Shown here: piece by piece, positions 1-64,000 of the stretch
How positions within the stretch are numbered: the stretch's first letter is position 1
How the letters are laid out: each line of letters opens with the position of its first letter
DNA from: Mycetocola zhujimingii
GTDB lineage: Bacteria; Actinomycetota; Actinomycetes; Actinomycetales; Microbacteriaceae
Direction: 5' to 3'
Assembly (NCBI RefSeq): GCF_003065425.1
Contig: NZ_CP026949.1
Location: forward strand, 1,736,001 to 1,800,000
DNA length: 64,000 bases
Program-made: the position numbers and the translations under genes
The notes under the pieces: generated by a model
The model's database searches: none
What the model saw: the letters and a program-made list of their open reading frames with translations, nothing else
What the model was told of the DNA's origin: nothing

Positions 1-31
1 ACTCCAAGCTTACCCGCGCGCACCGACAGTC

Positions 32-2500
32 TCAGTGGCAGCCTGGCTCCGCGTGCTCGGTCCAGACGGTGAGGCTGTCGCCCGACGGTGCGACGACAAC
101 GAGGCCGCACTCATCGGTGCGCACAGGCGCGGTGCCCGCTGCCCGCAACGTGTCCAGGATCGTCGGGGCCGGATGGCCGTAGTCATTATCGGCACCGACG
201 GAGATCAGCCCAACCCGCGCGGCGATCGCCTGATACAGCCGCGCGCTCTGGTCGGCGGAACCGTGGTGGGCAACCTTGACGAGGTCGACGGTGCCGCGAA
301 CAGTCCGCGTCGAGAGCAGCGCCTCCTGTGCACTCTCCGACAGGTCGCCGAGAAACAGCGACCGGATGCCGTCACCCTCGAATTCCAGAACCACGCTCCC
401 GTCGTTTCCCAATGGCGGATGCCTGGTTGCGCCCGGAGGCCAGAGCACCTGCCAGCCGAGAGCGCCGAGAGTGCCCGAGTCGCCGGCAGCCACCTCGACG
501 ACTGTCGCCCCTCCCGCTTTCAGGTCGCGAAGCATCCGTTCGTCGGCCGCGTTTTCGGGCGGTGGCGTGAGGACCTGGTCGCTGCGGGACACGACGGCCG
601 CGACCCCTCCAACGTGGTCGAGGTCAAAGTGGCTCAACACGAGCAGGTTGATCTGCCCGATGCCGAGCCGGTCGAGGCAGCGCCCCAGCGACGCGGGATC
701 TGGTCCGGTGTCGACGAGAGCCACGGCTCCCCCGCTGCGAATGACGACAGCGTCGCCCTGACCGATATTGCAGGCTGCGTAACTCCACTCCCGCGGAAGC
801 GCCAGCCGCGGGCCGACCCGATCGGCGAGCAGGGCGCCGGCATATGCGCCGCCGATGACGACCAGCAGTGCAGCCATCACGGTGGCGGCGGCCCGTTTCT
901 TCCGCGCCACGGCGATCATCGCCGCGATCAACACAACGGTGATCGCGGCCAGTGCGAGTGCGCCGCCGACCCCGGCCAGCCACGGCACACGTGACGCGGG
1001 AAGCGTCGATACCGTCGTTGCGATCCCGGCGACCCATGACGCGGGCACCCAGCCGAGCCAGAGCGCCAGCCAGGACAGTGGCGGCAGCACACCGGCGCAC
1101 AGGCACGCGAGCAAGCCGAGCAGTGTCGCCAGGGGCGCAGCCGGAGCAGCAAGAAGGTTGGCCGGGACGCCGTAGAGCGGCAGCGACGCGTCGAGGGTAA
1201 TGACCACCGGCTGGCAGGCGAGCTGCGCGGCGAGCGGTATGGCAATGCCAGCCGCCATGGGTCGGGGCAGCATCGTCGAGAGGAACGCGGCGATCGGCCG
1301 CGTGAGCGTCAGGAGTCCTGCGGTTGCGAGCACAGAGAGTACGAACCCGTAGCTCCGTGCGATCCATGGGTCGCTGATCACGATCACCAGCACGACGAGA
1401 CTGAGCACGGGCAAGCCCGCAGCCGGTCGACCGCTGCCAAGAGACAACAGCACTGCGACGGCCATGAATGCCGCCCTGACCACGCTCGGCTCCGGTGTCA
1501 CCAGGATTACGAACAGCCCGAGCCCCGCGAGCCCCCCGCCGATTCTGAGCCACCGTGGAGCGCCGACGCTGGCCAGGGCGAGGACGATCACGGCGACGAT
1601 CACCGCACAGTTCGCGCCGGATACCGCGGTGAGGTGGCTCAGCGAGCTGGTGATCATGTCACTGTCTAGATCATCCGACACCCCCGTAGTATCCCCGATC
1701 GCGAGTCCAGGAAGGAGCTCTCCCCCGCGACCGGGCAACTCGCCGGCTTGCTCGGCAAACACCTCGCGCATGCCCGGCGCCCAGCTCAACCAGGCGGGCG
1801 GCGGGGACACCGGCGTGACTGCGCCACGGGCAAGAATCAGCGCCGCCGCCTGTTCTCCCGGCTCCGTCCATCTGGCCTGCCCGATCAGCGACACCCGCTC
1901 ACCGATCGCGGCGAGTCCGTTCGGCCCCGCCTCGGCGAACACGACCACGGGAAGGGATACCGACGCCGTTCGACCTCCCACCGTCAATTCGGTTACCGTG
2001 CCCCGGATCCGTTGTTCCGTTCGGCGCTGTTCACCCGTCTCCGTCGACCGATCCCATGGCGTCGCCGAAGTTCGACTCTGCAGTTCCGTCTTGTCGGTCA
2101 CGGTGAGAGTGACGCTGACTGCCCGACCGGAGTCGATGGCGTCGCCCAACAGGGGCGGTGAGCGTGATGCGTTGCGGACGGCGATCACGGAGGTCACGAG
2201 CGCAACACCGAGGAGAGCCACCGCGAGCAACCCCGCCCAGCCCTCGATCGATGAGAGCGAGAGTCCCGACCACCGACGAATCAACGGCGGGCGACCCACA
2301 CGGGACGCGTCCCGTTGGCGCCCGCCCTGTCGGCGCCCGCCCTGTCGCAGCAGCACGGCAGTGCACAGCAGTGCGAGAAGAAGACCGCCGACTGCGACAC
2401 CGGCCGCCGCCGTGGGTATTTCGACCAAAACAGAGGCCGCGATCCACGATGCCGCCGCGGGCAGAAGGATCCGGTGCTCAGGTGCCAGCACGGTCATCAC
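32..2500 (-). CDS. comEC: ComEC/Rec2-type DNA-uptake channel protein
   Basis: An 822-residue polytopic membrane protein. ComEC forms the inner-membrane channel that brings single-stranded DNA into the cell in natural transformation. The N-terminal half has many hydrophobic segments, with the competence core around residues 230-560 (for example SSLSHLTAVSGANCAVIVA). The C-terminal third is a metallo-beta-lactamase-like domain with the metal-binding run SHFDLDHVGG near residue 620 and a later HHGS. Length and domain order fit full-length ComEC. Translation can begin at GTG 2500 or ATG 2497, which are adjacent, and neither has a clear Shine-Dalgarno sequence. Unusually, comEC is not directly downstream of comEA (4718-5386): a dehydrogenase and two small membrane genes lie between them on the same strand. 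Only 31 bases follow the stop in this window. Confidence 0.93.
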   Translation of the reverse strand: MMTVLAPEHRILLPAAASWIAASVLVEIPTAAAGVAVGGLLLALLCTAVLLRQGGRRQGGRQRDASRVGRPPLIRRWSGLSLSSIEGWAGLLAVALLGVALVTSVIAVRNASRSPPLLGDAIDSGRAVSVTLTVTDKTELQSRTSATPWDRSTETGEQRRTEQRIRGTVTELTVGGRTASVSLPVVVFAEAGPNGLAAIGERVSLIGQARWTEPGEQAAALILARGAVTPVSPPPAWLSWAPGMREVFAEQAGELPGRGGELLPGLAIGDTTGVSDDLDSDMITSSLSHLTAVSGANCAVIVAVIVLALASVGAPRWLRIGGGLAGLGLFVILVTPEPSVVRAAFMAVAVLLSLGSGRPAAGLPVLSLVVLVIVISDPWIARSYGFVLSVLATAGLLTLTRPIAAFLSTMLPRPMAAGIAIPLAAQLACQPVVITLDASLPLYGVPANLLAAPAAPLATLLGLLACLCAGVLPPLSWLALWLGWVPASWVAGIATTVSTLPASRVPWLAGVGGALALAAITVVLIAAMIAVARKKRAAATVMAALLVVIGGAYAGALLADRVGPRLALPREWSYAACNIGQGDAVVIRSGGAVALVDTGPDPASLGRCLDRLGIGQINLLVLSHFDLDHVGGVAAVVSRSDQVLTPPPENAADERMLRDLKAGGATVVEVAAGDSGTLGALGWQVLWPPGATRHPPLGNDGSVVLEFEGDGIRSLFLGDLSESAQEALLSTRTVRGTVDLVKVAHHGSADQSARLYQAIAARVGLISVGADNDYGHPAPTILDTLRAAGTAPVRTDECGLVVVAPSGDSLTVWTEHAEPGCH

Positions 2501-2739
2501 GGCTACACGGCAGGGTCATGCTGTCCAGCCAACCCGCTCACGGACCGGCTGGAGGGGGTGCGACATCACTGTGCATAACGGTCGAGCACGCCGCCGTGTG
2601 AAGGAAGCCACCTCGAGCGTCCATAGCCCCTCGCCCTTCCGCCGCGGCAGAAGAACCTTCGCCGGTCGGGTGCCGAGGGCAGCTTGTGCGTTCTATGAAG
2701 ACGTCGACGGCGTGTGCCGTAAAGGACCGTCTCGCAGAA
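2501..2739. other. Intergenic stretch upstream of comEC
   Basis: About 240 bases between comEC and the small membrane gene. Open frames here are short and resemble no protein I know. It should contain the comEC promoter, but I could not pick a convincing -10/-35 pair. Confidence 0.4.
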
Positions 2740-2961
2740 TCACCGTTTTGAGGTCGCAGTCACACCATTGGACTGCGATTCCGACACCTCATCGAGATCG
2801 TCGAGGGCCATGGCCGTGCGGAGCTTCCGGTCATCCGCGTACGCATTGAGCGCCCGCGTGGCCGCAAGAATCAGTCGGATGAAGACAACCGTGAGCGCGA
2901 TCAGAATAGCGGTGACGATAACGAAATACGCATTCTGCGAAATGGCAAAATCAATGGGCAT
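2740..2961 (-). CDS. Small single-span membrane protein, unknown function
   Basis: 73 residues. A hydrophobic segment at about residues 10-33 (AYFVIVTAILIALTVVFIRL) is followed by a charged tail, so it is probably a membrane-anchored protein with its C-terminus in the cytoplasm. I do not recognise the family. The start is supported by TAGCTT six bases before the ATG, matching the leaderless promoter form seen elsewhere in the window. It lies between comEC and another small membrane gene; nothing else hints at function. Confidence 0.6.
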   Translation of the reverse strand: MPIDFAISQNAYFVIVTAILIALTVVFIRLILAATRALNAYADDRKLRTAMALDDLDEVSESQSNGVTATSKR

Positions 2962-2967
2962 GCCCTG

Positions 2968-2973
2968 AAGCTA
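2968..2973 (-). promoter_or_regulatory. -10 box of the 73-residue membrane gene
   Basis: TAGCTT on the minus strand, six bases before the ATG at 2961. No ribosome-binding site fits in the gap, so the mRNA is probably leaderless. Confidence 0.4.
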
Positions 2974-3065
2974 TCGGACAGCCCACGAATGCGCCACGGA
3001 TCTACTGCCTTCTTTCTCCCCGTCGGCGACGACGACGGACACCACGTCGCTGCCGTCTCGCCAAC

Positions 3066-3488
3066 CTACTCGCGGATGGGACGACTCGGGGCGAGACGGC
3101 GCGATCGCACCAGCCAAACGCAGCCAAGAGCCACTACGGTAATCGTGCCCAACAAGCCAACTACCAGCCAGAGGCCGAAGTTGAGCAGCAGCAACACCGC
3201 CCAAACACCCACCGTCACGCCGAAGGCCGTCGCTCGTGTGGCGACCGCCACGAGCGCGCCGGCGGCGAGCAGAATCACGCTCGTCGCGCTGGCGATGACG
3301 AGGCCTTCGTCGTGGGCGGGCGACTGGCCCGGCCCGAGCCAGAACATCAGCGACGCCGCCCACAGGTAGACGCCCTGGGCGAGAACGGCGAGCACCATGA
3401 CGCCGATGACGAGCAACCGGGATATCCGCGTCACCGATCCAGAATTCGGCTCCATTCCGGCAGCGCCTCGCTTCCCTGTCGTCGTCAC
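3066..3488 (-). CDS. Four-TM hypothetical membrane protein
   Basis: 140 residues with about four hydrophobic segments (near residues 23-48, 64-85, 88-105 and 108-127) and a basic C-terminus. I do not recognise the family. The GTG at 3488 gives the longest frame. An internal ATG at 3455 (MEPNSGS) is an equally possible start, and neither has a strong ribosome-binding site. It ends about 100 bases before the start of the 73-residue membrane gene and lies downstream of the dehydrogenase gene on the same strand. Confidence 0.65.
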   Translation of the reverse strand: MTTTGKRGAAGMEPNSGSVTRISRLLVIGVMVLAVLAQGVYLWAASLMFWLGPGQSPAHDEGLVIASATSVILLAAGALVAVATRATAFGVTVGVWAVLLLLNFGLWLVVGLLGTITVVALGCVWLVRSRRLAPSRPIRE

Positions 3489-3532
3489 CCGAACCCCGGC
3501 CCGATGAAGAGGCCGAGGTCCTCGGACGAGTC

Positions 3533-4543
3533 CTAGTATTCGAAGACTAGGCGGGCGGGAACCTTCCCGGCAAGAACCTCGGCGATCGCGTCGTTGACGC
3601 CTTCGAGCGGGCGAGTCTCCGCAATTATTCGCGTGTGTCCGGCCGCGTGCAGTGCGAAGACTTCGGCCAGGTCCTGCCTGGTGCCGACAATCGACCCGAT
3701 GATCGAGAGGCCTTTGATCACCGTATCGAAGATCGACACCGACATTTCCTGGTCAGCGGGCAGGCCGACGCAGATCAGACGTCCGCCGCGGTTGAGCGAC
3801 GCGAACGCCTGCTCGAACACACGCGGAGACGCGGCGAGAACCAACGCAACATCCGCGCCGCCGATCTCACGGATGGCCTCAACCGGATCGCCTTTCGCGG
3901 CGTTCACGACGTGCTCGGCGCCCAGGTCCTTCGCCAGGTCCAGCTTGGCATCCTCGACATCTACGGCGATGACGGATCCGCCCATGATCCTGCCGTACTG
4001 CACAGCGAGGTGCCCGAGACCGCCGATCCCGAAGATCGCTACCCGCTCGGTCGGGACGATGTGGGCGACCTTGAGCGCTTTGTAGGTCGTCACGCCCGCG
4101 CAGGTGAGCGGTGCTGCCTCGATGGGAGAGATCCCCTCGGGCACCTGAACGACGTATCGAGCCGAGGCGACCGCGTACTCGGCAAATGCCCCGTCGACCG
4201 AATAGCCACTGTTGCGCTGGTTCTCGCACAGGGTCTCGCGACCGTCGATGCAGTATCGACACTCCCCGCACGCATAGCCGAGCCACGGGATCGCCACGCG
4301 GTCGCCGATGGTCCTGCTGGTTACTCCGTCACCGAGCTTTTCGACAATGCCGACGCCCTCGTGCCCCGGAACGAACGGCGGACTCGGCTTGACCGGCCAG
4401 TCGCCGTGGGCGGCGTGGATGTCGGTGTGACACAGCCCACACGTCTCGAGACGGATCAGCACCTCGCCCGGTCCTGGCTCAGGAACATCCCGCTGCTGAA
4501 TCTCCAGCGGCTCTGTGAATGACGTGACAACTGCAGCTTTCAT
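3533..4543 (-). CDS. adhP: Zinc-dependent alcohol dehydrogenase, AdhP type
   Basis: 336 residues, the same length as E. coli AdhP. It should oxidise primary alcohols or reduce aldehydes with NAD(H). Visible motifs: catalytic-zinc region CGLCHTDIH, the zinc-ADH signature GHEGVGIVEKLGDGV, four structural-zinc cysteines in CGECRYCIDGRETLC, and the nucleotide-binding GIGGLGHLAVQYG. The ATG at 4543 is preceded by AAAGGAG at good spacing; a longer frame to 4630 lacks such support. The gene lies inside what is normally a comEA-comEC run, which suggests local rearrangement. The NAD preference is inferred from the family. Confidence 0.93.
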   Translation of the reverse strand: MKAAVVTSFTEPLEIQQRDVPEPGPGEVLIRLETCGLCHTDIHAAHGDWPVKPSPPFVPGHEGVGIVEKLGDGVTSRTIGDRVAIPWLGYACGECRYCIDGRETLCENQRNSGYSVDGAFAEYAVASARYVVQVPEGISPIEAAPLTCAGVTTYKALKVAHIVPTERVAIFGIGGLGHLAVQYGRIMGGSVIAVDVEDAKLDLAKDLGAEHVVNAAKGDPVEAIREIGGADVALVLAASPRVFEQAFASLNRGGRLICVGLPADQEMSVSIFDTVIKGLSIIGSIVGTRQDLAEVFALHAAGHTRIIAETRPLEGVNDAIAEVLAGKVPARLVFEY

Positions 4544-4717
4544 GACGACTCCTTTGGCGGGGGTAATGAGGGAAGGCGGGGCGCGAGGGTCCTGCTTCCA
4601 GGCCACCGTCCACTCCGTGACGACCATCACTCTCGTGGCACATTCCCTGCAGGGGCGAAAGGCCCGACCGAGCCCGAGTCGACCATCGGATCCTGTGCCG
4701 GAGCAGCTCCGTCTGCC

Positions 4718-5386
4718 TCAGACTGTCACCAGCTCCCTCAGCGCCTCGAACGTCTTCTCCCCGATCCCGGTGATACTCGTCAGCTCGTCGACAGCGGTGA
4801 ACGGGCCGTTCGTGTCGCGCCAGGCGATGATCCGTGACGCCATTTCCGGTCCAACCCTCGGCAGTTCCTCGAGCTCATCAGTTGTCGCCGTGTTGAGATT
4901 CACTTTCCCCTGCTCGGTGCCCGGTGCTCCTTGACCGGGCGGGACGGCATCCGCAGAAGGTTCCGCCCCGATCTCCGGCACGTGAATCTGCTCACCGTCG
5001 ACCACGAACCGAGCGAGGTTGACGCCGCGCTGGTCTGCGGTCGGGGTGAATCCTCCCGCAGACGCGACGGCATCAAGCACCCGGTCGCCCTCCCGCAGCC
5101 GGTAGACGCCCGGCGAAGCAACCGCGCCGAGGATATGGACGTAAGCGACAGTGCCGGCACCGTCCGGTTGTGCGGTCGCTCGCTCGGTCGCCGGCACCGC
5201 GAGTGTCGACGTCGTTCCTGCCGATCCGATGAGCGAGACAACCACGGCGACCGCGAGTCCCGCAATCAGCAGCACGATCACAGCACCTGCTCCGAGCCGA
5301 ACGTGAGCCGGTTTCCTCGGTTGAAGCTCCGCGTGCCTTCTCCTGTTGGGCCCGCGCTCAGAACTCCCCTCCGACTGCATGGCCAT
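4718..5386 (-). CDS. comEA: ComEA-type helix-hairpin-helix DNA-binding protein
   Basis: 222 residues. ComEA is the membrane-anchored receptor that binds double-stranded DNA outside the membrane and passes it to ComEC. Layout: basic cytoplasmic N-terminus, one TM segment at about residues 31-53, a SLBB domain at about 80-130 (VAYVHILGAVASPGVYRL), then a tandem helix-hairpin-helix domain from about 160 (VNLNTATTDELEELPRVG and ITGIGEKTFEAL). This order is the usual one for ComEA of Gram-positive bacteria. It starts about 115 bases downstream of leuS, past a terminator, so it is probably transcribed separately. Its usual partner comEC lies over 2 kb further on. Confidence 0.93.
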   Translation of the reverse strand: MAMQSEGSSERGPNRRRHAELQPRKPAHVRLGAGAVIVLLIAGLAVAVVVSLIGSAGTTSTLAVPATERATAQPDGAGTVAYVHILGAVASPGVYRLREGDRVLDAVASAGGFTPTADQRGVNLARFVVDGEQIHVPEIGAEPSADAVPPGQGAPGTEQGKVNLNTATTDELEELPRVGPEMASRIIAWRDTNGPFTAVDELTSITGIGEKTFEALRELVTV

Positions 5387-5437
5387 GCCCAGAAGCCAAC
5401 CAGCTACCGCGCTTGACCCTGCTCCCGGCAGGCATCA

Positions 5438-5486
5438 CGGGGAAAAGAACGAGCCCGCCGCCCCTGTGAAGGGACGGCGGGCTCGT
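5438..5486 (-). terminator. Rho-independent terminator of leuS
   Basis: A perfect 12-bp stem (ACGAGCCCGCCG at 5449-5460 with its complement at 5475-5486) is followed on the minus strand by TTCTTTTCC. It lies directly after the leuS stop and separates leuS from comEA. Confidence 0.8.
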
Positions 5487-5501
5487 GTGACGCTTGAGCG
5501 C

Positions 5502-8069
5502 CTACTTCCGGGTGGCGATGCTCACCACGCGCGGTGCACGAACGACGACGTTGACGATCTCGCGATCACCGATCGCACGAACGACGGCAGCGGATGCCCG
5601 CGCCTGCCTCTCGAGGACGTCCGAGTCGATCTGCGGCGAGACCTCGAGGCGGTCGCGCACTTTACCGTCCACCTGGACGACACACGTGACGCTGTCTTCA
5701 ACAAGCAGCGATGCGTCGGGCTTGCGCCAGAGCACCTGCGCGACGGTGGGCTGATAACCGAGCTGCTCCCACATGTCTTCGGCCGTGTACGGCGCGAACA
5801 GGTTGAGGGCGACAGCGGTGACTTCCGCTGCTTCACGCACCGCGGCATCCGCTGGTCCCTTGCCGGTGTCGATGACCTTGCGGGTCGCGTTGACGAGTTC
5901 CATCAGGCGGGCGATCACGACATTGAACTTGAATGACTCGACGAGTCCCGGCGCGTCAGCGAGGAACTTGTGCGTCTGGCGCCGCAGAGCAGCGTCACCC
6001 GTCTTCCACACGACATCGGGGGCACTTGTGACGTCCTGCGCGACGCGCCAGGCGCGGGCGAGGAACTTCGCTGAGCCGGCTGGTGAGACATCCGCCCAGT
6101 CGATGTCGTCTTCGGGCGGGCTCGCGAACGCGAGGGTCACGCGAAGCGCGTCTGCGCCGTAGAGCGACAGTTCACTGGCGAATTCGACCAGGTTGCCGCG
6201 GCTCTTCGACATCTTCGCGCCGTCCATGAGCACCATGCCCTGGTTGAGCAGCGAGGTGAACGGTTCGGTGAAGGTCAGGTAGTCGAGGTCATAGAGCACC
6301 TTGGTCATGAACCGCGAGTAGAGCAGGTGCAGGATCGCGTGCTCGACGCCACCGACGTACTGGTCGACGGGCGCCCACTTCTCGGCTTCGGCCGGGTCGA
6401 ATGCCACGGTGTCGGATGTCGCGTTAAGATAGCGCAGGTAGTACCAGGAGCTGTCGACGAACGTGTCCATCGTGTCCGAGTCTCGCTGGGCCGGTCCCCC
6501 ACACGTCGGGCAGGCAACGTTGATCCAGTCCTCAGCGGCACCGAGAGGGCTCGTGCCCTTCGGCTGCAGGTCGAGGCCTTCCGCCGGGGGAAGCTCGATC
6601 GGCAGCTGGTCCTCGGGAACCGGGACTTCGCCACACTTCTCGCAGTGGATGATCGGGATCGGGGTGCCCCAGTAACGCTGACGAGAGATCAGCCAGTCGC
6701 GCAGGCGGTAGTTCTTGGCGGTGTGGCCGAGCCCTGACGAGGTGAGCGCCTCGGTGACCTTCGCCATGGCCGCGTTCTTCGACAGCCCGTTGAACGGACC
6801 TGAGTTGATCAGTCGCCCAGGACCGGTGAGGGCCTCACCCGTGGTCGTGGGGTCGGTCGGAGGAAGATCGTCCGGCAGCTCACCGTCGATGAGCACCGGG
6901 ATCGCTCCGGTGACGGGCTGGTTCGTGTCAACGACGACGCGGACGGGCAGGTCGAAGGCACGGGCGAAGTCGAGGTCGCGCTGGTCGTGGGCGGGAACGG
7001 CCATGATCGCGCCGTGCCCGTAGTCCGCGAGTACGTAGTCCGATGCCCAGATCGGGATGCGCTCCCCGTTGATCGGGTTGACGGCGTAACGCTCGAGGAA
7101 GACACCGGTCTTCTCGCGCTCGGTGCTGAGGCGGTCGATGTCGCTTTCGCCCTTGACACGGTCGAGGTACTCGGCGAACGCCTGCTGTGTCTCGGCGGGA
7201 GCATCAGCAACGAGCTCGGCAGCGAGTTCGGAATCCACGGCGACAACCATGAATGTAACGCCGAACAGGGTGTCAGGGCGGGTGGTGTAGACGGGAACCG
7301 TGGCATCCCTGCCCTCAATCGTGAACTCGACGTCGGCGCCGGTCGACCTGCCGACCCAGTTGCGCTGCATGCTGAGCACCTTGGCCGGCCACGCACCCTC
7401 GAGCTGCTTCAGGTCGTCAACGAGCCGGTCGGCGTAGTCGGTGATACGGAAGTACCACTGGTTGAGCTTCTTCTTGGTGACGAGGTTGCCACAGCGCTCG
7501 CACCGTCCGTCGACGACCTGCTCGTTCGCGAGCACGGTCTGGTCGAACGGGCACCAGTTGACCGCGCTGTCCTTGCGGTATGCGAGCCCCTTCTTGTACA
7601 GCTGGAGGAACAGCCACTGCGTCCAGCGGTAGTACTCGGGGTCGGAGGTGTGCAGTTCGCGGTCCCAGTCAAAGGACGGCGCGTAGGTGCGGAAGCTCTT
7701 CTTCTGCTGGGCGATGTTCTCGTAGGTCCAGCCGCGCGGGTCGACGCCCCGCTTGATGGCCGCGTTCTCCGCCGGCAGGCCGAACGAGTCCCAGCCGATC
7801 GGGTGCAGAACGTTGAAGCCCTGCTGGCGCCAGTACCGGGCAACGATGTCGCCGAAACCGAATGCCTCGGCGTGCCCCATGTGCAGGTCGCCGGAGGGGT
7901 AGGGGAACATGTCGAGCACGTACTTGCGCGGGCGACGATCGGTGGCGTCATTCGTCGCAAACGGCTTCATCTCGTCCCAGACCGGAAGCCACTTCTTCTG
8001 GATCGCGGCAAAGTCGTACCTGTTGCTGGCCTGATTCAGTTCGTCGTGTGACACGTGGCTCTCATTCAT
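5502..8069 (-). CDS. leuS: Leucyl-tRNA synthetase
   Basis: 855 residues from the ATG at 8069 ([10 protein letters not shown]); an upstream in-frame start at 8108 is less likely. It charges tRNA-Leu with leucine. Class I motifs are present: HMGH at about residues 63-66 and KMSKS in the catalytic core. A zinc-type cysteine set (WCPFDQ...RCERCG) and the CP1 editing domain lie between them. A tRNA-binding C-terminal domain ends in [14 protein letters not shown]. Length and domain order fit bacterial LeuS. It starts 54 bases after the pabB stop on the same strand, so the two may share a transcript, and it ends in a strong terminator. Confidence 0.97.
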
Positions 8070-8123
8070 AAGCGGGAAATGACCGTTGCAGGAGCAGGGC
8101 GGGCTCACTCACGGTCCAGCCAA

Positions 8124-9554
8124 CTAGCCTACTTCCTGTTGGCTTGCGCCGAGCGCATCGAGAAGTGCGGCCGCCTTCAGCCTGATCTCCTCGACCTCAT
8201 CGTCTGCGACAGAGAGCGCCGTGATGCCACCACCGGTTCCGATGGTCGCTCCGTCAGCATCGATCAGGATGCTCCGGATCACCATGGCGAGGTCGACGGC
8301 GCCATCGGCCCCGAAGTAACCGAACGCTCCCGAGTAGACACCTCTCGGGCCCTGTTCAAGGTCATCGAGCAGACCCATCGCCGAGAGCTTCGGGGCGCCG
8401 GTCATGGACCCGGCCGGGAACGCAGCGGCGACGGCCGCTACCGGCGTTACGCCCTCCGCCATCCGGGCGGTCACCGTACTGACGAGCTGGTGAACCTGGG
8501 CGTAGCTCTCGACGGTCAACAGATCGCTCACCCGCACACTCCCGAGTGCCGCGATCCGGCCGAGGTCGTTGCGCATGAGGTCGACGATCATGAGATTTTC
8601 GGCGCGTTCCTTGACGCTCGCCAGCAGATCGTCGCGCTGGGCGGCATCCGTCACGTGTCCATCGCCGCGAGGACGCGTTCCCTTGATCGGTCGCGTGGTG
8701 ATCGTTCGCTCTGGAGTGATCCGGAGGAACTGCTCCGGCGACGAGCTGACGAGCGCAACGCCACCGATCCGGATGAGCCCGCCGTGGTGGCTCGGACTCG
8801 ACCGTCTGAGCCGCCGGTAGACGGTGGTCGCGTCGAAGCTGCCGTCGATGCGCAACTCGTTGGTGAGGCAGAGGAGGTAGGCATCGCCCGCACGGATGTG
8901 GTCCTGCGCGCGGGCAATGAGCGCGCGGTATTCGCCGGGATCGTGGCGCCAGCGGACCGGTCCGGCCGGGTCCGGATCGGCCGGCTCTGCGGACTCCGCC
9001 CTTTCCCCCGTGACGCCGCGCTGCTTCAGTGGGTCGAGCCAGGAGAAGTCGGGCTCGCTGCCCGGCTCCCCCGCATCCACCTGATCGGCAGCAACGACAG
9101 CGGTTACAGTGCGCGCCGCGTGATCGAAGACGAGCACGCGCTCGGCACGCACCAGGGCAGCATCCGGATAACGCGACTGGTGATGTCGGGTTCCGACGTG
9201 AGCCGCCCCCGCCTCGTACCCCAGCCAGCCGACCCAGCCGGGCGAGAACTCGCCGACCGTGACGTCGTGGCGATCCCGGGCCGCGTCCTGAGCCAGGACA
9301 TCGGCCAGGGCATCGAAAACCGTGGCGGAGCGAACCCGCGGCGTTTCGCCGTCACCGTCGCTGTAGGTAACGGTGCCGTCGGCGACCGAGGCGGTGAGTG
9401 TTGTGGATCCGTCGCCGAGATAGCTGAACCCGGTCGAGGCGGACCTGCCGCTGTCGAGCCAGAACGCGTGCTCCGATTCCGAGAACACGGCGAGGAACGC
9501 CTCCTCCGGGTCGACCCAGATGTCCAGCGCTCGAGTCGTCGTTCCGGATTGCAC
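8124..9554 (-). CDS. pabB: Aminodeoxychorismate synthase component I
   Basis: 476 residues of the chorismate-binding family. PabB makes 4-amino-4-deoxychorismate, the p-aminobenzoate precursor of folate, with ammonia from a glutaminase partner. The choice of PabB over anthranilate synthase TrpE rests on PIKGTRPRG, where PabB has the reactive lysine and TrpE has alanine. The second signature FPAGSMTGAPK is also present. No glutaminase (pabA) or pabC gene is in the window; folC lies 35 kb away. The start is a GTG with TAGGGT seven bases upstream, consistent with a leaderless message. leuS follows on the same strand. Confidence 0.9.
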   Translation of the reverse strand: MQSGTTTRALDIWVDPEEAFLAVFSESEHAFWLDSGRSASTGFSYLGDGSTTLTASVADGTVTYSDGDGETPRVRSATVFDALADVLAQDAARDRHDVTVGEFSPGWVGWLGYEAGAAHVGTRHHQSRYPDAALVRAERVLVFDHAARTVTAVVAADQVDAGEPGSEPDFSWLDPLKQRGVTGERAESAEPADPDPAGPVRWRHDPGEYRALIARAQDHIRAGDAYLLCLTNELRIDGSFDATTVYRRLRRSSPSHHGGLIRIGGVALVSSSPEQFLRITPERTITTRPIKGTRPRGDGHVTDAAQRDDLLASVKERAENLMIVDLMRNDLGRIAALGSVRVSDLLTVESYAQVHQLVSTVTARMAEGVTPVAAVAAAFPAGSMTGAPKLSAMGLLDDLEQGPRGVYSGAFGYFGADGAVDLAMVIRSILIDADGATIGTGGGITALSVADDEVEEIRLKAAALLDALGASQQEVG

Positions 9555-9561
9555 AGTTCAT

Positions 9562-9567
9562 ACCCTA
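9562..9567 (-). promoter_or_regulatory. -10 box of pabB
   Basis: TAGGGT on the minus strand, seven bases before the GTG start at 9554. There is no room for a ribosome-binding site. Confidence 0.45.
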
Positions 9568-9673
9568 GATGGCCGCGGGAGGTGTCGGTCGCTGGGCGTC
9601 CGGGCAGCAGACATCCGGATACCAGCCACCCGCGCTGCGGTCAACCGCACCGGGAGTCCGGACCGCTGCAACG

Positions 9674-9679
9674 TACACT
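9674..9679 (+). promoter_or_regulatory. -10 box of the Ddn-family gene
   Basis: TACACT seven bases before the ATG at 9687. It decides the start against a much longer upstream frame that runs antisense through pabB. Confidence 0.5.
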
Positions 9680-9686
9680 CGCGACC

Positions 9687-10136
9687 ATGAGCCTCAAAGC
9701 CACCATCACCGACGCGGGAATGCGCGCCATGAACACCCTCCACCGGGGCGTACTCGCCGCAACGGGTGGGCGGCTCGGTTCGCGGCTCGGGACGATGGAT
9801 GTGGTTGAACTTCACACGATCGGCAGATCATCCGGACGTCGTCGGACGACGATGCTGACAACGCCGATCTCCGACGCCGAGAAGCTTGTCCTCGTCGCGT
9901 CGAAGGGCGGGAGCGATTCCCACCCCGCGTGGTACCTCAACCTGCGCAGTAATCCCGAGGTAGAGGTGACCGTGTCGGGTGAGACACGAAAGATGCGCGC
10001 TCGCACAGCCTCTCCGGAAGAGAAGGACGAGCTCTGGCCACGAATCGTCGGTGCGTATCCCGGCTACGCCCGCTACCAGCGCAAGACCGGCCGCGACATC
10101 CCCGTGGTGATCTGCGAGCCCCGCGACGCGGACTAG
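9687..10136 (+). CDS. Deazaflavin (F420)-dependent nitroreductase family protein
   Basis: 149 residues. Members of the Ddn family are small split-barrel proteins found mainly in actinobacteria that use reduced F420 to reduce nitro compounds, quinones or lipids. Recognised by the family pattern: SSGRRRTTMLTTPI near residue 50, then SHPAWYLNLRSNPEVEV and the C-terminal YPGYARYQRKTGRDIPVV. The frame stays open far upstream, but that part is antisense to pabB; the -10 box TACACT supports the ATG at 9687. It converges with the TetR gene, with ten bases between them. The substrate cannot be told from the sequence. Confidence 0.85.
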   Translation: MSLKATITDAGMRAMNTLHRGVLAATGGRLGSRLGTMDVVELHTIGRSSGRRRTTMLTTPISDAEKLVLVASKGGSDSHPAWYLNLRSNPEVEVTVSGETRKMRARTASPEEKDELWPRIVGAYPGYARYQRKTGRDIPVVICEPRDAD

Positions 10137-10146
10137 CCGCTCGGCG

Positions 10147-10764
10147 TCACTCGGCGGCGATACGCCTGATCAGGGCGGATGCCTGCGTGAGAATGGCCTC
10201 CACCGACTCGGCGCCGGGACCGACGAAGAGCTTCTGCAGCGTGTAGCGCAGCACCGTGAACGCGAGGGCCACCACCATCGCCGCCTCATCCTGGAGATCG
10301 TCACCGGTTCGGCCCATGGCCCGAAAGCGAGCGAGCACCAGGCCCACCAGTTCGTTCTCCTGGGTGACCATCCACTCCATCTGCCTGCCGAGAAGCTCCG
10401 GCGTTGCGGTAATGATGGACAACCGTGACCGGAGAAGTTCGGCATCGACCGATTCGTCGGTGAGGGCGGATGCCATGATCCGGACGAGGTCGTGCACGAT
10501 GTCGTTACCGGGCTCCGAGATGAACCGCTTGCCGTCGAGGTCGTCGAGTGTCGGCGCCGGGCCGAGAATCACGCCCTCCTTGGAACCGAAGTAGTTGAAG
10601 AACGTGCGCTGCGACACCTCGCTGGCCGCGCAAATCATCTCGACGGTGACGTGGTCGTATCCGTGCTCGAGGACGAGTGCGATCGCCGCGTGTTCGATCA
10701 CTGACCTGGTCTTCGCTCGCTTCCGAGCCCGCAGCCCGACGGCCGGTGCAACATCGTCATTCAT
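10147..10764 (-). CDS. TetR-family transcriptional regulator
   Basis: 205 residues. The N-terminal helix-turn-helix domain shows the TetR pattern (VTVEMICAASEVSQRTFFNY, then FGSKEGVI) at about residues 38-68; the rest is a variable ligand-binding domain. It starts twelve bases after the cydC stop on the same strand, with no terminator visible between, so it may be the last gene of the cytochrome bd operon. The ligand and targets are unknown. It is not the only candidate regulator of that operon, since a BlaI-type repressor sits at the other end. Confidence 0.85.
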   Translation of the reverse strand: MNDDVAPAVGLRARKRAKTRSVIEHAAIALVLEHGYDHVTVEMICAASEVSQRTFFNYFGSKEGVILGPAPTLDDLDGKRFISEPGNDIVHDLVRIMASALTDESVDAELLRSRLSIITATPELLGRQMEWMVTQENELVGLVLARFRAMGRTGDDLQDEAAMVVALAFTVLRYTLQKLFVGPGAESVEAILTQASALIRRIAAE

Positions 10765-10776
10765 GGTCCATCATTT

Positions 10777-12489
10777 CTACAGCACGGAAGACAGGACGCC
10801 CGACTCGATCCGGAATCGCCGGTGAACGAGTCCTTCCGGCAGGTCGGCGTGGGAGATCAGGATGATGGTCCTGTCGTCTCCCTGGCCCGCGCGCAGCAGG
10901 TCGACGAGAAGCGATTCGGCAAGGTCTGCCTCCACATTCGCCGTCGGTTCGTCGAAAACGATGACGGGGAAGTCCCGGAGCAGGGCTCGCGCGAGGGCGA
11001 TCCGCTGCGCCTGTCCGCCTGAAACGAGCGCGCCGCGCTCACCGACCCTGGCGTCAAGACCCCCTCGGGCGACGAGCCATTCGCCGAGACCGACGCGCTC
11101 GAGCACGTCGATGAGGTCAGCATCCGTTGCGGTGTCCTTCGCGAACAGGAGATTCTGTCTGATGCTCTCGTCGAACAGGTAAGGAACCTGCTCGCAGAGC
11201 CCGACAACACCGCGCACGGCGTCGAAAGGGAGGTCGCGCACCTGCTGCCCCGCGAGCTGGTAGCTCCCCTCGTAGTCGAGGAATCGAACGAGCACGTGAG
11301 CCAGCGTTGTCTTCCCTGCACCGCTCGGCCCCTCGATGAGCACTCGCTCCCCGCGCTGGATCGCGAGCGAGTCAATGCTGAGGGTCGGTGCGGTTGCCCC
11401 TGGCCAGCGAGCGGTCACATTGGAGAGGGCGATGACGGGCGCCGTGGGGTCAGGATTCGCTTCGGCCGTGCCGACATCCGAGGGGAGTTCGCCGGGCGCG
11501 TCGGTGGGTGCTAGCCGGGCGATCCGCTCAGCGCTCGCTCGCACCTGCCTCCACGCACTTGCCGCGAGGGGAACGCTCGCCACGATCTCGAAGACCGCGA
11601 GCGGAACGAGGACGATGACCGCGAGTGCAGGCCCGGTGAGACCGTCTTCAGCCGACAGCCCGGGAATCCCCGCTACCAACGACCACGCGACGGCAAGTCC
11701 AGCGCACAGTGACAGTGCGGCGGCTGCGATCCCCACGCCCGCTGAGCGCGCGGTAAGGGCTCGGGTCAGAGCGCTGTCGGCGGCTTCGACCTTGCGACGA
11801 CCCTCGGCCTCGGCACCGTACGCGATGAGAACGTCGAGGCTGCCGAGGTAGTCGAGGATCGCGTCGACGAGCGCAGCGCGGCGCGGCGCGAGTGACCGTT
11901 CGGCGGATGCCGCGACACGGCCGGAGACGACGGTTCCGATGACAAATGCGGCGACGAGGGCCAGTGCGAGTCCCGCAGCGGCAGCTGGCGAGATGAGTGC
12001 GACGACCCAGACGGCAATGGCGGCGACACCGAGGGACGTGACCAGGGGCTGGAGCACCCGGAGCGGCAGGTTCTGAAGTTCGTCGACGTCGGAGACCAGC
12101 GAGGACAGCAGCGAACCACGGCGGGTCCGGCCGAGCCCATCGGGTGCCAGCGGGATGAGTCTGCGCAGAAGATCCACGCGAACGCTCTCCAGCTGACGGA
12201 AAGCGGCGTCGTGGCTGGCGAGGCGCTCGAGGTAGCGGAAGAACGCGCGCCCGAGGGCGAATGCGCGCACGCCGACGACAGCCATCGACAGGTAGAGAAT
12301 GGGCGGCTGCTCCGCAGCGCGCGTGATCAGGTATGCGCTCGTTGCGAGGAGCGCCACGGTGCACAGGGCCGCGAGGATGCCGAACAGGACGCCGAGGATC
12401 GCTCCCTTGGTCCTGGGCAGTGCGGTCGCGAGTACCGCGCGCACCTGACCGGCACTCACGGGGTTTGAATCGCGGGAAGCTGCACTCAT
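10777..12489 (-). CDS. cydC: Thiol-reductant ABC exporter, CydC subunit
   Basis: 570 residues: an N-terminal six-TM domain (about 1-320) fused to an ABC ATPase domain. With CydD it forms the exporter of glutathione/cysteine-type thiols needed to assemble cytochrome bd. Motifs: Walker A GPSGAGKTT, signature LVSGGQAQRIALARALL, Walker B VIVFDEPTANVEAD. The ATG overlaps the cydD stop by four bases (ATGA), so translation is probably coupled. It is the fourth gene of cydABDC, the order known from mycobacteria and streptomycetes. Confidence 0.93.
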   Translation of the reverse strand: MSAASRDSNPVSAGQVRAVLATALPRTKGAILGVLFGILAALCTVALLATSAYLITRAAEQPPILYLSMAVVGVRAFALGRAFFRYLERLASHDAAFRQLESVRVDLLRRLIPLAPDGLGRTRRGSLLSSLVSDVDELQNLPLRVLQPLVTSLGVAAIAVWVVALISPAAAAGLALALVAAFVIGTVVSGRVAASAERSLAPRRAALVDAILDYLGSLDVLIAYGAEAEGRRKVEAADSALTRALTARSAGVGIAAAALSLCAGLAVAWSLVAGIPGLSAEDGLTGPALAVIVLVPLAVFEIVASVPLAASAWRQVRASAERIARLAPTDAPGELPSDVGTAEANPDPTAPVIALSNVTARWPGATAPTLSIDSLAIQRGERVLIEGPSGAGKTTLAHVLVRFLDYEGSYQLAGQQVRDLPFDAVRGVVGLCEQVPYLFDESIRQNLLFAKDTATDADLIDVLERVGLGEWLVARGGLDARVGERGALVSGGQAQRIALARALLRDFPVIVFDEPTANVEADLAESLLVDLLRAGQGDDRTIILISHADLPEGLVHRRFRIESGVLSSVL

Positions 12490-14138
12490 GATGCCGACAC
12501 CCCCGCGAGTGAGTTGACGTGAAGCAGAGCGTCAGCGCGTTCGATGACGGCGGCCCGGTGGCTCACGACGACCACAGCGGTTCCCGAGCGCGCGATGCTC
12601 GCGAGGCCGTCGAGCAGCCGGTTCTCGGTCTCGTGGTCGAGTGCAGAGCTCGGCTCGTCAAGCAGAAGAACGGAGCACGAGTTTTCCAGCGTGCGATAGA
12701 TCGCCCGGGCAACACCGACACGCTGCGCCTGGCCGCCGGAGAGGCCGGAGCCCGCGACACCGACGGCGAGGTCCGGCGAGATTTCAGCGGCCGCGGCGAG
12801 TGTGAGTGCGGTCCGGACCCGTTCGGGGTCTGGATGCCCGGACCCAAGTGCCACGTTGTCGGCAACGGTCCCGAGGAAGAGTGACGGTCGCTGCCCGGTC
12901 CAGGCCAGCCACGGTCGGTCAGCTGCTCCGGCGAGCACGGGCTCTCCGCCAAGAGAGATGTCACCGGAGCGCGGAACGAATCCGAGAATGGCGGCGACGA
13001 GGCTGGACTTGCCCGATCCGCTGGGCCCGGCGATGACCGTCAGCCGTCCCGGGGCGAATTCGGTCGACACGGGTGCGAACACCGGACCCGACCCGTAGTC
13101 GACGCTGACGCTTCGCAGCTGGAGGACGCCGGAACTGCGCTCCTCACCCGCTGGCACCGCTGCATCCGGACGCACCTGGCGCGCCTCATCGAGGATGACA
13201 AACGCGTCTTCGGCGGCCGCGACGCCCTCGGCAGCAGCGTGGAAGTTCGCGCCGACCTGTCGAAGAGGCAGGAATGCCTCCGGCGCGAGGAGGAGGACGA
13301 ACAAGCCGATACCGAGCACAAGCGACCCGTCGACGAGGCGAAGCCCGATCGAGACGGCGACGAGAGCGACCGAGAGACTGGCTGCGAGCTCCAGCGCAAA
13401 GCTCGACAGGAAGGAGACGCGAAGGACCTTCATCGTCTGCACGCGATAGTCCGTCGTGATGGCGCGCATCCGTGTGACCTGCCGCGATTCCCGGCCAAAG
13501 ATCTTGAGCGTCGCCAGGCCGCCGAGCGTGTCGACGAAACCGGACGACAGGGTCCCGAGCACCGACCACTGCCGTCGCTGCACCGCCTGGGTCGCCCAGC
13601 CGATCAGAACCATGAAGAGCGGAATGAGCGGCAGCGTCACGAGGATAAAGAGTGCGGATACCGGATCCTGAAACAGAATCACGACGACAATCACCGGTGT
13701 GACAATCACCGTCAGGATCAGCTGGGGCAGGTATTTCGAGAAGTAGTCATCGAGCGCGTCCATCCCCCTGCCGAGCAGGGTCGCAACTCGGGCCGTGTTG
13801 TGTTCGGCAAGCCACGCCGGACCAAGCAGCCGAACAGCGTCAAGAACCCGGAGCCGGAGCTCACTCTTGACCCTCGCGGCACCCCTCGCAGCGATGAAAT
13901 CCTGCGCGTACACGAGCGAAGCACGGATGACCGCGACCCCGGCGAGTGCGCCGATGTACGGCATCAGTTCATCGAGACCGCGCCCCTCGATTGCGCCGGT
14001 GACGCACTCGGTGATGAGCCAGGCAAAAGCGACGATGCAGGCAGTCGTGGCGACACCCATGATGGCGCCCGAGAGCAGGAACCACCGTGCACTGACCGCG
14101 TATCGAAGGAGCCGGGGATCAAGGGGACGCACAGTCAA
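12486..14138 (-). CDS. cydD: Thiol-reductant ABC exporter, CydD subunit
   Basis: 550 residues with an N-terminal TM domain and a C-terminal ABC ATPase (Walker A GPSGSGKSS, signature GLSGGQAQRVGVARA, Walker B VLLLDEPSSALD). It pairs with CydC in the heterodimeric exporter required for cytochrome bd maturation. The first start codon after the cydB stop is TTG at 14138, three bases beyond it; GTG at 14132 (VRPLDPRL) is an alternative two codons in. The tight spacing to cydB and overlap with cydC show a single operon. Confidence 0.93.
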   Translation of the reverse strand: MTVRPLDPRLLRYAVSARWFLLSGAIMGVATTACIVAFAWLITECVTGAIEGRGLDELMPYIGALAGVAVIRASLVYAQDFIAARGAARVKSELRLRVLDAVRLLGPAWLAEHNTARVATLLGRGMDALDDYFSKYLPQLILTVIVTPVIVVVILFQDPVSALFILVTLPLIPLFMVLIGWATQAVQRRQWSVLGTLSSGFVDTLGGLATLKIFGRESRQVTRMRAITTDYRVQTMKVLRVSFLSSFALELAASLSVALVAVSIGLRLVDGSLVLGIGLFVLLLAPEAFLPLRQVGANFHAAAEGVAAAEDAFVILDEARQVRPDAAVPAGEERSSGVLQLRSVSVDYGSGPVFAPVSTEFAPGRLTVIAGPSGSGKSSLVAAILGFVPRSGDISLGGEPVLAGAADRPWLAWTGQRPSLFLGTVADNVALGSGHPDPERVRTALTLAAAAEISPDLAVGVAGSGLSGGQAQRVGVARAIYRTLENSCSVLLLDEPSSALDHETENRLLDGLASIARSGTAVVVVSHRAAVIERADALLHVNSLAGVSAS

Positions 14139-14141
14139 AGG

Positions 14142-15167
14142 CTAGTCTGCGGCGGGGACGTCGGAGTGCTCGACGGCCTCGATGTGGCCGCGAGTGACCC
14201 GCTTACGGAACACCCAGTAGGTCCAGGCCTGGTAGGCGAGGATGAGCGGAAGTGCGATGAGCGCGGTCCAGCTCATGACCTGGAGCGTGTACGGGCTCGA
14301 CGACGCGTTCTCGATGGTCAGGCTGTTGGCCGGGTCGTTGCTGGCCGGCATCACGTCGGGGAACAGCGATGCAAAGAGCGTGAGCACGGCGAAGGTGATC
14401 GTGAGCGCCATAAGCGTGAACGCCTGCCCCTCCCTGCCCTTGATGTTCGCGATCACCGAGGCGATCAGGGTGAGTGCTGCGGCAGCGGCGAGGACGAATG
14501 CCGGCAGGGTGCCGTAGGAGAGCACGGTCCAGACCAGGAACGACGCGGCGACGAGAACCGTGAGGATGCCAGCACGGATGGCGAGGGCGCGGGACCTGAC
14601 CCGGAGTTCGCCCTCGGTCTTGAGCGTGAGGAACACCGCGCCGTGGGTGAAGAACAGGAGGAGCGTGGTGACGCCGCCGAGCAACGCGTACGGGTTCAAC
14701 AGGTCGAAGACCGTTCCCGTGTAGTTGTGGCCGGAGTCCAGCGGCACGCCGCGGACGATGTTGGCGAAGGCGACACCCCAGAGGAAGGCGGGAATCGCGC
14801 TGCCGGTGATGATCATCCGGTCGAAGCGACGTTTCCACTCCTTCTCGGGCCGCTGGTGGCGGTATTCAAACGACACTCCGCGGATGATGAGCGCGATGAG
14901 GATGATCAGCAGCGGGAGGTAGAACCCGCTGAACAGCGTTGCGTACCACTCGGGGAACGCGGCGAAGAGCGACGCACCGGCAACGATGAGCCACGTCTCG
15001 TTGAGGTCCCACACGGGGCCGATGGTGTTGATGACGACGCGACGGTCGGTGTCGTCCTTCGAGACGAACGGAAGGCTCATCCCCACCCCGAAGTCGAACC
15101 CCTCGAGTACGAAATACCCGACGAAGAGGAAGGCGATGATGCCGAACCAGAGAACTGTGAGATCCAT
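14142..15167 (-). CDS. cydB: Cytochrome bd ubiquinol/menaquinol oxidase subunit II
   Basis: 341 residues, the normal CydB length. It begins MDLTVLWFGIIAFLFVGY, followed by EGFDFGVG, the typical CydB N-terminus; about eight to nine hydrophobic segments follow. It forms the oxidase with CydA, reducing oxygen to water with quinol electrons at high oxygen affinity. An open frame extends far upstream of ATG 15167, but that part is antisense-frame noise within cydA. It starts eight bases after the cydA stop. Confidence 0.95.
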   Translation of the reverse strand: MDLTVLWFGIIAFLFVGYFVLEGFDFGVGMSLPFVSKDDTDRRVVINTIGPVWDLNETWLIVAGASLFAAFPEWYATLFSGFYLPLLIILIALIIRGVSFEYRHQRPEKEWKRRFDRMIITGSAIPAFLWGVAFANIVRGVPLDSGHNYTGTVFDLLNPYALLGGVTTLLLFFTHGAVFLTLKTEGELRVRSRALAIRAGILTVLVAASFLVWTVLSYGTLPAFVLAAAAALTLIASVIANIKGREGQAFTLMALTITFAVLTLFASLFPDVMPASNDPANSLTIENASSSPYTLQVMSWTALIALPLILAYQAWTYWVFRKRVTRGHIEAVEHSDVPAAD

Positions 15168-15175
15168 TTGTCTTC

Positions 15176-16588
15176 CTAGTAGACCGTGGTGTGGATGAGT
15201 GGTTTTCCGGGTTCTTCCTCTGACTCGCCGATGGCCGCAGGGCCCTCCTGGGCAGTCTTTTTGATCAACCGGAACTCGACGACGGCGAGCGAACCATAGA
15301 CGAGGGTGAACGCAACGAGCGAGATGAGCACCTCGATGCCCGTTACCCCCGGAGAAACGCCGTCGGCGGTCTCCAGCAGGCCGAACACGAGCCAGGGTTG
15401 CCGTCCCATCTCGGTGAACACCCAGCCGACGATCATCGCGCCGAGTGACAACGGGAACGACCAGACCGCAGCCTTCCACACCCACTTGTTGGTTGGCATC
15501 CGTCCCTTGCGGGTGAGCCACAGGCCGACGACGGCAACGATGACGTGCAGGATGCCCATGCCGATCATCCAGCGGAACGACCAGTAGGTAACCCAGATGA
15601 TCGGCGTGTAGTCGCCAGGTCCGTAGAGGGTCTGGTACTGCTCCTGCAGGTTGTTGATGCCCTCGACGGTGCCGTCGAACGTGTGGGTCGACAGGAACGA
15701 GAGCAGGTACGGGATCCGGATGGAGAAGAGTTCGCTGACGCCGTCGGGGGTGCCGAGCGTGAAGATCGAGAAGGATGCCGCTGCGCCGGTCGAGGTCTCG
15801 TACATCGCTTCTGCTGCTGCCATCTTCATGGGCTGCGTTGCCACCATGGCGAGGCTGAGCTGGTCGCCGGCGAGGGTGGTGAGGGCACCGGAGATGACCA
15901 TTCCCCAGAGACCGAACTTGAGCGCCGGTCGCATCGTCTCGAGATGCTGGTTCTTGGAGAGGTGCCAGGCCGCGACCGTGATGATGAGGCCGGCCGAGAC
16001 CATGAAGCAGGCAAAAATGGTGTGCGGGAACGCCGCGAGAGCGACCGGGTTGGTGAGCAGCTCCCAGATACTGGTGAGTTCCGCCCTGCCCTTTTCTTCG
16101 TTGATCGTGAACGCGACAGGGTTCTGCATGAACGCGTTGGCGGCGATGATGAAGTACGCCGAGAGGATGCTGGCTATCGACACCAGCCAGATGGTTGCGA
16201 GGTGCAGCTTGGCCGGCAGCTTGTCCCAGCCGAAGATCCACAGGCCGATGAACGTGGCCTCGAGGAAGAACGCGAGGAGACCCTCGAACGCGAGTGGTGC
16301 GCCGAAGACGTCACCGACGAAGCGGGAGTAGTCGGACCAGTTCATGCCGAACTGGAACTCCTGGACAATTCCAGTCACGACGCCCATGGCGAAGTTGATG
16401 AGGAAGATCTTTCCGAAGAACTGGGTGATCTGGAGGTAGTGGACCTTGCCGGTTCGTACCCACGCTGTCTGGAAGATCGCGACGGTCAGTGCCATGCCGA
16501 TCGTGAGCGGCACGAAGAGGAAATGGTAGATCGTCGTGAGTCCGAACTGCCAGCGCGACAGTAGTAGCGGATCGAGCAGGTCGTTCAC
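15176..16588 (-). CDS. cydA: Cytochrome bd oxidase subunit I
   Basis: 470 residues. CydA carries haems b558, b595 and d and the quinol site. Recognised from the N-terminus (SRWQFGLTTIYHFLFVPLTI with its haem-ligand histidine), FGMNWSDYSRFVGDVFGAPL, and the GRQPW motif near residue 390. The Q-loop is the short type usual in actinobacteria. The start is GTG at 16588 with a strong GGAGG four bases upstream. It heads cydABDC. Three inverted repeats lie in its promoter region, shared with the divergent blaI-like gene, which strongly suggests repression by that protein. Confidence 0.95.
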   Translation of the reverse strand: MNDLLDPLLLSRWQFGLTTIYHFLFVPLTIGMALTVAIFQTAWVRTGKVHYLQITQFFGKIFLINFAMGVVTGIVQEFQFGMNWSDYSRFVGDVFGAPLAFEGLLAFFLEATFIGLWIFGWDKLPAKLHLATIWLVSIASILSAYFIIAANAFMQNPVAFTINEEKGRAELTSIWELLTNPVALAAFPHTIFACFMVSAGLIITVAAWHLSKNQHLETMRPALKFGLWGMVISGALTTLAGDQLSLAMVATQPMKMAAAEAMYETSTGAAASFSIFTLGTPDGVSELFSIRIPYLLSFLSTHTFDGTVEGINNLQEQYQTLYGPGDYTPIIWVTYWSFRWMIGMGILHVIVAVVGLWLTRKGRMPTNKWVWKAAVWSFPLSLGAMIVGWVFTEMGRQPWLVFGLLETADGVSPGVTGIEVLISLVAFTLVYGSLAVVEFRLIKKTAQEGPAAIGESEEEPGKPLIHTTVY

Positions 16589-16603
16589 GTCACCTCCACA
16601 GAG

Positions 16604-16624
16604 TTTTCTACACCGCGTAGAAAA
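16604..16624. promoter_or_regulatory. Operator O1, BlaI-type inverted repeat, cydA-proximal
   Basis: TTTTCTAC and GTAGAAAA form a perfect 8-bp palindrome around a 5-bp spacer. It sits between the proposed cydA -10 box and the cydA ribosome-binding site, so bound protein would block early transcription. Confidence 0.75.
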
Positions 16625-16636
16625 GCTTTCGCTCTG

Positions 16637-16642
16637 AGCCTA
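16637..16642 (-). promoter_or_regulatory. Proposed -10 box of cydA
   Basis: TAGGCT on the minus strand between operators O1 and O2. The matching -35 position, 17-18 bases upstream, falls inside O2. Confidence 0.4.
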
Positions 16643-16649
16643 GACCCAT

Positions 16650-16666
16650 TTCTACGAGCCGTAGAA
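16650..16666. promoter_or_regulatory. Operator O2, BlaI-type inverted repeat, middle
   Basis: TTCTAC and GTAGAA around a 5-bp spacer (GAGCC). It overlaps the expected -35 position of cydA. Its centre is 44 bp from that of O1 and 22 bp from that of O3. Confidence 0.7.
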
Positions 16667-16670
16667 CTGT

Positions 16671-16689
16671 TTTCTACGAAATGTAGAAA
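16671..16689. promoter_or_regulatory. Operator O3, BlaI-type inverted repeat, blaI-proximal
   Basis: TTTCTAC and GTAGAAA, a perfect 7-bp palindrome around a 5-bp spacer. Its right half covers the -35 position of the blaI-like gene, which predicts autorepression. Confidence 0.75.
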
Positions 16690-16705
16690 TTCACGCGAAC
16701 TGGGG

Positions 16706-16711
16706 TATTCT
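16706..16711 (+). promoter_or_regulatory. -10 box of the blaI-like gene
   Basis: TATTCT six bases before the ATG at 16718; a leaderless start. The -35 position coincides with operator O3. Confidence 0.55.
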
Positions 16712-16717
16712 TGAACA

Positions 16718-17086
16718 ATGGCAACCCTCGGTGAACTCGAACGATCGGTGATGGACGTGCTGTGGAGCACAGACGGTTCACTCAGCGCGAACGACCTTCG
16801 CGACAGCCTCGACTCCGGTCTAGGCGCACGGGAAGTCGCGGTCACGACGGTACTGACCGTGCTGTCGCGACTTGAGAACAAGGGCTTTGTCGAGCGGGAC
16901 CGTTCAACCAGACCCCACCTTTACCGATCGGTCACCTCGAGGGCCGAACACACCGCCGACCTCATGCACGAGGTCCTCGGAACAGCCAACGACCGCGAGG
17001 CAGCGCTCGCCCGCTTCGTCGGTCAGGTCAGCCCGCAAGAAGCGGAGACCCTGCGCGCGCTTCTCGGTGGGACTCCCACGTCCTGA
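16718..17086 (+). CDS. BlaI/MecI/CopY-family repressor
   Basis: 122 residues, the usual length. The N-terminal winged helix runs from LGELERSVMDVLW through VAVTTVLTVLSRLENKGFVER (residues about 4-60); the C-terminal part is the dimerisation region. In this family a partner membrane metallopeptidase triggers cleavage or release of the repressor; the M56 gene 17 bases downstream is that expected partner. The gene diverges from cydA across three TTCTAC-N5-GTAGAA palindromes, resembling known BlaI operators with half-sites ending in CTAC/GTAG. I infer that it represses itself and cydABDC. No beta-lactamase gene is in the window, so the name refers to the family only. Confidence 0.92.
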   Translation: MATLGELERSVMDVLWSTDGSLSANDLRDSLDSGLGAREVAVTTVLTVLSRLENKGFVERDRSTRPHLYRSVTSRAEHTADLMHEVLGTANDREAALARFVGQVSPQEAETLRALLGGTPTS

Positions 17087-17089
17087 CAG

Positions 17090-17095
17090 TAAACT
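17090..17095 (+). promoter_or_regulatory. Possible -10 box of the M56 peptidase gene
   Basis: TAAACT eight bases before GTG 17104, directly after the blaI-like stop. It could give the peptidase its own leaderless transcript besides readthrough. Confidence 0.35.
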
Positions 17096-17103
17096 CGGTC
17101 GAC

Positions 17104-18045
17104 GTGATGCTCACCGCCTCCGTCGTGCTCGCCGCACTGGCCCTCACTCTCGCGTGGCCGGTACCCCTGGCGCTCTCACGGGCGCGATGGACAGCCCGAG
17201 CCCCCGGCACCGCCCTCGTGCTCTGGCAATCGATCGCACTGGCCGGTGGCCTGTCCATGATCGGTTCGCTGGTCACATACGGCCTCATCCCGTTTGGCGA
17301 CAATCTCATCGATGGCGGCATCCGCCTCATCAATCATCTGTTTGCGGGGACCCTGCCGACCGGCGCGACGCTCCCCCAGATGTTCGCACTGTGCCTTGCC
17401 GTGCTTCTGACCGGGCACCTGCTCCTGAACCTCGTGCTCACCGCGGTTCGGAGCGAGCGTCAGCGCAAGCGCCACCTCTCTCTCGTGAACCTGCTGAGCG
17501 CTCCGTTGGAGGGAAACCCCGGCACTCGGGTGATCGATCACCCGTCTCCCGTCGCGTACTGCCTGGCCGGGACGAGCAGCTCCGTCACCGTGCTGTCCGA
17601 GGGCCTGCTTGCCCTGCTCGATCACGACCAGCTTCGGGCTGTCATCGCGCACGAACGCGCTCACCTCGCGCAACAGCACCACCTGGTCCTCATCGCCTTC
17701 AAGTCGTGGCACAGCGCCCTCCCGTGGTTCCCCATCGCCAATCGTGCGGAGAACGCCGTCGCGCTTCTCGTTGAGATGCTCGCCGACGACCAGGCTCGCA
17801 GGGCGACGGATGACCGCACACTGGCGACAGCCATCGCGCTCGTCGGATCAGGGGCGCGGAGCGATCCGCTTGCTCCTGAGCTCGCCTGGGCGAACCGCGG
17901 CGAGATCGAACCCGGCCTCGTTGGCCCGCGGGTCGCGAGACTCGTGAACCCGCAGCCACCGTTGCCGCTCGGCGCGCGGGTGTGCGTCCTCATCGGGGCT
18001 ATCGCTCTGCTCGTGATTCCGACCGTGCTGCTCGCACTCATCTAG
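17104..18045 (+). CDS. M56 (BlaR1-type) membrane metallopeptidase
   Basis: 313 residues. Hydrophobic segments lie near the N-terminus, around residues 40-60 and 95-120, and at the extreme C-terminus. Between them is a cytoplasmic zinc protease domain with HERAH at residues 183-187 (HExxH) and a downstream ADDQAR. No penicillin-binding sensor domain is present, so it is shorter than BlaR1 and more like the mycobacterial M56 partner of BlaI. Likely job: sense a membrane or respiratory signal and inactivate the adjacent repressor. GTG 17104 and ATG 17107 are both possible starts. Confidence 0.88.
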   Translation: MMLTASVVLAALALTLAWPVPLALSRARWTARAPGTALVLWQSIALAGGLSMIGSLVTYGLIPFGDNLIDGGIRLINHLFAGTLPTGATLPQMFALCLAVLLTGHLLLNLVLTAVRSERQRKRHLSLVNLLSAPLEGNPGTRVIDHPSPVAYCLAGTSSSVTVLSEGLLALLDHDQLRAVIAHERAHLAQQHHLVLIAFKSWHSALPWFPIANRAENAVALLVEMLADDQARRATDDRTLATAIALVGSGARSDPLAPELAWANRGEIEPGLVGPRVARLVNPQPPLPLGARVCVLIGAIALLVIPTVLLALI

Positions 18046-18051
18046 GTCCCA

Positions 18052-18057
18052 TAGGCT
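18052..18057 (+). promoter_or_regulatory. -10 box of the DedA gene
   Basis: TAGGCT seven bases before GTG 18065, suggesting leaderless initiation separate from the M56 gene. Confidence 0.4.
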
Positions 18058-18064
18058 CGGCATC

Positions 18065-18739
18065 GTGAATGAGTTCCTCACCTGGCTGCTCGACCTCGTG
18101 CAAAGCGTTGACCCCGTCCTTCGCACGGTTCTCGCGGGCACCGCGATCCTGCTCGAAACCAGCGTGCTCGTCGGTCTCATTGTTCCCGGCGACACCGTCG
18201 TCATTGTGTCGAGCACGGCGGTCGAGAGCCCTGCCCAGTTCGTTGGGCTGATCGCCGCCGTACTGATCGGCTCGATCGTCGGCGAGTCCATCGGCTTCGC
18301 ACTCGGACGATTCTTCGGACCCCGGATCCGGGCGAGCCGCCTCGGCAGGAAGATCGGCGATCGCCACTGGGTCCGGGCGGAAAACTATCTCGACAGGCGA
18401 GGGGGCATCGCCGTCTTTATTTCACGATTCCTTCCTGTACTGCACTCGCTCATCCCCCTCACGGTCGGGATGAGTTCCATGTCGTATCGCCGATTCATCA
18501 GCTGGACCATCCCCGCCTGCCTGTTGTGGTCGATCGCCTACGTCTCGGTCGGTTCGGCGGCGGCCGGCACCTACAGGCAACTCGCTGACCAGCTGCACTA
18601 CGCCGGCTACATCTTCGTGGCGATTATCGGGGCGTTCCTGGTCGTGGCATACCTCGTCAAGCGAGTTCTGAAACGCTCGGAAGAGCGCCACATGAACCGC
18701 CCGGGTGACGGTGACCCAGCAACACCCGAAAGCGACTGA
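18065..18739 (+). CDS. DedA-family membrane protein
   Basis: 224 residues. DedA proteins are transporters or scramblases of lipid or undecaprenyl-phosphate type that support envelope homeostasis. Visible features: N-terminal hydrophobic region with ETSVLVGLIVPGDTVVIV, then the family signature FISRFLPVLHSLIPLTVGMS with its conserved arginine and proline, and two C-terminal TM segments. The tail (from about residue 205) is charged and polar. It lies 19 bases after the M56 peptidase gene and just before an App1-type phosphatase gene on the same strand. Substrate is not evident. Confidence 0.9.
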   Translation: MNEFLTWLLDLVQSVDPVLRTVLAGTAILLETSVLVGLIVPGDTVVIVSSTAVESPAQFVGLIAAVLIGSIVGESIGFALGRFFGPRIRASRLGRKIGDRHWVRAENYLDRRGGIAVFISRFLPVLHSLIPLTVGMSSMSYRRFISWTIPACLLWSIAYVSVGSAAAGTYRQLADQLHYAGYIFVAIIGAFLVVAYLVKRVLKRSEERHMNRPGDGDPATPESD

Positions 18740-18775
18740 ACCGGTATGCGCACCAATGATCGCGGCCGGGCATGC

Positions 18776-18781
18776 CAGACT
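18776..18781 (+). promoter_or_regulatory. -10 box of the App1-domain gene
   Basis: CAGACT six bases before GTG 18788, preferred over the upstream ATG at 18746. Confidence 0.35.
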
Positions 18782-18787
18782 GATCGG

Positions 18788-19831
18788 GTGCACTCACTCA
18801 AAGAGCCCGGCAGGGCCACCCCCATGTCGGCTCTGAGGCTGCACCGGGCAGCGCGAATCGACGACGCGTTCCTGGACTGGAGGGCCCGCAGGGGCCGCCG
18901 TAACGGGCTGCAGGCCACGGTGATTCCATACACCGGCTACGGCTCAACCACCTGGGTCCGGGTTCTCGGGCGCGTCCTGCTGACCAAGCCTGAACTCGCG
19001 CAGACTGCGGCACCCGCTCAGCGCGTGCGCGGATGGCGGAGCTTCACGAGCATTCCGGTGGTCGCGGCACAGGTCACGGTCACCGTCGGCGACCAGACAC
19101 ACGTCGTACAGGCAGACCGGGGCGGTGTCGTCGACGCGAGGATCCCCGTCGACCTCGAGCCGGGATGGCAGCAGATCACACTGCAGACCGAGGACTCCCG
19201 ACCGGTTGTCGAAAACGTCTTTGTGGTTGCGCCGACTGTACGGTTCGGGGTCATCTCCGACATCGATGACACGGTCATGGTCACCGCGCTCCCCCGCCCG
19301 TTCGTCGCGGCCTGGAACACCTTTGTCCTCGACGAGCACGCGCGTACACCCGTACCCGGCATGGCCGTGCTCTTCGAACGCCTGTTACGTGACCATCAGG
19401 GTGCCCCCGTCATCTACCTGTCGACCGGCGCGTGGAACGTGGCTCCGACGCTCTCCCGCTTCCTGACCAGGCACCTGTACCCGACCGGAGCATTGCTCCT
19501 CACCGACTGGGGTCCGACAGCCGACCGCATCTTCAGGAGCGGGCAGGCGCACAAGGCGGACAATCTCCGCCGGCTCGCCAAGGAATTCCCCGACATCAAG
19601 TGGCTCCTCGTCGGAGACGACGGACAGCACGACGAAGTTATCTACGGTGACTTCTCCAGCGAGCACCCGGAGAGCGTCGCTGCCGTCGCCATCCGCCAGC
19701 TGTCACCAAGCCAGGCTGTTCTCGCCGGTGGTCGTTCCAAGCCAGAGGAACACGAGTCACGTGCCCCCTGGGTGTACTCACCGGATGGCGCGGGGCTCCT
19801 TGGTCAGCTCGAGGAACGCGGCCTGGCCTAA
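18788..19831 (+). CDS. App1-type phosphatase-domain protein (DUF2183)
   Basis: 347 residues from GTG 18788. The C-terminal half carries the App1 catalytic pattern: the HAD-like DIDDT in VISDIDDTVMVT near residue 156, YLSTGAWN, and HKADNLRRLAKEFPDIKW with LLVGDDGQHD. Yeast App1 is a phosphatidate phosphatase; bacterial members are little studied, so lipid phosphatase activity is an inference. The N-terminal half is a beta-rich domain (VRVLGRVLL to VENVFVVA). It has no signal peptide. Placement right after DedA fits a role in membrane lipid metabolism. An ATG at 18824 is another possible start. Confidence 0.82.
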   Translation: MHSLKEPGRATPMSALRLHRAARIDDAFLDWRARRGRRNGLQATVIPYTGYGSTTWVRVLGRVLLTKPELAQTAAPAQRVRGWRSFTSIPVVAAQVTVTVGDQTHVVQADRGGVVDARIPVDLEPGWQQITLQTEDSRPVVENVFVVAPTVRFGVISDIDDTVMVTALPRPFVAAWNTFVLDEHARTPVPGMAVLFERLLRDHQGAPVIYLSTGAWNVAPTLSRFLTRHLYPTGALLLTDWGPTADRIFRSGQAHKADNLRRLAKEFPDIKWLLVGDDGQHDEVIYGDFSSEHPESVAAVAIRQLSPSQAVLAGGRSKPEEHESRAPWVYSPDGAGLLGQLEERGLA

Positions 19832-19867
19832 CTGGCCCAGCTCTCCGACAGCCTCAGCTCAGCGGGA

Positions 19868-20581
19868 CTACAGTTCGACAGAATCGAGTTCGATGGGCTC
19901 GACGAGCTCCGGACCGTCGTTCCTGACACTGTTGACCGCCTTCGAGACCGGGTGATATCCCAGCTCGTGCGCCACGTCGAACGATGATTCGTCGAGAAGC
20001 GTGAGCAGCTCGCCCGGCGCGAGTTCGCTTCCGAGCCAGGCGTCGAATCGGTCGGGTGTCAGGCACGCGGGCATCCGATCGTGCACCTCACCGGGAGCGA
20101 CGTGGGCGTCGCGGGTAATGATCGCCATCGACAACCGCCAGTAATCGGGGTCGCCCTGGTCTTTCGACCGGTCGGGCCACGCACGGATGATGCCGGCCAT
20201 CGCGAGGTCGGATTTCTCGCCCGAGATGAAGTACGGCTGTTTGCCACCGTTCTGAAGCTGCCATTCGTAGTATCCGGATGCCGGCACGATGCATCGGTGA
20301 GACGCGAACGCACTCTTGAAGAGGCCGTTGGTGGCGACCGTTTCGATGCGAGCGTTGATGATCGGCTTTCCGCCTCCAAAGGTCGGAGACGACGGCGACA
20401 CGATTCCCCACCTGACGAGGTCGAGTTCTCGCTCGCCGCTCCGCTCGCGGACGACGGGAACCGAATCGGTGGGAGCGACGTTCCAGGAGGGCCGCCACTC
20501 GGGCGCAGGCCTGCCCGTCGTTGTCATGAACTCACGAATGAGATCGTCGGTGTCTTTGTTCATCGCAAATCGTCCGCACAT
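19868..20581 (-). CDS. yedK: SOS response-associated peptidase, HMCES/YedK family
   Basis: 237 residues. The family caps abasic sites in single-stranded DNA by a covalent bond through Cys2. The protein starts MCGRFAMN, so the mature N-terminal cysteine is present. The other active-site residues are visible: Asn in INARIET, Glu in SGYYEWQ and His in VHDRMPA. Length is normal. The start is fixed by the required MCGRF and by CACAAT six bases upstream. It converges with the App1-type gene, with 36 bases between. Confidence 0.95.
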   Translation of the reverse strand: MCGRFAMNKDTDDLIREFMTTTGRPAPEWRPSWNVAPTDSVPVVRERSGERELDLVRWGIVSPSSPTFGGGKPIINARIETVATNGLFKSAFASHRCIVPASGYYEWQLQNGGKQPYFISGEKSDLAMAGIIRAWPDRSKDQGDPDYWRLSMAIITRDAHVAPGEVHDRMPACLTPDRFDAWLGSELAPGELLTLLDESSFDVAHELGYHPVSKAVNSVRNDGPELVEPIELDSVEL

Positions 20582-20587
20582 GATCCC

Positions 20588-20593
20588 ATTGTG
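20588..20593 (-). promoter_or_regulatory. -10 box of the HMCES/YedK gene
   Basis: CACAAT on the minus strand six bases before ATG 20581; leaderless start. Confidence 0.4.
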
Positions 20594-20658
20594 ACCCAGG
20601 CGACCGACAGCATGGTTATGTCCGGGCAGGGCCGGTCCCCGGTATCGCCGAGGTAGGC

Positions 20659-20664
20659 GAGAAT
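20659..20664 (+). promoter_or_regulatory. -10 box of the AlkZ-like gene
   Basis: GAGAAT six bases before ATG 20671. It is back to back with the yedK promoter, about 65 bp away. Confidence 0.4.
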
Positions 20665-20670
20665 CGGAGT

Positions 20671-21798
20671 ATGGGACGTTCGTGGAAGCAGTCGGATATC
20701 GCGCGGCTGCGTCTGCACGCCCAGGAGATCCTCACAGCGGCCGAACGGGATCCCGCCGCCGCTGTCGACGCCATGACGGCGATGCAGGGGCAGGACCTGC
20801 CCGGCACTCTCTGGGCGATCGGCCTTCGCACCGGCGCACGCACAGAGGCGGATGTGCGCGATGCCTTTGACACGGGCGCCATCGTCCGGAGCTGGCCCAT
20901 GCGCGGCACCCTCCACGCACTCACCCCCGGCACCCTCCGGATGATCCTCCCCCTGTCTCGTGACCGGCTGGTGACCTCGCTCCGTGCCCGCCACCGCGAA
21001 CTCGGTATCACTGCCTCCGACATCGCGGACGCCGCGCGGGCAGCGGAGGCCGGACTGTCCACCGGGTCCGGCCGGCTTTCCCGCACCGAGCTGTTCGCCG
21101 TGTTCGAAGCTGCCGGCCAGCCGACCGCCGGCCAGCGCGGCAGCCACGTCGCGTTCATGCTCGCGCAGTCCGGACTGCTCTGTCTTGGCCCGTTCATCGG
21201 TAAGGAACAGGCGTTCGTCCTGCTCGACGATTGGGCGCCCATGACCACAACAGTCCCGGACCGCGACGAGGCACTCGCTACCGTGGCTCTCCGCTACTTC
21301 CGGTCGCACGGACCGGCGACCGTCGCCGATTTTGCGTGGTGGGCCCGCCTCACCCTGACCGATGCACGTTCATCCGCTGCAGCCATCAGCGACCAGCTCA
21401 GCGTCATCGATGTTGACGGCACCGACTATTTCGTGGCGCCCGAGGTCATCGAGAACACACCGCTTGCGAAGCCTTCGGTACGCGTGCTCCCCGGCTTCGA
21501 TGAACTCCTGCTCGGCTACACCGATCGTTCCGCGGTCCTGGATCCTCGCCACTCCGCGCTCATCGTTCCCGGCAACAACGGTGTCTTCAAGGCCACCGTT
21601 GTCGTCAACGGTCACGTCGTCGGCACCTGGCTGCGTCGCGACAGGGCGAAGGCGGTCGATGTCACAGCGCAGCTCTTCCAGCAGCTGTCACCGACCCAGG
21701 AGCGCGACCTGGTCGCTGCCTTCGAGCAGTACGGAACCTTCCGTGGCAAACCTGTCGAACTGAAAGTGGTCTCGCTCGAGACCAGCGGTGCCCACTGA
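20671..21798 (+). CDS. Winged-helix DNA-binding protein, HTH_42/AlkZ-like
   Basis: 375 residues of the HTH_42 superfamily, which includes the DNA glycosylases AlkZ and YcaQ/AlkX that unhook interstrand crosslinks or bulky alkyl adducts. Near the N-terminus is AMQGQD, giving Gln39-Gly40-Gln41. AlkZ has a catalytic QxQ motif at about this place, while AlkX has QxD. Other family features are SWPMRGTLHAL and the C-terminal LPGFDELLLGYTDRS. Many genomic homologues are listed only as winged-helix proteins, so glycosylase activity is an inference. Its stop overlaps the start of the FUSC-type exporter gene, a close pairing of possible repair and export. Confidence 0.82.
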   Translation: MGRSWKQSDIARLRLHAQEILTAAERDPAAAVDAMTAMQGQDLPGTLWAIGLRTGARTEADVRDAFDTGAIVRSWPMRGTLHALTPGTLRMILPLSRDRLVTSLRARHRELGITASDIADAARAAEAGLSTGSGRLSRTELFAVFEAAGQPTAGQRGSHVAFMLAQSGLLCLGPFIGKEQAFVLLDDWAPMTTTVPDRDEALATVALRYFRSHGPATVADFAWWARLTLTDARSSAAAISDQLSVIDVDGTDYFVAPEVIENTPLAKPSVRVLPGFDELLLGYTDRSAVLDPRHSALIVPGNNGVFKATVVVNGHVVGTWLRRDRAKAVDVTAQLFQQLSPTQERDLVAAFEQYGTFRGKPVELKVVSLETSGAH

Positions 21799-22856
21799 TG
21801 CGATTCTTCCGCCTGCCAGCGGCTCTCTCCTCGAGCCGATTGCGCACCGCAAGCCGGGTTCCGCTGCTGCAGGTCGTGAAGACCTCGGTGGCAACGGTGG
21901 CCGCGTGGTTCGTGGCCATCCTGGTACTGCCGTCCGAATTGCCGATCTTCGCGGCGATTGCTGCATTGCTCGTCGTGCAGCCGAGCGTCAACCAGTCGTT
22001 CGGTAAAGCGATCGAGCGCAGCGTCGGCGTGATCGCCGGCGTCATCATCGCCTCGCTCATCGGCCTGCTCTTCAGTGGCCAGACCTGGGTGATCCTCATC
22101 GCCATCGTGGTCTCCATCTTGTTCGGCTGGGTCTTCCGCCTCACCCCGGGCTCGGCGAACCAGATTCCGATCAGCGCGATGCTTGTCCTCGCGATTGGCG
22201 CAGCCACCCCGGGGTACGCCATCGACCGGATCATCGAAACGCTCATCGGGGCAGCCCTCGGCGTCATCATCAACGTCCTCATCGTTCCTCCGGTCGCGCT
22301 CGGGCCAGCCGAACGCGATGTGACGCTCCTCACCGGTGAACTGGCGTCGAGTCTTGAGCGCCTCGCCGCAGCCCTCGGCACGCCGCAGACGCAGCAGCAA
22401 CTCGACGCGCTCATGATCCAGGCCAGGCTCCTGCGTCCGATGCGGGAATCCGCTGAGGCATCCGTTCGCCAGGGTGAAGAGTCGCTCACGCTCAACCCGC
22501 GGCAGACTGCGCACCGCACCCGCCTCGAAGACATTCATCGACTGCTCGACAGGCTCTCGCCGATCGTGACGCGCGTCATCGGGATGACGCGGGCCTTCCA
22601 CGATCACTATGACGCGTCGCTCGTCGAAGAGCCGTCACTGCAGTCAATCGCCATCCAGCTCCGCAGGGCGGCACACGATCTCCGACTCCTCACGCGAACC
22701 ACTGAAGCGCCGGATGCCGAACCGTCGGTGGACGAGGTCCCCGCACTGACAGCGCCGCTTCGTCTCATCCGCCCTGAACCTGAGCACTGGATGCTGTTCG
22801 GCTCGCTGATGGAGGACCTGCGTCGGATCCGCGAGGAGATCGTCGGCAGCGAGTAG
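21798..22856 (+). CDS. FUSC/aromatic acid exporter family membrane protein
   Basis: 352 residues. An N-terminal membrane domain of about six segments (residues about 25-165) is followed by a long helical cytoplasmic domain from about 170 to the end. This resembles one half of the FUSC/AaeB-type efflux proteins for aromatic acids. The family is recognised from VVQPSVNQSFGKAIERSVGV and the hydrophobic repeat. The ATG shares bases with the preceding TGA (TGATG), so it is translationally coupled to the AlkZ-like gene. The exported compound is unknown. It converges with the NagZ-like gene. Confidence 0.82.
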   Translation: MRFFRLPAALSSSRLRTASRVPLLQVVKTSVATVAAWFVAILVLPSELPIFAAIAALLVVQPSVNQSFGKAIERSVGVIAGVIIASLIGLLFSGQTWVILIAIVVSILFGWVFRLTPGSANQIPISAMLVLAIGAATPGYAIDRIIETLIGAALGVIINVLIVPPVALGPAERDVTLLTGELASSLERLAAALGTPQTQQQLDALMIQARLLRPMRESAEASVRQGEESLTLNPRQTAHRTRLEDIHRLLDRLSPIVTRVIGMTRAFHDHYDASLVEEPSLQSIAIQLRRAAHDLRLLTRTTEAPDAEPSVDEVPALTAPLRLIRPEPEHWMLFGSLMEDLRRIREEIVGSE

Positions 22857-22869
22857 GACGCGCTCTGGC

Positions 22870-23925
22870 TTAGCTGATACCCCGAGGCTCCGCGAGCCGA
22901 GCCCGCAGGGTGAGCAGCGTGAGCGCCGCAGCGTCGACGTGCTCCATCGAGAGCCTTCCGGCGTCAACGGCGTCGCTGACCGCCTCCACCAGGCGCGCGG
23001 CATCGGTGCGGACTTGCTCAGGGTCCCCGCGGAGCACGTAGAGCAGCATTGTCGCCCCGGCAGCGAGGGCGCGAACGGCGTTCTCGGCGGCGTCCCGGTA
23101 CTCAGGCACTCCGCTATCCCCCAGCATGAGCATGTCGTCGGTGATGATGACCCCCTCGAAGCCCAGCCGCTCGCGGAGTATCACGTGGCACGCGCGGGAC
23201 AGTGTGGCGGGCTGGTCGTCCACCGTCGAATACCTGAGGTGACCCATCATCACGAAGTCGGCACCGGCGAGGATGCCGGAACGGAACGGAGCGGCATCCG
23301 TCTCCTCCCACGTCGCGAGATCGACGGCGGTCTCGGGGATCGAGGAGTGCGAGTCACCCGGCGTTCTGCCGTGGCCGGGGAAATGCTTGAGCGTGGAGAA
23401 CACGCGCCCGCTCTCCCCCGTGACCGCCGCGCTCACACGCTCAGCGGCCTCGGCGGCGGTTGTTCCGAGCACCCTGTCATTCATGAACGATCCGGGATCG
23501 TCGGTGACGTCGGCGACGACGCCGAAGTTGACGGAGATACCGGCTTCGGCGAGCAGTGCTGAGCGGGCAGCGAAGGCCTCCCTCGTCTCCTCAGGATCGC
23601 GGTGCCTGAGGGTGACCGCAGAGGCAAAGCGGTCGTCAGCAATGCGCCGAACCCGACCACCTTCCTGGTCGATTCCGATGAGCGGAGGAAGGTCCTCGTC
23701 CCCTCCCGCGTGGCGGGCGAGCGAGGCAACGTCCGCCAGGCCCGCGCCGATGTTGTCCGGCATGAAGATCATGCCGCCCGGCTGGGTGTCGGCGACGAAC
23801 GAGCGCAGTGCGCCCTCGTCCGTCCCAGGCAGGTGCAGCATGAACAGGCTCGCGATCCTGCGGGCTCGCGACATCCCGGCCAGCCGCTCTTCCGCGGCTT
23901 TCACCGGGCCGGCATCCGCACTCAT
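22870..23925 (-). CDS. Glycoside hydrolase family 3, NagZ-like
   Basis: 351 residues, a single GH3 TIM-barrel domain with no second domain, as in NagZ beta-N-acetylglucosaminidases of cell-wall recycling. Signature KHFPGHG is followed by the NagZ-type loop DSHSSIP; the nucleophile is the Asp in VIITDDMLM. No signal peptide is seen, so it probably acts in the cytoplasm. The ATG overlaps the stop of the upstream dehydrogenase by ATGA, so the two are co-translated. The link to peptidoglycan recycling follows from the family; nothing else in the window belongs to that pathway. Confidence 0.88.
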   Translation of the reverse strand: MSADAGPVKAAEERLAGMSRARRIASLFMLHLPGTDEGALRSFVADTQPGGMIFMPDNIGAGLADVASLARHAGGDEDLPPLIGIDQEGGRVRRIADDRFASAVTLRHRDPEETREAFAARSALLAEAGISVNFGVVADVTDDPGSFMNDRVLGTTAAEAAERVSAAVTGESGRVFSTLKHFPGHGRTPGDSHSSIPETAVDLATWEETDAAPFRSGILAGADFVMMGHLRYSTVDDQPATLSRACHVILRERLGFEGVIITDDMLMLGDSGVPEYRDAAENAVRALAAGATMLLYVLRGDPEQVRTDAARLVEAVSDAVDAGRLSMEHVDAAALTLLTLRARLAEPRGIS

Positions 23926-24968
23926 CGGGCGTCAGGCCTGATGATGGTCACACCGGCGGGACTCTGCCCCTGACTCATCGCGAGCATCGCCGCAGGCACC
24001 TCGTCGAGGCCGATGGTCCGCGTGACGAGATCCTGGGGCCGGAGCCGACCTGACGCGACCAGCTCGAGCATCCCGGGGTACTCCGCCGCGCTCATCCCGT
24101 GGCTGCCCATGATCGTGAGCTCACCGGCGATCACGTCGGCCATCGGGATCCGGGGCGGCTGTGCGAACAGCCCCACCTGCACGTGCCGACCACGCCGCGC
24201 GAGCGACCGGATCGCAATGCCCGTTGTGTGTTCGCGGCCGATGGCCTCGAGCGACACCTGCGCGCCGTCGCCCGTCAGTTCCTTCACTCGAGCAATCACC
24301 TCCGTGTCGCTGAGCCCGGTGCTGTTCACCGCGTCTTCGGCGCCCGCTGCCTCCGCGACGTCGAGAGCAGCACCGGAGATGTCGACGGCCACCACCCGAG
24401 CGCCCAGGGCGGCGCCGATCATCACGGCGCTGAGGCCGACACCGCCGCAACCGACAACAATGACCCACTCGCCCTCACGCACGGCGGCCTGCGTCGCGAG
24501 GGCGCGATACGACGTCGCAAAACGGCAGCCCAGGATCGCGGCAGCGCCGACGTCGAGTGACTCGGGGACCTCGATCAGGTTGACGTCGGCCGACGTGATG
24601 GCGACGCGTTCGGCATACGAGCCCCAGTGGGTGAATCCCGGCTGGGTCTGATTCCGGCACACCTGCGCGTGGCCTGCACGGCATTCTGCGCAGGTGCCGC
24701 ACGCGCAGACAAACGGAACGGTGACGCGCTGTCCCGGCCTGAACCGCGAGACGGCACTCCCAACACTGACGATCCTGCCCACGAACTCGTGACCGGGCAC
24801 ATGCGGAAGCGAGACGCCGTCATCGTGCCCCTCCCACGCGTGGATGTCGCTCCGACACAGCCCGGTCGCCTCAACGGCAATAACAGCTCCGTCCGGGGTG
24901 GGCACCGGGTCCGGCACCTCCTCGACCGTAGGTTCGCGAAGAAAGGAGTCGTAGTACACGGCGCGCAT
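23922..24968 (-). CDS. Zinc-dependent alcohol dehydrogenase family protein
   Basis: 348 residues of the medium-chain dehydrogenase family. Catalytic-zinc region GLCRSDIHAWEG, signature GHEFVGRIVSVG, structural-zinc cysteines in CACGTCAECRAGHAQVC, and Rossmann motif VVGCGGVGLSAVM. It is distinct from the AdhP-type gene at 3533-4543. ATG 24968 is preceded six bases upstream by GATACT, so a leaderless start is likely. It is followed by the NagZ-like gene with a four-base overlap. The substrate is unknown; a sugar alcohol would suit the neighbour but is speculation. Confidence 0.88.
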   Translation of the reverse strand: MRAVYYDSFLREPTVEEVPDPVPTPDGAVIAVEATGLCRSDIHAWEGHDDGVSLPHVPGHEFVGRIVSVGSAVSRFRPGQRVTVPFVCACGTCAECRAGHAQVCRNQTQPGFTHWGSYAERVAITSADVNLIEVPESLDVGAAAILGCRFATSYRALATQAAVREGEWVIVVGCGGVGLSAVMIGAALGARVVAVDISGAALDVAEAAGAEDAVNSTGLSDTEVIARVKELTGDGAQVSLEAIGREHTTGIAIRSLARRGRHVQVGLFAQPPRIPMADVIAGELTIMGSHGMSAAEYPGMLELVASGRLRPQDLVTRTIGLDEVPAAMLAMSQGQSPAGVTIIRPDAR

Positions 24969-24974
24969 GTGGCA

Positions 24975-24980
24975 AGTATC
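24975..24980 (-). promoter_or_regulatory. -10 box of the dehydrogenase/NagZ-like pair
   Basis: GATACT on the minus strand, six bases before ATG 24968. Confidence 0.45.
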
Positions 24981-25053
24981 CCCCACCCGTGCTCGGCTAC
25001 GCTTGAACGAGCCGGATCAGGAGAGCCGGTTGCGGCTTGGCCGGAAGGACGGC

Positions 25054-25824
25054 ATGGACACGACGACCGAGACCGTCACTGAAATTATGCGATTCGTCGA
25101 CCTGGGCGGCGTGCTCGCCAACGCGATCCTCGGTGGAATCGCCGCACGATCGGCCCGGCTCGATATCGTCGGCTTCGTCATCCTCGCGGTGATGAGCGGG
25201 CTCGGTGGCGGAATCATTCGCGACACGCTGCTGCAGCAAGGACCGCCGGTAGCTCTGACCGACCCGGCCTACCTGGTCATCGCCATCGCCGGTGCGGTCA
25301 TCGCCTTCTTCGTCCCCTTCCGCGGGCAATGGTCCAATCGAACGCTCGTGTTGGTCGACGCACTCGCCGTCGGATTCTGGGCCGCCGCCGGCGCCCAGAA
25401 AACGCTCGACGCAGGACTCGGCTGGCTGCCCGCGATCGTGATGGGCATCATCACAGCGGTCGGCGGCGGTGCCGTTCGCGACATCCTGCTGCTCCGCATC
25501 CCTCGGATCTTCGGCGGGAACACCCTGTACGCGACCAGCGCGCTTGTGTCGAGCGTCGAAATGGTCGTGCTCTCAAAGCTCGGCATGCCGACCCTCGGTT
25601 CCGCGGTTGCGCTCACCAGCGGAGCCGTGCTCTCCCTCCTCGCCAGACGATTTGGCTGGACGCTTCCCACCGAGGCCCGCATACCGACCCCACGACTGGT
25701 GACCGAGTTCCGTCGGCGCCGGCGCACCGCCCGAGAGCGGCACAACCCGGATGCCACAGGCGCCGGCGCAGACCACGGGCAGGACGGCGAAGGGACTCTG
25801 GACAGCCCACCGGCCCGGTCATAG
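25054..25824 (+). CDS. TRIC-type cation channel family protein
   Basis: 256 residues. Two homologous three-helix halves carry the paired motifs GGGIIRDTLL and GGGAVRDILL, the hallmark of the TRIC/YadS family of trimeric potassium channels. About seven TM segments fill residues 10-200; a basic, disordered tail follows. The ATG at 25054 is preceded by GGAAGGA, which selects it over an upstream in-frame ATG at 24967. It is divergent from the dehydrogenase. Ion selectivity cannot be read from the sequence. Confidence 0.9.
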   Translation: MDTTTETVTEIMRFVDLGGVLANAILGGIAARSARLDIVGFVILAVMSGLGGGIIRDTLLQQGPPVALTDPAYLVIAIAGAVIAFFVPFRGQWSNRTLVLVDALAVGFWAAAGAQKTLDAGLGWLPAIVMGIITAVGGGAVRDILLLRIPRIFGGNTLYATSALVSSVEMVVLSKLGMPTLGSAVALTSGAVLSLLARRFGWTLPTEARIPTPRLVTEFRRRRRTARERHNPDATGAGADHGQDGEGTLDSPPARS

Positions 25825-25889
25825 CCTGAGACGGTCCGGGCGGGTGCCGCGAGACACGCGCCAGAGAAACCCCGGGAAAGAGTTTCAGC

Positions 25890-26480
25890 ATGGCCACGAT
25901 TCACGAGCACGAACCGCCCTATTCAGTGGGCTATCTCATCGGAAGCCTGGCGACGGCATCCATCAACAGGAAGCTCGCCGGTGCGCTTGTCGCTCTCGCT
26001 CCCCCCGAGCTTGAGATGCGGGAGATCCCGATCGGAAATCTGCCGCTGTACAGCTATGACTACGATGCGGATTACCCACAGGTGGGGCTCGACTTCAAAG
26101 CCGCCATCGCGAGTGTCGATGCCGTGCTCTTCGTCACGCCCGAATACAACCGGTCGATTCCTGGAGCGCTCAAGAATGCGATCGACTGGGCAAGCCGGCC
26201 GTGGGGTGACAACTCGTTCACGCACAAGCCCTCAGCGGTGATCGGAGGTTCGATCGGTGCGATCGGCACCGCCGTCGCGCAACAGCATCTCCGAAGCGTG
26301 CTCAGCTTCTGCAACTCGCCGCAGATGAACGCGCCCGAAGCGTACCTCCAGATCACTCCGGGGCTCATCGCTGAGGACGGCTCGATCACCAACGATGGCA
26401 CCACTCAGTTCCTGACCGAGTGGATGCACGACTTCTACGAGTTCATCACCCGGGTGCTGACCGTCGTTCCGCGGAGCTGA
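25890..26480 (+). CDS. NADPH-dependent FMN reductase family protein
   Basis: 196 residues with a flavodoxin-like fold. The family motif TPEYNRSIPGALKNAIDW lies near residue 85, with the phosphate-binding SLATASINRKLA at the N-terminus and GGSIGAIGT further on. Members reduce quinones, azo dyes or chromate with FMN and NAD(P)H. A GGGAAAGAG sequence upstream supports ATG 25890. It sits alone, 65 bases after the TRIC channel gene, and converges with the SEC-C protein gene. The physiological substrate is not known. Confidence 0.88.
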   Translation: MATIHEHEPPYSVGYLIGSLATASINRKLAGALVALAPPELEMREIPIGNLPLYSYDYDADYPQVGLDFKAAIASVDAVLFVTPEYNRSIPGALKNAIDWASRPWGDNSFTHKPSAVIGGSIGAIGTAVAQQHLRSVLSFCNSPQMNAPEAYLQITPGLIAEDGSITNDGTTQFLTEWMHDFYEFITRVLTVVPRS

Positions 26481-26487
26481 ACCTCGA

Positions 26488-26895
26488 TCAGTTGATTGCG
26501 TCCACGTAGAACCAGAGCCGGTTGTCCCGAACGAAGCGACTCACCTCGTGTTGCTCACTCCGGCCGTCGGCTCCCTTGGAGAAGGCCCGGAATTCGACGG
26601 TGCCTTCCGTGTCGAGGGGCCCGCCACGACGCCGATCCAGAATGTCGAGCCGATACCAGGTCAGGCCGGGATCGAGGTCGAGTTCGGCGGGCCGGGTCGA
26701 CGGATGCCACGTCTCGAGCAAGTAGCCGGCGTCGCCGACCGCGAAGGCCGAGAACCGGGAGCGCATGAGTGCCTCGGCCGTCGGTGCGAGGGCGGCACCA
26801 GAGTGGTACCGGCCGCAGCACGCGCCGTAGGTCTCACCGCTCAGGCAGGGACAGCGGTCATCGGCGGCAAGAGGGCTGGTTCCGGAAGAAGTCAC
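26488..26895 (-). CDS. YchJ-family SEC-C motif protein
   Basis: 135 residues from the GTG at 26895. The N-terminal SEC-C zinc motif is RCPCLSGETYGACCG, with four metal-binding cysteines, followed by the YchJ/UPF0225 domain (ALMRSRFSAFAVGDAGYLL, ETWHP). The function of the family is unknown. A longer frame to 27024 exists, but GATAAT lies exactly six bases before the GTG and the conserved part starts there, so the short form is preferred. Confidence 0.85.
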   Translation of the reverse strand: MTSSGTSPLAADDRCPCLSGETYGACCGRYHSGAALAPTAEALMRSRFSAFAVGDAGYLLETWHPSTRPAELDLDPGLTWYRLDILDRRRGGPLDTEGTVEFRAFSKGADGRSEQHEVSRFVRDNRLWFYVDAIN

Positions 26896-26901
26896 CCCAC
26901 A

Positions 26902-26907
26902 ATTATC
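26902..26907 (-). promoter_or_regulatory. -10 box of the SEC-C gene
   Basis: GATAAT on the minus strand six bases before GTG 26895. It moves the start 43 codons in from the longest frame. Confidence 0.5.
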
Positions 26908-27055
26908 CGGCCACAGCCTGCAGACCGCCGACGGGGTGCTCGGCCGAGCCCGGCTTAGATCGCGAAGCGAATCCAACGTTGCGACCGCAAAGACGCGATC
27001 CGGGAGCCTCCGGAGCGCCCGCACGCGTTCCGGTCTGCGTTATCGCATTCCGCAT

Positions 27056-27664
27056 CTAGCGGATCCAGCTGCGGCGGCGTGCGATGATCGCCGCGTGCGG
27101 GCGCTGGCCAGGATCGACTCGTGTATGCGTCTCGACAATCTCGAAACCCGCCGCTGCAAGCTCATCCTGCATCAGCGGGACCGGCCAGTAGTAGGCCGTC
27201 ACGACGGCGTGGCCGAACGCTTCGATCTGCCCAGCTTCGAAGAACCCGAGGAGCAGCGTTCCCTCCGACCGGATGCAGCGCGCGAACTCGGTGAGCAGCG
27301 CAGGTACATCAGCCGGCGGTGTGTGAATGAGCGAGTACCAGGAGAGAATCCCGGCCAGTGCAGCGTCATCGGCTGGTAGCGCTTCGAGCGTTGCGACTCG
27401 AAATGGAACCTCGGGAAAGCGGGCGGCGGCGCCATCGATGAACTCACTCACCATGTCGATACCTTCTACCGCAACCCCGTGGTCGTGCAGAAACTTTGTC
27501 CAGTGGCCGGGGCCGCATCCGGCATCGATCGTCGGGCCGTCGACATCACGCGCCCAACCAGCGATGAGGTTTCGATCTCCTTCCGCCATTGCGGACAGCG
27601 AACCGAGTGCCTCCGTGTACTCCCCAGCTCTTTCCCGGTAAGCACTTCGCACTGCATCCGTCAT
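27056..27664 (-). CDS. Class I SAM-dependent methyltransferase
   Basis: 202 residues. SAM-binding motif I is TIDAGCGPGHWTKFL at about residues 50-65, followed by the acidic GIDMVSEFI and the post-motif SWYSLIHTP. It belongs to the general small-molecule methyltransferase fold (UbiE/COQ5-like), with no motif pointing to a substrate. ATG 27664 has TAGGTT six bases upstream, so the mRNA is probably leaderless. It lies just beyond the left end of the tRNA-Ala accretion region. Confidence 0.87.
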   Translation of the reverse strand: MTDAVRSAYRERAGEYTEALGSLSAMAEGDRNLIAGWARDVDGPTIDAGCGPGHWTKFLHDHGVAVEGIDMVSEFIDGAAARFPEVPFRVATLEALPADDAALAGILSWYSLIHTPPADVPALLTEFARCIRSEGTLLLGFFEAGQIEAFGHAVVTAYYWPVPLMQDELAAAGFEIVETHTRVDPGQRPHAAIIARRRSWIR

Positions 27665-27670
27665 GCAACC

Positions 27671-27676
27671 AACCTA
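27671..27676 (-). promoter_or_regulatory. -10 box of the methyltransferase gene
   Basis: TAGGTT on the minus strand six bases before ATG 27664. Confidence 0.4.
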
Positions 27677-27925
27677 TCTGTGCGTCAGTGCCTGACGCCG
27701 CTGACAGTCGATTCCGGGAACCGTCTCCCCAGCAACTCTGAACCGCGACGCGTACTCCCCGACGAGCGCCCGCTTCGGCCTTGAGGAACCGCACGTCGGT
27801 GTGGTCAGCATCGACGCGCACTACGTGATCGCTCGAAGGAACGGCGGTCGGCTTCGCCAACAACAATCTGAATGAGGGAGCACGACACGCCTGCCCACGG
27901 CGGGACGCGGCGTTCCCCCGAAACA

Positions 27926-27959
27926 CGAAAAAGGCCCGACAATCCGGAGATTGTCGGGC
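27926..27959 (-). terminator. Terminator, probably the ancestral tRNA-Ala terminator
   Basis: A perfect 11-bp stem (GCCCGACAATC at 27934-27944 with its complement at 27949-27959) is followed on the minus strand by CTTTTTCG. It directly follows a tRNA 3'-end remnant, as a tRNA terminator would. Confidence 0.8.
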
Positions 27960-27969
27960 ATCGTTGGTA

Positions 27970-27995
27970 GATCTGAGGGGATGCGAAGCCCTGCC
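27970..27995 (-). repeat. tRNA-Ala 3'-end remnant 1 (distal att-like repeat)
   Basis: Plus-strand GATCTGAGGGGAT matches the 3' end of tRNA-Ala, continuing with three mismatches to 27995. The bases just left of it (TTGGTA) still show the ACCA end on the minus strand. The 5' part of the tRNA is absent. Confidence 0.65.
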
Positions 27996-28062
27996 ATCTG
28001 TCGATCAAAAAGCACCCAAAAAGGCCCCAACAACCATGTCGGAGCGAGTAAAGCACCGCCGG

Positions 28063-28587
28063 TCAGGATGCAATTTGCTCCATCTGTGGCAGCGCGCGTT
28101 GCGAGTCGAATCGGATGCCGGCTGCATCAGACTCCAGCGCCCCGAAGACATAGATGGCGTACCCGCCGAACGGGATGAGCGAGATCAGGTACCACCATCC
28201 TGAACGGTTTGTGTCGTGCAATCGGCGCACTGTAACCGCGATCGACGGCAGGAGCACCGGCAGAGTAACCAACGCAAGCCCGATAACCATGACCAAGGTC
28301 GACGCCACAATTGCATTGATCATCGTGGTGGCCCCGTCCTCCTGCTCCGCGCCCACAACGACCCAGACCACCACAGCAACCATCACGATCGAGAGCACTA
28401 CTCCAGCGATCGAACCCACAATGCACTGGAAGAGCATCGCCCACCAGAATTCACTTCGACTGGCACGTCCAGTAAACACGGCGTACTTGCGGAAGAACCG
28501 GCGCACCGATGCGTCGAACGACGCACCGTAGAACGGCAGGTCGAGCGAGGTCGGTTCAGGGGCAGGCGCGTCGTAGACGGCGTGCAT
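28063..28587 (-). CDS. DUF805 membrane protein
   Basis: 174 residues from ATG 28587, which has TGGAG five bases upstream; a TTG at 28605 is less likely. DUF805 proteins are small inner-membrane proteins of unknown function. The family is shown by FRKYAVFTGRASRSEFWWAM near the N-terminus and RRLHDTNRSGWW near the C-terminus, with hydrophobic segments between and after. It lies between two partial copies of the tRNA-Ala 3' end, so it was probably acquired by integration at that tRNA. No integrase gene accompanies it. Confidence 0.88.
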   Translation of the reverse strand: MHAVYDAPAPEPTSLDLPFYGASFDASVRRFFRKYAVFTGRASRSEFWWAMLFQCIVGSIAGVVLSIVMVAVVVWVVVGAEQEDGATTMINAIVASTLVMVIGLALVTLPVLLPSIAVTVRRLHDTNRSGWWYLISLIPFGGYAIYVFGALESDAAGIRFDSQRALPQMEQIAS

Positions 28588-29045
28588 CGGACTCCAAACG
28601 ATCAAAATGAAGCTGGGCGGGTCGGAACGTCGTCGCGGAGTCGCGTAGATCGGCAGCCGACGTTTATGTGCGAGCCTATTGACGCTCGAGCGACCCGTCT
28701 GTACCTCGTTCGGGCTCAGCCGCCCGGCACGGTTCAGAGCGGTGTCGCATGTCCGCCTGATCTGAGGGGATTCGACCCCCTGACCCCCTGACCCCCTGAC
28801 AAACGTTGAAGTGTGGGCCCGCGCCGTCCTAAACCTCTCAGCCTGCTACAGAGACGGCGGCGACCCTCTACTTTCAGGGGCGCTGATGGAAGAGACGCGC
28901 GCCGTCTTCGACTCGATCGAGTTCACACCTCCCTTGACGAGCACGCGTCGGAGGGAGAAGATGAGGATCATTCGCGCCGCGCCACCCCCGGGAAGGATCG
29001 CTCGAAGACCCCGGAACCCCGGCACCGCGCCACAAAGGAGTGCGC
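28588..29045. other. Gene-free stretch with tRNA remnant and a possible gene fragment
   Basis: About 460 bases between the DUF805 and M14 genes. It contains remnant 2 of the tRNA-Ala 3' end with a local octamer repeat. After that comes an open plus frame from about 28811 whose translation includes LMEETRAVFDSIEFTPP, which looks like the C-terminal end of a longer protein without its body. I cannot name that protein. The last bases hold the M14 ribosome-binding site. Confidence 0.45.
28759..28790 (-). repeat. tRNA-Ala 3'-end remnant 2 (att-like repeat)
   Basis: 32 bases matching tRNA-Ala 3' sequence 32280-32311 with a single mismatch (C for A at the 18th base). Similarity stops before the acceptor C72 and CCA. 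The CCCCCTGA part is repeated in tandem up to 28800. Confidence 0.85.
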
Positions 29046-32000
29046 ATGTTCCGCAAGCTTGCCATCGCCACCAGCGTCGCATTGGTCGTCACGATGCTCG
29101 TCTCCACGCCAAGCATGGCGAGCCCTCCGCCTCCGCAGGTAGACCAGGATCGCCTCGCGGTGTACACCGGCACGGTGAGCGTTGAGGATCTGGCCGCCAT
29201 CGTCGAGCTGGGTGTCGACCGTCAGGAGCTGGTGACGACGCCCAACGGCGAGGCATCCGGCCAAGTGGACGTGCAGGTCATCCTGAGCGGCGATCAGGCC
29301 GCGCAGCTTGCCGAGGGAGGCACGACGCTCGAGGTCAAGACGCCGTCGGCGCAGCGTCGATCCTTGGATGCAGCCGACGGTGTGTTCCGCACCTACAGCG
29401 GCGAGGGCGGCATCCTCGAGGAGCTCATGACACTGGCGGCATCCAACCCGAAGATCGCCGAGTTCCGTGTGATCGGGCAGACCGTGAATGGCCAGGACAT
29501 CGGCGCGGTGCGCCTCACGAAGAACGTCGCGAAGACCAAGGACGGCAAGCGCCCCGCCACGGTGTACGTCGGCGCGCAGCATGCGCGCGAATGGATCACG
29601 CCCGAGATGGTCCGGCGATTGCTCAACTACTATGTCGATTCCTACGGGAGCGACCCGCGCATCAAGGGCATCGTCGACGACACAGAGCTGTGGTTCGTGC
29701 CCGTCGCCAACCCCGACGGCTACGACTTCACCTTCACCGAGGGCCAGCGACTCTGGCGCAAGAACCTTCGCGATAACGACGGAGACGGCCAGATCACGGT
29801 CGGCGATGGGGTGGACCTCAACCGCAACTACCCCACCCGCTGGGGTTACGACAACGAGGGCTCCTCACCCGCCCCGGCAAGCGAGACCTACCGTGGGACC
29901 GCGCCCGCATCGGAACCCGAGACGCAGGCGCTCGACGCGCTGTTCGCGAAGCTCACACCGCAGTTCCTCGTGAATTACCACTCGGCCGCGGAGCTGCTGT
30001 TGCACGGTATCGGCTGGCAGGTCTCGACGCCGTCGCCGGACGACGTGATCTACGAAGCGATGGTGGGCGACGACGCGACACCCGCGATCGCCGGCTACGA
30101 CCCCGACATCTCGGCAGAGCTGTACACGACCAACGGCGATACCGATTCGCACGCCCAGGAGGCGTACGGAGTTCTCGGCTTCACACCCGAGATGGGCACT
30201 TGTGAGTCCGTGTCCGACTTGTACGACGATGACGAGTGGAACTCCGAAGACTGCGAGAGCGGCTTCAACTTCCCCGACGACGAGGGGCTCATCCAGGCCG
30301 AATTCGAGAAGAACATCCCCTTCGCACTGGCCGTGGCGGAATCTGCCAAGGACCCGAACGACCCTGTCTCGGTTGTAGGCCGGGATGCTGAGGACTTCCG
30401 CGTCGACAGCTTCTCGGTCTCTTACGGCGACCCGCAGACCGTGGCTGTCTGGGCAAAACGGGACTTGCTCGCGAAGGTGATGAGCTACCGCATAAACGGC
30501 GGACCCCTGCGGATCTCGACGGTGGAGGAGTGGAACGGCGGCGAGCGGTACGGCGACGAGAACGTCGACTACTACGGCGAGTATCGCGGAACCGTGCGGG
30601 GTGCGAAGGCGGGCGACAGCGTCGAGGTCTGGTTCTCGGGACTGCCGTCGGCGCGCGACATCATCAAGAACCGCTCGCTGAAGAAGATCAGCAGTGAGCG
30701 CTTCACCTACCAGGTGGCGCACGACACCGGCAATTCGGTGCTCATCATCGCCAACGAGGACTACACGGGTGTGAACCCCGAATCCACTCCCAGCGGTGTC
30801 GGCCCGAAATACCTCGACGCACATATCGCGGCATTCGAGGCGAACGGCGTCACGCCGGATGTCTGGGACGTCGACGCGAACGGCGTGCCGCACGACCTCG
30901 GTGTGCTGAGCCACTACGACGCGGTGCTCTGGTACCTCGGCGACAACCGGCTCACCCAGGATCCGGAGGACGAGATCACACAGACGTACTTCGGAGACCT
31001 CGAGGATGCCTCCGTGGCGGAGCGGCAGCAATACCTGACGCTCGCTGTGCGGGACTACCTCAACGAAGGGGGCAAGCTCGCTCTGGCGGGTGAGACGGCC
31101 GCCTACTACGGGCAGTTCGGGGCAGCGCTGGGCGGGATCTACTACGGTCTGGACGGTGCGCCGGATCAGGATTGCGTCGTCACGGCGGACCCGTACTCGG
31201 ATTGCCTGCTGCTGGCCGACGACTTCACCCAGTATTGGCTGGGAGCGTACAACCGCACTCCCGTCGGTGCCGACGGCATGACGGGGACGGCTGCACCGCT
31301 CGATGGGATCGAGGCACTCTTCGGGGGACCGGCGACGGAGGACAATCCGGTCGATGAGGCCGGCGCGTTCACCGTGACGAGCGACGTGCTCCCCGTTGAG
31401 CAGTTCCCGCAGTTCGAGAGCTGGGCGGTGGCGCAGTACGAGAACCCATCGGGGCCGTTCATCCCCATCGAAGGACTCTGGTCCATGTTCGCCGCGCACA
31501 TCGATGACGGCTATCAGCGACTGAGCCGGACGTTCTCAGTGCCGGAACTGGGGGTCGGTGACACGGCGACCTTCGATGCGCAGTTCTCGTACGCGACGGA
31601 GTTCGGCTACGACAACGTCATCGTCGAGGCTCGACCGGCAGGCACCGAGGAATGGACCACGCTTCCCGACCTGGGCGGCGCCACCACCACCGATGTTCCG
31701 GCGGAGTGCGAGGCGGGGTTCTACGTCGAAGAGCACCCGCAGCTGGAGCACTACCTCACCGTTGGGAACCCGTGCGAGGCGACCGGAACCACCGGCGAAT
31801 GGAACGCCTTCACCGGTTCGTCCGGCGGCTGGATCCCGGTGTCCTTCGACCTCAGCGCATACGCGGGGCAGGACGTCGAGGTCGTGATCAGCTACGTCAC
31901 CGACGGCTTCACTGGCGACACGGGGCTCATGGTGGACGACACGAAGTTCGTCCTGAACGGCGAGGCGACGGAACCGGAAGGCTTCGAAGAGGAGGACGTC

Positions 32001-32207
32001 TCACCCTGGAGTGTTCTCGCCGCCCCGGAGGGGAGTCCCGACAACAGCGGCCAGTTCGAACGGTATTCGGCAGAGGGTCCGTTCCTCAGCTCGACAGCCA
32101 CGTCGGACACGCTGCTGCTCGGATTCGGCCTCGAACAGCTGGAGTCGGACACCGCCCGATCGGAGGTCGTCGCGCGGGTGCTCACGCACCTGGGCCGTGT
32201 TGAATAA
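29046..32207 (+). CDS. Secreted M14 zinc carboxypeptidase with C-terminal accessory domains
   Basis: 1053 residues. It starts with a Sec signal peptide (basic MFRK, hydrophobic LAIATSVALVVTMLV, likely cleavage after SMAS). A propeptide-like region follows, then an M14 domain at about 120-440 with zinc ligands His179 and Glu182 (QHAREW), His312 (NYHS), catalytic Glu382 (TPEMG) and the substrate motif DLNRNYPTRWG. The remaining 600 residues hold a beta-rich section, a Rossmann-like part from about 575 (VLIIANEDYTG) and a jelly-roll-like part near 845-980 resembling immune-inhibitor-A proteases. Expected role: trimming C-terminal residues from external peptides. ATG 29046 follows AAAGGAG by five bases. 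It fills the interval between tRNA-Ala and remnant 2. Confidence 0.9.
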   Translation: MFRKLAIATSVALVVTMLVSTPSMASPPPPQVDQDRLAVYTGTVSVEDLAAIVELGVDRQELVTTPNGEASGQVDVQVILSGDQAAQLAEGGTTLEVKTPSAQRRSLDAADGVFRTYSGEGGILEELMTLAASNPKIAEFRVIGQTVNGQDIGAVRLTKNVAKTKDGKRPATVYVGAQHAREWITPEMVRRLLNYYVDSYGSDPRIKGIVDDTELWFVPVANPDGYDFTFTEGQRLWRKNLRDNDGDGQITVGDGVDLNRNYPTRWGYDNEGSSPAPASETYRGTAPASEPETQALDALFAKLTPQFLVNYHSAAELLLHGIGWQVSTPSPDDVIYEAMVGDDATPAIAGYDPDISAELYTTNGDTDSHAQEAYGVLGFTPEMGTCESVSDLYDDDEWNSEDCESGFNFPDDEGLIQAEFEKNIPFALAVAESAKDPNDPVSVVGRDAEDFRVDSFSVSYGDPQTVAVWAKRDLLAKVMSYRINGGPLRISTVEEWNGGERYGDENVDYYGEYRGTVRGAKAGDSVEVWFSGLPSARDIIKNRSLKKISSERFTYQVAHDTGNSVLIIANEDYTGVNPESTPSGVGPKYLDAHIAAFEANGVTPDVWDVDANGVPHDLGVLSHYDAVLWYLGDNRLTQDPEDEITQTYFGDLEDASVAERQQYLTLAVRDYLNEGGKLALAGETAAYYGQFGAALGGIYYGLDGAPDQDCVVTADPYSDCLLLADDFTQYWLGAYNRTPVGADGMTGTAAPLDGIEALFGGPATEDNPVDEAGAFTVTSDVLPVEQFPQFESWAVAQYENPSGPFIPIEGLWSMFAAHIDDGYQRLSRTFSVPELGVGDTATFDAQFSYATEFGYDNVIVEARPAGTEEWTTLPDLGGATTTDVPAECEAGFYVEEHPQLEHYLTVGNPCEATGTTGEWNAFTGSSGGWIPVSFDLSAYAGQDVEVVISYVTDGFTGDTGLMVDDTKFVLNGEATEPEGFEEEDVSPWSVLAAPEGSPDNSGQFERYSAEGPFLSSTATSDTLLLGFGLEQLESDTARSEVVARVLTHLGRVE

Positions 32208-32242
32208 AAAAGAAACACTCTAAAGCCCACGCCAACGAAAAG

Positions 32243-32273
32243 AACCCCTGAGAACTTATCGTTCTCAGGGGTT
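32243..32273. terminator. Bidirectional terminator of tRNA-Ala and the M14 gene
   Basis: A perfect 13-bp stem (AACCCCTGAGAAC at 32243-32255, complement at 32261-32273) with a 5-base loop. T-rich tracts follow on both sides. It adjoins the encoded CCA end of the tRNA. Confidence 0.85.
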
Positions 32274-32274
32274 T

Positions 32275-32350
32275 TGGTGGATCTGAGGGGATTCGAACCC
32301 CTGACCCCCTGCATGCCATGCAGGTGCGCTACCAGCTGCGCCACAGACCC
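32275..32350 (-). tRNA. tRNA-Ala (anticodon GGC)
   Basis: 76 bases folding as a full cloverleaf. The 7-bp acceptor stem has GGGTCTG pairing with CAGATCC, including the G3-U70 wobble that marks alanine tRNAs. The D stem is GCGC/GCGC. The anticodon loop ATGGCAT carries anticodon GGC. The T arm is AGGGG-TTCGAAT-CCCCT. The CCA end is encoded. Its 3' part is repeated at 28759-28790 and, degraded, at 27970-27995, so this gene has served as an integration site. rsfS lies upstream on the same strand, a frequent neighbour in this family. Confidence 0.97.
32280..32311 (-). repeat. tRNA-side copy of the att-like repeat
   Basis: The T arm and 3' acceptor strand of tRNA-Ala. This is the intact copy of the repeat found at 28759-28790 and 27970-27995. 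Confidence 0.8.
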
Positions 32351-32435
32351 ATTTCGGCCGCTTCGATCGCTCGAAGCAACCTGTTTAGATTACTACACAA
32401 TCCGAAATGTTCCGAATCGAGCGGCAACCCGGGGG

Positions 32436-32813
32436 CTACTCAGCCGAGGCTCGCGCCGGCTCAGCGATGGGAATGACCGGGCAGTCCTTCCAGAGGCGCT
32501 CGAGCGAGTAGTACAGTCGCTCTTCCTCGTGGAATACGTGCACGACGAGGTCGCCGAAGTCGATGAGGACCCAGCGGCCTTCGGATCGGCCTTCACGCCG
32601 AAGCGTCTTGTGACCCGCTGCGTTGAGCTGGTCTTCGATCTCGCCGGCGACGGCCATGACGTTGCGCTCGTTGCGACCCGTCGCGATAAAGAAAATGTCG
32701 ACAAACGGCAACGGCTCGGAGACGTCAAGAGCGACGAGGTCTTCGGCACCCTTGTCCTGCGCTGCCGCAACGGCGATGTTCAGTTGTTCGATGGTTGATT
32801 CACGTGCTGTCAC
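32436..32813 (-). CDS. rsfS: Ribosomal silencing factor RsfS
   Basis: 125 residues from the GTG at 32813. RsfS binds ribosomal protein L14 on the large subunit and blocks subunit joining when nutrients are short. Family motifs: EDLVALDVSEPLPFVDIFFI, GRNERNVMAVAGEIED, EGRWVLIDFGDLVVHVF and REYY-like RLYYSLERLWKD. An AGAAAGG sequence upstream supports the GTG; the longer frame to 32906 runs into the preceding gene. It closes the nadD-(single-TM gene)-rsfS series. Confidence 0.95.
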   Translation of the reverse strand: MTARESTIEQLNIAVAAAQDKGAEDLVALDVSEPLPFVDIFFIATGRNERNVMAVAGEIEDQLNAAGHKTLRREGRSEGRWVLIDFGDLVVHVFHEEERLYYSLERLWKDCPVIPIAEPARASAE

Positions 32814-32835
32814 TGGGAAGTGGCCTTTCTGGGGG

Positions 32836-34122
32836 CTATCGCGACTGGAAAGCGCCGGCCGCGATACCGACGATGATGACCGACAGCACGGCGACGGCCA
32901 GCACACCGGCGGTGATCGCCAGGATGAGGAGGAGTCGGTTGCTGCGGGCAGGAGCTGGAGGGGTAATCACATCGCGCGTAGCGGTGTGTGTCGACACAGC
33001 GCGGCTGGCGGAGACCGGTGTCCCCGCGGTTGCCGGCCGTGCTTCGTCTTCTTCGTCGAACATCGAATCGATGTCGGACCTGTCAAAGCCACTCGGGTGT
33101 TTACCCGTTGAGCCTGTGCCGGTCGAGATGTCGATCGAGCCGGTGATAACGACGCCGCCCTGTGCCGTGAGCGGTCCGGTGAACGGGTCGCCCGTCGGCA
33201 TGGATGGAAGGATCAGCGAGCTGGTTCCGACACCGTTGCCGGCTTCCTCGAGGCCGCGGGCGATGATCTGGTCGAAGGGCTCCTCGAGCTCGGTGTCGAT
33301 CTCGCTGAGTACCGGGGCGGGGCGTTCACTGACCGCTGCGCCGAAGTTACTGGCCAGCTGCGGCTCTTCGTCGTCATCGGTGTGGGGCGCGGAGGTGTCG
33401 CTTTCGTCATCGTCGACGACCGGAAGGCCGAACGACGTGCGCTTCTTCGCCGGGGCCTCATCGTCACTCTCACTGACGACGACAAGTCCCGGAGTCTCGT
33501 GGTCGACGGCACCGGCTCGGGCAGCGGATGCCGGAACAAACGACGGCAGGCGCGACGACTTGGGCGCCCCCGCGGTCTCCTCGACCGGTGGGGCCTTGCG
33601 AGCCCGAGGTTTCCGGTCGGGCCTGGCGTCCTGATCGTCGTCAACCGCGTCGTCGTCGACTGGATCGCTGTCACTAGGCTCGTGGTCTACCGGCTCACTG
33701 TCACCTGGCTCAGTGGCGACCGCGTCATTCTCAACGCGCTCGTTCTCGGCGGGAGCCTTGCTCGCAGGAGCAACGACAGGGGCCTGACTCGCGGCGGAGT
33801 TTTTCTCTCCGGACCGGGCATCGCCGGGTTCGACGAGCGGCGGGATGATGGTGACGGATGCCGTCCGCACGCGTTCGAGGTCACGCGCCTGTCGCCGGGT
33901 CAGCTGCGACCCTTCGGCTGCCGCGCGCTCGAGCGCTTCAACTTCTTCGGCCGTCATCGACGGCTCGGGCTGCGAGCCGGACACGTTGGGTATCGCCCCA
34001 CCTGACACAGGAGTCGTGGTGGAGACGCGACGTGACTTCGTTTCGGGGGTCACGTCAGTCGTTCGCTGCTGCTCACGCAGCTGGCGACGAGAGAGCGGTT
34101 GCTCGTCGGGCAGCGGGGTCAT
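32836..34122 (-). CDS. Acidic low-complexity protein with C-terminal TM anchor
   Basis: 428 residues. The N-terminus contains two similar basic repeats, [11 protein letters not shown] and [14 protein letters not shown] long acidic, proline- and serine-rich region (about 80-270) is probably disordered, and one TM segment ([20 protein letters not shown]) lies at about 398-422. I know this gene only by position: Microbacteriaceae commonly have an uncharacterised membrane protein between nadD and rsfS. Its start overlaps the nadD stop by four bases, so the two are co-translated. No enzymatic motif is seen. Confidence 0.8.
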
Positions 34123-34718
34123 GCAATACTCCGATACAGGTGGTGTTTGGTGATGTACTGAACGACACCGTCGGGAACCAAATACCAGACCGGGAATCCC
34201 CGGCTCACCCGGCTCCGACAGTCGGTCGACGATATCGCCAGGGCCGGAACTTCCAACAAGCTTACGTCTTGAGGCGGTAATCCCGAAACGCTGAGCGGAT
34301 GTCCCGGTCGACTCACAGCCACGAAGTGGGCGAGAGACCAGAGCTCCTCGACGTCTTTCCAGTTAAAAATCTGTGCAACGGCATCCGCACCGGTGATGAA
34401 GAACAGTTCAGCATCCGGGCGATTCCGGTGGATGTCGCGAAGCGTATCGATCGTGTACGTCGTGCCTTCGCGGTCGACGTCGACCCGGCTGACCGTGAAT
34501 CTGGGGTTCGACGCTGTCGCGATGACCGTCATGAGATAGCGGTGCTCGGCCGGGGTGACAACGTTCTTGTGCCACGGTCGGCCCGTCGGCACGAAGATGA
34601 CCTCGTCGAGATCGAACGACTGGGCAACCTCACTGGCGGCGACAAGGTGGCCGTTGTGGATGGGATCGAAGGTTCCACCCATAACGCCCACTCGTGGCCG
34701 GCGCGACGCGACTGCCAT
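34119..34718 (-). CDS. nadD: Nicotinate-nucleotide adenylyltransferase
   Basis: 199 residues from ATG 34718 ([11 protein letters not shown]). NadD converts nicotinate mononucleotide and ATP to deamido-NAD in NAD synthesis. The nucleotidyltransferase signature [12 protein letters not shown] is at residues about 14-25, with [21 protein letters not shown] and the C-terminal [10 protein letters not shown] (ISST-R motif) also present. The open frame continues to 34934, but that part overlaps the small upstream gene. It stands eight bases after that gene. Confidence 0.96.
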
Positions 34719-34725
34719 TGTGGGG

Positions 34726-34923
34726 CTAGTGACCGTGTCCGGGTTCTGCCGCGGCTTGTCCCGAGGCCTTGGCGCTGTGCCGGTTTGCAACGTCGCGGTA
34801 GCTGAACGTCGCGACGCCGAGGAAGATGAAGACAATGAGAGCGATGACGCCGTACATCCAGGTGGGCATGGGCAGCTCCACGTGTGATACTGCTTCGGCG
34901 AGAAGGGTCGTCGCATACGACAT
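34726..34923 (-). CDS. Small single-TM protein with histidine-rich tail
   Basis: 65 residues from ATG 34923, with TGGAG upstream. One TM segment ([19 protein letters not shown]) is followed by a polar tail ending in GHGH. Function unknown. Small proteins of this kind between proA and nadD are usual in the family, which suggests a conserved role. The terminal His pairs could bind metal, but the sequence alone does not show this. Confidence 0.75.
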
Positions 34924-34976
34924 GTGTGCTCCATTCAGTTCCGGCGGGGTGACCACGCCACCATTCAGTCTAACGA

Positions 34977-36290
34977 CTATCCGCGCACCTGGCCGGTACC
35001 CCGGACCGTCCACTTGGTGCTCGTGAGTTCGGAGACCCCCATCGGGCCCCTGGCGTGGAGCTTCTGCGTTGAGATTCCCACCTCTGCACCGAAGCCGAAC
35101 TCGCCACCGTCGGTAAATCGCGTCGAAGCGTTCACCATCACGACAGCTGAATCCACCTCAGCCAGGAACCGCTCGGCGCTTGACACGCTCTCGGTGATGA
35201 TCGATTCGGTGTGCCCGGTGGAGTACTGGCTGATGTGGTCGATCGCCTCGTCGAGGCCGTCCACCACCCTGACCGAGATGTCGAGGCTCATGTGCTCTGT
35301 TGCCCAGTCCTCCTCGGTCGCGACGAGGGCATCAGGCCAGATGGCACGCGTCGCATCGTCAGCGTGGATTGTGACACCGGATTCCGCCAACCGCGCGAGC
35401 ACGCCCGGAAGCAACCGGTCTGCGGCTGCGGCGTGCACCAGAACGGTCTCAACGGCGTTGCACACGCTGGGACGCTGCACCTTGGCGTTGTGCACGATGT
35501 CCGTTGCCCAGTCCTCCCGAGCCGACTCGTCGAGGTAAATGTGGACAACGCCAGCCCCGGTCTCGATCACAGGAACGCGCGACTCGGTCACCACCGCCTG
35601 GATGAGTGACGCACTCCCCCTCGGAACGAGAACGTCGACGAGGCCGCGCGCCTGCATCAGCCGCGTCGCGCCGTCCCGACCGAACTCGTCGATGGTCTGC
35701 GCGGCGCCCGAAGGCAGTCCTACCGAGCCGAGGGCATCCTGAATCACCTCAACGAGCCTGCCGTTCGTGTTCTCGGCAGCGGAACCGCCACGCAGAACGA
35801 CAGCGTTACCGCTCTTGATCGCGAGTGCGGCGATGTCGATGGTGACGTTGGGGCGCGCCTCATAAATCGCCCCGACGACGCCGAACGGCACCCGGATCTG
35901 GTCGATGCGCACGCCGTTGGGCAGGCGCGAGCCGCGAACGCTCTGTCCGATCGGGTCGGTCAGTACCATGATTTCGCGAATCGCCACAGCGAGGGCGTCC
36001 AGTCGGCTCTCGTCGAGGCGCAGCCTGTCCAGCAGGCCGACAGCCAGCCCGTTTGCGCGTCCGTTCTCGAGGTCCTTCGCGTTCGCGGCGAGGATCTTCT
36101 CACTTGCCTCAGAGAGTCCGACGGCCATCGCTTCGAGGGCGGCGTTTTTCAGATCCCCGGATGCCGTCGCCAGCACGCGGGATGCGTCGCGCGCTCGGAG
36201 GAGGCGCTCGTCGAACGACACCCCGTGGCCGGGATCGGCGAGTGAGCTCGCGGTGGACGAAGCGATGTCTACGGCAGCGGTGTCGGTCAT
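34977..36290 (-). CDS. proA: Gamma-glutamyl phosphate reductase
   Basis: 437 residues from ATG 36290. ProA reduces gamma-glutamyl phosphate with NADPH, the second step from glutamate to proline. It has the aldehyde-dehydrogenase-like fold with the catalytic cysteine in KVQRPSVCNAVETVLVH and the nucleotide-binding region YEARPNVTIDIAALAIKSGN. The C-terminus (STRFTDGGEFGFGAEVGIST) is typical. It follows proB by ten bases in the same operon, so the first two steps of proline synthesis are made together. Confidence 0.96.
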   Translation of the reverse strand: MTDTAAVDIASSTASSLADPGHGVSFDERLLRARDASRVLATASGDLKNAALEAMAVGLSEASEKILAANAKDLENGRANGLAVGLLDRLRLDESRLDALAVAIREIMVLTDPIGQSVRGSRLPNGVRIDQIRVPFGVVGAIYEARPNVTIDIAALAIKSGNAVVLRGGSAAENTNGRLVEVIQDALGSVGLPSGAAQTIDEFGRDGATRLMQARGLVDVLVPRGSASLIQAVVTESRVPVIETGAGVVHIYLDESAREDWATDIVHNAKVQRPSVCNAVETVLVHAAAADRLLPGVLARLAESGVTIHADDATRAIWPDALVATEEDWATEHMSLDISVRVVDGLDEAIDHISQYSTGHTESIITESVSSAERFLAEVDSAVVMVNASTRFTDGGEFGFGAEVGISTQKLHARGPMGVSELTSTKWTVRGTGQVRG

Positions 36291-36300
36291 AAGACCGATA

Positions 36301-37110
36301 TTAGCCAGCCGCAGGCGTACGTTCGACCCGTTCCGCCGGCACGAACCACGTTCCGACGGCTTCACCGTTCAAAGCGCGAGCAACATTGTCCGTCGACGTG
36401 ATGAGGACGCCGGCTCCCGCATCGGCGGCAAGGCGGGCCGCAGACACCTTGGTGGATGCTCCCCCGGTCCCGACGCCGACAGCTCCGGCGCCGCCGAACG
36501 TCACACCGATGAGGGCGTCTCCGCGCTCCACCCGGCTGATCGGTTCGGCGCCGGCCTCGGCTGGAGGCTTCGTGTAGAGCGCGTCCACATCGCTGAGCAG
36601 CACGAGCGCGTCAGCGTGAATGAGGATCGACACGAGTGCAGCGAGCCGATCGTTGTCACCGAAACGGATCTCGTGTGTAGCAACTGTGTCGTTCTCGTTG
36701 ACAATGGGAAGGATCCTGAGCGCGAGCAACCGCTCCATGGCGCGCTGGGCGTTCGAGCGGTGAGCGTCGTTCTCGAGATCACCCGCGGTGAGCAACACCT
36801 GTCCGGCTACGATCCCGTAGCGGTCAAGGCTGTCCTGGTAGCGGTAGATGAGCACGTTCTGCCCCACCGCCGCCGCGGCCTGCTGGGTAGCGAGGTCGAC
36901 CGGCCGGTTGGTGAGCGCCAGGTACGGCATCCCGGTCGCGATCGCACCGCTCGAGACGAGAACGATCTCGGCGCCCCGCCCGTGGGCCGCGGCAAGCGCG
37001 TCCACGAGCGGTGCAATCTGACCGGCGTTGTCCCCGCTGATCGACGATGATCCCACCTTGACGACAACCCGCCTGGCCGAAGCCAGGTCGGACCGATCAG
37101 CTACCGTCAT
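36301..37110 (-). CDS. proB: Glutamate 5-kinase
   Basis: 269 residues. ProB phosphorylates glutamate to gamma-glutamyl phosphate. The amino-acid kinase domain is complete: VVVKVGSSSISG at the N-terminus, VLVSSGAIATGM, NENDTVATHEIRFGDNDRLA and GVGTGGASTKVSAARLA. The C-terminal PUA domain of the E. coli enzyme is missing, so this is the short form. It starts four bases after the obg stop and leads directly into proA. Confidence 0.95.
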   Translation of the reverse strand: MTVADRSDLASARRVVVKVGSSSISGDNAGQIAPLVDALAAAHGRGAEIVLVSSGAIATGMPYLALTNRPVDLATQQAAAAVGQNVLIYRYQDSLDRYGIVAGQVLLTAGDLENDAHRSNAQRAMERLLALRILPIVNENDTVATHEIRFGDNDRLAALVSILIHADALVLLSDVDALYTKPPAEAGAEPISRVERGDALIGVTFGGAGAVGVGTGGASTKVSAARLAADAGAGVLITSTDNVARALNGEAVGTWFVPAERVERTPAAG

Positions 37111-37113
37111 GAC

Positions 37114-38670
37114 CTATTTTTCTCCCTCAGCGCTGGCTGCTTCGGCGGCCGCGCGTTCTTCATCCTCGTACTGGTCGCGCCACAGCCCGGCTTCCCGTTC
37201 GCGAACCATTTCGGCACGCGCTTCGGTTTTCGCATCCATCCGCTCGAAGTACTCCTCGCGGCGCTGGTTGCGGGTCGGGCGGTTGTTCGCGTCGAGCCTC
37301 GCATCGAGTCCACGAGGAGTCGTGATCATCTCGGCGGACGAGGTCAGCGTCGGCTCCCAGTCGAAGACCACACCGTTGTCAGAACCGATGATGACCGTGG
37401 ATCCACCGACAGCACCCGCCTTGAAGAGGCCATCTTCGACGCCGAGCTTCGCGAGGCGGTCGGCAAGGTAGCCCACTGCTTCGTCGTTCGTGAAGTCGGT
37501 CTGCTGCACCCAGCGCTCGGGCTTGGCGCCACGAACACGGTAGATGTTGCCGAAGCTGCCGCCCTCGACGGTGACCGTGAACTTGGACTCGTCGACGGGA
37601 CGGGGGCGGATGACGATGCGGGGGTGTGCGGCTTCGTGCTCGGCCTTGGCCTTGCGTTCGGCCTCGACCAGGTCGCCCAGTGCGTAGGAGAGCTGGCGCA
37701 ATCCCTCGTGGCTGACCGTCGAGATCTCGAACACGCGGTATCCGCGGGCTTCGAGTTCGGGCTTGACCAGCTCGGCGAGGTCCTTGCCCTCTGGAACGTC
37801 CACTTTATTGAGCGCGATCAGCTGGGGGCGCTCAAGGAGCGGCGTCTGGCCCTCAGGTACCGGGTACGCGCCGAGCTCACCGAGGATGATGTCGAGGTCG
37901 CTGATCGGGTCACGACCCGGCTCGAGGGTCGCGCAGTCGAGGACGTGCACGAGGGCAGAGCAGCGCTCAACGTGACGGAGGAACTCGAGTCCGAGTCCCC
38001 TGCCCTCGCTCGCGCCCTCGATGAGTCCGGGGACGTCGGCGACGGTGTAGCGGATCTCTCCGGCCTGGACGACGCCGAGGTTGGGGTGCAGAGTCGTGAA
38101 GGGGTAGTCGGCGATCTTCGGCTTCGCAGCGCTCATGGCGGCGATCAGGCTCGACTTTCCGGCAGAGGGGTAACCGACGAGTGCGACGTCGGCAACAACC
38201 TTGAGCTCGAGGGTGAACGACCCCTCCTGCCCGAGCGTGCCGAGCAGAGCGAACCCGGGAGCCTTCCGCTTGGTGGTCGAGAGAGCCGCGTTGCCGAGGC
38301 CACCCTGTCCACCCTGCGCGATGACGTAACGGATGCCTGGCTCGGCGAAGTCGATCAGTTCGTTGCCATCGGCGTCCTTGACGACGGTTCCGACCGGTAC
38401 GGGCAGTTCGAGTTCTTCACCCGTCGTCCCCGCGCGGTGGTCGCCCATGCCTGGGCCACCGTTCGGTGAGCTCCGGTGCGGTGAGCGGTGGTAGTTGAGA
38501 AGTGTCGTGACCTGCGGGTCAGAAACGAGGACGATGTCGCCACCGTTACCGCCATTTCCACCATCAGGTCCGGCAAGCGGCTTGAACTTCTCCCGACGCA
38601 CAGACACGCATCCGTTACCGCCGTTTCCAGCACGCAGGTGCAATGTCACCTGATCGACGAATGTGGCCAC
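37114..38670 (-). CDS. obg: Obg/CgtA GTPase
   Basis: 518 residues. Obg is an essential GTPase that helps large-subunit assembly and stress control. Domains: the glycine-rich Obg fold (residues about 1-158), the G domain with GYPSAGKSS (G1), [20 protein letters not shown] (G3 and switch) and ALNKVD (G4), then the OCT domain of Gram-positive Obg (about 355-440) and a charged tail rich in Arg and Glu. It lies downstream of rplU-rpmA but behind their terminator, so it needs its own promoter or readthrough. Confidence 0.96.
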
Positions 38671-38702
38671 GAGAGCCCTCCAAATTAGTTTGTTCTTCTA
38701 CA

Positions 38703-38739
38703 TAAAAAACTCAGGGGCGAGCCGAAGCTCGCCCCTGAG
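38703..38739 (-). terminator. Terminator after rplU-rpmA
   Basis: A perfect 13-bp stem (CTCAGGGGCGAGC at 38710-38722, CGAA loop, complement at 38727-38739) followed on the minus strand by TTTTTTATG. Confidence 0.92.
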
Positions 38740-38756
38740 ACACATCGAACTGATGC

Positions 38757-39017
38757 CTATTCGGCAGCTGCCGTCACGATGTTGATGACCTTGCGGCCGC
38801 CCTTCGCGCCGAACTCGACGGCTCCTGCCTCGAGGGCGAAGAGCGTGTCGTCACCGCCGCGTCCGACGTTGACGCCGGGGTGGAAGTGCGTGCCGCGCTG
38901 GCGAACGATGATCTCGCCTGCTGAGACAACCTGACCGCCAAAGCGCTTCACGCCGAGGCGCTGTGCGTTGGAGTCGCGACCGTTGCGAGTGGAACTCGCG
39001 CCCTTTTTGTGTGCCAT
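38757..39017 (-). CDS. rpmA: 50S ribosomal protein L27
   Basis: 86 residues, normal length. Starts [16 protein letters not shown], followed by [20 protein letters not shown], the unmistakable L27 sequence. L27 sits near the peptidyl transferase centre of the large subunit. The N-terminus starts directly without the cleavable leader seen in Firmicutes. It follows rplU by 18 bases and ends in a strong terminator. Confidence 0.98.
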
Positions 39018-39035
39018 CTCTGTTCTCCCTCAGGC

Positions 39036-39344
39036 TTACTTGATGCCGGTGATCTTGACGCGTGTGAGCTCCTGACGGTGCCCCTGACGCTTCTTGTAAC
39101 CGGTCTTGTTCTTGAACTTCTGGATGTGAATCTTGGGGCCGCGGAGGTTCTCGATGAACTCAGCCGTGACTGTGACCTTTGCGAGCGACTCGGCGTCAGT
39201 GGTGATCTTGTCACCGTCGACGAGGAGAACAGCGGCCAGTTCGACCTTGCCGTCCTTGATGCTCTTGACGCGGTCCATCGTCACAATGGTGCCGACCTCT
39301 ACCTTTTCCTGCCGACCACCGGCGCGCACTACTGCGTAAACCAC
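39036..39344 (-). CDS. rplU: 50S ribosomal protein L21
   Basis: 102 residues. Starts [18 protein letters not shown] and ends [20 protein letters not shown], the classic L21 pattern. L21 binds 23S rRNA in the large subunit. It is first in the rplU-rpmA pair. The upstream gap (39345-39563) should carry its promoter; a TTGACA-like element lies there on the minus strand, but I could not match a -10 with certainty. Confidence 0.98.
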
Positions 39345-39550
39345 TTCTCGTACCTACTTCTCTTGGGAGCTTGTGCTCCGAGTTGAATCTGTCAAGGAAT
39401 ATTCACTGTGCGGTAGACCCCAGCGGGAAGGGAGGTCAAGCTGACAGAAAACCATGGGCAAAACGCGGGATAAGCCAACGTGCACCAACAGGAAACTTTA
39501 CTTGATCACACCCGATCTCACAAATGCACGCCCAGCCGTGTCGCAATTCG

Positions 39551-39556
39551 TAGACT
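39551..39556 (+). promoter_or_regulatory. -10 box of the DUF4031 gene
   Basis: TAGACT seven bases before ATG 39564; no ribosome-binding site is present. Confidence 0.5.
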
Positions 39557-39563
39557 TCACATC

Positions 39564-39848
39564 ATGACCGTGCTCATCGACACTCCGTTATGGCCGGCAC
39601 ACAACACACTCTGGTCCCACCTCATCAGCGATGTTTCTCTCGATGAGTTGCACGCGTTCGCCGCACGTCATTCACTCCCCCGGCGCAGCTTCGACCTCGA
39701 TCACTATGACGTGCCGCAGGAACGCTTCGAGGAGCTGGTCGCCGGTGGTGCCGTACCGGTGAGCGCGAATGTCCTCGTCCGCCGGCTGATCGAGAGCAAC
39801 CTCAGGGTGACGGCGAAGGAACGCAAACGGCGGTCGACCCTCGGGTGA
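39564..39848 (+). CDS. DUF4031 protein
   Basis: 94 residues. Begins MTVLIDTPLWPAHNTLWSHL and contains the family's SFDLDHYDVPQERFEEL and VSANVLVRRL. The function is unknown; in my recollection the family is widespread in actinobacteria. The ATG is set by the -10 box seven bases upstream, excluding the longer frame from 39480. The last codons lie in the left arm of a terminator hairpin shared with rne. Confidence 0.85.
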   Translation: MTVLIDTPLWPAHNTLWSHLISDVSLDELHAFAARHSLPRRSFDLDHYDVPQERFEELVAGGAVPVSANVLVRRLIESNLRVTAKERKRRSTLG

Positions 39849-39863
39849 GGGCGACCGCCGTTT
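39825..39863. terminator. Bidirectional terminator between DUF4031 and rne
   Basis: A perfect 12-bp stem (AAACGGCGGTCG at 39825-39836, complement at 39852-39863). The left arm is inside the DUF4031 reading frame, and the arms' outer A/T ends give short U tracts in both directions. Confidence 0.75.
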
Positions 39864-39875
39864 CGTCGTTACTCG

Positions 39876-42617
39876 TTAGTCAGCAGCCGGGGCGGATGTT
39901 CCGGCGTCTGCGTCGTGAGCGACAGGAGTCCCGGTCAGGCCGGCTGTCGTAACCCGGCGACGACGTGCGCGGCCGGTTCCGGGAAGCTTGGGCTCCGGAA
40001 GCGCGTCGAGCACTGAGCCGAGGAGGTCCTCTGCGTCGCGCGGGTCGACTCTCTTCGCCTTGCGTGCGGGCTCGAGGGGGATGTCGAGGATCGACAGCGC
40101 GTCCCGGGCGTCCGTACGGGAATCGGCAACCTGGGGCTCGGGGGCCGGCCTGCTGGTGTCCGGTTTGCTCGTTTCCGGCCGGCTGGCAGGAGCCGAGCTC
40201 TCGGCACGAGAGTCAGGCGCAGCTTCCTCGGCCTGGCCTGCTGAGCCGCCACCCGAGTTCCCCTGTGCCGATCCGGCGCCACGGTTCTGGCTCTTCTGGT
40301 TCTTCCGGCGTTCGTTGCGTCGCTCGCTGCGTGACTCATTGCGTCGCTCGCTGGCTGCGGGCTGCTCCGTCACCTGATCGGTCGACTGTGCGTCGTCCGC
40401 GTGAACAACGATCGTTGATGCGGCGATCTTCGCGAGGGCGTTCTTCGCGTCATCGGTGATGGCGTGTGTCGGTGCCTTCGGTGCCTGGCCGGCGTTGTTT
40501 CCTCCGCCGTTGCCGTTGGTGTTGCCACCGTTGCCGTTTCCATTGCCATTGCTGTTCGAGGTGCCACCCTTGCCGCGACGCTTGGTCTCGGGCTGGGGGG
40601 TCTGGCGGTGCTTGACGATCGGATCGTGGTGCACGATGACACCGCGTCCTGCACACACCTCGCATGGCTCACTGAATGACTCGAGCAGGCCAAGGCCCAG
40701 CTTCTTGCGCGTCATCTGAACGAGACCGAGCGAGGTCACCTCGGCGACCTGGTGCTTGGTCCGGTCACGGCTGAGGCACTCGATCAGGCGGCGCAAAACG
40801 AGATCGCGGTTGGATTCAAGCACCATGTCGATGAAGTCGACGACGATGATTCCACCGATGTCGCGCAGCCGAAGCTGGCGGACGATCTCCTCGGCGGATT
40901 CGAGGTTGTTCTTCGTTACCGTCTCCTCGAGGTTTCCGCCTGAACCGACGAATTTTCCCGTGTTGACGTCGACGACGGTCATCGCCTCGGTGCGGTCAAT
41001 GACGAGCGATCCACCGGAGGGCAGCCAGACCTTGCGGTCGAGGGCCTTCTCGATCTGTTCCGTGATGCGGTACTCGTCGAAGACGTCCCGGTTTCCCTCG
41101 TAGCGCTCGACGCGCTCGAGGAGGTCGGGCGCGACGCCACGAAGGTAGCTTTCGATGACTTCCTGCGCGTCATCGCCGGCGATAAGCATCTTCTGGAAGT
41201 CCTCGTTGAACACATCGCGGACGATCTTGATCAGCAGGTCAGGCTCGGAGTGCAGCAGAGCTGGCGCCTGAACGCTCTCCATCTGCCGTGAGATCTCTGC
41301 CCACTGGTTGATCAGGCGATTGACGTCGAGCGTGAGCTGCTCCTCGGTTGCACCCTCAGCAGCGGTGCGCACGATGACGCCGACGTTGTCGGGAAGCACC
41401 TCTTTGAGGATCTTCTTGAGGCGCGCGCGTTCGGTGTCAGGAAGCTTGCGTGAGATGCCGTTCATCGAGCCGTTGGGCACGTAGACGAGGTAACGGCCGG
41501 GAAGCGACACCTGGCTGGTCAGTCGAGCACCCTTGTGTCCGACCGGGTCCTTGGTGACCTGGACGAGAACGCGGTCGCCCGGCTTGAGCGCCAGTTCGAT
41601 GCGGCGCGGCTGGTTTCCGGTCTCTGCGGCGTCCCAGTCGACTTCGCCCGAGTACAGCACGGCGTTGCGTCCGCGTCCGATGTCGACGAAGGCTGCTTCC
41701 ATGCTCGGCAGCACGTTCTGTACGCGGCCAAGGTAGACGTTTCCGATGAGGGATGCCTCTTCGTTACGCGCGACGTAGTGCTCAACGAGAACGCCGTCTT
41801 CGAGGACGCCGATCTGAATCTTGTTGCTCTTCGAGCGGACGATCATCGTGCGGTCGACCGACTCGCGACGGGCGAGGAACTCTGCCTCGGTGACAACCGG
41901 GCGGCGGCGTCCGGCATCACGGCCGTCGCGTCGTCGCTGTTTCTTCGCTTCGAGGCGCGTCGAGCCCTTGATGCGCTGCGGCTCGGTGATCTGCTCGACC
42001 TCGCGCGGCTGTTCCCGCGGCTGCCTGACCTTGACCACGGTGTTGGCCGGATCGTTTTGTCCTGAACGGCGTTCGTCGCCCGAGCGGCGGCGGGCGCGGC
42101 GGCGGACCGTCGACGGCTCGTCGTCCTCGTCATCGTCATCGTCGATCACGTCATCGCGATAATCACGCGCGGGGAGCGGCTTGACGTCGGGCGCCTGGAA
42201 GAACAGCGCTGTCGTCGGCGCTGTGGAGTACGCGGCGAAGATGCCGGACGCCGTGCTCCCAGCGGTCTTCGCGGGCTCGGCAGCGTTTGTTGCTGACTGC
42301 TCGCCAGCAGTCTCGGCTTCGGGCTGAGGGGCGTCGGCGACATCGCCAGCGGCGTCGTGGGCTGCGGACTCGTCATCGGCTGCAACGCCCTCGGGGGCCA
42401 CAGGCTCGGCGTCGGATGACGACGCACCCTCGGCGTCAGCGCGTTGAGGTGCGTCTTGCTCGCCGAGTCCGTCTGATGCGGCATCCGGTGCCTGAATGCC
42501 AGCACTCGGCGTCAGGAACGCCTGCTCCTCGGCTACCTGATTCTCGGTGCTTTCGAGCGCTGCGCCCTCGCTGTTGGTTGATGTGTCGGCCGTGTTATCA
42601 AAATTTTCATTCACCAT
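39876..42617 (-). CDS. rne: Ribonuclease E/G
   Basis: 913 residues from ATG 42617. RNase E/G is the main single-strand endonuclease of mRNA decay and rRNA maturation. An acidic, Ala-rich region (about 1-230) comes first, then the S1 domain (NVYLGRVQNVLPSMEAAFVD, near 300), the catalytic DNase-I-like part with Asp residues in MTVVDVNTGKF and IIVVDFIDM, the Zn-link CEVCAG, and a Gly/Asn-rich and Arg-rich disordered tail. The layout, with unstructured regions on both sides of the core, is actinobacterial. The exact start is uncertain: ATG 42635 and GTG 42614 are alternatives, and the AGGA near ATG 42617 is too close for it but suits the GTG. Confidence 0.93.
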   Translation of the reverse strand: MVNENFDNTADTSTNSEGAALESTENQVAEEQAFLTPSAGIQAPDAASDGLGEQDAPQRADAEGASSSDAEPVAPEGVAADDESAAHDAAGDVADAPQPEAETAGEQSATNAAEPAKTAGSTASGIFAAYSTAPTTALFFQAPDVKPLPARDYRDDVIDDDDDEDDEPSTVRRRARRRSGDERRSGQNDPANTVVKVRQPREQPREVEQITEPQRIKGSTRLEAKKQRRRDGRDAGRRRPVVTEAEFLARRESVDRTMIVRSKSNKIQIGVLEDGVLVEHYVARNEEASLIGNVYLGRVQNVLPSMEAAFVDIGRGRNAVLYSGEVDWDAAETGNQPRRIELALKPGDRVLVQVTKDPVGHKGARLTSQVSLPGRYLVYVPNGSMNGISRKLPDTERARLKKILKEVLPDNVGVIVRTAAEGATEEQLTLDVNRLINQWAEISRQMESVQAPALLHSEPDLLIKIVRDVFNEDFQKMLIAGDDAQEVIESYLRGVAPDLLERVERYEGNRDVFDEYRITEQIEKALDRKVWLPSGGSLVIDRTEAMTVVDVNTGKFVGSGGNLEETVTKNNLESAEEIVRQLRLRDIGGIIVVDFIDMVLESNRDLVLRRLIECLSRDRTKHQVAEVTSLGLVQMTRKKLGLGLLESFSEPCEVCAGRGVIVHHDPIVKHRQTPQPETKRRGKGGTSNSNGNGNGNGGNTNGNGGGNNAGQAPKAPTHAITDDAKNALAKIAASTIVVHADDAQSTDQVTEQPAASERRNESRSERRNERRKNQKSQNRGAGSAQGNSGGGSAGQAEEAAPDSRAESSAPASRPETSKPDTSRPAPEPQVADSRTDARDALSILDIPLEPARKAKRVDPRDAEDLLGSVLDALPEPKLPGTGRARRRRVTTAGLTGTPVAHDADAGTSAPAAD

Positions 42618-42895
42618 TCCTGGTGCACTCCTCATCCGGCACGGCAGCCGCGCTGCCCATCCGGGAACTCTCGAGCGGTTTCTCGCTTTCGCGTACTCCC
42701 CGCAAATCCTGTACGTCCACGACCGGCCCTGTGGCTCTGGTCGCGTACCTTCTTTGTCGGCCGTACCCCTTCGAGTTGTGACCGACGAACACTTTTGTCT
42801 CAAACACTGGGCGAACGCTGTTTCATTACGAGCGCCGTGCCCAATAAGCCTTCTGTTGTACGACCCTAGAGCGCGGCCCTATGGTCGTCCATTCA

Positions 42896-42901
42896 TTATC
42901 G
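42896..42901 (-). promoter_or_regulatory. Proposed -10 box of rne
   Basis: GATAAT on the minus strand, about 280 bases before the rne start. It is the best -10 match in the gap and implies a long leader. Confidence 0.4.
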
Positions 42902-42994
42902 CACGGCGGGCGTGCTCAGAGCGATTCTCCCGGCTCGCGCCGCAACACTGTGTCGTTCTCTTGCCGTTCCCTGGAGACGTGAGCCGCGAAGGGC

Positions 42995-43015
42995 TTTGCT
43001 CGGACACAAACGGCC
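42995..43015 (+). repeat. 21-bp repeat, copy 1
   Basis: Contains TGCTCGGACACAAACGG. Direct orientation, with copy 2 starting 40 bases later. Confidence 0.75.
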
Positions 43016-43034
43016 ACTCGCATCGCCCGCGGGC

Positions 43035-43055
43035 CTTGCTCGGACACAAACGGTC
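43035..43055 (+). repeat. 21-bp repeat, copy 2
   Basis: Contains the same 17-base core as copy 1; outer bases differ at two places. Confidence 0.75.
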
Positions 43056-43074
43056 GCACTTCTCACGAAAGTGC

Positions 43075-43095
43075 AGCCCTTTCTGTCCGAGCAGC
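43075..43095 (-). repeat. 21-bp repeat, copy 3 (inverted)
   Basis: Read on the minus strand: TGCTCGGACAGAAAGGG in the core, two differences from copies 1 and 2. It can pair with either of them. Confidence 0.65.
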
Positions 43096-43103
43096 GACTG
43101 ACC

Positions 43104-43124
43104 AGCCATTTGTGACCGAGCAGC
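43104..43124 (-). repeat. 21-bp repeat, copy 4 (inverted)
   Basis: Read on the minus strand: TGCTCGGTCACAAATGG in the core, two differences from copies 1 and 2. It starts 29 bases after copy 3. Confidence 0.65.
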
Positions 43125-43184
43125 GGATGCCGTGCCGCCCCGGACGCGCGGCGGCGTGCCGCGCCGCACCCCGCCTGCGTGTCG

Positions 43185-43190
43185 TACCCT
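43185..43190 (+). promoter_or_regulatory. -10 box of the VKOR gene
   Basis: TACCCT six bases before GTG 43197, which selects that start over the in-frame GTG at 43179. Confidence 0.5.
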
Positions 43191-43196
43191 CGAATC

Positions 43197-43796
43197 GTGA
43201 GCCGCGACGAGACCAACACCCGACCGACTGTCCTCGCAGTCTTTCTCATCCTCGCGGGCATCATCGGTGAGATCGCCGCTTTCGCCCTCACGGTCGAGAA
43301 GATTCACACACTGTCATCGCCCGGCGAGTCGCTGTCGTGCGACTTCAGCGTCCTCGTGCAGTGCGGCGCCAACCTCGAGTCCTGGCAGGGCTCGGTATTC
43401 GGTTTCCCCAACCCGCTGCTCGGCCTCGCGGGCTGGGCCGCTCCGATCGCCGTCGGCATCAGCATCCTCGCCGGTGCCCGCTTCGCGCGCTGGTACTGGG
43501 CGCTATTCAACCTGGGCCTCGCCGGCGCTCTCGCTTTCGTGATCTGGCTGATCTCCCAGAGCATCTTCGTGCTCGGGACCCTGTGCCCGTGGTGCATGGT
43601 CACCTGGTCGGTGACCATCCCCGCGTTCCTCGCCGTGACCCTCTACAACCTGAAAGCCGGGAATCTTCCCGCACCGGCCGGCGTGCGCCGGGCAGCCGGG
43701 GCGCTCTACGGCTGGCTCGTGCCGCTCACCCTGGCCTGCTACCTGATCGTCGCCGTGATCGCGCAGGTGCGCCTCGATGTCCTGCAGCACCTCTAA
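43197..43796 (+). CDS. Vitamin K epoxide reductase (VKOR) family protein
   Basis: 199 residues. Bacterial VKOR reoxidises the periplasmic thiol oxidant (DsbA-like) and passes electrons to quinone, replacing DsbB. A cysteine pair lies in the first external loop (SLSCDFSVLVQCG) and the catalytic CxxC is in GTLCPWCMVTWS. About five TM segments are present. No DsbA-like partner is fused or adjacent here. The gene diverges from rne and converges with ndk through a shared terminator. Confidence 0.92.
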   Translation: MSRDETNTRPTVLAVFLILAGIIGEIAAFALTVEKIHTLSSPGESLSCDFSVLVQCGANLESWQGSVFGFPNPLLGLAGWAAPIAVGISILAGARFARWYWALFNLGLAGALAFVIWLISQSIFVLGTLCPWCMVTWSVTIPAFLAVTLYNLKAGNLPAPAGVRRAAGALYGWLVPLTLACYLIVAVIAQVRLDVLQHL

Positions 43797-43830
43797 CGAG
43801 CGGGGTCGCAGGGTAACGGCATAACGCGCA

Positions 43831-43897
43831 GCGACACAGCGCCTGTTAACGACACGGCGCTCGTTTAAACGACACAGCGCCAGTTAACGACACAGCG
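43831..43897. repeat. Short imperfect tandem repeat after the VKOR gene
   Basis: Four copies of ACGACACAGCGC or close variants, starting near 43831, 43849, 43869 and 43887 (18-20 bp apart). GTTAAC or GTTTAAAC precedes copies 2 to 4. The last copy merges into the terminator stem. Confidence 0.7.
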
Positions 43898-43927
43898 AGG
43901 CGCCCGTTCCCGGGTCGCCTCGCTGTG
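43891..43927. terminator. Bidirectional terminator between VKOR and ndk
   Basis: A 12-bp perfect stem (CACAGCGAGGCG at 43891-43902, complement at 43916-43927) between convergent genes. The left arm is part of the last tandem-repeat copy. U tracts are short. Confidence 0.65.
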
Positions 43928-43941
43928 TTGAGGTGGATCGG

Positions 43942-44358
43942 TTACTTGAACCAGAGCGCGAGTTCGCGCGCCGCCGACTCAGGGCTGTCCGAGCCGTGAA
44001 CCAGGTTCTGCTGAACCTTCAGGCCCCAGTCGCGACCGAAGTCTCCACGGATGGTGCCGGGAGCTGCCGTCGTCGGGTCTGTCGTACCCGCGAGGCTGCG
44101 GAAGCCCTCGATCACGCGGTCACCGGCGACGCGAATCGCGACGATCGGACCTGACAGCATGAACTCGACGAGCGGCTCGTAGAACGGCTTGCCCTCGTGC
44201 TCGGCGTAGTGCGCCGCGAGCACCGATCGGTCGGGCTGAACGAGACGGATGTCGACGAGCGAGTAGCCCTTCGCCTCAATACGCGCGAGGATCGCTCCGG
44301 TCAGGTTGCGTGCGACACCGTCCGGCTTGACCAGAACGAGTGTTTCTTCAACTGCCAT
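43942..44358 (-). CDS. ndk: Nucleoside diphosphate kinase
   Basis: 138 residues from ATG 44358. Ndk balances nucleoside triphosphate pools by phosphate transfer through a histidine. Motifs: ETLVLVKPDGVARNLTG at the N-terminus, the active site in QNLVHGSDSPESA, and DWGLKV. GGGAGA lies upstream of the start. The start overlaps the end of the DUF4233 gene by eleven bases, making ndk the last gene of the ileS-folC-DUF4233-ndk series. It ends at a shared terminator. Confidence 0.97.
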   Translation of the reverse strand: MAVEETLVLVKPDGVARNLTGAILARIEAKGYSLVDIRLVQPDRSVLAAHYAEHEGKPFYEPLVEFMLSGPIVAIRVAGDRVIEGFRSLAGTTDPTTAAPGTIRGDFGRDWGLKVQQNLVHGSDSPESAARELALWFK

Positions 44359-44722
44359 GTGTTTCGTCTCCCAATTGCGCTGCGGCCGCTTTTTCGCGGT
44401 CGATCCGACCGCCAGCCACCATGGAGTAAACCCACATGCCGGCAAAAAGCGCACCAATAATGAACATGATCGGCACCAGGATGCCGGTAGCAACGATAAC
44501 GCCTTGCAGCACCCAGCCCGCAATGATGCCCCAGCGGTAGCGGAGCCCGGCGAGGGCCACCAGGATCGCGACACAGATCGCTGCGCCGCCCCCGAGGGCC
44601 ACCGGAGCAGGAAGCACCTTGAGCCCGAAGGCCACCAGCGCGGCGAGGAACATCACGATGAGTTCAAAGCCAAGGACGATCGACGCGAGGGATTGCCTCA
44701 CGCTCTGTCGCTGTCGTCTCAT
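44348..44722 (-). CDS. DUF4233 membrane protein
   Basis: 124 residues from ATG 44722, with four TM segments and a short polar tail. I recognise it as DUF4233, a small actinobacterial membrane protein of unknown function typically found between folC and ndk, as here. The ATG overlaps the folC stop (ATGA), and the C-terminus overlaps ndk, so all three are translationally linked. Confidence 0.88.
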   Translation of the reverse strand: MRRQRQSVRQSLASIVLGFELIVMFLAALVAFGLKVLPAPVALGGGAAICVAILVALAGLRYRWGIIAGWVLQGVIVATGILVPIMFIIGALFAGMWVYSMVAGGRIDREKAAAAQLGDETHGS

Positions 44723-46083
44723 GACTTCTTCCACTCTCCGGCTTCGGCCAGCTCGATGACCTCGCCTGCGAGAACGACAGAGCCGGTGACGACGACGAGC
44801 CTCGACGGGCCGTCATTCGCCCATTCGCGTGCGGCGAAGACCGCGTCTTCCACGGTGTCGTACGCGTGAATGAGTCCGGGATCTGCGACAGCCGCTGCAC
44901 GCCTGGCGAGAGAAGCGGCAGGGATGGACCGTTCGGACGACGGTTCGGTCACGTGGATGCGTGCCGCAATCGGCGCGAGCACGGAGAGGATTCCCTCGGC
45001 GTCCTTGTCTCCGAGTACACCGACGACGAAGACGGTCTCGGCGAAGTCGAAGTACTTCCCAAGCGCGGCGGCGAGTGATCGTGCGCCGTGCGGGTTGTGC
45101 GCCGCATCGATGAGAACCGTCGGCTCGATGCCGACGAGTTGAAGCCGCCCGGGAGTGGTGATCTCCGAGAGCCCCTCGACCAGTGGCTCCGTCGAGAGCG
45201 GCTGGCTGCCGTCGCCGAGGAATGTCTCGACCGCGGCGATGGCGACCGCCGCGTTCTGACCCTGGTGGTCACCGTAGAGCGGGAGGAAGAGGTCGTTGTA
45301 CTCCCCCGCCCGTCCGCGCACGCTGATCACCTGGCCGCCGACGGCGACATGATCCGCCGTCAATGCGAAGTCGACGTCCTGTGCGATGACGGGCGCTTCG
45401 TCCCGTTCTGCCGCCTTCACGATCTCTGCCATGGCGTCGGGATGCTGCGCCGCGGTGACGACGGTAGCGGCCGGCTTGATGATGCCCGCCTTGGTTCGCG
45501 CGATCTCTGCAATGGTCGACCCGAGTCGGGCAACGTGGTCGAGATCGATCGGGGTGAACACGGCAATCTGCGCATCGGCGACATTGGTGGAATCCCACTC
45601 ACCGCCCATCCCGACCTCGATCACACCGACGTCGATCGGCGCATCAGCGAAGCTCGCATAAGCGAGCACGGTGAGCACCTCAAAGAAGGTCAGCGGCACG
45701 TCACCGGCGTTTTCAAGCTCGAGGTCGACCATCTCGACGTACGTCCGAATGTCTTCCCAGTTGCGGGCGAGGGCCTCGTTCGAGATCGGTTCACCGTCGA
45801 TAACGATGCGCTCGTTAAAGCTCACAAGGTGCGGGCTCGTAAAGAGTCCGGTCCGGAGCCCGTAGGCACGGAGAATTCCCTCGATCAGCCGGCTCGTGCT
45901 CGTCTTGCCGTTGGTTCCCGTGAGCTGGATGATCGGGAACGCCCGTTGCGGGTCGCCGAGCAGGTCGAGCACCCTGCGGGTCGGCTCCAGCCGCGGCCGA
46001 GGAGCCTGCTCGCCCGTTCGGGCGAGCAGGTCCTCGTAGACAGCCTGTCCTTCATCGGCAAATTCGTCGTCAATTTCAGACAT
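44719..46083 (-). CDS. folC: Folylpolyglutamate / dihydrofolate synthase
   Basis: 454 residues from ATG 46083. FolC adds glutamate to dihydropteroate and to tetrahydrofolates. It is a Mur-ligase-like enzyme: ATP-binding [15 protein letters not shown] near residue 55, [26 protein letters not shown], and the C-terminal ligase domain with DAAHNPHGA. It overlaps the ileS stop by eight bases and is followed by DUF4233 with ATGA. It belongs to the same folate pathway as pabB, though that gene is 35 kb away. Confidence 0.95.
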
Positions 46084-49000
46084 TGATGCTCCTGGTAGCG
46101 CGGCGAACGGCCACGATGAACGGTCCGGCGTTGGCGAACTGTCCCTTGGCGAACTCCTGGTAGAACTCCGGCTGGTCGTCGAGAAGCTCGGGGAGCCACT
46201 CCGCCGGTGTACCGGCACGGCGCGCGTCGTCGATTTCGGCGAACGCGTGGATCGAGGTGGTCGTCGCGAGCGTCTCCGCGGCGATGTCGACCTCGGTGAC
46301 GAAGGTCACGGCATCCGCATCTTCCGGGCTCTCAAAAACGAGGCCGAGGCGGATGCGGTCGCTGACGTCGAATCCGGCAGCCTTGCGGGTGTCCTGCACG
46401 GCACGGACGACGTCCCGAGCGAGACCCTCGGCCTCGAGTTCGGGGGTGGTGTGCGTGTCGAGCAGCACGAATCCCCCGCCGGGCAGCAGAGCGAGCGCCT
46501 GCTCGGCGCTGCCCTCAACCGCGGCGGTTTCGAGAACGAGCTCGAATTCGCCGTCCTGGAGTTCGATGCCTCCGGCGGTGACGACACCGTCGGTCTCGGA
46601 CCAGTCCCCGGCACGGGCCGCCTTGATCACGGTCTGCACGTTCTTGCCGAGACGCGGCCCGGCGGCACGAGCGTTGACGGTGAGCTTCGACGTGATGCCG
46701 TAGTCGCCGGCGCTGGAGTCGGTGAGCGTGACGAACTCGACGTTCTTGACGTTGACCTCATCGCGGAGGATGTCGCCGAACCGTTCGAGGTGCTCAGGGT
46801 CGGGTGAGACAACGGTGAGCGTCGCGAGCGGGAGACGCACGCGTCGACCGGCTTGCTTCCGGAGGGAGAGCACGGTTGAGCTGATGGCGCGGATGGCGTC
46901 CATCGACGCAACCAGCACATCGTCCTCGTTGAAGGCGTTCAGGTCGGGCCAGTCCTCGAGGTGCACGCTGCGGCCACCGGTGAGGTCCTTCCAGATCCGC
47001 TCGGACACCAGCGGGAGGAGCGGCGCGGATGCCCGCGTGATCGTCTCGAGCACGGTGTACAGCGTGTCGAACGCCTCGGTTCCGTTGCCGTTCTCGTCGA
47101 CCCCGGTCCAGAACCGCTCCCGCGACCGACGCACGTACCAGTTGGTGAGCACATCGGCGAAGTCCCGCAGGGTCGCCGCTGCCAGCGTCGAGTCAAGGTT
47201 CTCGAGGTGAGTGCCGACCTCCTCGACGACGAGGCGGGTCTTCGCGAGGATGTACCGGTCGAGGACGTCGGTCGAGTCGGTGCGCCACGAGGCGTCGTAT
47301 CCACCGTCGCGAGCGGTGTTGGCGTAGAGGCTGAAGAAGTACCACGTGCTCCAGAGCGGAAGCAGCATCTGGCGAACACCCTCGCGGATGCCCTCCTCTG
47401 TGACGATGAGGTTGCCGCCGCGCAGGACGGAACTCGACATCAGGAACCAGCGCATGGCATCCGAGCCGTCACGATCGAAGACCTCGTTGACGTCCGGGTA
47501 GTTACGGAGCGACTTCGACATCTTCTGCCCGTCGCTGCCGAGCACGATGCCGTGGCTGAGCACGTTCTTGTACGCGGGCCGGTCGAACAACGCGGTCGAG
47601 AGCACGTGGAGGGTGTAGAACCAGCCACGCGTCTGCCCGATGTACTCGACGATGAAGTCGGCCGGGTTGTGCGAGTCGAACCACTCGCGGTTCTCGAACG
47701 GGTAGTGCACCTGGGCGAACGGCATCGAGCCGGAGTCGAACCAGACGTCGAGGACGTCGGTGATGCGCCGCATGGTCGACTGCCCGGTGGGGTCGTCGGG
47801 GTTCGGGCGCGTCAGCTCGTCAATGTACGGCCGGTGCAGGTCGGTCGGGCGAACGCCGAAGTCCTGCTCGAGCTCGTCGAGCGACCCATACACGTCAACG
47901 CGCGGGTACTCGGGGTTATCGCTCTTCCACACGGGGATCGGTGAACCCCAGTACCTGTTTCGGCTGATAGACCAGTCACGGGCGTTGCCGATCCACTTGC
48001 CGAACTGGCCGTGCTTGACGTTGTCCGGCACCCAGTTGATGTCCTCGTTGAGGTCGACCATCCGGTCCCGGAAGTCGGGCACACGGATGAACCAGCTCGA
48101 CACCGCCTTGTAGATGAGTGGGTTGCGGCAGCGCCAGCAGTGCGGGTACGAGTGCTCGTAGCTCGCCTGGCGGAGCAGGCGTCCCTCCGACTTGATCAGC
48201 TGGGTCAGCGGCTTGTTGGCGTCTGACCACAGCAGCCCCGCGACATCCGTCACCGCGGGCAGGAACTTTCCGCCGTCATCGACAGAGATGATGACGGGGA
48301 TGCCTGCTGCCTCACAGATCTTCTGGTCCTCTTCACCGTATGCCGGCGACTGGTGCACGATGCCGGTTCCGTCTTCGAGGGTGACGTAGTCGGCGACGAG
48401 GATCCGCCACGCGTTCTGCATGCCGTACTCCTCGACATCCGAGTAATAGTCGAAGAGACGGTCGTAGGTGACGTCCTCGAGCTCGGACCCGAGCAGCGTC
48501 CGCGACACGGCCGCGAGGGCGTCTTCCGCAGAGTCATACCCGAGGTCCTTGGCGTAGTTACCGACGAGCGCCGTTGCGAGCAGGTACTGCCCGCCGAGCA
48601 CCTCGGTGAGGCCGGCGTCGTCTCCCGCTTTCTCGCGCAGCACAGTGGCATCCGGTGTTCCATGCGGGCCGGCGGGCACAACGGCATATTCGATGTCGGG
48701 TCCGACGGCCAGCGCGGCGTTGGTCGGCAGGGTCCACGGCGTCGTCGTCCAGGCCAGCGCACGCACGCCGGTGAGGCCGAGCGACTCGGCCTTGATGCCA
48801 ACGAGCGGGAAAGTGACGGTGACCGTCTGGTCCTGGCGCATCTTGTAGACGTCGTCATCCATGCGGAGCTCGTGGTTCGACAACGGAGTCTGGTCGCGCC
48901 AGCAGTACGGCAGCACGCGGTAGCCCTCGTAGGCGAGTCCCTTGTCGTGCAGCTGCTTGAACGCCCAGATGACACTCTCCATGAAGGTGATGTCGAGCGT

Positions 49001-49489
49001 CTTGTAGTCGTTGTCGAAATCGACCCAGCGAGCCTGGCGGGTGACGTACCGCTCCCAGTCCTCGGTGTACTTGAGCACCGCGTCCTTCGCAGCACCGTTG
49101 AACGCCGCGATGCCCATCTCTTCGATCTGGGCCTTGTCGGTGATGCCGAGCTGGCGCTCCGCCTCGAGTTCGGCGGGCAGTCCGTGGGTGTCCCAGCCGA
49201 AGCGGCGGTGCACCTGCTTGCCTCGCATCGTCTGGAAACGCGGGAAGAGGTCCTTCGCGTATCCGGTGAGCAGGTGGCCGTAGTGCGGCAGGCCGTTCGC
49301 GAACGGCGGGCCGTCGTAGAAGACCCACTCATCGGCGCCCTCGCGCTGGGCGACGGATGCCTCGAAGGTTCCGTCGTTCTTCCAGAACTCGAGGATCTGG
49401 TTCTCGATGTCGGGGAACTTCGGCGAGGGGGTCACGCCGAAGGCGGACCCGGCGTTCGGCGAATCGTCGTTCGACTTGGGGTAAGGCAT
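46076..49489 (-). CDS. ileS: Isoleucyl-tRNA synthetase (long, IleS2-like)
   Basis: 1137 residues from ATG 49489, longer than the roughly 940 of E. coli IleS, as in the eukaryote-like type. Signature HYGH is at residues 69-72, and the second motif is in [13 protein letters not shown]. The CP1 editing domain ([15 protein letters not shown]) and an extended C-terminal tRNA-binding part are present. This type is generally less sensitive to mupirocin, though that cannot be read here directly. The frame stays open to 49678, but those codons lie in the T-box leader. GGGAG sits five bases before the ATG. Confidence 0.97.
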
Positions 49490-49686
49490 TTTTCTCCCGG
49501 CAGGTTCAGTGTTCACCTGCGAGGGCGGATCGTTTCCGATCCGCGGTACCACCTCGCTTGCCGCTTGTGACGGCCGCTCGTTCATTGGCTGTGACGGGCC
49601 AGCCCCGTTCGGTTCTACTGGGCTCCGCAGGTGCACGGTGCTGTTCTTCCGAAGACTCCCCGGTGATGGCCGGTTCACAGTCGCTT
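49490..49686 (-). promoter_or_regulatory. T-box riboswitch of ileS
   Basis: The minus-strand leader carries the conserved T-box sequence AGGTGGTACCGCG (49542-49554), whose TGGTACC part pairs with the tRNA acceptor end. Near the 5' end, GGCCATCACCGGGG holds the putative isoleucine specifier codon ATC (49665-49667). A hairpin at 49501-49520 adjoins the ribosome-binding site at 49494-49498. There is no terminator with a U run, so control is probably of translation start, as in other actinobacterial ileS leaders. Uncharged tRNA-Ile should free the ribosome-binding site. Confidence 0.88.
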
Positions 49687-49691
49687 CCTCA

Positions 49692-49697
49692 AGGATA
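49692..49697 (-). promoter_or_regulatory. -10 box of the ileS transcript
   Basis: TATCCT on the minus strand just upstream of the first T-box stem; predicted RNA start near 49685. Confidence 0.5.
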
Positions 49698-49752
49698 GCG
49701 GGGATTTCCGGCCGCCGGGGAGTCAGTGCCTTTCGGCGTGGTGCGGATGCCG

Positions 49753-50754
49753 TCAGGCGGCAGAGCGAGCGACAAGCGTCTGCATCACACGGGCGGCCGT
49801 CTCGGCGTCATCAACGGTCACGACGAGTCGCTTGCCGTTGCGTCTGGTGACCTCGATCGCCTCACCGGCGCGGAGGATGATTCCCGTTCGCCTGCCAGGG
49901 GCCACGCGCCAGCCCCAGCCACCGAAATCGGCGGTCGGGTTGACCCGCACAACGCGGACGTCGGCAACCTCGTTGGCCGGAATGCTGACCTGGGGCCAGC
50001 CCAGGATCCCGCGCACGGCGAAACCACGTCGGTCGGCACGCACCCGCCAGAACGACATCCCGACCGACAGGAGCAGTACGAACACGGCGAGACCGAGAGC
50101 GAACGGCAGGCCTGATGACGACCCACGCGCTGTGGCGATGGCGTTTCCGACGGTGAGCGCGACAACGAGAGCCAGCACCACAACAATGCCCCCGGAGATC
50201 CGCACGGTCCGCGACCAGTAGACATTCTCGGTCGGAGCGAGGTCGAGCGGCTCGACCTCGGTCTCCTCGTCGAAGCTGGCCGGCACGGCCCTGGGCAGGA
50301 CGAACCAGGCGACGGCAGCGAGCAGAACGCCGCCGATTGCGCCGACGATCATCGGCGTCGCGATGTTCGGAGCGGCGGCTGCATCGCTCAACCCTCGCTG
50401 CGCAGCGAGCGAGCCGATGACACCAATGGTCAACAGGACGCTCAGGAACATCCGCGTGACGACGATGATCTTCTCAGTGCTGGTGAGCCCGCCGCGCTGG
50501 GGTGCGCCGCGGAGTGACAACCCGCTCGCCACAGTGACCACGGTGACGATGGCCAGCGGCATCAGGATCATGATCCATACGCTGCCGAATCCGTCGGCAC
50601 CGTTGCTGTCCCAGTGGATAGCAACGGGATCTGGGAGGTCGGGCAGCCAGGTCAGAGCGACGATCGCCCCGACGAGGGCGATGAGGATCGGCAGGATCAC
50701 GCCGATGACCAGGTATCGGCGTCGGCCTGGCATCGTCTGGGGTGCGGTGGTCAT
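49753..50754 (-). CDS. DUF1648 membrane protein
   Basis: 333 residues with about six TM segments and a cytoplasmic C-terminal domain from about 225. The N-terminal DUF1648 region shows the motif [19 protein letters not shown] between TM1 and TM2. Function unknown; such proteins are often paired with a small GntR repressor, as here, where the GntR stop overlaps this start by four bases (ATGA). It is probably regulated by its neighbour, whose operator lies upstream of the pair. Confidence 0.87.
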
Positions 50755-51101
50755 CGAAGGGCCTCTCGGAGTAGTGCGGTTACGGTATCTGGACTGAGTT
50801 CGAGGATGCGTGCTTCAGCGACAACGGCGTCGATCGCGGCGCTGAGCTGCGAGTAGCGGGCGGCGCGGTCGGTGACAACGGCGCCGCGCCCCCTCCGGAG
50901 GTCGACGAGACCTTCGTCGCGGAGCACCTGATACGCCCGGAGGACTGTGTGCACGTTGATCTCGAGCGACTCCGCGAGTTCGCGAGCCGCCGGGAGCCGC
51001 TCCCCCGCTTTCACGTCACCGGAGATGGCGGCGGCGCGGATGCTCGCGGCGAGCTGGTCAAACAGCGGTGTGGTCGACGACTGGTCGATTCGAAGGAGCA
51101 T
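50751..51101 (-). CDS. GntR-family regulator, YtrA subfamily
   Basis: 116 residues: an N-terminal winged helix (PLFDQLAASIRAAAISGDVK, AARELAESLEINVHTVLRAY) and only a short helical C-terminus, the YtrA-type layout. Such proteins usually repress their own operon of membrane transport genes. A near-perfect start context is given by TAGAAT six bases before the ATG. A 19-bp palindrome lies directly upstream of that -10 box, so self-repression together with the DUF1648 gene is likely. Confidence 0.9.
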   Translation of the reverse strand: MLLRIDQSSTTPLFDQLAASIRAAAISGDVKAGERLPAARELAESLEINVHTVLRAYQVLRDEGLVDLRRGRGAVVTDRAARYSQLSAAIDAVVAEARILELSPDTVTALLREALR

Positions 51102-51107
51102 GGGTCC

Positions 51108-51113
51108 ATTCTA
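51108..51113 (-). promoter_or_regulatory. -10 box of the GntR/DUF1648 operon
   Basis: TAGAAT on the minus strand six bases before ATG 51101. Confidence 0.55.
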
Positions 51114-51115
51114 TA

Positions 51116-51134
51116 GTTCTAGTTCAACTAGAAC
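51116..51134. promoter_or_regulatory. GntR operator palindrome
   Basis: GTTCTAGTT and AACTAGAAC around a single C: a perfect 9-bp inverted repeat filling the spacer upstream of the GntR -10 box. Bound GntR would block RNA polymerase. Confidence 0.8.
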
Positions 51135-51169
51135 AAGTGGCAATCTGGCTGATTGCCGAACCCGCCTGC

Positions 51170-51175
51170 AACAAT
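51170..51175 (+). promoter_or_regulatory. -10 box of the AAA ATPase gene
   Basis: AACAAT six bases before ATG 51182; it is close to the GntR operator on the other side. Confidence 0.4.
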
Positions 51176-51181
51176 GGCCGG

Positions 51182-51913
51182 ATGACCCGTGCCGATCCGT
51201 TTGCCGACACCCGGCTCGTGCGAGACATTCGCCGCATCACCGACGTCGCAGTCCCCGGCGACCAGTGGCCGGCAACCATCCCCGCCATCGCGGCCGTGCT
51301 CGACTCGGGGCTCCCACTCGGCAACGGCGTCACATTCCTCGTCGGCGAAAACGGCAGCGGCAAGTCCACCCTGATCGAGGCTGCGGCGGCCGCGTACGGC
51401 CTCGGCCCCGAGGGCGGCACGATCAACTCGGCGCACGAGACCAGGCGGACTGAGTCACCCCTCGGCGATTGGATCACCCTCGCCAAACGCCCCGGTGCGG
51501 CAAAGTGGGGCTTCTTCCTTCGCGCCGAGACGATGCACGGCTACTACACCTTCCAGGATTCGCTCGAGGGCGGCCACGACTTCCACAGCATGAGTCACGG
51601 CGAATCGTTCCTCGCTGTGGCCGAGACCTACCTGACCCGACCCGGTTTCTACTGCCTCGACGAGCCGGAGGCAGCCCTGAGTTTCAGTTCGACCCTCGCG
51701 ATGATCGGGGTGCTCGGCGACCTCGTCGCCAATGGGTCGCAAGTGCTTTGCGCGACACACTCCCCCGTGCTCGCATCACTTCCCGGCGCGACGATCTACG
51801 AACTCGGCGATCACGGCATCCGCCGCGCCGACTGGGAAGACCTCGATCTCGTCACCCACTGGAAGTCCTACCTCGATGCGCCTGGACGCTACCTGCGTCA
51901 CATCCTCGACTGA
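51182..51913 (+). CDS. AAA/ABC-type predicted ATPase
   Basis: 243 residues. A stand-alone ABC-like ATPase domain: Walker A LVGENGSGKST near residue 58, a signature-like SMSHGESFL, Walker B with FYCLDEPEAAL, and a His-switch TH in LCATHSPVLASL. This matches the COG3910 group of predicted ATPases, whose function is unknown and which lack any membrane part. The frame is open from 51068, but the -10 box favours ATG 51182. It is divergent from the GntR gene and converges with a TetR gene. Confidence 0.87.
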   Translation: MTRADPFADTRLVRDIRRITDVAVPGDQWPATIPAIAAVLDSGLPLGNGVTFLVGENGSGKSTLIEAAAAAYGLGPEGGTINSAHETRRTESPLGDWITLAKRPGAAKWGFFLRAETMHGYYTFQDSLEGGHDFHSMSHGESFLAVAETYLTRPGFYCLDEPEAALSFSSTLAMIGVLGDLVANGSQVLCATHSPVLASLPGATIYELGDHGIRRADWEDLDLVTHWKSYLDAPGRYLRHILD

Positions 51914-51927
51914 CCGCCGGCACTGGG

Positions 51928-52533
51928 TCAGACCGCGTCGGCGAAACCCGCGCAGACCGGACCGACGGCCTCATCGACGTAATCCGCGAGCGGGCGCCTG
52001 GTGACGCCGGCGTTCGCCCAGACACCGGCTGCAGCCGCTGCCGCGCCGAGCACCGCAAAGGCAATGGCCTGCGGGAGCAGCACTCCCGCTGAGCCATCCG
52101 TCCGGCGCTCAACGAAATCCCGGATGACCGTGCTCTGCTTCATCAAACGCCGGAGCCCGGATGCCTCGAGGTCCTCACGAGTGCCCATGAGGTCGACCTG
52201 CGTCAACGCCCACGGCACACGATCGCCGGGATGGGACCGCGCAACACGCACGACTGCGTTGCGCACGGCATCCATCACGGGCTCGGTCGCATCCGCTGCC
52301 GCGAGCTCATCGGCGAGCCGGGCGAGTGTCTCGTCGAAGTCGATCCAGAGCACGTCGGACTTGGAGCCGAAGTAGTTGAAGAAGGTGTTCCGACTGACGC
52401 CGGCTCGCTGTGCGATCTGGTCGACCGTCGTCCCTGCGTAGGTCTGCTCGAGGAACAGCTCGGCGGCCGCCTCCTCAAGCGTGCGCTTCGATGATCGCCT
52501 CGGTCGCCCGACCTGCACGGTGTTCTCGCTCAA
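51928..52533 (-). CDS. TetR-family transcriptional regulator
   Basis: 201 residues with a TetR N-terminal domain (TTVDQIAQRAGVSRNTFFNY, FGSKSDVLW at about residues 35-65). The start is a TTG at 52533 with a full AAGGAGG upstream. It diverges from a peptide-type ABC uptake operon. A 21-bp imperfect palindrome between them is the likely operator, so it probably controls that operon in response to an unknown ligand. Confidence 0.88.
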   Translation of the reverse strand: MSENTVQVGRPRRSSKRTLEEAAAELFLEQTYAGTTVDQIAQRAGVSRNTFFNYFGSKSDVLWIDFDETLARLADELAAADATEPVMDAVRNAVVRVARSHPGDRVPWALTQVDLMGTREDLEASGLRRLMKQSTVIRDFVERRTDGSAGVLLPQAIAFAVLGAAAAAAGVWANAGVTRRPLADYVDEAVGPVCAGFADAV

Positions 52534-52668
52534 TGGGTCCTCCTTACGAGATCGTATCGACCCGGGGCACGCCGTCCCCGCTGCCCATCGACGGAAACCG
52601 AATCCACCTGTGCTCCCACACCGGCAGCCGAGTCGGGGGCATCGGGAAGAAATCAGGCACTAGTGTCG

Positions 52669-52689
52669 TTATTAGACCGCGTCCAATAA
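52669..52689. promoter_or_regulatory. TetR operator candidate
   Basis: TTATTAGAC, three bases (CGC), GTCCAATAA: a 9-bp inverted repeat with one mismatch, between the TetR gene and the ABC operon, about 60 bases before the binding-protein start. Confidence 0.7.
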
Positions 52690-52749
52690 ATCTGGGCGCC
52701 ACGCTCGGGCCACCCGCATCGCGGCTTTGCCCTCGTCAAGGAACAGGCA

Positions 52750-54408
52750 ATGCACTCACTCACCACATCCCGCGCGCGCCGCGGACTTGGGGCTGTCGGC
52801 TCGGCGGCCGTTCTCGCCCTCCTCATCACCGCCTGCCAGTCACCCGCGGCCGAACAGTCGTCCACCCCGGTCGCAGGTGGAACTCTCACCTACGCCAGCG
52901 GAGACGCCGAACCCACCTGCCTCGACCCCCACGTCGGCGGCAACTACCCGCAGGCGCTCATTGCCGGCCAGTTCCTCGACTCGCTCGTCTCCCGTGATGC
53001 GGACGGCACCGTCATCCCGTGGCTGGCGACCGAATGGTCGGCATCAGACGACGGCCTCAGCTGGGACTTCACTCTTCGTGATGACGTCAGCTTCACCGAT
53101 GGCACGCCGTTCAACGCCGAAGCTGTGAAGGTCAACGTCGAGCACCTCAAGGATCCGGCCACTGAGTCGTCGACGGGCTACCTCGCCCTCGGCAAAGTGG
53201 AGAGCGTCGAAGCGGTCTCCGACACCGTTGCCCGGTTCACCCTGAGCGCGCCCGACAGCGCGCTGCTCGAGTCTCTCTCGATGCCGTGGCTCGCCATCGA
53301 GTCGCCCGCCGGAATCGCCCGCGGCATGGAGGAGAACTGCCAGGCACCGATCGGCACAGGGCCGTTCATCGTCGACGAGTGGGTCAAACAGGACCACGTC
53401 TCGCTCGTTCGCAATGACGACTACAACTCACCGCCAGCCGACGCGAAGCACGAGGGCAAGGCCTACCTCGAGGCGATCGAATGGCGCTTCATCCCCGACT
53501 CCGCATCGCGCTACGCCGCTCTGCAGGCCGGGCAGGTCGACGTCCTCGACAATGCGCAGCCGGACACCATCTCCGCAGCCGAGAAGACCACGACGCTCGC
53601 ACACATTGACGCGCCCCGCCCCGGTGCCGCCAACCGCATCGAGCTGAACGCCGGTGCTGCACCATTCAGCGACCCCGCTGTCCGTGAGGCATTCATTCGC
53701 GCGGTGAACGTCAACGACGGCATCGAGTCACTGTTCTTCGGCTCGGCGGAACGCTCGTACTCGCCGCTGTCGAGCGCTGAGTCGGCTGGATTCTCCGAGG
53801 AGTCCCTGTTCGACACCGACCTCGACGAGGCCAACGAACTGCTCGACTCCGCCGGCTGGACCGAACGGGATGCCGACGGCTATCGGGTCAAAGACGGCGA
53901 GCGCCTCACTCTCGATTTCCCCGTCTCGACGAACCAGTCGATCCCCGCCGAGCAGTCGCTCTTCGAGCAGATCCAGGCGACGGCCAAGGACGCCGGCTTC
54001 GAGGTGAGGCTTTCGCTGCTCGACCTGTCGAGCTGGTACGGCGTCCTCGCCGAGAACAACTACGACCTCGTGAGCGCCCCGTACACGAAGGTCGGCCCTG
54101 ACGTGCTGCGGATCCTGTACCACTCCGACGGAATCGTCCCGGCGCCGAGCGGATATTTCGCGAACCTCTCGCAGGTCAGCAACCCTGAGCTGGATGAGCT
54201 GCTGACCACAGCGAGTGAGACCTCGGATGACGGCGAGCGCGCCGCGCTCTACGACCAGGCGCAGGAGATCATCCTCGGCGGTTTCCACATCCTCCCGCTG
54301 TATGACCAGCAGAACCACTTCCTGCTCGGCACACAGGTGAAGGATGCCCGCGCCATGCCGACGGTGTCGACACCCACGTTCTATGACGCCTGGCTTGCCG
54401 GACAGTAA
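52750..54408 (+). CDS. ABC transporter substrate-binding lipoprotein, family 5
   Basis: 552 residues. A lipoprotein signal with lipobox LITAC (cysteine near residue 29) is followed by an SBP_bac_5 domain, the type that binds peptides, nickel chelates or opines outside the membrane. Family pattern: YASGDAEPTCLDPHVGG, then WDFTLRDDVSFTDGTPFNAE at about 100-120. AAGGAA lies upstream of the ATG. It is first of four tightly spaced genes (binding protein, two permeases, fused ATPases). The substrate is not evident. Confidence 0.92.
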   Translation: MHSLTTSRARRGLGAVGSAAVLALLITACQSPAAEQSSTPVAGGTLTYASGDAEPTCLDPHVGGNYPQALIAGQFLDSLVSRDADGTVIPWLATEWSASDDGLSWDFTLRDDVSFTDGTPFNAEAVKVNVEHLKDPATESSTGYLALGKVESVEAVSDTVARFTLSAPDSALLESLSMPWLAIESPAGIARGMEENCQAPIGTGPFIVDEWVKQDHVSLVRNDDYNSPPADAKHEGKAYLEAIEWRFIPDSASRYAALQAGQVDVLDNAQPDTISAAEKTTTLAHIDAPRPGAANRIELNAGAAPFSDPAVREAFIRAVNVNDGIESLFFGSAERSYSPLSSAESAGFSEESLFDTDLDEANELLDSAGWTERDADGYRVKDGERLTLDFPVSTNQSIPAEQSLFEQIQATAKDAGFEVRLSLLDLSSWYGVLAENNYDLVSAPYTKVGPDVLRILYHSDGIVPAPSGYFANLSQVSNPELDELLTTASETSDDGERAALYDQAQEIILGGFHILPLYDQQNHFLLGTQVKDARAMPTVSTPTFYDAWLAGQ

Positions 54409-55375
54409 TCCGGCCAGGCGGTCGAGGAGCCGGCGCTCAGTGCGCTGGCTCCTCGTTCGACTCGGCGGTGCTGCGTTCGTACTGTGGGCAGTCGCGACGC
54501 TGACCTTCTTCGCCATCCGCCTGATTCCGGGAGACCCGGCCGAGGCGGTACTCGGCGGGCCCGGGTCGCAGGCGTCACAGGAGACCCTCGACCAGGTTCG
54601 ACGCGATTACGGTCTCGATCTCCCCCTCAGTATCCAGTACCTTCACGCACTGGGCCGGTTGCTCAGGGGCGACCTCGGCACCTCCTACGCGCTCAAGGTC
54701 CCCGTCACCGAACTTCTCGGCGCCCAGCTCGGCGGCACGCTCCTCCTCGCTCTCGCGGCACTCGCCCTCGCCTGGCTCGCTGCCCTCGGCCTCTCGCTCT
54801 GGTCGACCGGCGGCGGCCGCTTTGCGGCATCCCTCGGGCAGGGCATCGAACTCACGAGCGCTGCGCTCCCCCACTTCTGGCTCGCCACTGTCCTCATCGC
54901 CGTGTTCAGCACGAGCCTCGGCTGGCTCCCACCGGTGTCGACGGGAGGCCCAACGGGACTCATCCTCCCTACGCTGACGCTCGCCATTCCCCTCGCCGGG
55001 TTCCTCGCCCAAGTGATGCGCGAGACGCTGCTCGACACCCTCGACGCGCCGTTCATCGTGTCGGCGAGGGCTCGGGGCGAATCGGAGCGGGGCATCCGGC
55101 TCCGCCACGCACTCCGTCACGCGAGCCTGCCGGCGATCAGCCTCTCCGGCTGGGCACTCGGTTACCTCATCTCGGGCGCCGTGGTGGTCGAAACCATCTT
55201 CGCGAGACCGGGACTTGGCCGCACTCTGCTGCAGGCGGTGACGCTTCGCGATGTGCCCGTGGTCACCGGTGTTGTCCTGCTTGTCGCCCTGGTCTACATC
55301 CTCATGACGATTCTGACGGATGCCGCCTCCCGGCTGGCAGATCCGCGCCTGGCCAGTGCGGAGGCAACGCGATGA
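54383..55375 (+). CDS. Peptide-type ABC transporter permease, DppB-like
   Basis: 330 residues from ATG 54383, which overlaps the binding-protein gene by 26 bases; the start is not certain. Six TM segments. The N-terminal FFAIRLIPGDPAEAVLG is typical of DppB/OppB, as is the C-terminal EAA-like loop ARARGESERGIRLRHALRHA that contacts the ATPases. With the next gene it forms the membrane channel of the transporter. Its stop overlaps the next start. Confidence 0.9.
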   Translation: MTPGLPDSNPARRSRSRRSVRWLLVRLGGAAFVLWAVATLTFFAIRLIPGDPAEAVLGGPGSQASQETLDQVRRDYGLDLPLSIQYLHALGRLLRGDLGTSYALKVPVTELLGAQLGGTLLLALAALALAWLAALGLSLWSTGGGRFAASLGQGIELTSAALPHFWLATVLIAVFSTSLGWLPPVSTGGPTGLILPTLTLAIPLAGFLAQVMRETLLDTLDAPFIVSARARGESERGIRLRHALRHASLPAISLSGWALGYLISGAVVVETIFARPGLGRTLLQAVTLRDVPVVTGVVLLVALVYILMTILTDAASRLADPRLASAEATR

Positions 55376-56229
55376 GCGAACTCGACCTGCGGACCGCTGC
55401 GGCGAGCGCGGCACCCGCCCGCCGCGCCCGCCCAAGTGTCGGCGAAATACTCGCCGGTCTCTTCGTCCTCTTCCTCATCGTCGCCACCGTCGCGCCCGGG
55501 CTGCTCTCGTCTTTCGACCCCAACGCCATCTCGGCACGCGACGCGTTCCAGGGCCCGTCACTGGCTCACTGGTTCGGCACCGACGAGTCGGGGCGCGACA
55601 TCTACAGCCGGGTCGTCACCGGAACGGCGACCTCGCTGTTGATCGGCGTATCAGCGACAGCGATCGGTCTCATTCTGGGGCTGATCCTCGGGGTACTCGC
55701 CGGGTTCGGCGGTCGCGTATTCGACTTCACGGTGAACCGCACGATCGAGGTTCTCTTCGCATTCCCCGGACTCCTCCTCGCTCTCCTCGTCATTGTGATC
55801 GCTGGCCCGGGCCCGGTGACCGCAACCATCGCCGTCGGCCTCTCCACCGCGCCCGGGTACGCGAGGATCATCCGCGGCCAGCTCGTCAGCATCCGTTCGT
55901 CTGCGTACGTCGAATCGGCACGAGTGCTCGGTCACGGGCCGTGGCGAATCCTCACCAGGCACATCCTGCCGAACGCCCTCGCTCCCCTCGCGGTACTCGC
56001 CACCCTCGGCGTAGGCCAGGCCGTTGTGTGGGCCGCCGCCCTCAGCTACCTGGGCCTCGGCGCACAACCGCCGGAGCCGGAGTGGGGCGCGATGTTGTCT
56101 GCCGGGCGCACCTACATCGGTACCGCGTGGTGGCTGACCGTGTTCCCCGGCCTCATGATCGTGCTCACCACCATCGCGACAACGGTGCTCGGCCGAAGCC
56201 TCACCCGACGAACGGCGGGCAACCGATGA
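55372..56229 (+). CDS. Peptide-type ABC transporter permease, DppC-like
   Basis: 285 residues from ATG 55372, overlapping the previous stop by four bases. DppC/OppC signatures: HWFGTDESGRDIYSRVVTGT near residue 62, and the EAA loop ESARVLGHGPWRILTRHILP. Six TM segments. An N-terminal extension of the frame upstream to 54484 is antisense-frame noise in the other permease. It pairs with the DppB-like protein and overlaps the ATPase gene by four bases. Confidence 0.92.
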   Translation: MSELDLRTAAASAAPARRARPSVGEILAGLFVLFLIVATVAPGLLSSFDPNAISARDAFQGPSLAHWFGTDESGRDIYSRVVTGTATSLLIGVSATAIGLILGLILGVLAGFGGRVFDFTVNRTIEVLFAFPGLLLALLVIVIAGPGPVTATIAVGLSTAPGYARIIRGQLVSIRSSAYVESARVLGHGPWRILTRHILPNALAPLAVLATLGVGQAVVWAAALSYLGLGAQPPEPEWGAMLSAGRTYIGTAWWLTVFPGLMIVLTTIATTVLGRSLTRRTAGNR

Positions 56230-57923
56230 CCGACAGGCAACCGATGAACGCTTCGACAGGCTCCGCGTCACCCCTCCTCGAGGTAGACGGCCTCTCCGTC
56301 TCCTTCGGCGGCGTCCCCGTGGTCAGGGACATCTCCCTCAGCATCGGCCGGGGCGAGTGCGTTGCCATCGTCGGCGAATCGGGGTCGGGCAAGAGCGTCA
56401 CAGCGCGGGCTCTGCTCGGCCTCGCCGGTCGCGGCTCCGAGGTGACTGCGTCAAGGCTCACCCTCGCCGGGCGTGACCTCACCGCGGCGAGTGAACGGGA
56501 CTGGCGCGGCATCCGCGGATCGCAGGTCGGGCTTGTCCTCCAGGACGCGCTGGTCTCCCTCGACCCGTTGCGTCCGATCGGTCGCGAAATCGGCGACGCG
56601 CTCCGGCTGCACGCGAACCTGTCAGCAACGGATGCCCGCAATCGCGTCGTCGAGGTGCTCGCCCGGGTCGGAATGCCCGATCCCGAGCGGGCGGTCTCCC
56701 AGCGTGCCGGTGAACTGAGCGGAGGACTCCGGCAGCGAGCACTGATCGCAGCGGCTATCGCTTTGGATCCGCCGTTCGTGATTGCCGACGAGCCGACGAC
56801 CGCCCTCGACGTCACCATCCAGGCCCGCATTCTCGATCTGCTCGCCGAATTGCGGTCACGGGGTACGGGCATCCTGCTGATCAGCCACGACCTCGCCGTC
56901 GTGAGTGCAATCGCCGATCGTGTGCTCGTGCTGAAGGACGGCAGCGTTGTGGAGTCGGGAACGACTCGTGAGCTGCTGACCCGGCCCCGGGAGGACTACA
57001 CCCGGCGGCTTATCGCGGCGGTGCCCACCGATAAGCCGCGCGGAACCCCGCTCGTGCCGGTTCAGGAGTCGGACGTGACCGATGTTGGCACGGCTCGGGC
57101 GCGCGTCGACCCCACAGCGTCGGTCCGTCGAGCCACAACGCCTGCGAAAGCGGATGCCACTCCCGCTGTTCTCGAGGCACGGTCGCTCGTGAAGACGTAT
57201 CGGTCTCCAGCGGGCCGGTTCCGCGCCGTGGACGGTGTGTCGTTCACCCTGGGCAGGGGCGAGACGCTCGGCCTCGTGGGCGAATCCGGGTCTGGCAAGA
57301 CGACGGTGGCCCGGCTGGTTCTCGCGCTCACCGCGGCGGACGAGGGCGAGGTGCTGCTCGACGGCGCTCCGTTCTCCACGCTGCGTGAGCGGGAGCGGCG
57401 GCCACTCCGGCCACGGATCGGTGCCATCTACCAGGACAGCCTCAGCTCGTTCGATCCCCGGCTCTCGGTGAGACGCATTCTCGACGACGCCATCGGCACC
57501 GCGCCAGCCACCGACCGGTCGACCGTCGAAGAACTGCTCGACGCCGTCGGTCTGGCGAGCGGTGTTGCCGACGTGCGACCGTTGCTGCTCTCGGGTGGTC
57601 AGCGGCAGCGGGTGTCCATCGCCCGCGCGCTCGCTGCCCGGCCCGACGTCATCGTCTGTGATGAACCGGTCTCTGCGCTCGATGTCACGGTCCAGGCGCA
57701 GGTGCTTGACCTGCTCGATCGGCTGCAGGTTGAACGCGAGCTCAGCTACCTGTTCATCTCACACGATCTGGGTGTTGTCCGGCACATGAGCGACCGGGTC
57801 GCCGCGATGAAGGATGGGCAGATTGTCGAGACCGGTGACGCGGCGGCCGTGTTTGCCGACCCGCAGCATCCGTACACCGCACGCCTCGTGGCCGATGTGC
57901 CCCGGCTCCTTCCAACACATTGA
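56226..57923 (+). CDS. Fused double ABC ATPase, DppD-DppF type
   Basis: 565 residues with two complete ABC domains in one chain. First half: Walker A GESGSGKSVTARALLG, signature LSGGLRQRALIAAAI, Walker B ADEPTTALDV. Second half, from about residue 310: GESGSGKTTVARL, LLSGGQRQRVSIARAL, CDEPVSALDV. A linker near 270-315 joins them. In many bacteria these are separate DppD and DppF proteins; fusion fixes a 1:1 ratio. It completes the uptake operon begun at 52750. Confidence 0.93.
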   Translation: MTDRQPMNASTGSASPLLEVDGLSVSFGGVPVVRDISLSIGRGECVAIVGESGSGKSVTARALLGLAGRGSEVTASRLTLAGRDLTAASERDWRGIRGSQVGLVLQDALVSLDPLRPIGREIGDALRLHANLSATDARNRVVEVLARVGMPDPERAVSQRAGELSGGLRQRALIAAAIALDPPFVIADEPTTALDVTIQARILDLLAELRSRGTGILLISHDLAVVSAIADRVLVLKDGSVVESGTTRELLTRPREDYTRRLIAAVPTDKPRGTPLVPVQESDVTDVGTARARVDPTASVRRATTPAKADATPAVLEARSLVKTYRSPAGRFRAVDGVSFTLGRGETLGLVGESGSGKTTVARLVLALTAADEGEVLLDGAPFSTLRERERRPLRPRIGAIYQDSLSSFDPRLSVRRILDDAIGTAPATDRSTVEELLDAVGLASGVADVRPLLLSGGQRQRVSIARALAARPDVIVCDEPVSALDVTVQAQVLDLLDRLQVERELSYLFISHDLGVVRHMSDRVAAMKDGQIVETGDAAAVFADPQHPYTARLVADVPRLLPTH

Positions 57924-57959
57924 TTCGCGTGCGGCATTCCGCTCGGCTCGTCCGGCCGT

Positions 57960-57965
57960 TACGGT
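57960..57965 (+). promoter_or_regulatory. -10 box of the VOC gene
   Basis: TACGGT six bases before ATG 57972. Confidence 0.45.
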
Positions 57966-57971
57966 GTCGGT

Positions 57972-58322
57972 ATGAAGCCTCAGTCAGTCACCATCGGCAT
58001 CCCGGTCCGCGATCTTCGGGCAGCGACCGCCTGGTACCAGACGGCATTCGAACTGGGTGAGCCCGACCTCGAACCAATGGAAGGGCTCGTCGAGTTCGAC
58101 CTGGGCGCCTTCTGGCTACAGCTTGCCCTGGCGAGCGAGTTCGCAGGAAACGAGGGCATCTCGGTGAGCATCAGTGTCGCGGATGCCACGGCGCAGCGAG
58201 AATCGTTTGTCACCCTGGGGCTCGAGGTGACCCCGCTGCAGCACATTGAGGGCGTCGTTGATTTCTTTGAACTGACAGACCTCGACGGCAACAAGATCGG
58301 GTTCGTCACCGAGCTCGCCTGA
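57972..58322 (+). CDS. VOC-superfamily (glyoxalase-like) protein
   Basis: 116 residues, a single VOC unit of two beta-alpha-beta-beta-beta modules. Typical start SVTIGIPVRDLRAATAWYQT and end FFELTDLDGNKIGFV. Members include glyoxalases, dioxygenases and resistance proteins; none can be chosen from the sequence. It is likely leaderless, lies 48 bases beyond the ABC operon, and has its own promoter. Confidence 0.85.
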   Translation: MKPQSVTIGIPVRDLRAATAWYQTAFELGEPDLEPMEGLVEFDLGAFWLQLALASEFAGNEGISVSISVADATAQRESFVTLGLEVTPLQHIEGVVDFFELTDLDGNKIGFVTELA

Positions 58323-58384
58323 CCCTCTGAACCGCTGTGCTGCGGTTCGCTACGGAAACGAGTGCCTGCCTGCCGCGCAGGCGG

Positions 58385-58390
58385 TATTCT
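58385..58390 (+). promoter_or_regulatory. -10 box of the 75-residue membrane gene
   Basis: TATTCT six bases before ATG 58397; the same hexamer and spacing as at the blaI-like gene. Confidence 0.5.
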
Positions 58391-58396
58391 TCCACC

Positions 58397-58624
58397 ATGA
58401 CCAGTCGCGACACCCACGAGCCCACCGTCCACTCGCGCGGCATCGCGACCGTCTTTTTCTGTGGTGCGGTCATTGTGCTGATGTTCTCAGTACTCACGTT
58501 CGGCAACGCAACCGACTGGTACGAGTACGTGAGCGGTGTCGTCTTTGTCGGTCTCGCAGCGACGCTGACATACCGGGGGGTCCTGGCGCTCCGAACCGCG
58601 CGCGACGCCGACGCATCGCTCTGA
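58397..58624 (+). CDS. Small two-TM membrane protein
   Basis: 75 residues with two hydrophobic segments (GIATVFFCGAVIVLMFSVL and YVSGVVFVGLAATLTYRGVL) joined by a short loop. Family not recognised. The ATG is set by the -10 box six bases upstream; the longer frame from 58337 has no such signal. It stands alone between the VOC gene and valS. Confidence 0.65.
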   Translation: MTSRDTHEPTVHSRGIATVFFCGAVIVLMFSVLTFGNATDWYEYVSGVVFVGLAATLTYRGVLALRTARDADASL

Positions 58625-58786
58625 CGACCGCCCGCTTCCCTCGCCGCCGGGCTCGCTCTCGGGTCGTCCTCGGGTCGCCCTCGGGGTGGCCTCGCCGTTC
58701 GCGCTGCCCCGGCTCCGCTACCATGGATAGTCCCCGACACTCAGGCACGTACACACGGTGCCGCCCATATTGAACCGGAGTTACCC

Positions 58787-61384
58787 ATGACCTCGCACGT
58801 TCCAGACAAGCCCGCACTCGAGGGTCTCGAAGCGAAATGGGGTCCGGAATGGGAGTCCCGCGGCACCTACAGCTTCAACCGTTCAGCCGCTCTCGACGGT
58901 GGCCGCGAGTGTGTGTACTCGATCGACACACCTCCACCGACGGCATCCGGTTCACTGCACATCGGGCACGTGTTCAGCTACACCCACACCGACGTTGTGG
59001 CCCGGTTCCAGCGCATGCGCGGCAAGCAGGTCTTCTACCCGATGGGCTGGGACGACAACGGTCTCCCCACCGAGCGTCGCGTGCAGAACTACTACGGCGT
59101 CCGCTGTGACCCGACACTCCCCTACAACGCCGACTTCGTGCCGCCGTTCGAGGGTGGAGACGGCAAGAGCTCCAAGGCTGCCGACCAGGTTCCGATCTCA
59201 CGACGCAACTTCATCGAGCTCTGCGAGAAGCTGACGCTCGAAGACGAGAAGCAGTTCGAAGAGCTGTGGCGCACCCTCGGCCTCTCGGTGGACTGGAAGC
59301 AGTCGTACCGCACGATCGGTGCAGACTCGATCCGGTCGAGCCAGCTTGCCTTCGTGCGCAACGTCGCGCGTGGCGAGGCCTACCAGGCCATGGCGCCCAC
59401 CCTGTGGGACGTCACCTTCCGTACCGCGGTCGCCCAGGCCGAGCTCGAAGACAAAGAGCAGCCAGCGGCCTACCACCGCCTCGCCTTCGCCAAGCCCGAC
59501 GGCGGCACGATCGAGATCGAAACCACGCGGCCCGAGCTGCTCCCCGCGTGTGTCGCCCTCGTCGCGCACCCCGACGACGAGCGCTACCAGCAGTACTTCG
59601 GCACAACGGTGAAGACGCCGTTGTTCGGTGTCGATGTGCCCGTGCTCGCGCACCACCTCGCCCAGCCTGACAAGGGTGCGGGCATCGCGATGATCTGTAC
59701 GTTCGGTGACGTCACCGACGTCGTCTGGTGGCGTGAACTCGACCTGCCCAACCGCACCATCATGGGTCGCGACGGTCGCATCATCAGCGAAGCACCGGAT
59801 GTCATCACGAGCGAAGAAGGCCAGGCCGCGTACCGCGAACTGGCCGGCAAGACCGTCTTCAGCGCCAAGCAGGCCGTTGTTGCCCTGCTCAAGGAGTCAG
59901 GTGAGCTCATCGGAGACCCCAAGCCGATCACGCACCAGGTGAAGTTCTTCGAGAAGGGCGACAAGCCGCTCGAGATCGTCTCCACCCGCCAGTGGTACAT
60001 CAAGAACGGTGCCCGCGACGAGGAGCTTCGTGCCCGCCTGATCGAGCTCGGTAAGGAGCTCGAGTGGCACCCCGACTTCATGCGGGTGCGCTACGAAAAC
60101 TGGGTCGGTGGACTCACCGGTGACTGGCTGATTTCACGCCAGCGGTTCTTCGGCGTCTCGATCCCGATCTGGTACCCGCTGGACGCCGACGGCAACCCGG
60201 TCTACGACTCCCCGATCGTTGCATCGGAAGAGTCACTGCCCGTCGACCCGTCGAGCGACACCGCCCCCGGCTACGACGAATCACAGCGCAATGCTCCCGG
60301 TGGCTTCATCGGCGAGCTCGACGTGATGGACACCTGGGCGACCTCCTCGCTCACCCCGCAGCTCGCCGGCGGCTGGGAGCGTGACCCGGAGCTCTGGAAC
60401 CTTGTCTTCCCCTACTCGGTGCGCCCGCAGGGCCAGGACATCATTCGGACCTGGTTGTTCTCGACCATGCTCCGTTCGGTTCTCGAGTACGGTGAAAAGC
60501 CCTGGGAGCACGCTGCCCTGTCCGGCTGGATCCTCGACCCCGACCGCAAGAAGATGTCGAAGTCGAAGGGCAACGTCGTCACGCCCGCCGACATTCTGGA
60601 GAAGCACGGTTCGGATGCCGTGCGCTACTGGGCAGCATCTTCTCGCCTCGGTACGGATGCCGGTTTCGACCCGCAGAACCCGACCCAGATCAAAATCGGG
60701 CGTCGTCTCGCGATCAAGGTGCTCAACGCGTCGAAGTTCATCCTGAGCTTCGAATCGGCTGCGGATGCGGCCGTGACCGAGCCTCTTGACCTGAGTATGC
60801 TCGCGACTCTCCGGACGGTTGTCGCTGATGCGACCAGCGCATTCGAGTCGTACGACCACGCTCGAGCGCTCGAGACCGCCGAGACCTTCTTCTGGACGTT
60901 CTGCGACGATTACCTCGAGCTGGTCAAGGAGCGTGCGTACGACGCTGAGCACCCTGGACAGGCGTCTGCCGTAGCGGCGCTCCGTGAAGCACTGAGCGTT
61001 TTGCTCCGACTCTTCGCTCCATTCATCCCGTTTGCCGTCGACGAGGCATGGTCCTGGTGGAACGAGGGCTCCGTGCACTCTGCTTCCTGGCCGACCGTCG
61101 AAGAGCTGACCGCGGCCGGTGCGCCTGAGCTGCTGGCGCTTGCAGGACAGGCGCTCACGAGCATCCGTCGTGCCAAAACCGACGCCAAGGCCTCGCAGAA
61201 GGCGACGTTGAACGAAGCCACCATCACCGGCACACCGGACCAGATAGGCCTTTTGGCTCATGCGGAAGGGGACCTTAAGGCGGTAGGACGTATCGTTAGA
61301 CTCACATTCACCCCGGCCGACACACTGTCGGTAACCGGAGTCGAGTTTGCCCCGGTCGACGTTCCGACGTCGAACCACAGTTAG
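58787..61384 (+). CDS. valS: Valyl-tRNA synthetase
   Basis: 865 residues. It charges tRNA-Val. Class I motifs: HIGH at residues 58-61 in PTASGSLHIGHVFSYTHTD, and KMSKS at 589-593 followed by KGNVVTP. The CP1 editing domain lies between them. The C-terminal coiled coil of common bacterial ValS is not seen; the protein ends soon after IVRLTFTPADTLSVTGVEFA. With the TPPPT-SGSLHIGH form this resembles the archaeal-type ValS found in some bacteria. GGAG lies upstream of the ATG. It is followed ten bases on by an acetyltransferase gene. Confidence 0.96.
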   Translation: MTSHVPDKPALEGLEAKWGPEWESRGTYSFNRSAALDGGRECVYSIDTPPPTASGSLHIGHVFSYTHTDVVARFQRMRGKQVFYPMGWDDNGLPTERRVQNYYGVRCDPTLPYNADFVPPFEGGDGKSSKAADQVPISRRNFIELCEKLTLEDEKQFEELWRTLGLSVDWKQSYRTIGADSIRSSQLAFVRNVARGEAYQAMAPTLWDVTFRTAVAQAELEDKEQPAAYHRLAFAKPDGGTIEIETTRPELLPACVALVAHPDDERYQQYFGTTVKTPLFGVDVPVLAHHLAQPDKGAGIAMICTFGDVTDVVWWRELDLPNRTIMGRDGRIISEAPDVITSEEGQAAYRELAGKTVFSAKQAVVALLKESGELIGDPKPITHQVKFFEKGDKPLEIVSTRQWYIKNGARDEELRARLIELGKELEWHPDFMRVRYENWVGGLTGDWLISRQRFFGVSIPIWYPLDADGNPVYDSPIVASEESLPVDPSSDTAPGYDESQRNAPGGFIGELDVMDTWATSSLTPQLAGGWERDPELWNLVFPYSVRPQGQDIIRTWLFSTMLRSVLEYGEKPWEHAALSGWILDPDRKKMSKSKGNVVTPADILEKHGSDAVRYWAASSRLGTDAGFDPQNPTQIKIGRRLAIKVLNASKFILSFESAADAAVTEPLDLSMLATLRTVVADATSAFESYDHARALETAETFFWTFCDDYLELVKERAYDAEHPGQASAVAALREALSVLLRLFAPFIPFAVDEAWSWWNEGSVHSASWPTVEELTAAGAPELLALAGQALTSIRRAKTDAKASQKATLNEATITGTPDQIGLLAHAEGDLKAVGRIVRLTFTPADTLSVTGVEFAPVDVPTSNHS

Positions 61385-61394
61385 AGGAGACACT

Positions 61395-61847
61395 ATGACG
61401 ATCGAAATCCGTCCGGTCCGCGACCGCGACTTCTTTGACTGGCTGCCACTGTTTGCAAGCTATGGCGAGTTCTACGGTGCTCAGGTGCCCGACGAGAAGG
61501 CCCTGCTCGTCTGGAGCTGGATCTCAGACAAAGTGCACGGCGTTTCTGCCCTCGTGGTGCAGGATGACGACGGCAAACTCGTTGGCCTTGCCCACTATCG
61601 GCCGTTCCCGAGGCCGCTCGAGGGCGGAACCGGCATCTACATCGACGACCTGTTCGTCGCTCCCGAATCGCGCGGCAAGGGAATCGCGTCTGCGCTGCTC
61701 GACCGGGTCACTGAAATTGCTCGTTCGGAGCGTGCCGGGATCGTTCGGTGGGCGACAGCTCCCGACAATGACGCGGCCCAGAGCCTCAGTGGCAAGGTTG
61801 CCGACCGCACCGACTGGATCACGTACGACCGCTCGGTCAACGGCTAG
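61395..61847 (+). CDS. GNAT-family N-acetyltransferase
   Basis: 150 residues from ATG 61395, with AGAGGAG upstream. A complete GNAT fold: N-terminal IEIRPVRDRDFFDWLPLF and the acetyl-CoA motif IDDLFVAPESRGKGIASALL at about residues 78-97. The substrate is unknown. It starts ten bases after valS and probably shares its transcript, as does the next small gene. Confidence 0.9.
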   Translation: MTIEIRPVRDRDFFDWLPLFASYGEFYGAQVPDEKALLVWSWISDKVHGVSALVVQDDDGKLVGLAHYRPFPRPLEGGTGIYIDDLFVAPESRGKGIASALLDRVTEIARSERAGIVRWATAPDNDAAQSLSGKVADRTDWITYDRSVNG

Positions 61848-61851
61848 CGTC

Positions 61852-62121
61852 ATGCAGCTCGGTACGCGCTGGTCTATCGGTGACACCCCGCCCGCGGGGC
61901 TTCCCGAGGTCATCGTCGCTGCGGTCAGGACTGTTGAGGACGAGCTCCGTGCGGAGGATGTCACCACCACCGGGTGGCGATGGACTCTGACGTGGCTTGA
62001 GCGAAAGCCGGTTGTCGAACTCGATGATGGAACGGTGATCACGTACAACTCGACAACCGACTCGGCAACGATTCGGCAGTATGACGAGCCGACCCTCGAT
62101 GACGATGAGGATGACGCCTAG
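61852..62121 (+). CDS. Small acidic hypothetical protein
   Basis: 89 residues from ATG 61852, four bases after the acetyltransferase stop. No TM segment; the C-terminus is strongly acidic (TLDDDEDDA). I do not recognise the family. Tight spacing suggests co-transcription with valS and the acetyltransferase. The start could vary by a few codons, since no strong ribosome-binding site is visible. Confidence 0.65.
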   Translation: MQLGTRWSIGDTPPAGLPEVIVAAVRTVEDELRAEDVTTTGWRWTLTWLERKPVVELDDGTVITYNSTTDSATIRQYDEPTLDDDEDDA

Positions 62122-62181
62122 GGCACTGGCCGTCAGGGTTGGCTAAATTTGCGGGAGGGCTGAGCTCCCCGCGACCCCCGA

Positions 62182-63981
62182 CTACGCGGTCCGGGTCTGT
62201 TGGGCCGACAGGTGGGCGGAGTTCTCCCTTGGCCTCTGGCCACCCGGTCCGCTCGGCCCGTCACCGCCACCATCGGCACCGGCCGGGTCATGCACGCGGC
62301 CACCAGCGCTGCCACCACCATCGTTTCCGGCTGCGGCTCGTGCTGCGGCGTCAGCGGCGTCGGTCGCGGCCTTGATCCCGGCGAGGCGGAGTCGTTCCTT
62401 TTCCAACGGTGATTTCGATGGCATCCGGATCGGAATCCGTTCACCGTTCTCCCCCGGTGGGGGGATCAGGTAATACTCGCCCTCGATCCGGACCACCCGA
62501 TACCCAAACGTGTGCACCAACGTGTGGTGATAGGGACACAACAGGATGCCGTCAGCCAGGTCGGTGCAACCATCGTGGGCGGCCCATTCGTTGATGTGGT
62601 GCGCTTCGGTCATCGACGGCGGACACTCGCAGCCCTCGATCCGGCACCCACCGTCACGGACCGCCATCGCCACCCGCTGCTTCCGGGTGTGCAAGCGTTG
62701 CTCCCTGCCCACGTCGAGGATCGTGCCAGAAGTGTCCATCAGGATCGGTGAGATCCCGGAGATACAGATCTGCTTCTCGACCACACTGCCCGGAAACGCA
62801 TCCTTGCTGTCTTCCAGATACCCGGTACCGACCAGGTGCTCCGCGCCCTCACTGTCGGTGGCACGGTTGTCGAGGCTGGTTTCGGTCATCACCACCCGAA
62901 TTCCGGGTTGACGTGACCCGTACGTCGTGGTCGGGTCGGCCTGCACCCCGGTCCGCATCGCACCCATCAGAATGTCGTACACAATCTGGTCGTTACTGCG
63001 TTCGTCTACCCGGAGTTTCTCGGCGCGTTCCGCCTCGACCGGGTCCACCATCCGCGGCCCGCCCCGCCGCGGCCGCAAAGCCGCACCGACGATCGATTCC
63101 ACCCAGGCGGCGCCTTCCTCGTCGAAGGCCACATACGCCGTCTTCGTGCCGTCCTCGTTGCGGCCGAATCGCCACTTCCGGTTCGCGTACCGCTCATCCC
63201 ACCGCAACTGCACCCCGGCCGGATCAATCCGGTCCCGCAAATGCCGCGCCCGCACCCCGAGCTCGTCAGCGTTCACCCCGGCAGCATCCGCGATGATCTC
63301 CACCGCCGCCGCCCGCAACATCTCCACACCCACCCGGTCGTTCGGTTGCCCGAGCCCGCGCATGATGATCGTTACTGCCTCGGACCGGATCACACCCTCC
63401 CGCGCCGCCCGAGAGATCGGTTCATGCCACGGCACCACCGGAACCGGACGCAACAACGACACCCGAGCATCCGCGTCAGGGTCAACGTCCGGGTCAGCGT
63501 CGGGGTCGGGGTCGATCAGAACGTTACCGTCGAGATCGATCAACGGCTCATCCGACCCATCAGCATCGGTACCAGCGCCGGGTCCGAACCCCGTCGGGTG
63601 GGTGGCGGCATCCGCCTCACCCATTGCCTCACCCAATCGCACCTGCCGGAACGCCTCGGACTTGGTCGACCCGGTCAACCGTTGCACCAGGTTCACCGCC
63701 GTGCGATCCCCCGTCGACTGCGCCCACCCCGAGTAACCGAGGTCACGCGCCGACCGTTTCGCCGCGACACCAGCGCCGGCCGCAATCACGGCATCAAGCT
63801 CCGACTTCGCCCGCGCCGCATTGCGGAGCAACTCCTCCAGCTCGGCGTTCGCAGCCCGCTCCAACACCATAGATAACGGCAGGCCAGCGTCAGACGCCGA
63901 AGTTGCACCCGCAGCAACAACTCCGCCGCTGTTGCTGCCAGCACCAAGCCCAGCGCCCTCCGGCTCTGGCTCCACCGGCAC
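62182..63981 (-). CDS. DUF222/HNH endonuclease, 13E12-repeat family (5' end may lie outside)
   Basis: At least 599 residues. A DUF222 domain covers about residues 25-420, and an HNH nuclease module follows near 445-505: CRIEGCECPPSMTEAHHINEW, then LADGILLCPYHHTLVH, with the metal-binding Cys and His residues. The family is multicopy in many actinobacteria and has been linked with mobile DNA, though its role is unclear. The C-terminal tail is Ala/Gly-rich. GTG 63981 is the first start in the window, but the frame stays open to the window edge, so the true start may be further upstream. It converges with the acidic small gene. Confidence 0.88.
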   Translation of the reverse strand: MPVEPEPEGAGLGAGSNSGGVVAAGATSASDAGLPLSMVLERAANAELEELLRNAARAKSELDAVIAAGAGVAAKRSARDLGYSGWAQSTGDRTAVNLVQRLTGSTKSEAFRQVRLGEAMGEADAATHPTGFGPGAGTDADGSDEPLIDLDGNVLIDPDPDADPDVDPDADARVSLLRPVPVVPWHEPISRAAREGVIRSEAVTIIMRGLGQPNDRVGVEMLRAAAVEIIADAAGVNADELGVRARHLRDRIDPAGVQLRWDERYANRKWRFGRNEDGTKTAYVAFDEEGAAWVESIVGAALRPRRGGPRMVDPVEAERAEKLRVDERSNDQIVYDILMGAMRTGVQADPTTTYGSRQPGIRVVMTETSLDNRATDSEGAEHLVGTGYLEDSKDAFPGSVVEKQICISGISPILMDTSGTILDVGREQRLHTRKQRVAMAVRDGGCRIEGCECPPSMTEAHHINEWAAHDGCTDLADGILLCPYHHTLVHTFGYRVVRIEGEYYLIPPPGENGERIPIRMPSKSPLEKERLRLAGIKAATDAADAAARAAAGNDGGGSAGGRVHDPAGADGGGDGPSGPGGQRPRENSAHLSAQQTRTA

Positions 63982-64000
63982 GAACCGCGGCCGCTTAAAC

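Follow-up and report, generated by a model that had tools for sequence, protein, structure and literature searches.

Tandem palindromes predicted to link a BlaI-type repressor and its membrane protease partner to the cytochrome bd genes of Mycetocola zhujimingii and relatives

The window, by which we mean the whole 64,000-nucleotide stretch of Mycetocola zhujimingii DNA that was analyzed, contains a cytochrome bd gene cluster, cydABDC, that diverges from a gene pair encoding a BlaI-like repressor and a membrane zinc protease. The intergenic gap between cydA on the minus strand and blaI on the plus strand is 129 bp long (16589-16717), as the initial annotation had it, and it holds three palindromes that we take, with near certainty, to be operators of the adjacent BlaI, linking this repressor to cydABDC. 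From comparisons of sequence among relatives, the operators, the match between repressor and operator, the cydABDC target, autoregulation, and the protease partnership are well supported as predictions; that BlaI represses rather than activates, that it is cleaved, and above all what the signal is, we infer. The combined model, a repressor-protease switch for cydABDC, is in our judgment probable, and the data point to a putative respiration sensor built from antibiotic-sensing parts in this species and in many of its relatives. The genes of the locus are as follows.

15176-16588, minus strand: cydA, cytochrome bd subunit I (PF01654, 8.7e-159)
14142-15176, minus strand: cydB, cytochrome bd subunit II (PF02322, 3e-114), inside a longer ORF at 14142-16241
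12486-14138, minus strand: cydD-like ABC exporter half for bd assembly (PF00664 and PF00005; named from its position)
10777-12489, minus strand: cydC-like ABC exporter half for bd assembly (PF00005 and PF00664; named from its position)
16718-17086, plus strand: blaI-like repressor, 122 aa (PF03965, 8.3e-22; no cysteine)
17104-18045, plus strand: M56/BlaR1-like membrane zinc protease, 313 aa (start GTG at 17104 or ATG at 17107; HERAH at residues 183-187, E224)
18065-18739, plus strand: VTT/DedA-family membrane protein (PF09335), 19 bp after the protease gene

The VTT/DedA gene is probably on the same transcript as the protease gene. It was found in 17 of the 60 family genomes with blaI divergent from cydA (the linked loci), always with the short class of CydA, in a set where many loci end too early to show a VTT gene. 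A TetR-type regulator is encoded just after cydC on the same strand (10147-10764), and a glycosyl hydrolase family 3 gene lies ∼5 kb downstream (22870-23925) and shows nothing that would tie it to the switch. Eight further neighbors that were run against Pfam are housekeeping genes or are without evident link. The palindromes in the gap, and the promoter boxes that we read around them, are placed as follows.

16606-16622: operator O1, TTCTAC-ACCGC-GTAGAA, exact match, in the cydA leader between the likely transcription start and the ribosome-binding site
16650-16666: operator O2, TTCTAC-GAGCC-GTAGAA, exact match, over the likely cydA -35 region and spacer
16672-16688: operator O3, TTCTAC-GAAAT-GTAGAA, exact match, over the likely blaI -35
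16637-16642, minus strand: likely cydA -10, TAGGCT, as read from the sequence and a four-genome alignment
16706-16711, plus strand: likely blaI -10, TATTCT, 6 bp before the ATG, as read from the sequence

These putative boxes agree with the earlier placement of O2 over the cydA -35, O3 over the blaI -35, and O1 in the cydA leader. The palindromes themselves are exact and the centers first proposed for them (16614, 16658, and 16680) are right, but the intervals given for two of the three extended 1-2 bases too far at either end. Because the likely blaI -10 lies only 6 bp from the ATG, the blaI mRNA is probably leaderless. O3 starts 46 bp before blaI, the commonest distance in relatives being 47 bp; of the 60 linked loci, 26 (the window's among them) have a site that begins 46-48 bp before blaI, and a box similar to TATTCT can be recognized by eye at the same place in many of these 26 promoters. 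Within the genus, O1 aligns in four of four genomes and the arms of O2 are identical in four of four. When the columns of the four genomes (own included) are counted, 35 of 36 arm positions are invariant, compared with 1 of 15 spacer positions and 54 of 112 others; since the arms are conserved across relatives, a chance origin of the palindromes can be excluded. The pattern is also rare, with only three exact copies of TTCTACN5GTAGAA in the 3.19-Mb genome, all of them in the cydA-blaI gap, and two more places with one mismatch. Neither of the latter (L004, L209) has an obvious respiratory neighbor by eye. Once two mismatches are allowed, the pattern shows no enrichment in the genome (64 matches; the reversed control gives 118), and we give weight to a copy only when it is exact or nearly so.

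The family sample consisted of 150 genomes, own included, with a BlaI match in 90, cydA in 114, and blaI divergent from cydA in 60. BlaI matches of at least 54% identity number 59 in this sample, and 58 of them are divergent beside cydA. Conservation of the palindromes beside cydA and blaI, which the initial annotation had made one test of its proposal, was borne out by a scan of the linked gaps: exact sites are present in 55 of 60, with 1-4 per gap. In total, 9,693 gap bases contain 110 exact sites vs 0.0 in mononucleotide shuffles, the consensus being approximately WNTTCTACRNNNYGTAGAANW, with constant arms and free spacers. The five exceptions are themselves informative in their detail. Two of these gaps have two one-mismatch copies each, and both copies of a gap carry the same change; one gap has three copies in which every spacer is 6 bases long; and the last two have TACTACN5GTAGTA, with BlaI proteins that are 45-46% identical to that of the window and form their own tree branch. 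The operators of one promoter thus change together and behave as sites of one regulator, and operator variants accompany regulator variants. Divergent neighbors often remain together for other reasons, and one could suppose that the palindromes are there by chance or that the genes merely hitchhike as neighbors with no regulatory link. Given the number of sites over expectation, the contrast between arms and spacers, the way operator variants go with the regulator, and the retention of the site at both genes after separation (see below), we consider this vanishingly improbable.

The distances between sites were used in the initial annotation to propose that all three face the same side of the helix. 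The 44- and 22-bp spacings are correct for the window, but same-face placement is not conserved in relatives, in which the distance from one site to the next is 17-26 bp, with a broad peak at 23-25 bp (n = 56 spacings). The circular resultant of these spacings is 0.59, with a mean phase of 81 degrees at 10.5 bp per turn. We rejected helical phasing as a general feature; the spacings cluster by distance and not by face, and they spread over much of the turn. An exchange of oxidase under a constant regulator was considered and not adopted. The BlaI tree needs three changes of CydA class, and strongly supported branches force only one, so that such an exchange is possible at most.

Genomes in which the two genes have come apart offer the strongest evidence that BlaI would read the site at both. 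Eight genomes outside the family (three Arthrobacter, including one in which 3.8 kb separates the genes, four Nesterenkonia, and Pseudonocardia endophytica) carry tandem exact sites at cydA and have blaI elsewhere. In each of the eight, the unlinked blaI retains a site upstream, five exact and three with one mismatch, and is accompanied by the protease gene. Within the family, we assembled an unlinked set of 57 regions of 761 bp upstream of cydA, from 54 genomes without a linked blaI; exact sites are found in 2 of the 57 (one genus) and sites with at most one mismatch in 5. A site with at most two mismatches stands at cydA in 8 of 22 genomes with an unlinked BlaI vs 0 of 32 without a BlaI match (Fisher p 0.0003). 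The proposal that the palindromes link BlaI to cydABDC is upheld by these two comparisons, eight of eight separated pairs and none of 32 genomes. The other 14 of the 22 have no site with two or fewer mismatches upstream of cydA. Their BlaI proteins are mostly less than 46% identical and may be other paralogues, yet the unlinked BlaI of one genome (G097) does belong to this class (55%), and cydA there has no such site upstream. In five of the ten unlinked family blaI loci examined, blaI is immediately preceded by a site with no more than one mismatch; the protease was found beside blaI in six of the ten with our own query and in a seventh (L268) by weak Pfam matches. The protease gene lies downstream of blaI on the same strand in all 60 linked loci, within 132 bp in 59 and at 1,270 bp in one. 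Because the two genes are paired in the 60 linked loci, the eight separated ones, and most unlinked family loci, they mostly travel as a unit.

We also searched more widely for tandem sites. Order-wide, they occur in 22 of 297 genomes, and the reversed control in 0 of 297. Phylum-wide, tandem exact sites occur in 2 of 396 Actinomycetota genomes, the window's own and one of the same order, which means that Actinomycetota as a whole do not share the exact tandem form. A search of contigs, one genome per species, for a tandem pair of sites returned at least 120 stretches, and in 103 of the 120 matches listed cydA follows the sites within 600 bp: 60 in Micrococcaceae, 30 in Microbacteriaceae, 8 in Geodermatophilaceae, 2 in Frankiaceae, 1 in Pseudonocardiaceae, 1 in an unclassified actinomycete, and 1 (L070) in a record labeled Bacillus and flagged as unverified. 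The 17 listed stretches that are not beside cydA include three Aurantimicrobium, one Kineosporia, and one Virgisporangium among the actinobacteria, and six Bacillota, one Planctomycetota, one labeled Deltaproteobacteria, three Bacteroidota, and one Verrucomicrobiales among the others. In four other genomes, of Frankia, Parafrankia, Virgisporangium, and Kineosporia, blaI proved to be adjacent to a cydA, the Kineosporia pair being without a site of this kind.

The regulator itself is readily classified. BlaI matches PF03965 (Penicillinase_R) with 78.1 bits against a curated cutoff of 22.6, over residues 4-116, and is the sole match to this model in the window's genome. The nearest chain in a PDB comparison is 2g9w, which we take to be M. 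tuberculosis Rv1846c, followed by MecI and BlaI. Inverted-repeat candidate operators over BlaI's own promoter are present and conserved at the level of sequence. Copper repressors of the CopY type carry C-terminal CxC metal-binding cysteines. CopY/TcrY proteins belong to the same fold family, and the window's BlaI matches their model only weakly (TIGR02698, 30.7 bits, cutoff 121.95). Unlike them, the BlaI described here has no cysteine metal site and has a partner protease; cysteine is absent from BlaI in 59 of 60 linked loci and CxC from all 60, which rules out a metal sensor of the CopY type.

Assignment of the protease is less direct. The window protein matches Peptidase_M48 (PF01435, 7.4e-12) in Pfam and has no match to M56 (PF05569) or to the NCBIfam BlaR1 model, and a PDB profile search found HtpX and Ste24p and not BlaR1. 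We nevertheless describe it as M56/BlaR1-like on the basis of its pairing with BlaI, the spacing of the HExxH motif and the Glu ligand, and weak PF05569 matches, below the cutoff, of two related proteins. H183, E184, H187, and E224 are invariant across 42 aligned protease rows, and E224 follows the first His of HExxH by 41 residues, the same spacing as in BlaR1, whose zinc ligands are given as H201/H205/E242 in the available text of PMC9834060. The 59 complete proteases are 228-339 aa long vs 585 positions in the NCBIfam BlaR1 model and are thus too short, in 59 of 59 cases, to have room for an extracytoplasmic penicillin-binding sensor domain. With helix limits taken from a reading of hydropathy, conservation is 0.71 and 0.77 in the first two membrane helices, 0.72 in the core, 0.37 in the outer loop, and 0.41 in the last helix. 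That the first two helices are conserved as highly as the protease core suggests sensing within the membrane.

We think it quite likely that this protease is the antirepressor of BlaI. Staphylococcal BlaI and MecI are cut between Asn101 and Phe102, as described in part of PMC9834060, and the Phe of that cleavage site aligns with Phe100, which is present in all 60 linked BlaI proteins. The residue before it (P1) is Arg in 55 of 60, vs Asn in staphylococci. This difference, together with the VTT gene in the row, which suggests a separate membrane role, could be read to mean that BlaI represses cydABDC while the protease has another substrate, induction being achieved by another regulator or by a BlaI ligand. 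We regard that reading as improbable, given that the protease gene follows blaI in all 60 linked loci and in the eight separated ones outside the family, that it was found in most unlinked family loci, and that Phe100 is invariant.

Sites at other genes bear on the signal. The 60 linked genomes contain 145 exact sites, 110 in the cyd-blaI gap and 35 elsewhere. Of the 35, 18 fall in five genomes of two genera; the other 17 are scattered and may be due to chance. In a Microbacterium-like genus (L315-L318, L322-L324, L333-L343), an exact site lies 54-57 bp before a pta match in five of five genomes, the arms staying constant while the spacers vary, and a site before atpB is exact in four of five and has one mismatch in the fifth (Pta and AtpB were identified by Pfam, the following ackA by eye). 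In the second genus, a site is found ∼190 bp before ctaC-ctaD, encoding an aa3 oxidase, in two of two genomes (by Pfam in L329, by eye in L330). In one genome of the Microbacterium-like genus (G001), double sites precede a flavohemoglobin gene, and others separate a narK-like gene, whose product matches the NarK model below the cutoff, from a molybdopterin (moaB) gene. The 16 extra-site regions of the two genera comprise nine of energy or respiration, two with a row of membrane-protein genes, and five that are not respiratory by name (a radical SAM gene; an HTH gene with a hydrolase; MarR; one of unknown kind; and a pdxS-like gene). The membrane-protein row, with an operator nearby, was seen at L315:2-2483 and L318:3-1481 in two genomes of the Microbacterium-like genus. 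The L315 proteins are about 380 and 450 aa long with no Pfam match, L318 was read by eye, and a YceI gene is near one of the rows. In Virgisporangium, tandem sites precede a cytochrome b gene. Judged from these neighbors, the main theme of the actinobacterial extra sites appears to be respiration and cofactors. The window's genome has no site with three or fewer mismatches in the 350 bp before its atpB match, and we do not claim a wider energy regulon for it for that reason. Across the family sample, a site is found in only 2 of 29 atpB upstream regions (G001 and G007, one mismatch each).

Other sites stand by genes of copper delivery. In Aurantimicrobium (L063, L077, L125), a tandem operator lies between a BlaI-protease pair and divergent PCuAC and Dyp peroxidase genes (PCuAC, Dyp peroxidase, and CopC were identified by Pfam in L077; L063 and L125 were read by eye). 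Likewise, genome G083 (L273) has one exact and one one-mismatch site between a BlaI-protease pair and PCuAC/Dyp peroxidase genes (Pfam). In Kineosporia babensis (L142), a CtaG/CopD fusion is opposite a row of blaI, protease, and P-type ATPase (heavy-metal domain) genes, and tandem operators follow the ATPase row, before a PepSY_TM gene. The same operator at PCuAC genes and by the Kineosporia ATPase row would fit a copper signal, by which the copper-free bd oxidase is turned on when copper is short for aa3 (or in excess). In the available part of PMC7924339, M. tuberculosis without SigC at low copper raises rv1620-rv1624 (cytochrome bd) and rv1303-1305, and blaI is discussed in the same low-copper/SigC context. 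We consider a copper signal unlikely: the BlaI proteins of the copper-gene loci are distant (31-41% identity), those of the linked loci have the cysteine-poor makeup described above, and targets such as the ATP synthase, pta-ackA, and nitrate genes have no specific tie to copper.

A respiratory or energy signal is favored because sites in some relatives stand at ATP synthase, pta-ackA, cytochrome aa3, flavohemoglobin, and narK/moaB genes, and we hold it likely that the signal is of this kind rather than a beta-lactam. The respiratory side of the switch suggested in the initial annotation gains support as an interpretation, from these energy-gene sites and from the lack of a beta-lactam sensor domain in the protease. 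Alternatively, the switch could respond to the cell wall or to beta-lactams and induce cytochrome bd as well, in the manner of mycobacterial BlaI-BlaR. The BlaI family is named for beta-lactam induction and the nearest PDB chain is 2g9w; moreover, according to the portion available of PMC5473688, amoxicillin-clavulanate induces cydAB and blaI-blaR in mycobacteria, and mycobacterial BlaR is likewise without an external sensor. We judge such a switch decidedly improbable here, since none of the 59 complete proteases has room for the sensor domain, the exact operators of the window's genome are confined to the cydA-blaI gap, and no beta-lactamase or cell-wall gene is among the Pfam-identified neighbors of the extra sites (16 regions of two genera, and a few others besides).

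With a respiratory or energy signal, the switch would work as follows. A BlaI dimer on each site would block both divergent promoters and would repress cydABDC together with BlaI's own blaI-protease-VTT unit. The trigger would be failure of the main bc1-aa3 branch (low oxygen, a heme-copper oxidase that is blocked or fails to assemble, or perhaps a shortage of copper). The protease would be activated via its membrane part and would inactivate BlaI, most likely by cutting before the conserved Phe100; upon loss of BlaI, the bd oxidase and its assembly exporter would be made. In a few relatives, the same repressor would have gained ATP synthase, pta-ackA, cytochrome aa3, and NO/nitrate genes, and copper-delivery genes would have been gained with more distant BlaI proteins.

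The staphylococcal and Bacillus systems BlaI-BlaR1 and MecI-MecR1 have a winged-helix repressor acting at palindromic operators over divergent promoters, an arrangement that the window's locus would share. Here too the partner is a membrane gluzincin protease with the same H-E-H...E spacing, but there is no penicillin-binding sensor domain and no beta-lactamase target was seen. The Staphylococcus/Bacillus operator is of the TACAN2TGTA type, unlike TTCTACN5GTAGAA. Cytochrome bd genes are also switched with respiratory state by Rex and by ArcA/FNR; these proteins and Crp1 are unrelated to the pair described here and work by other mechanisms, sensing NADH, quinol, oxygen, or cAMP. In mycobacteria, BlaI targets reportedly given in Sala 2009 are rv1845c, blaC, rv1456c, rv3921c, and rv1303, with cyd not listed. 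In the parts available of the respective papers, mycobacterial BlaI is described as binding and repressing the Rv1303-atp operon (PMC12565901), the binding of BlaI to promoters of cytochrome bd and of ATP synthase is credited to Sala 2009 (PMC5473688), and the atp operon and sigC are named as BlaI targets in a set of papers (PMC5874750, PMC8265638, PMC8457756), not each of which adds to the point. Mycobacterial Crp1 likewise follows respiratory state: in M. smegmatis, loss of aa3 leads to cydAB induction by way of Crp1 (PMC7739888, in part), so BlaI is not a universal actinobacterial route to cyd. The pair in the window resembles M. tuberculosis BlaI (Rv1846c)-BlaR (Rv1845c) in having, as far as PMC5473688 describes it, a BlaR without external sensor and in the placing of BlaI on an energy operon (PMC12565901, in part). 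It differs in that M. tuberculosis blaI is away from cyd by gene numbers (Rv1846c vs rv1620-rv1624, from the available text of PMC7924339), and in that BlaI there controls a beta-lactamase, whereas here blaI is divergent from cydABDC with the exact operators confined to that gap.

Because the mycobacterial reports tie BlaI to the atp operon and cytochrome bd, a link between BlaI and respiration is not new. Among the titles and abstract openings of the open literature searched, no account of a blaI-M56 pair divergent from cydA was found; the new part, as far as that literature shows, would be a BlaI-protease pair that is dedicated to cyd, lies divergent from it, and has a tandem operator conserved among relatives. 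This pair is a concrete, conserved candidate regulator of cytochrome bd for many Microbacteriaceae, Micrococcaceae, Geodermatophilaceae, and some others, and it would recast a textbook antibiotic-resistance switch as a respiratory one. It also bears on how mycobacterial BlaI joins beta-lactam tolerance to ATP synthase and oxidase choice, and the operator, the regulon, and the separated pairs make the model directly testable. More tentatively, and as less likely than not, we suggest that the BlaI-protease pair of Actinomycetota is at root a respiratory-membrane sensor (of redox, energy, or oxidase copper supply), whose core job would be the switching of terminal oxidases and ATP routes, with sensing via the conserved first two helices of the protease and beta-lactamase control as a later use.

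Some further occurrences of the pattern were noted. In the window, a separate perfect inverted repeat, TTCTAGTTCAACTAGAA, lies at 51117-51133, two mismatches from the operator pattern. Four of the listed tandem stretches (L084, L109, L133, L089) show the pattern in repeat arrays of 41-42 bp (Bacteroidota) or 21 bp (Verrucomicrobiales) and are probably unrelated. L069, from Clostridia, is also among the listed tandem stretches not beside cydA. In five other Clostridia stretches (L116, L163, L173, L174, L071), a tandem operator lies beside BlaI-like genes with long BlaR1-like proteins, as judged by a family test for L071 and L116 and by eye for L163, L173, and L174.
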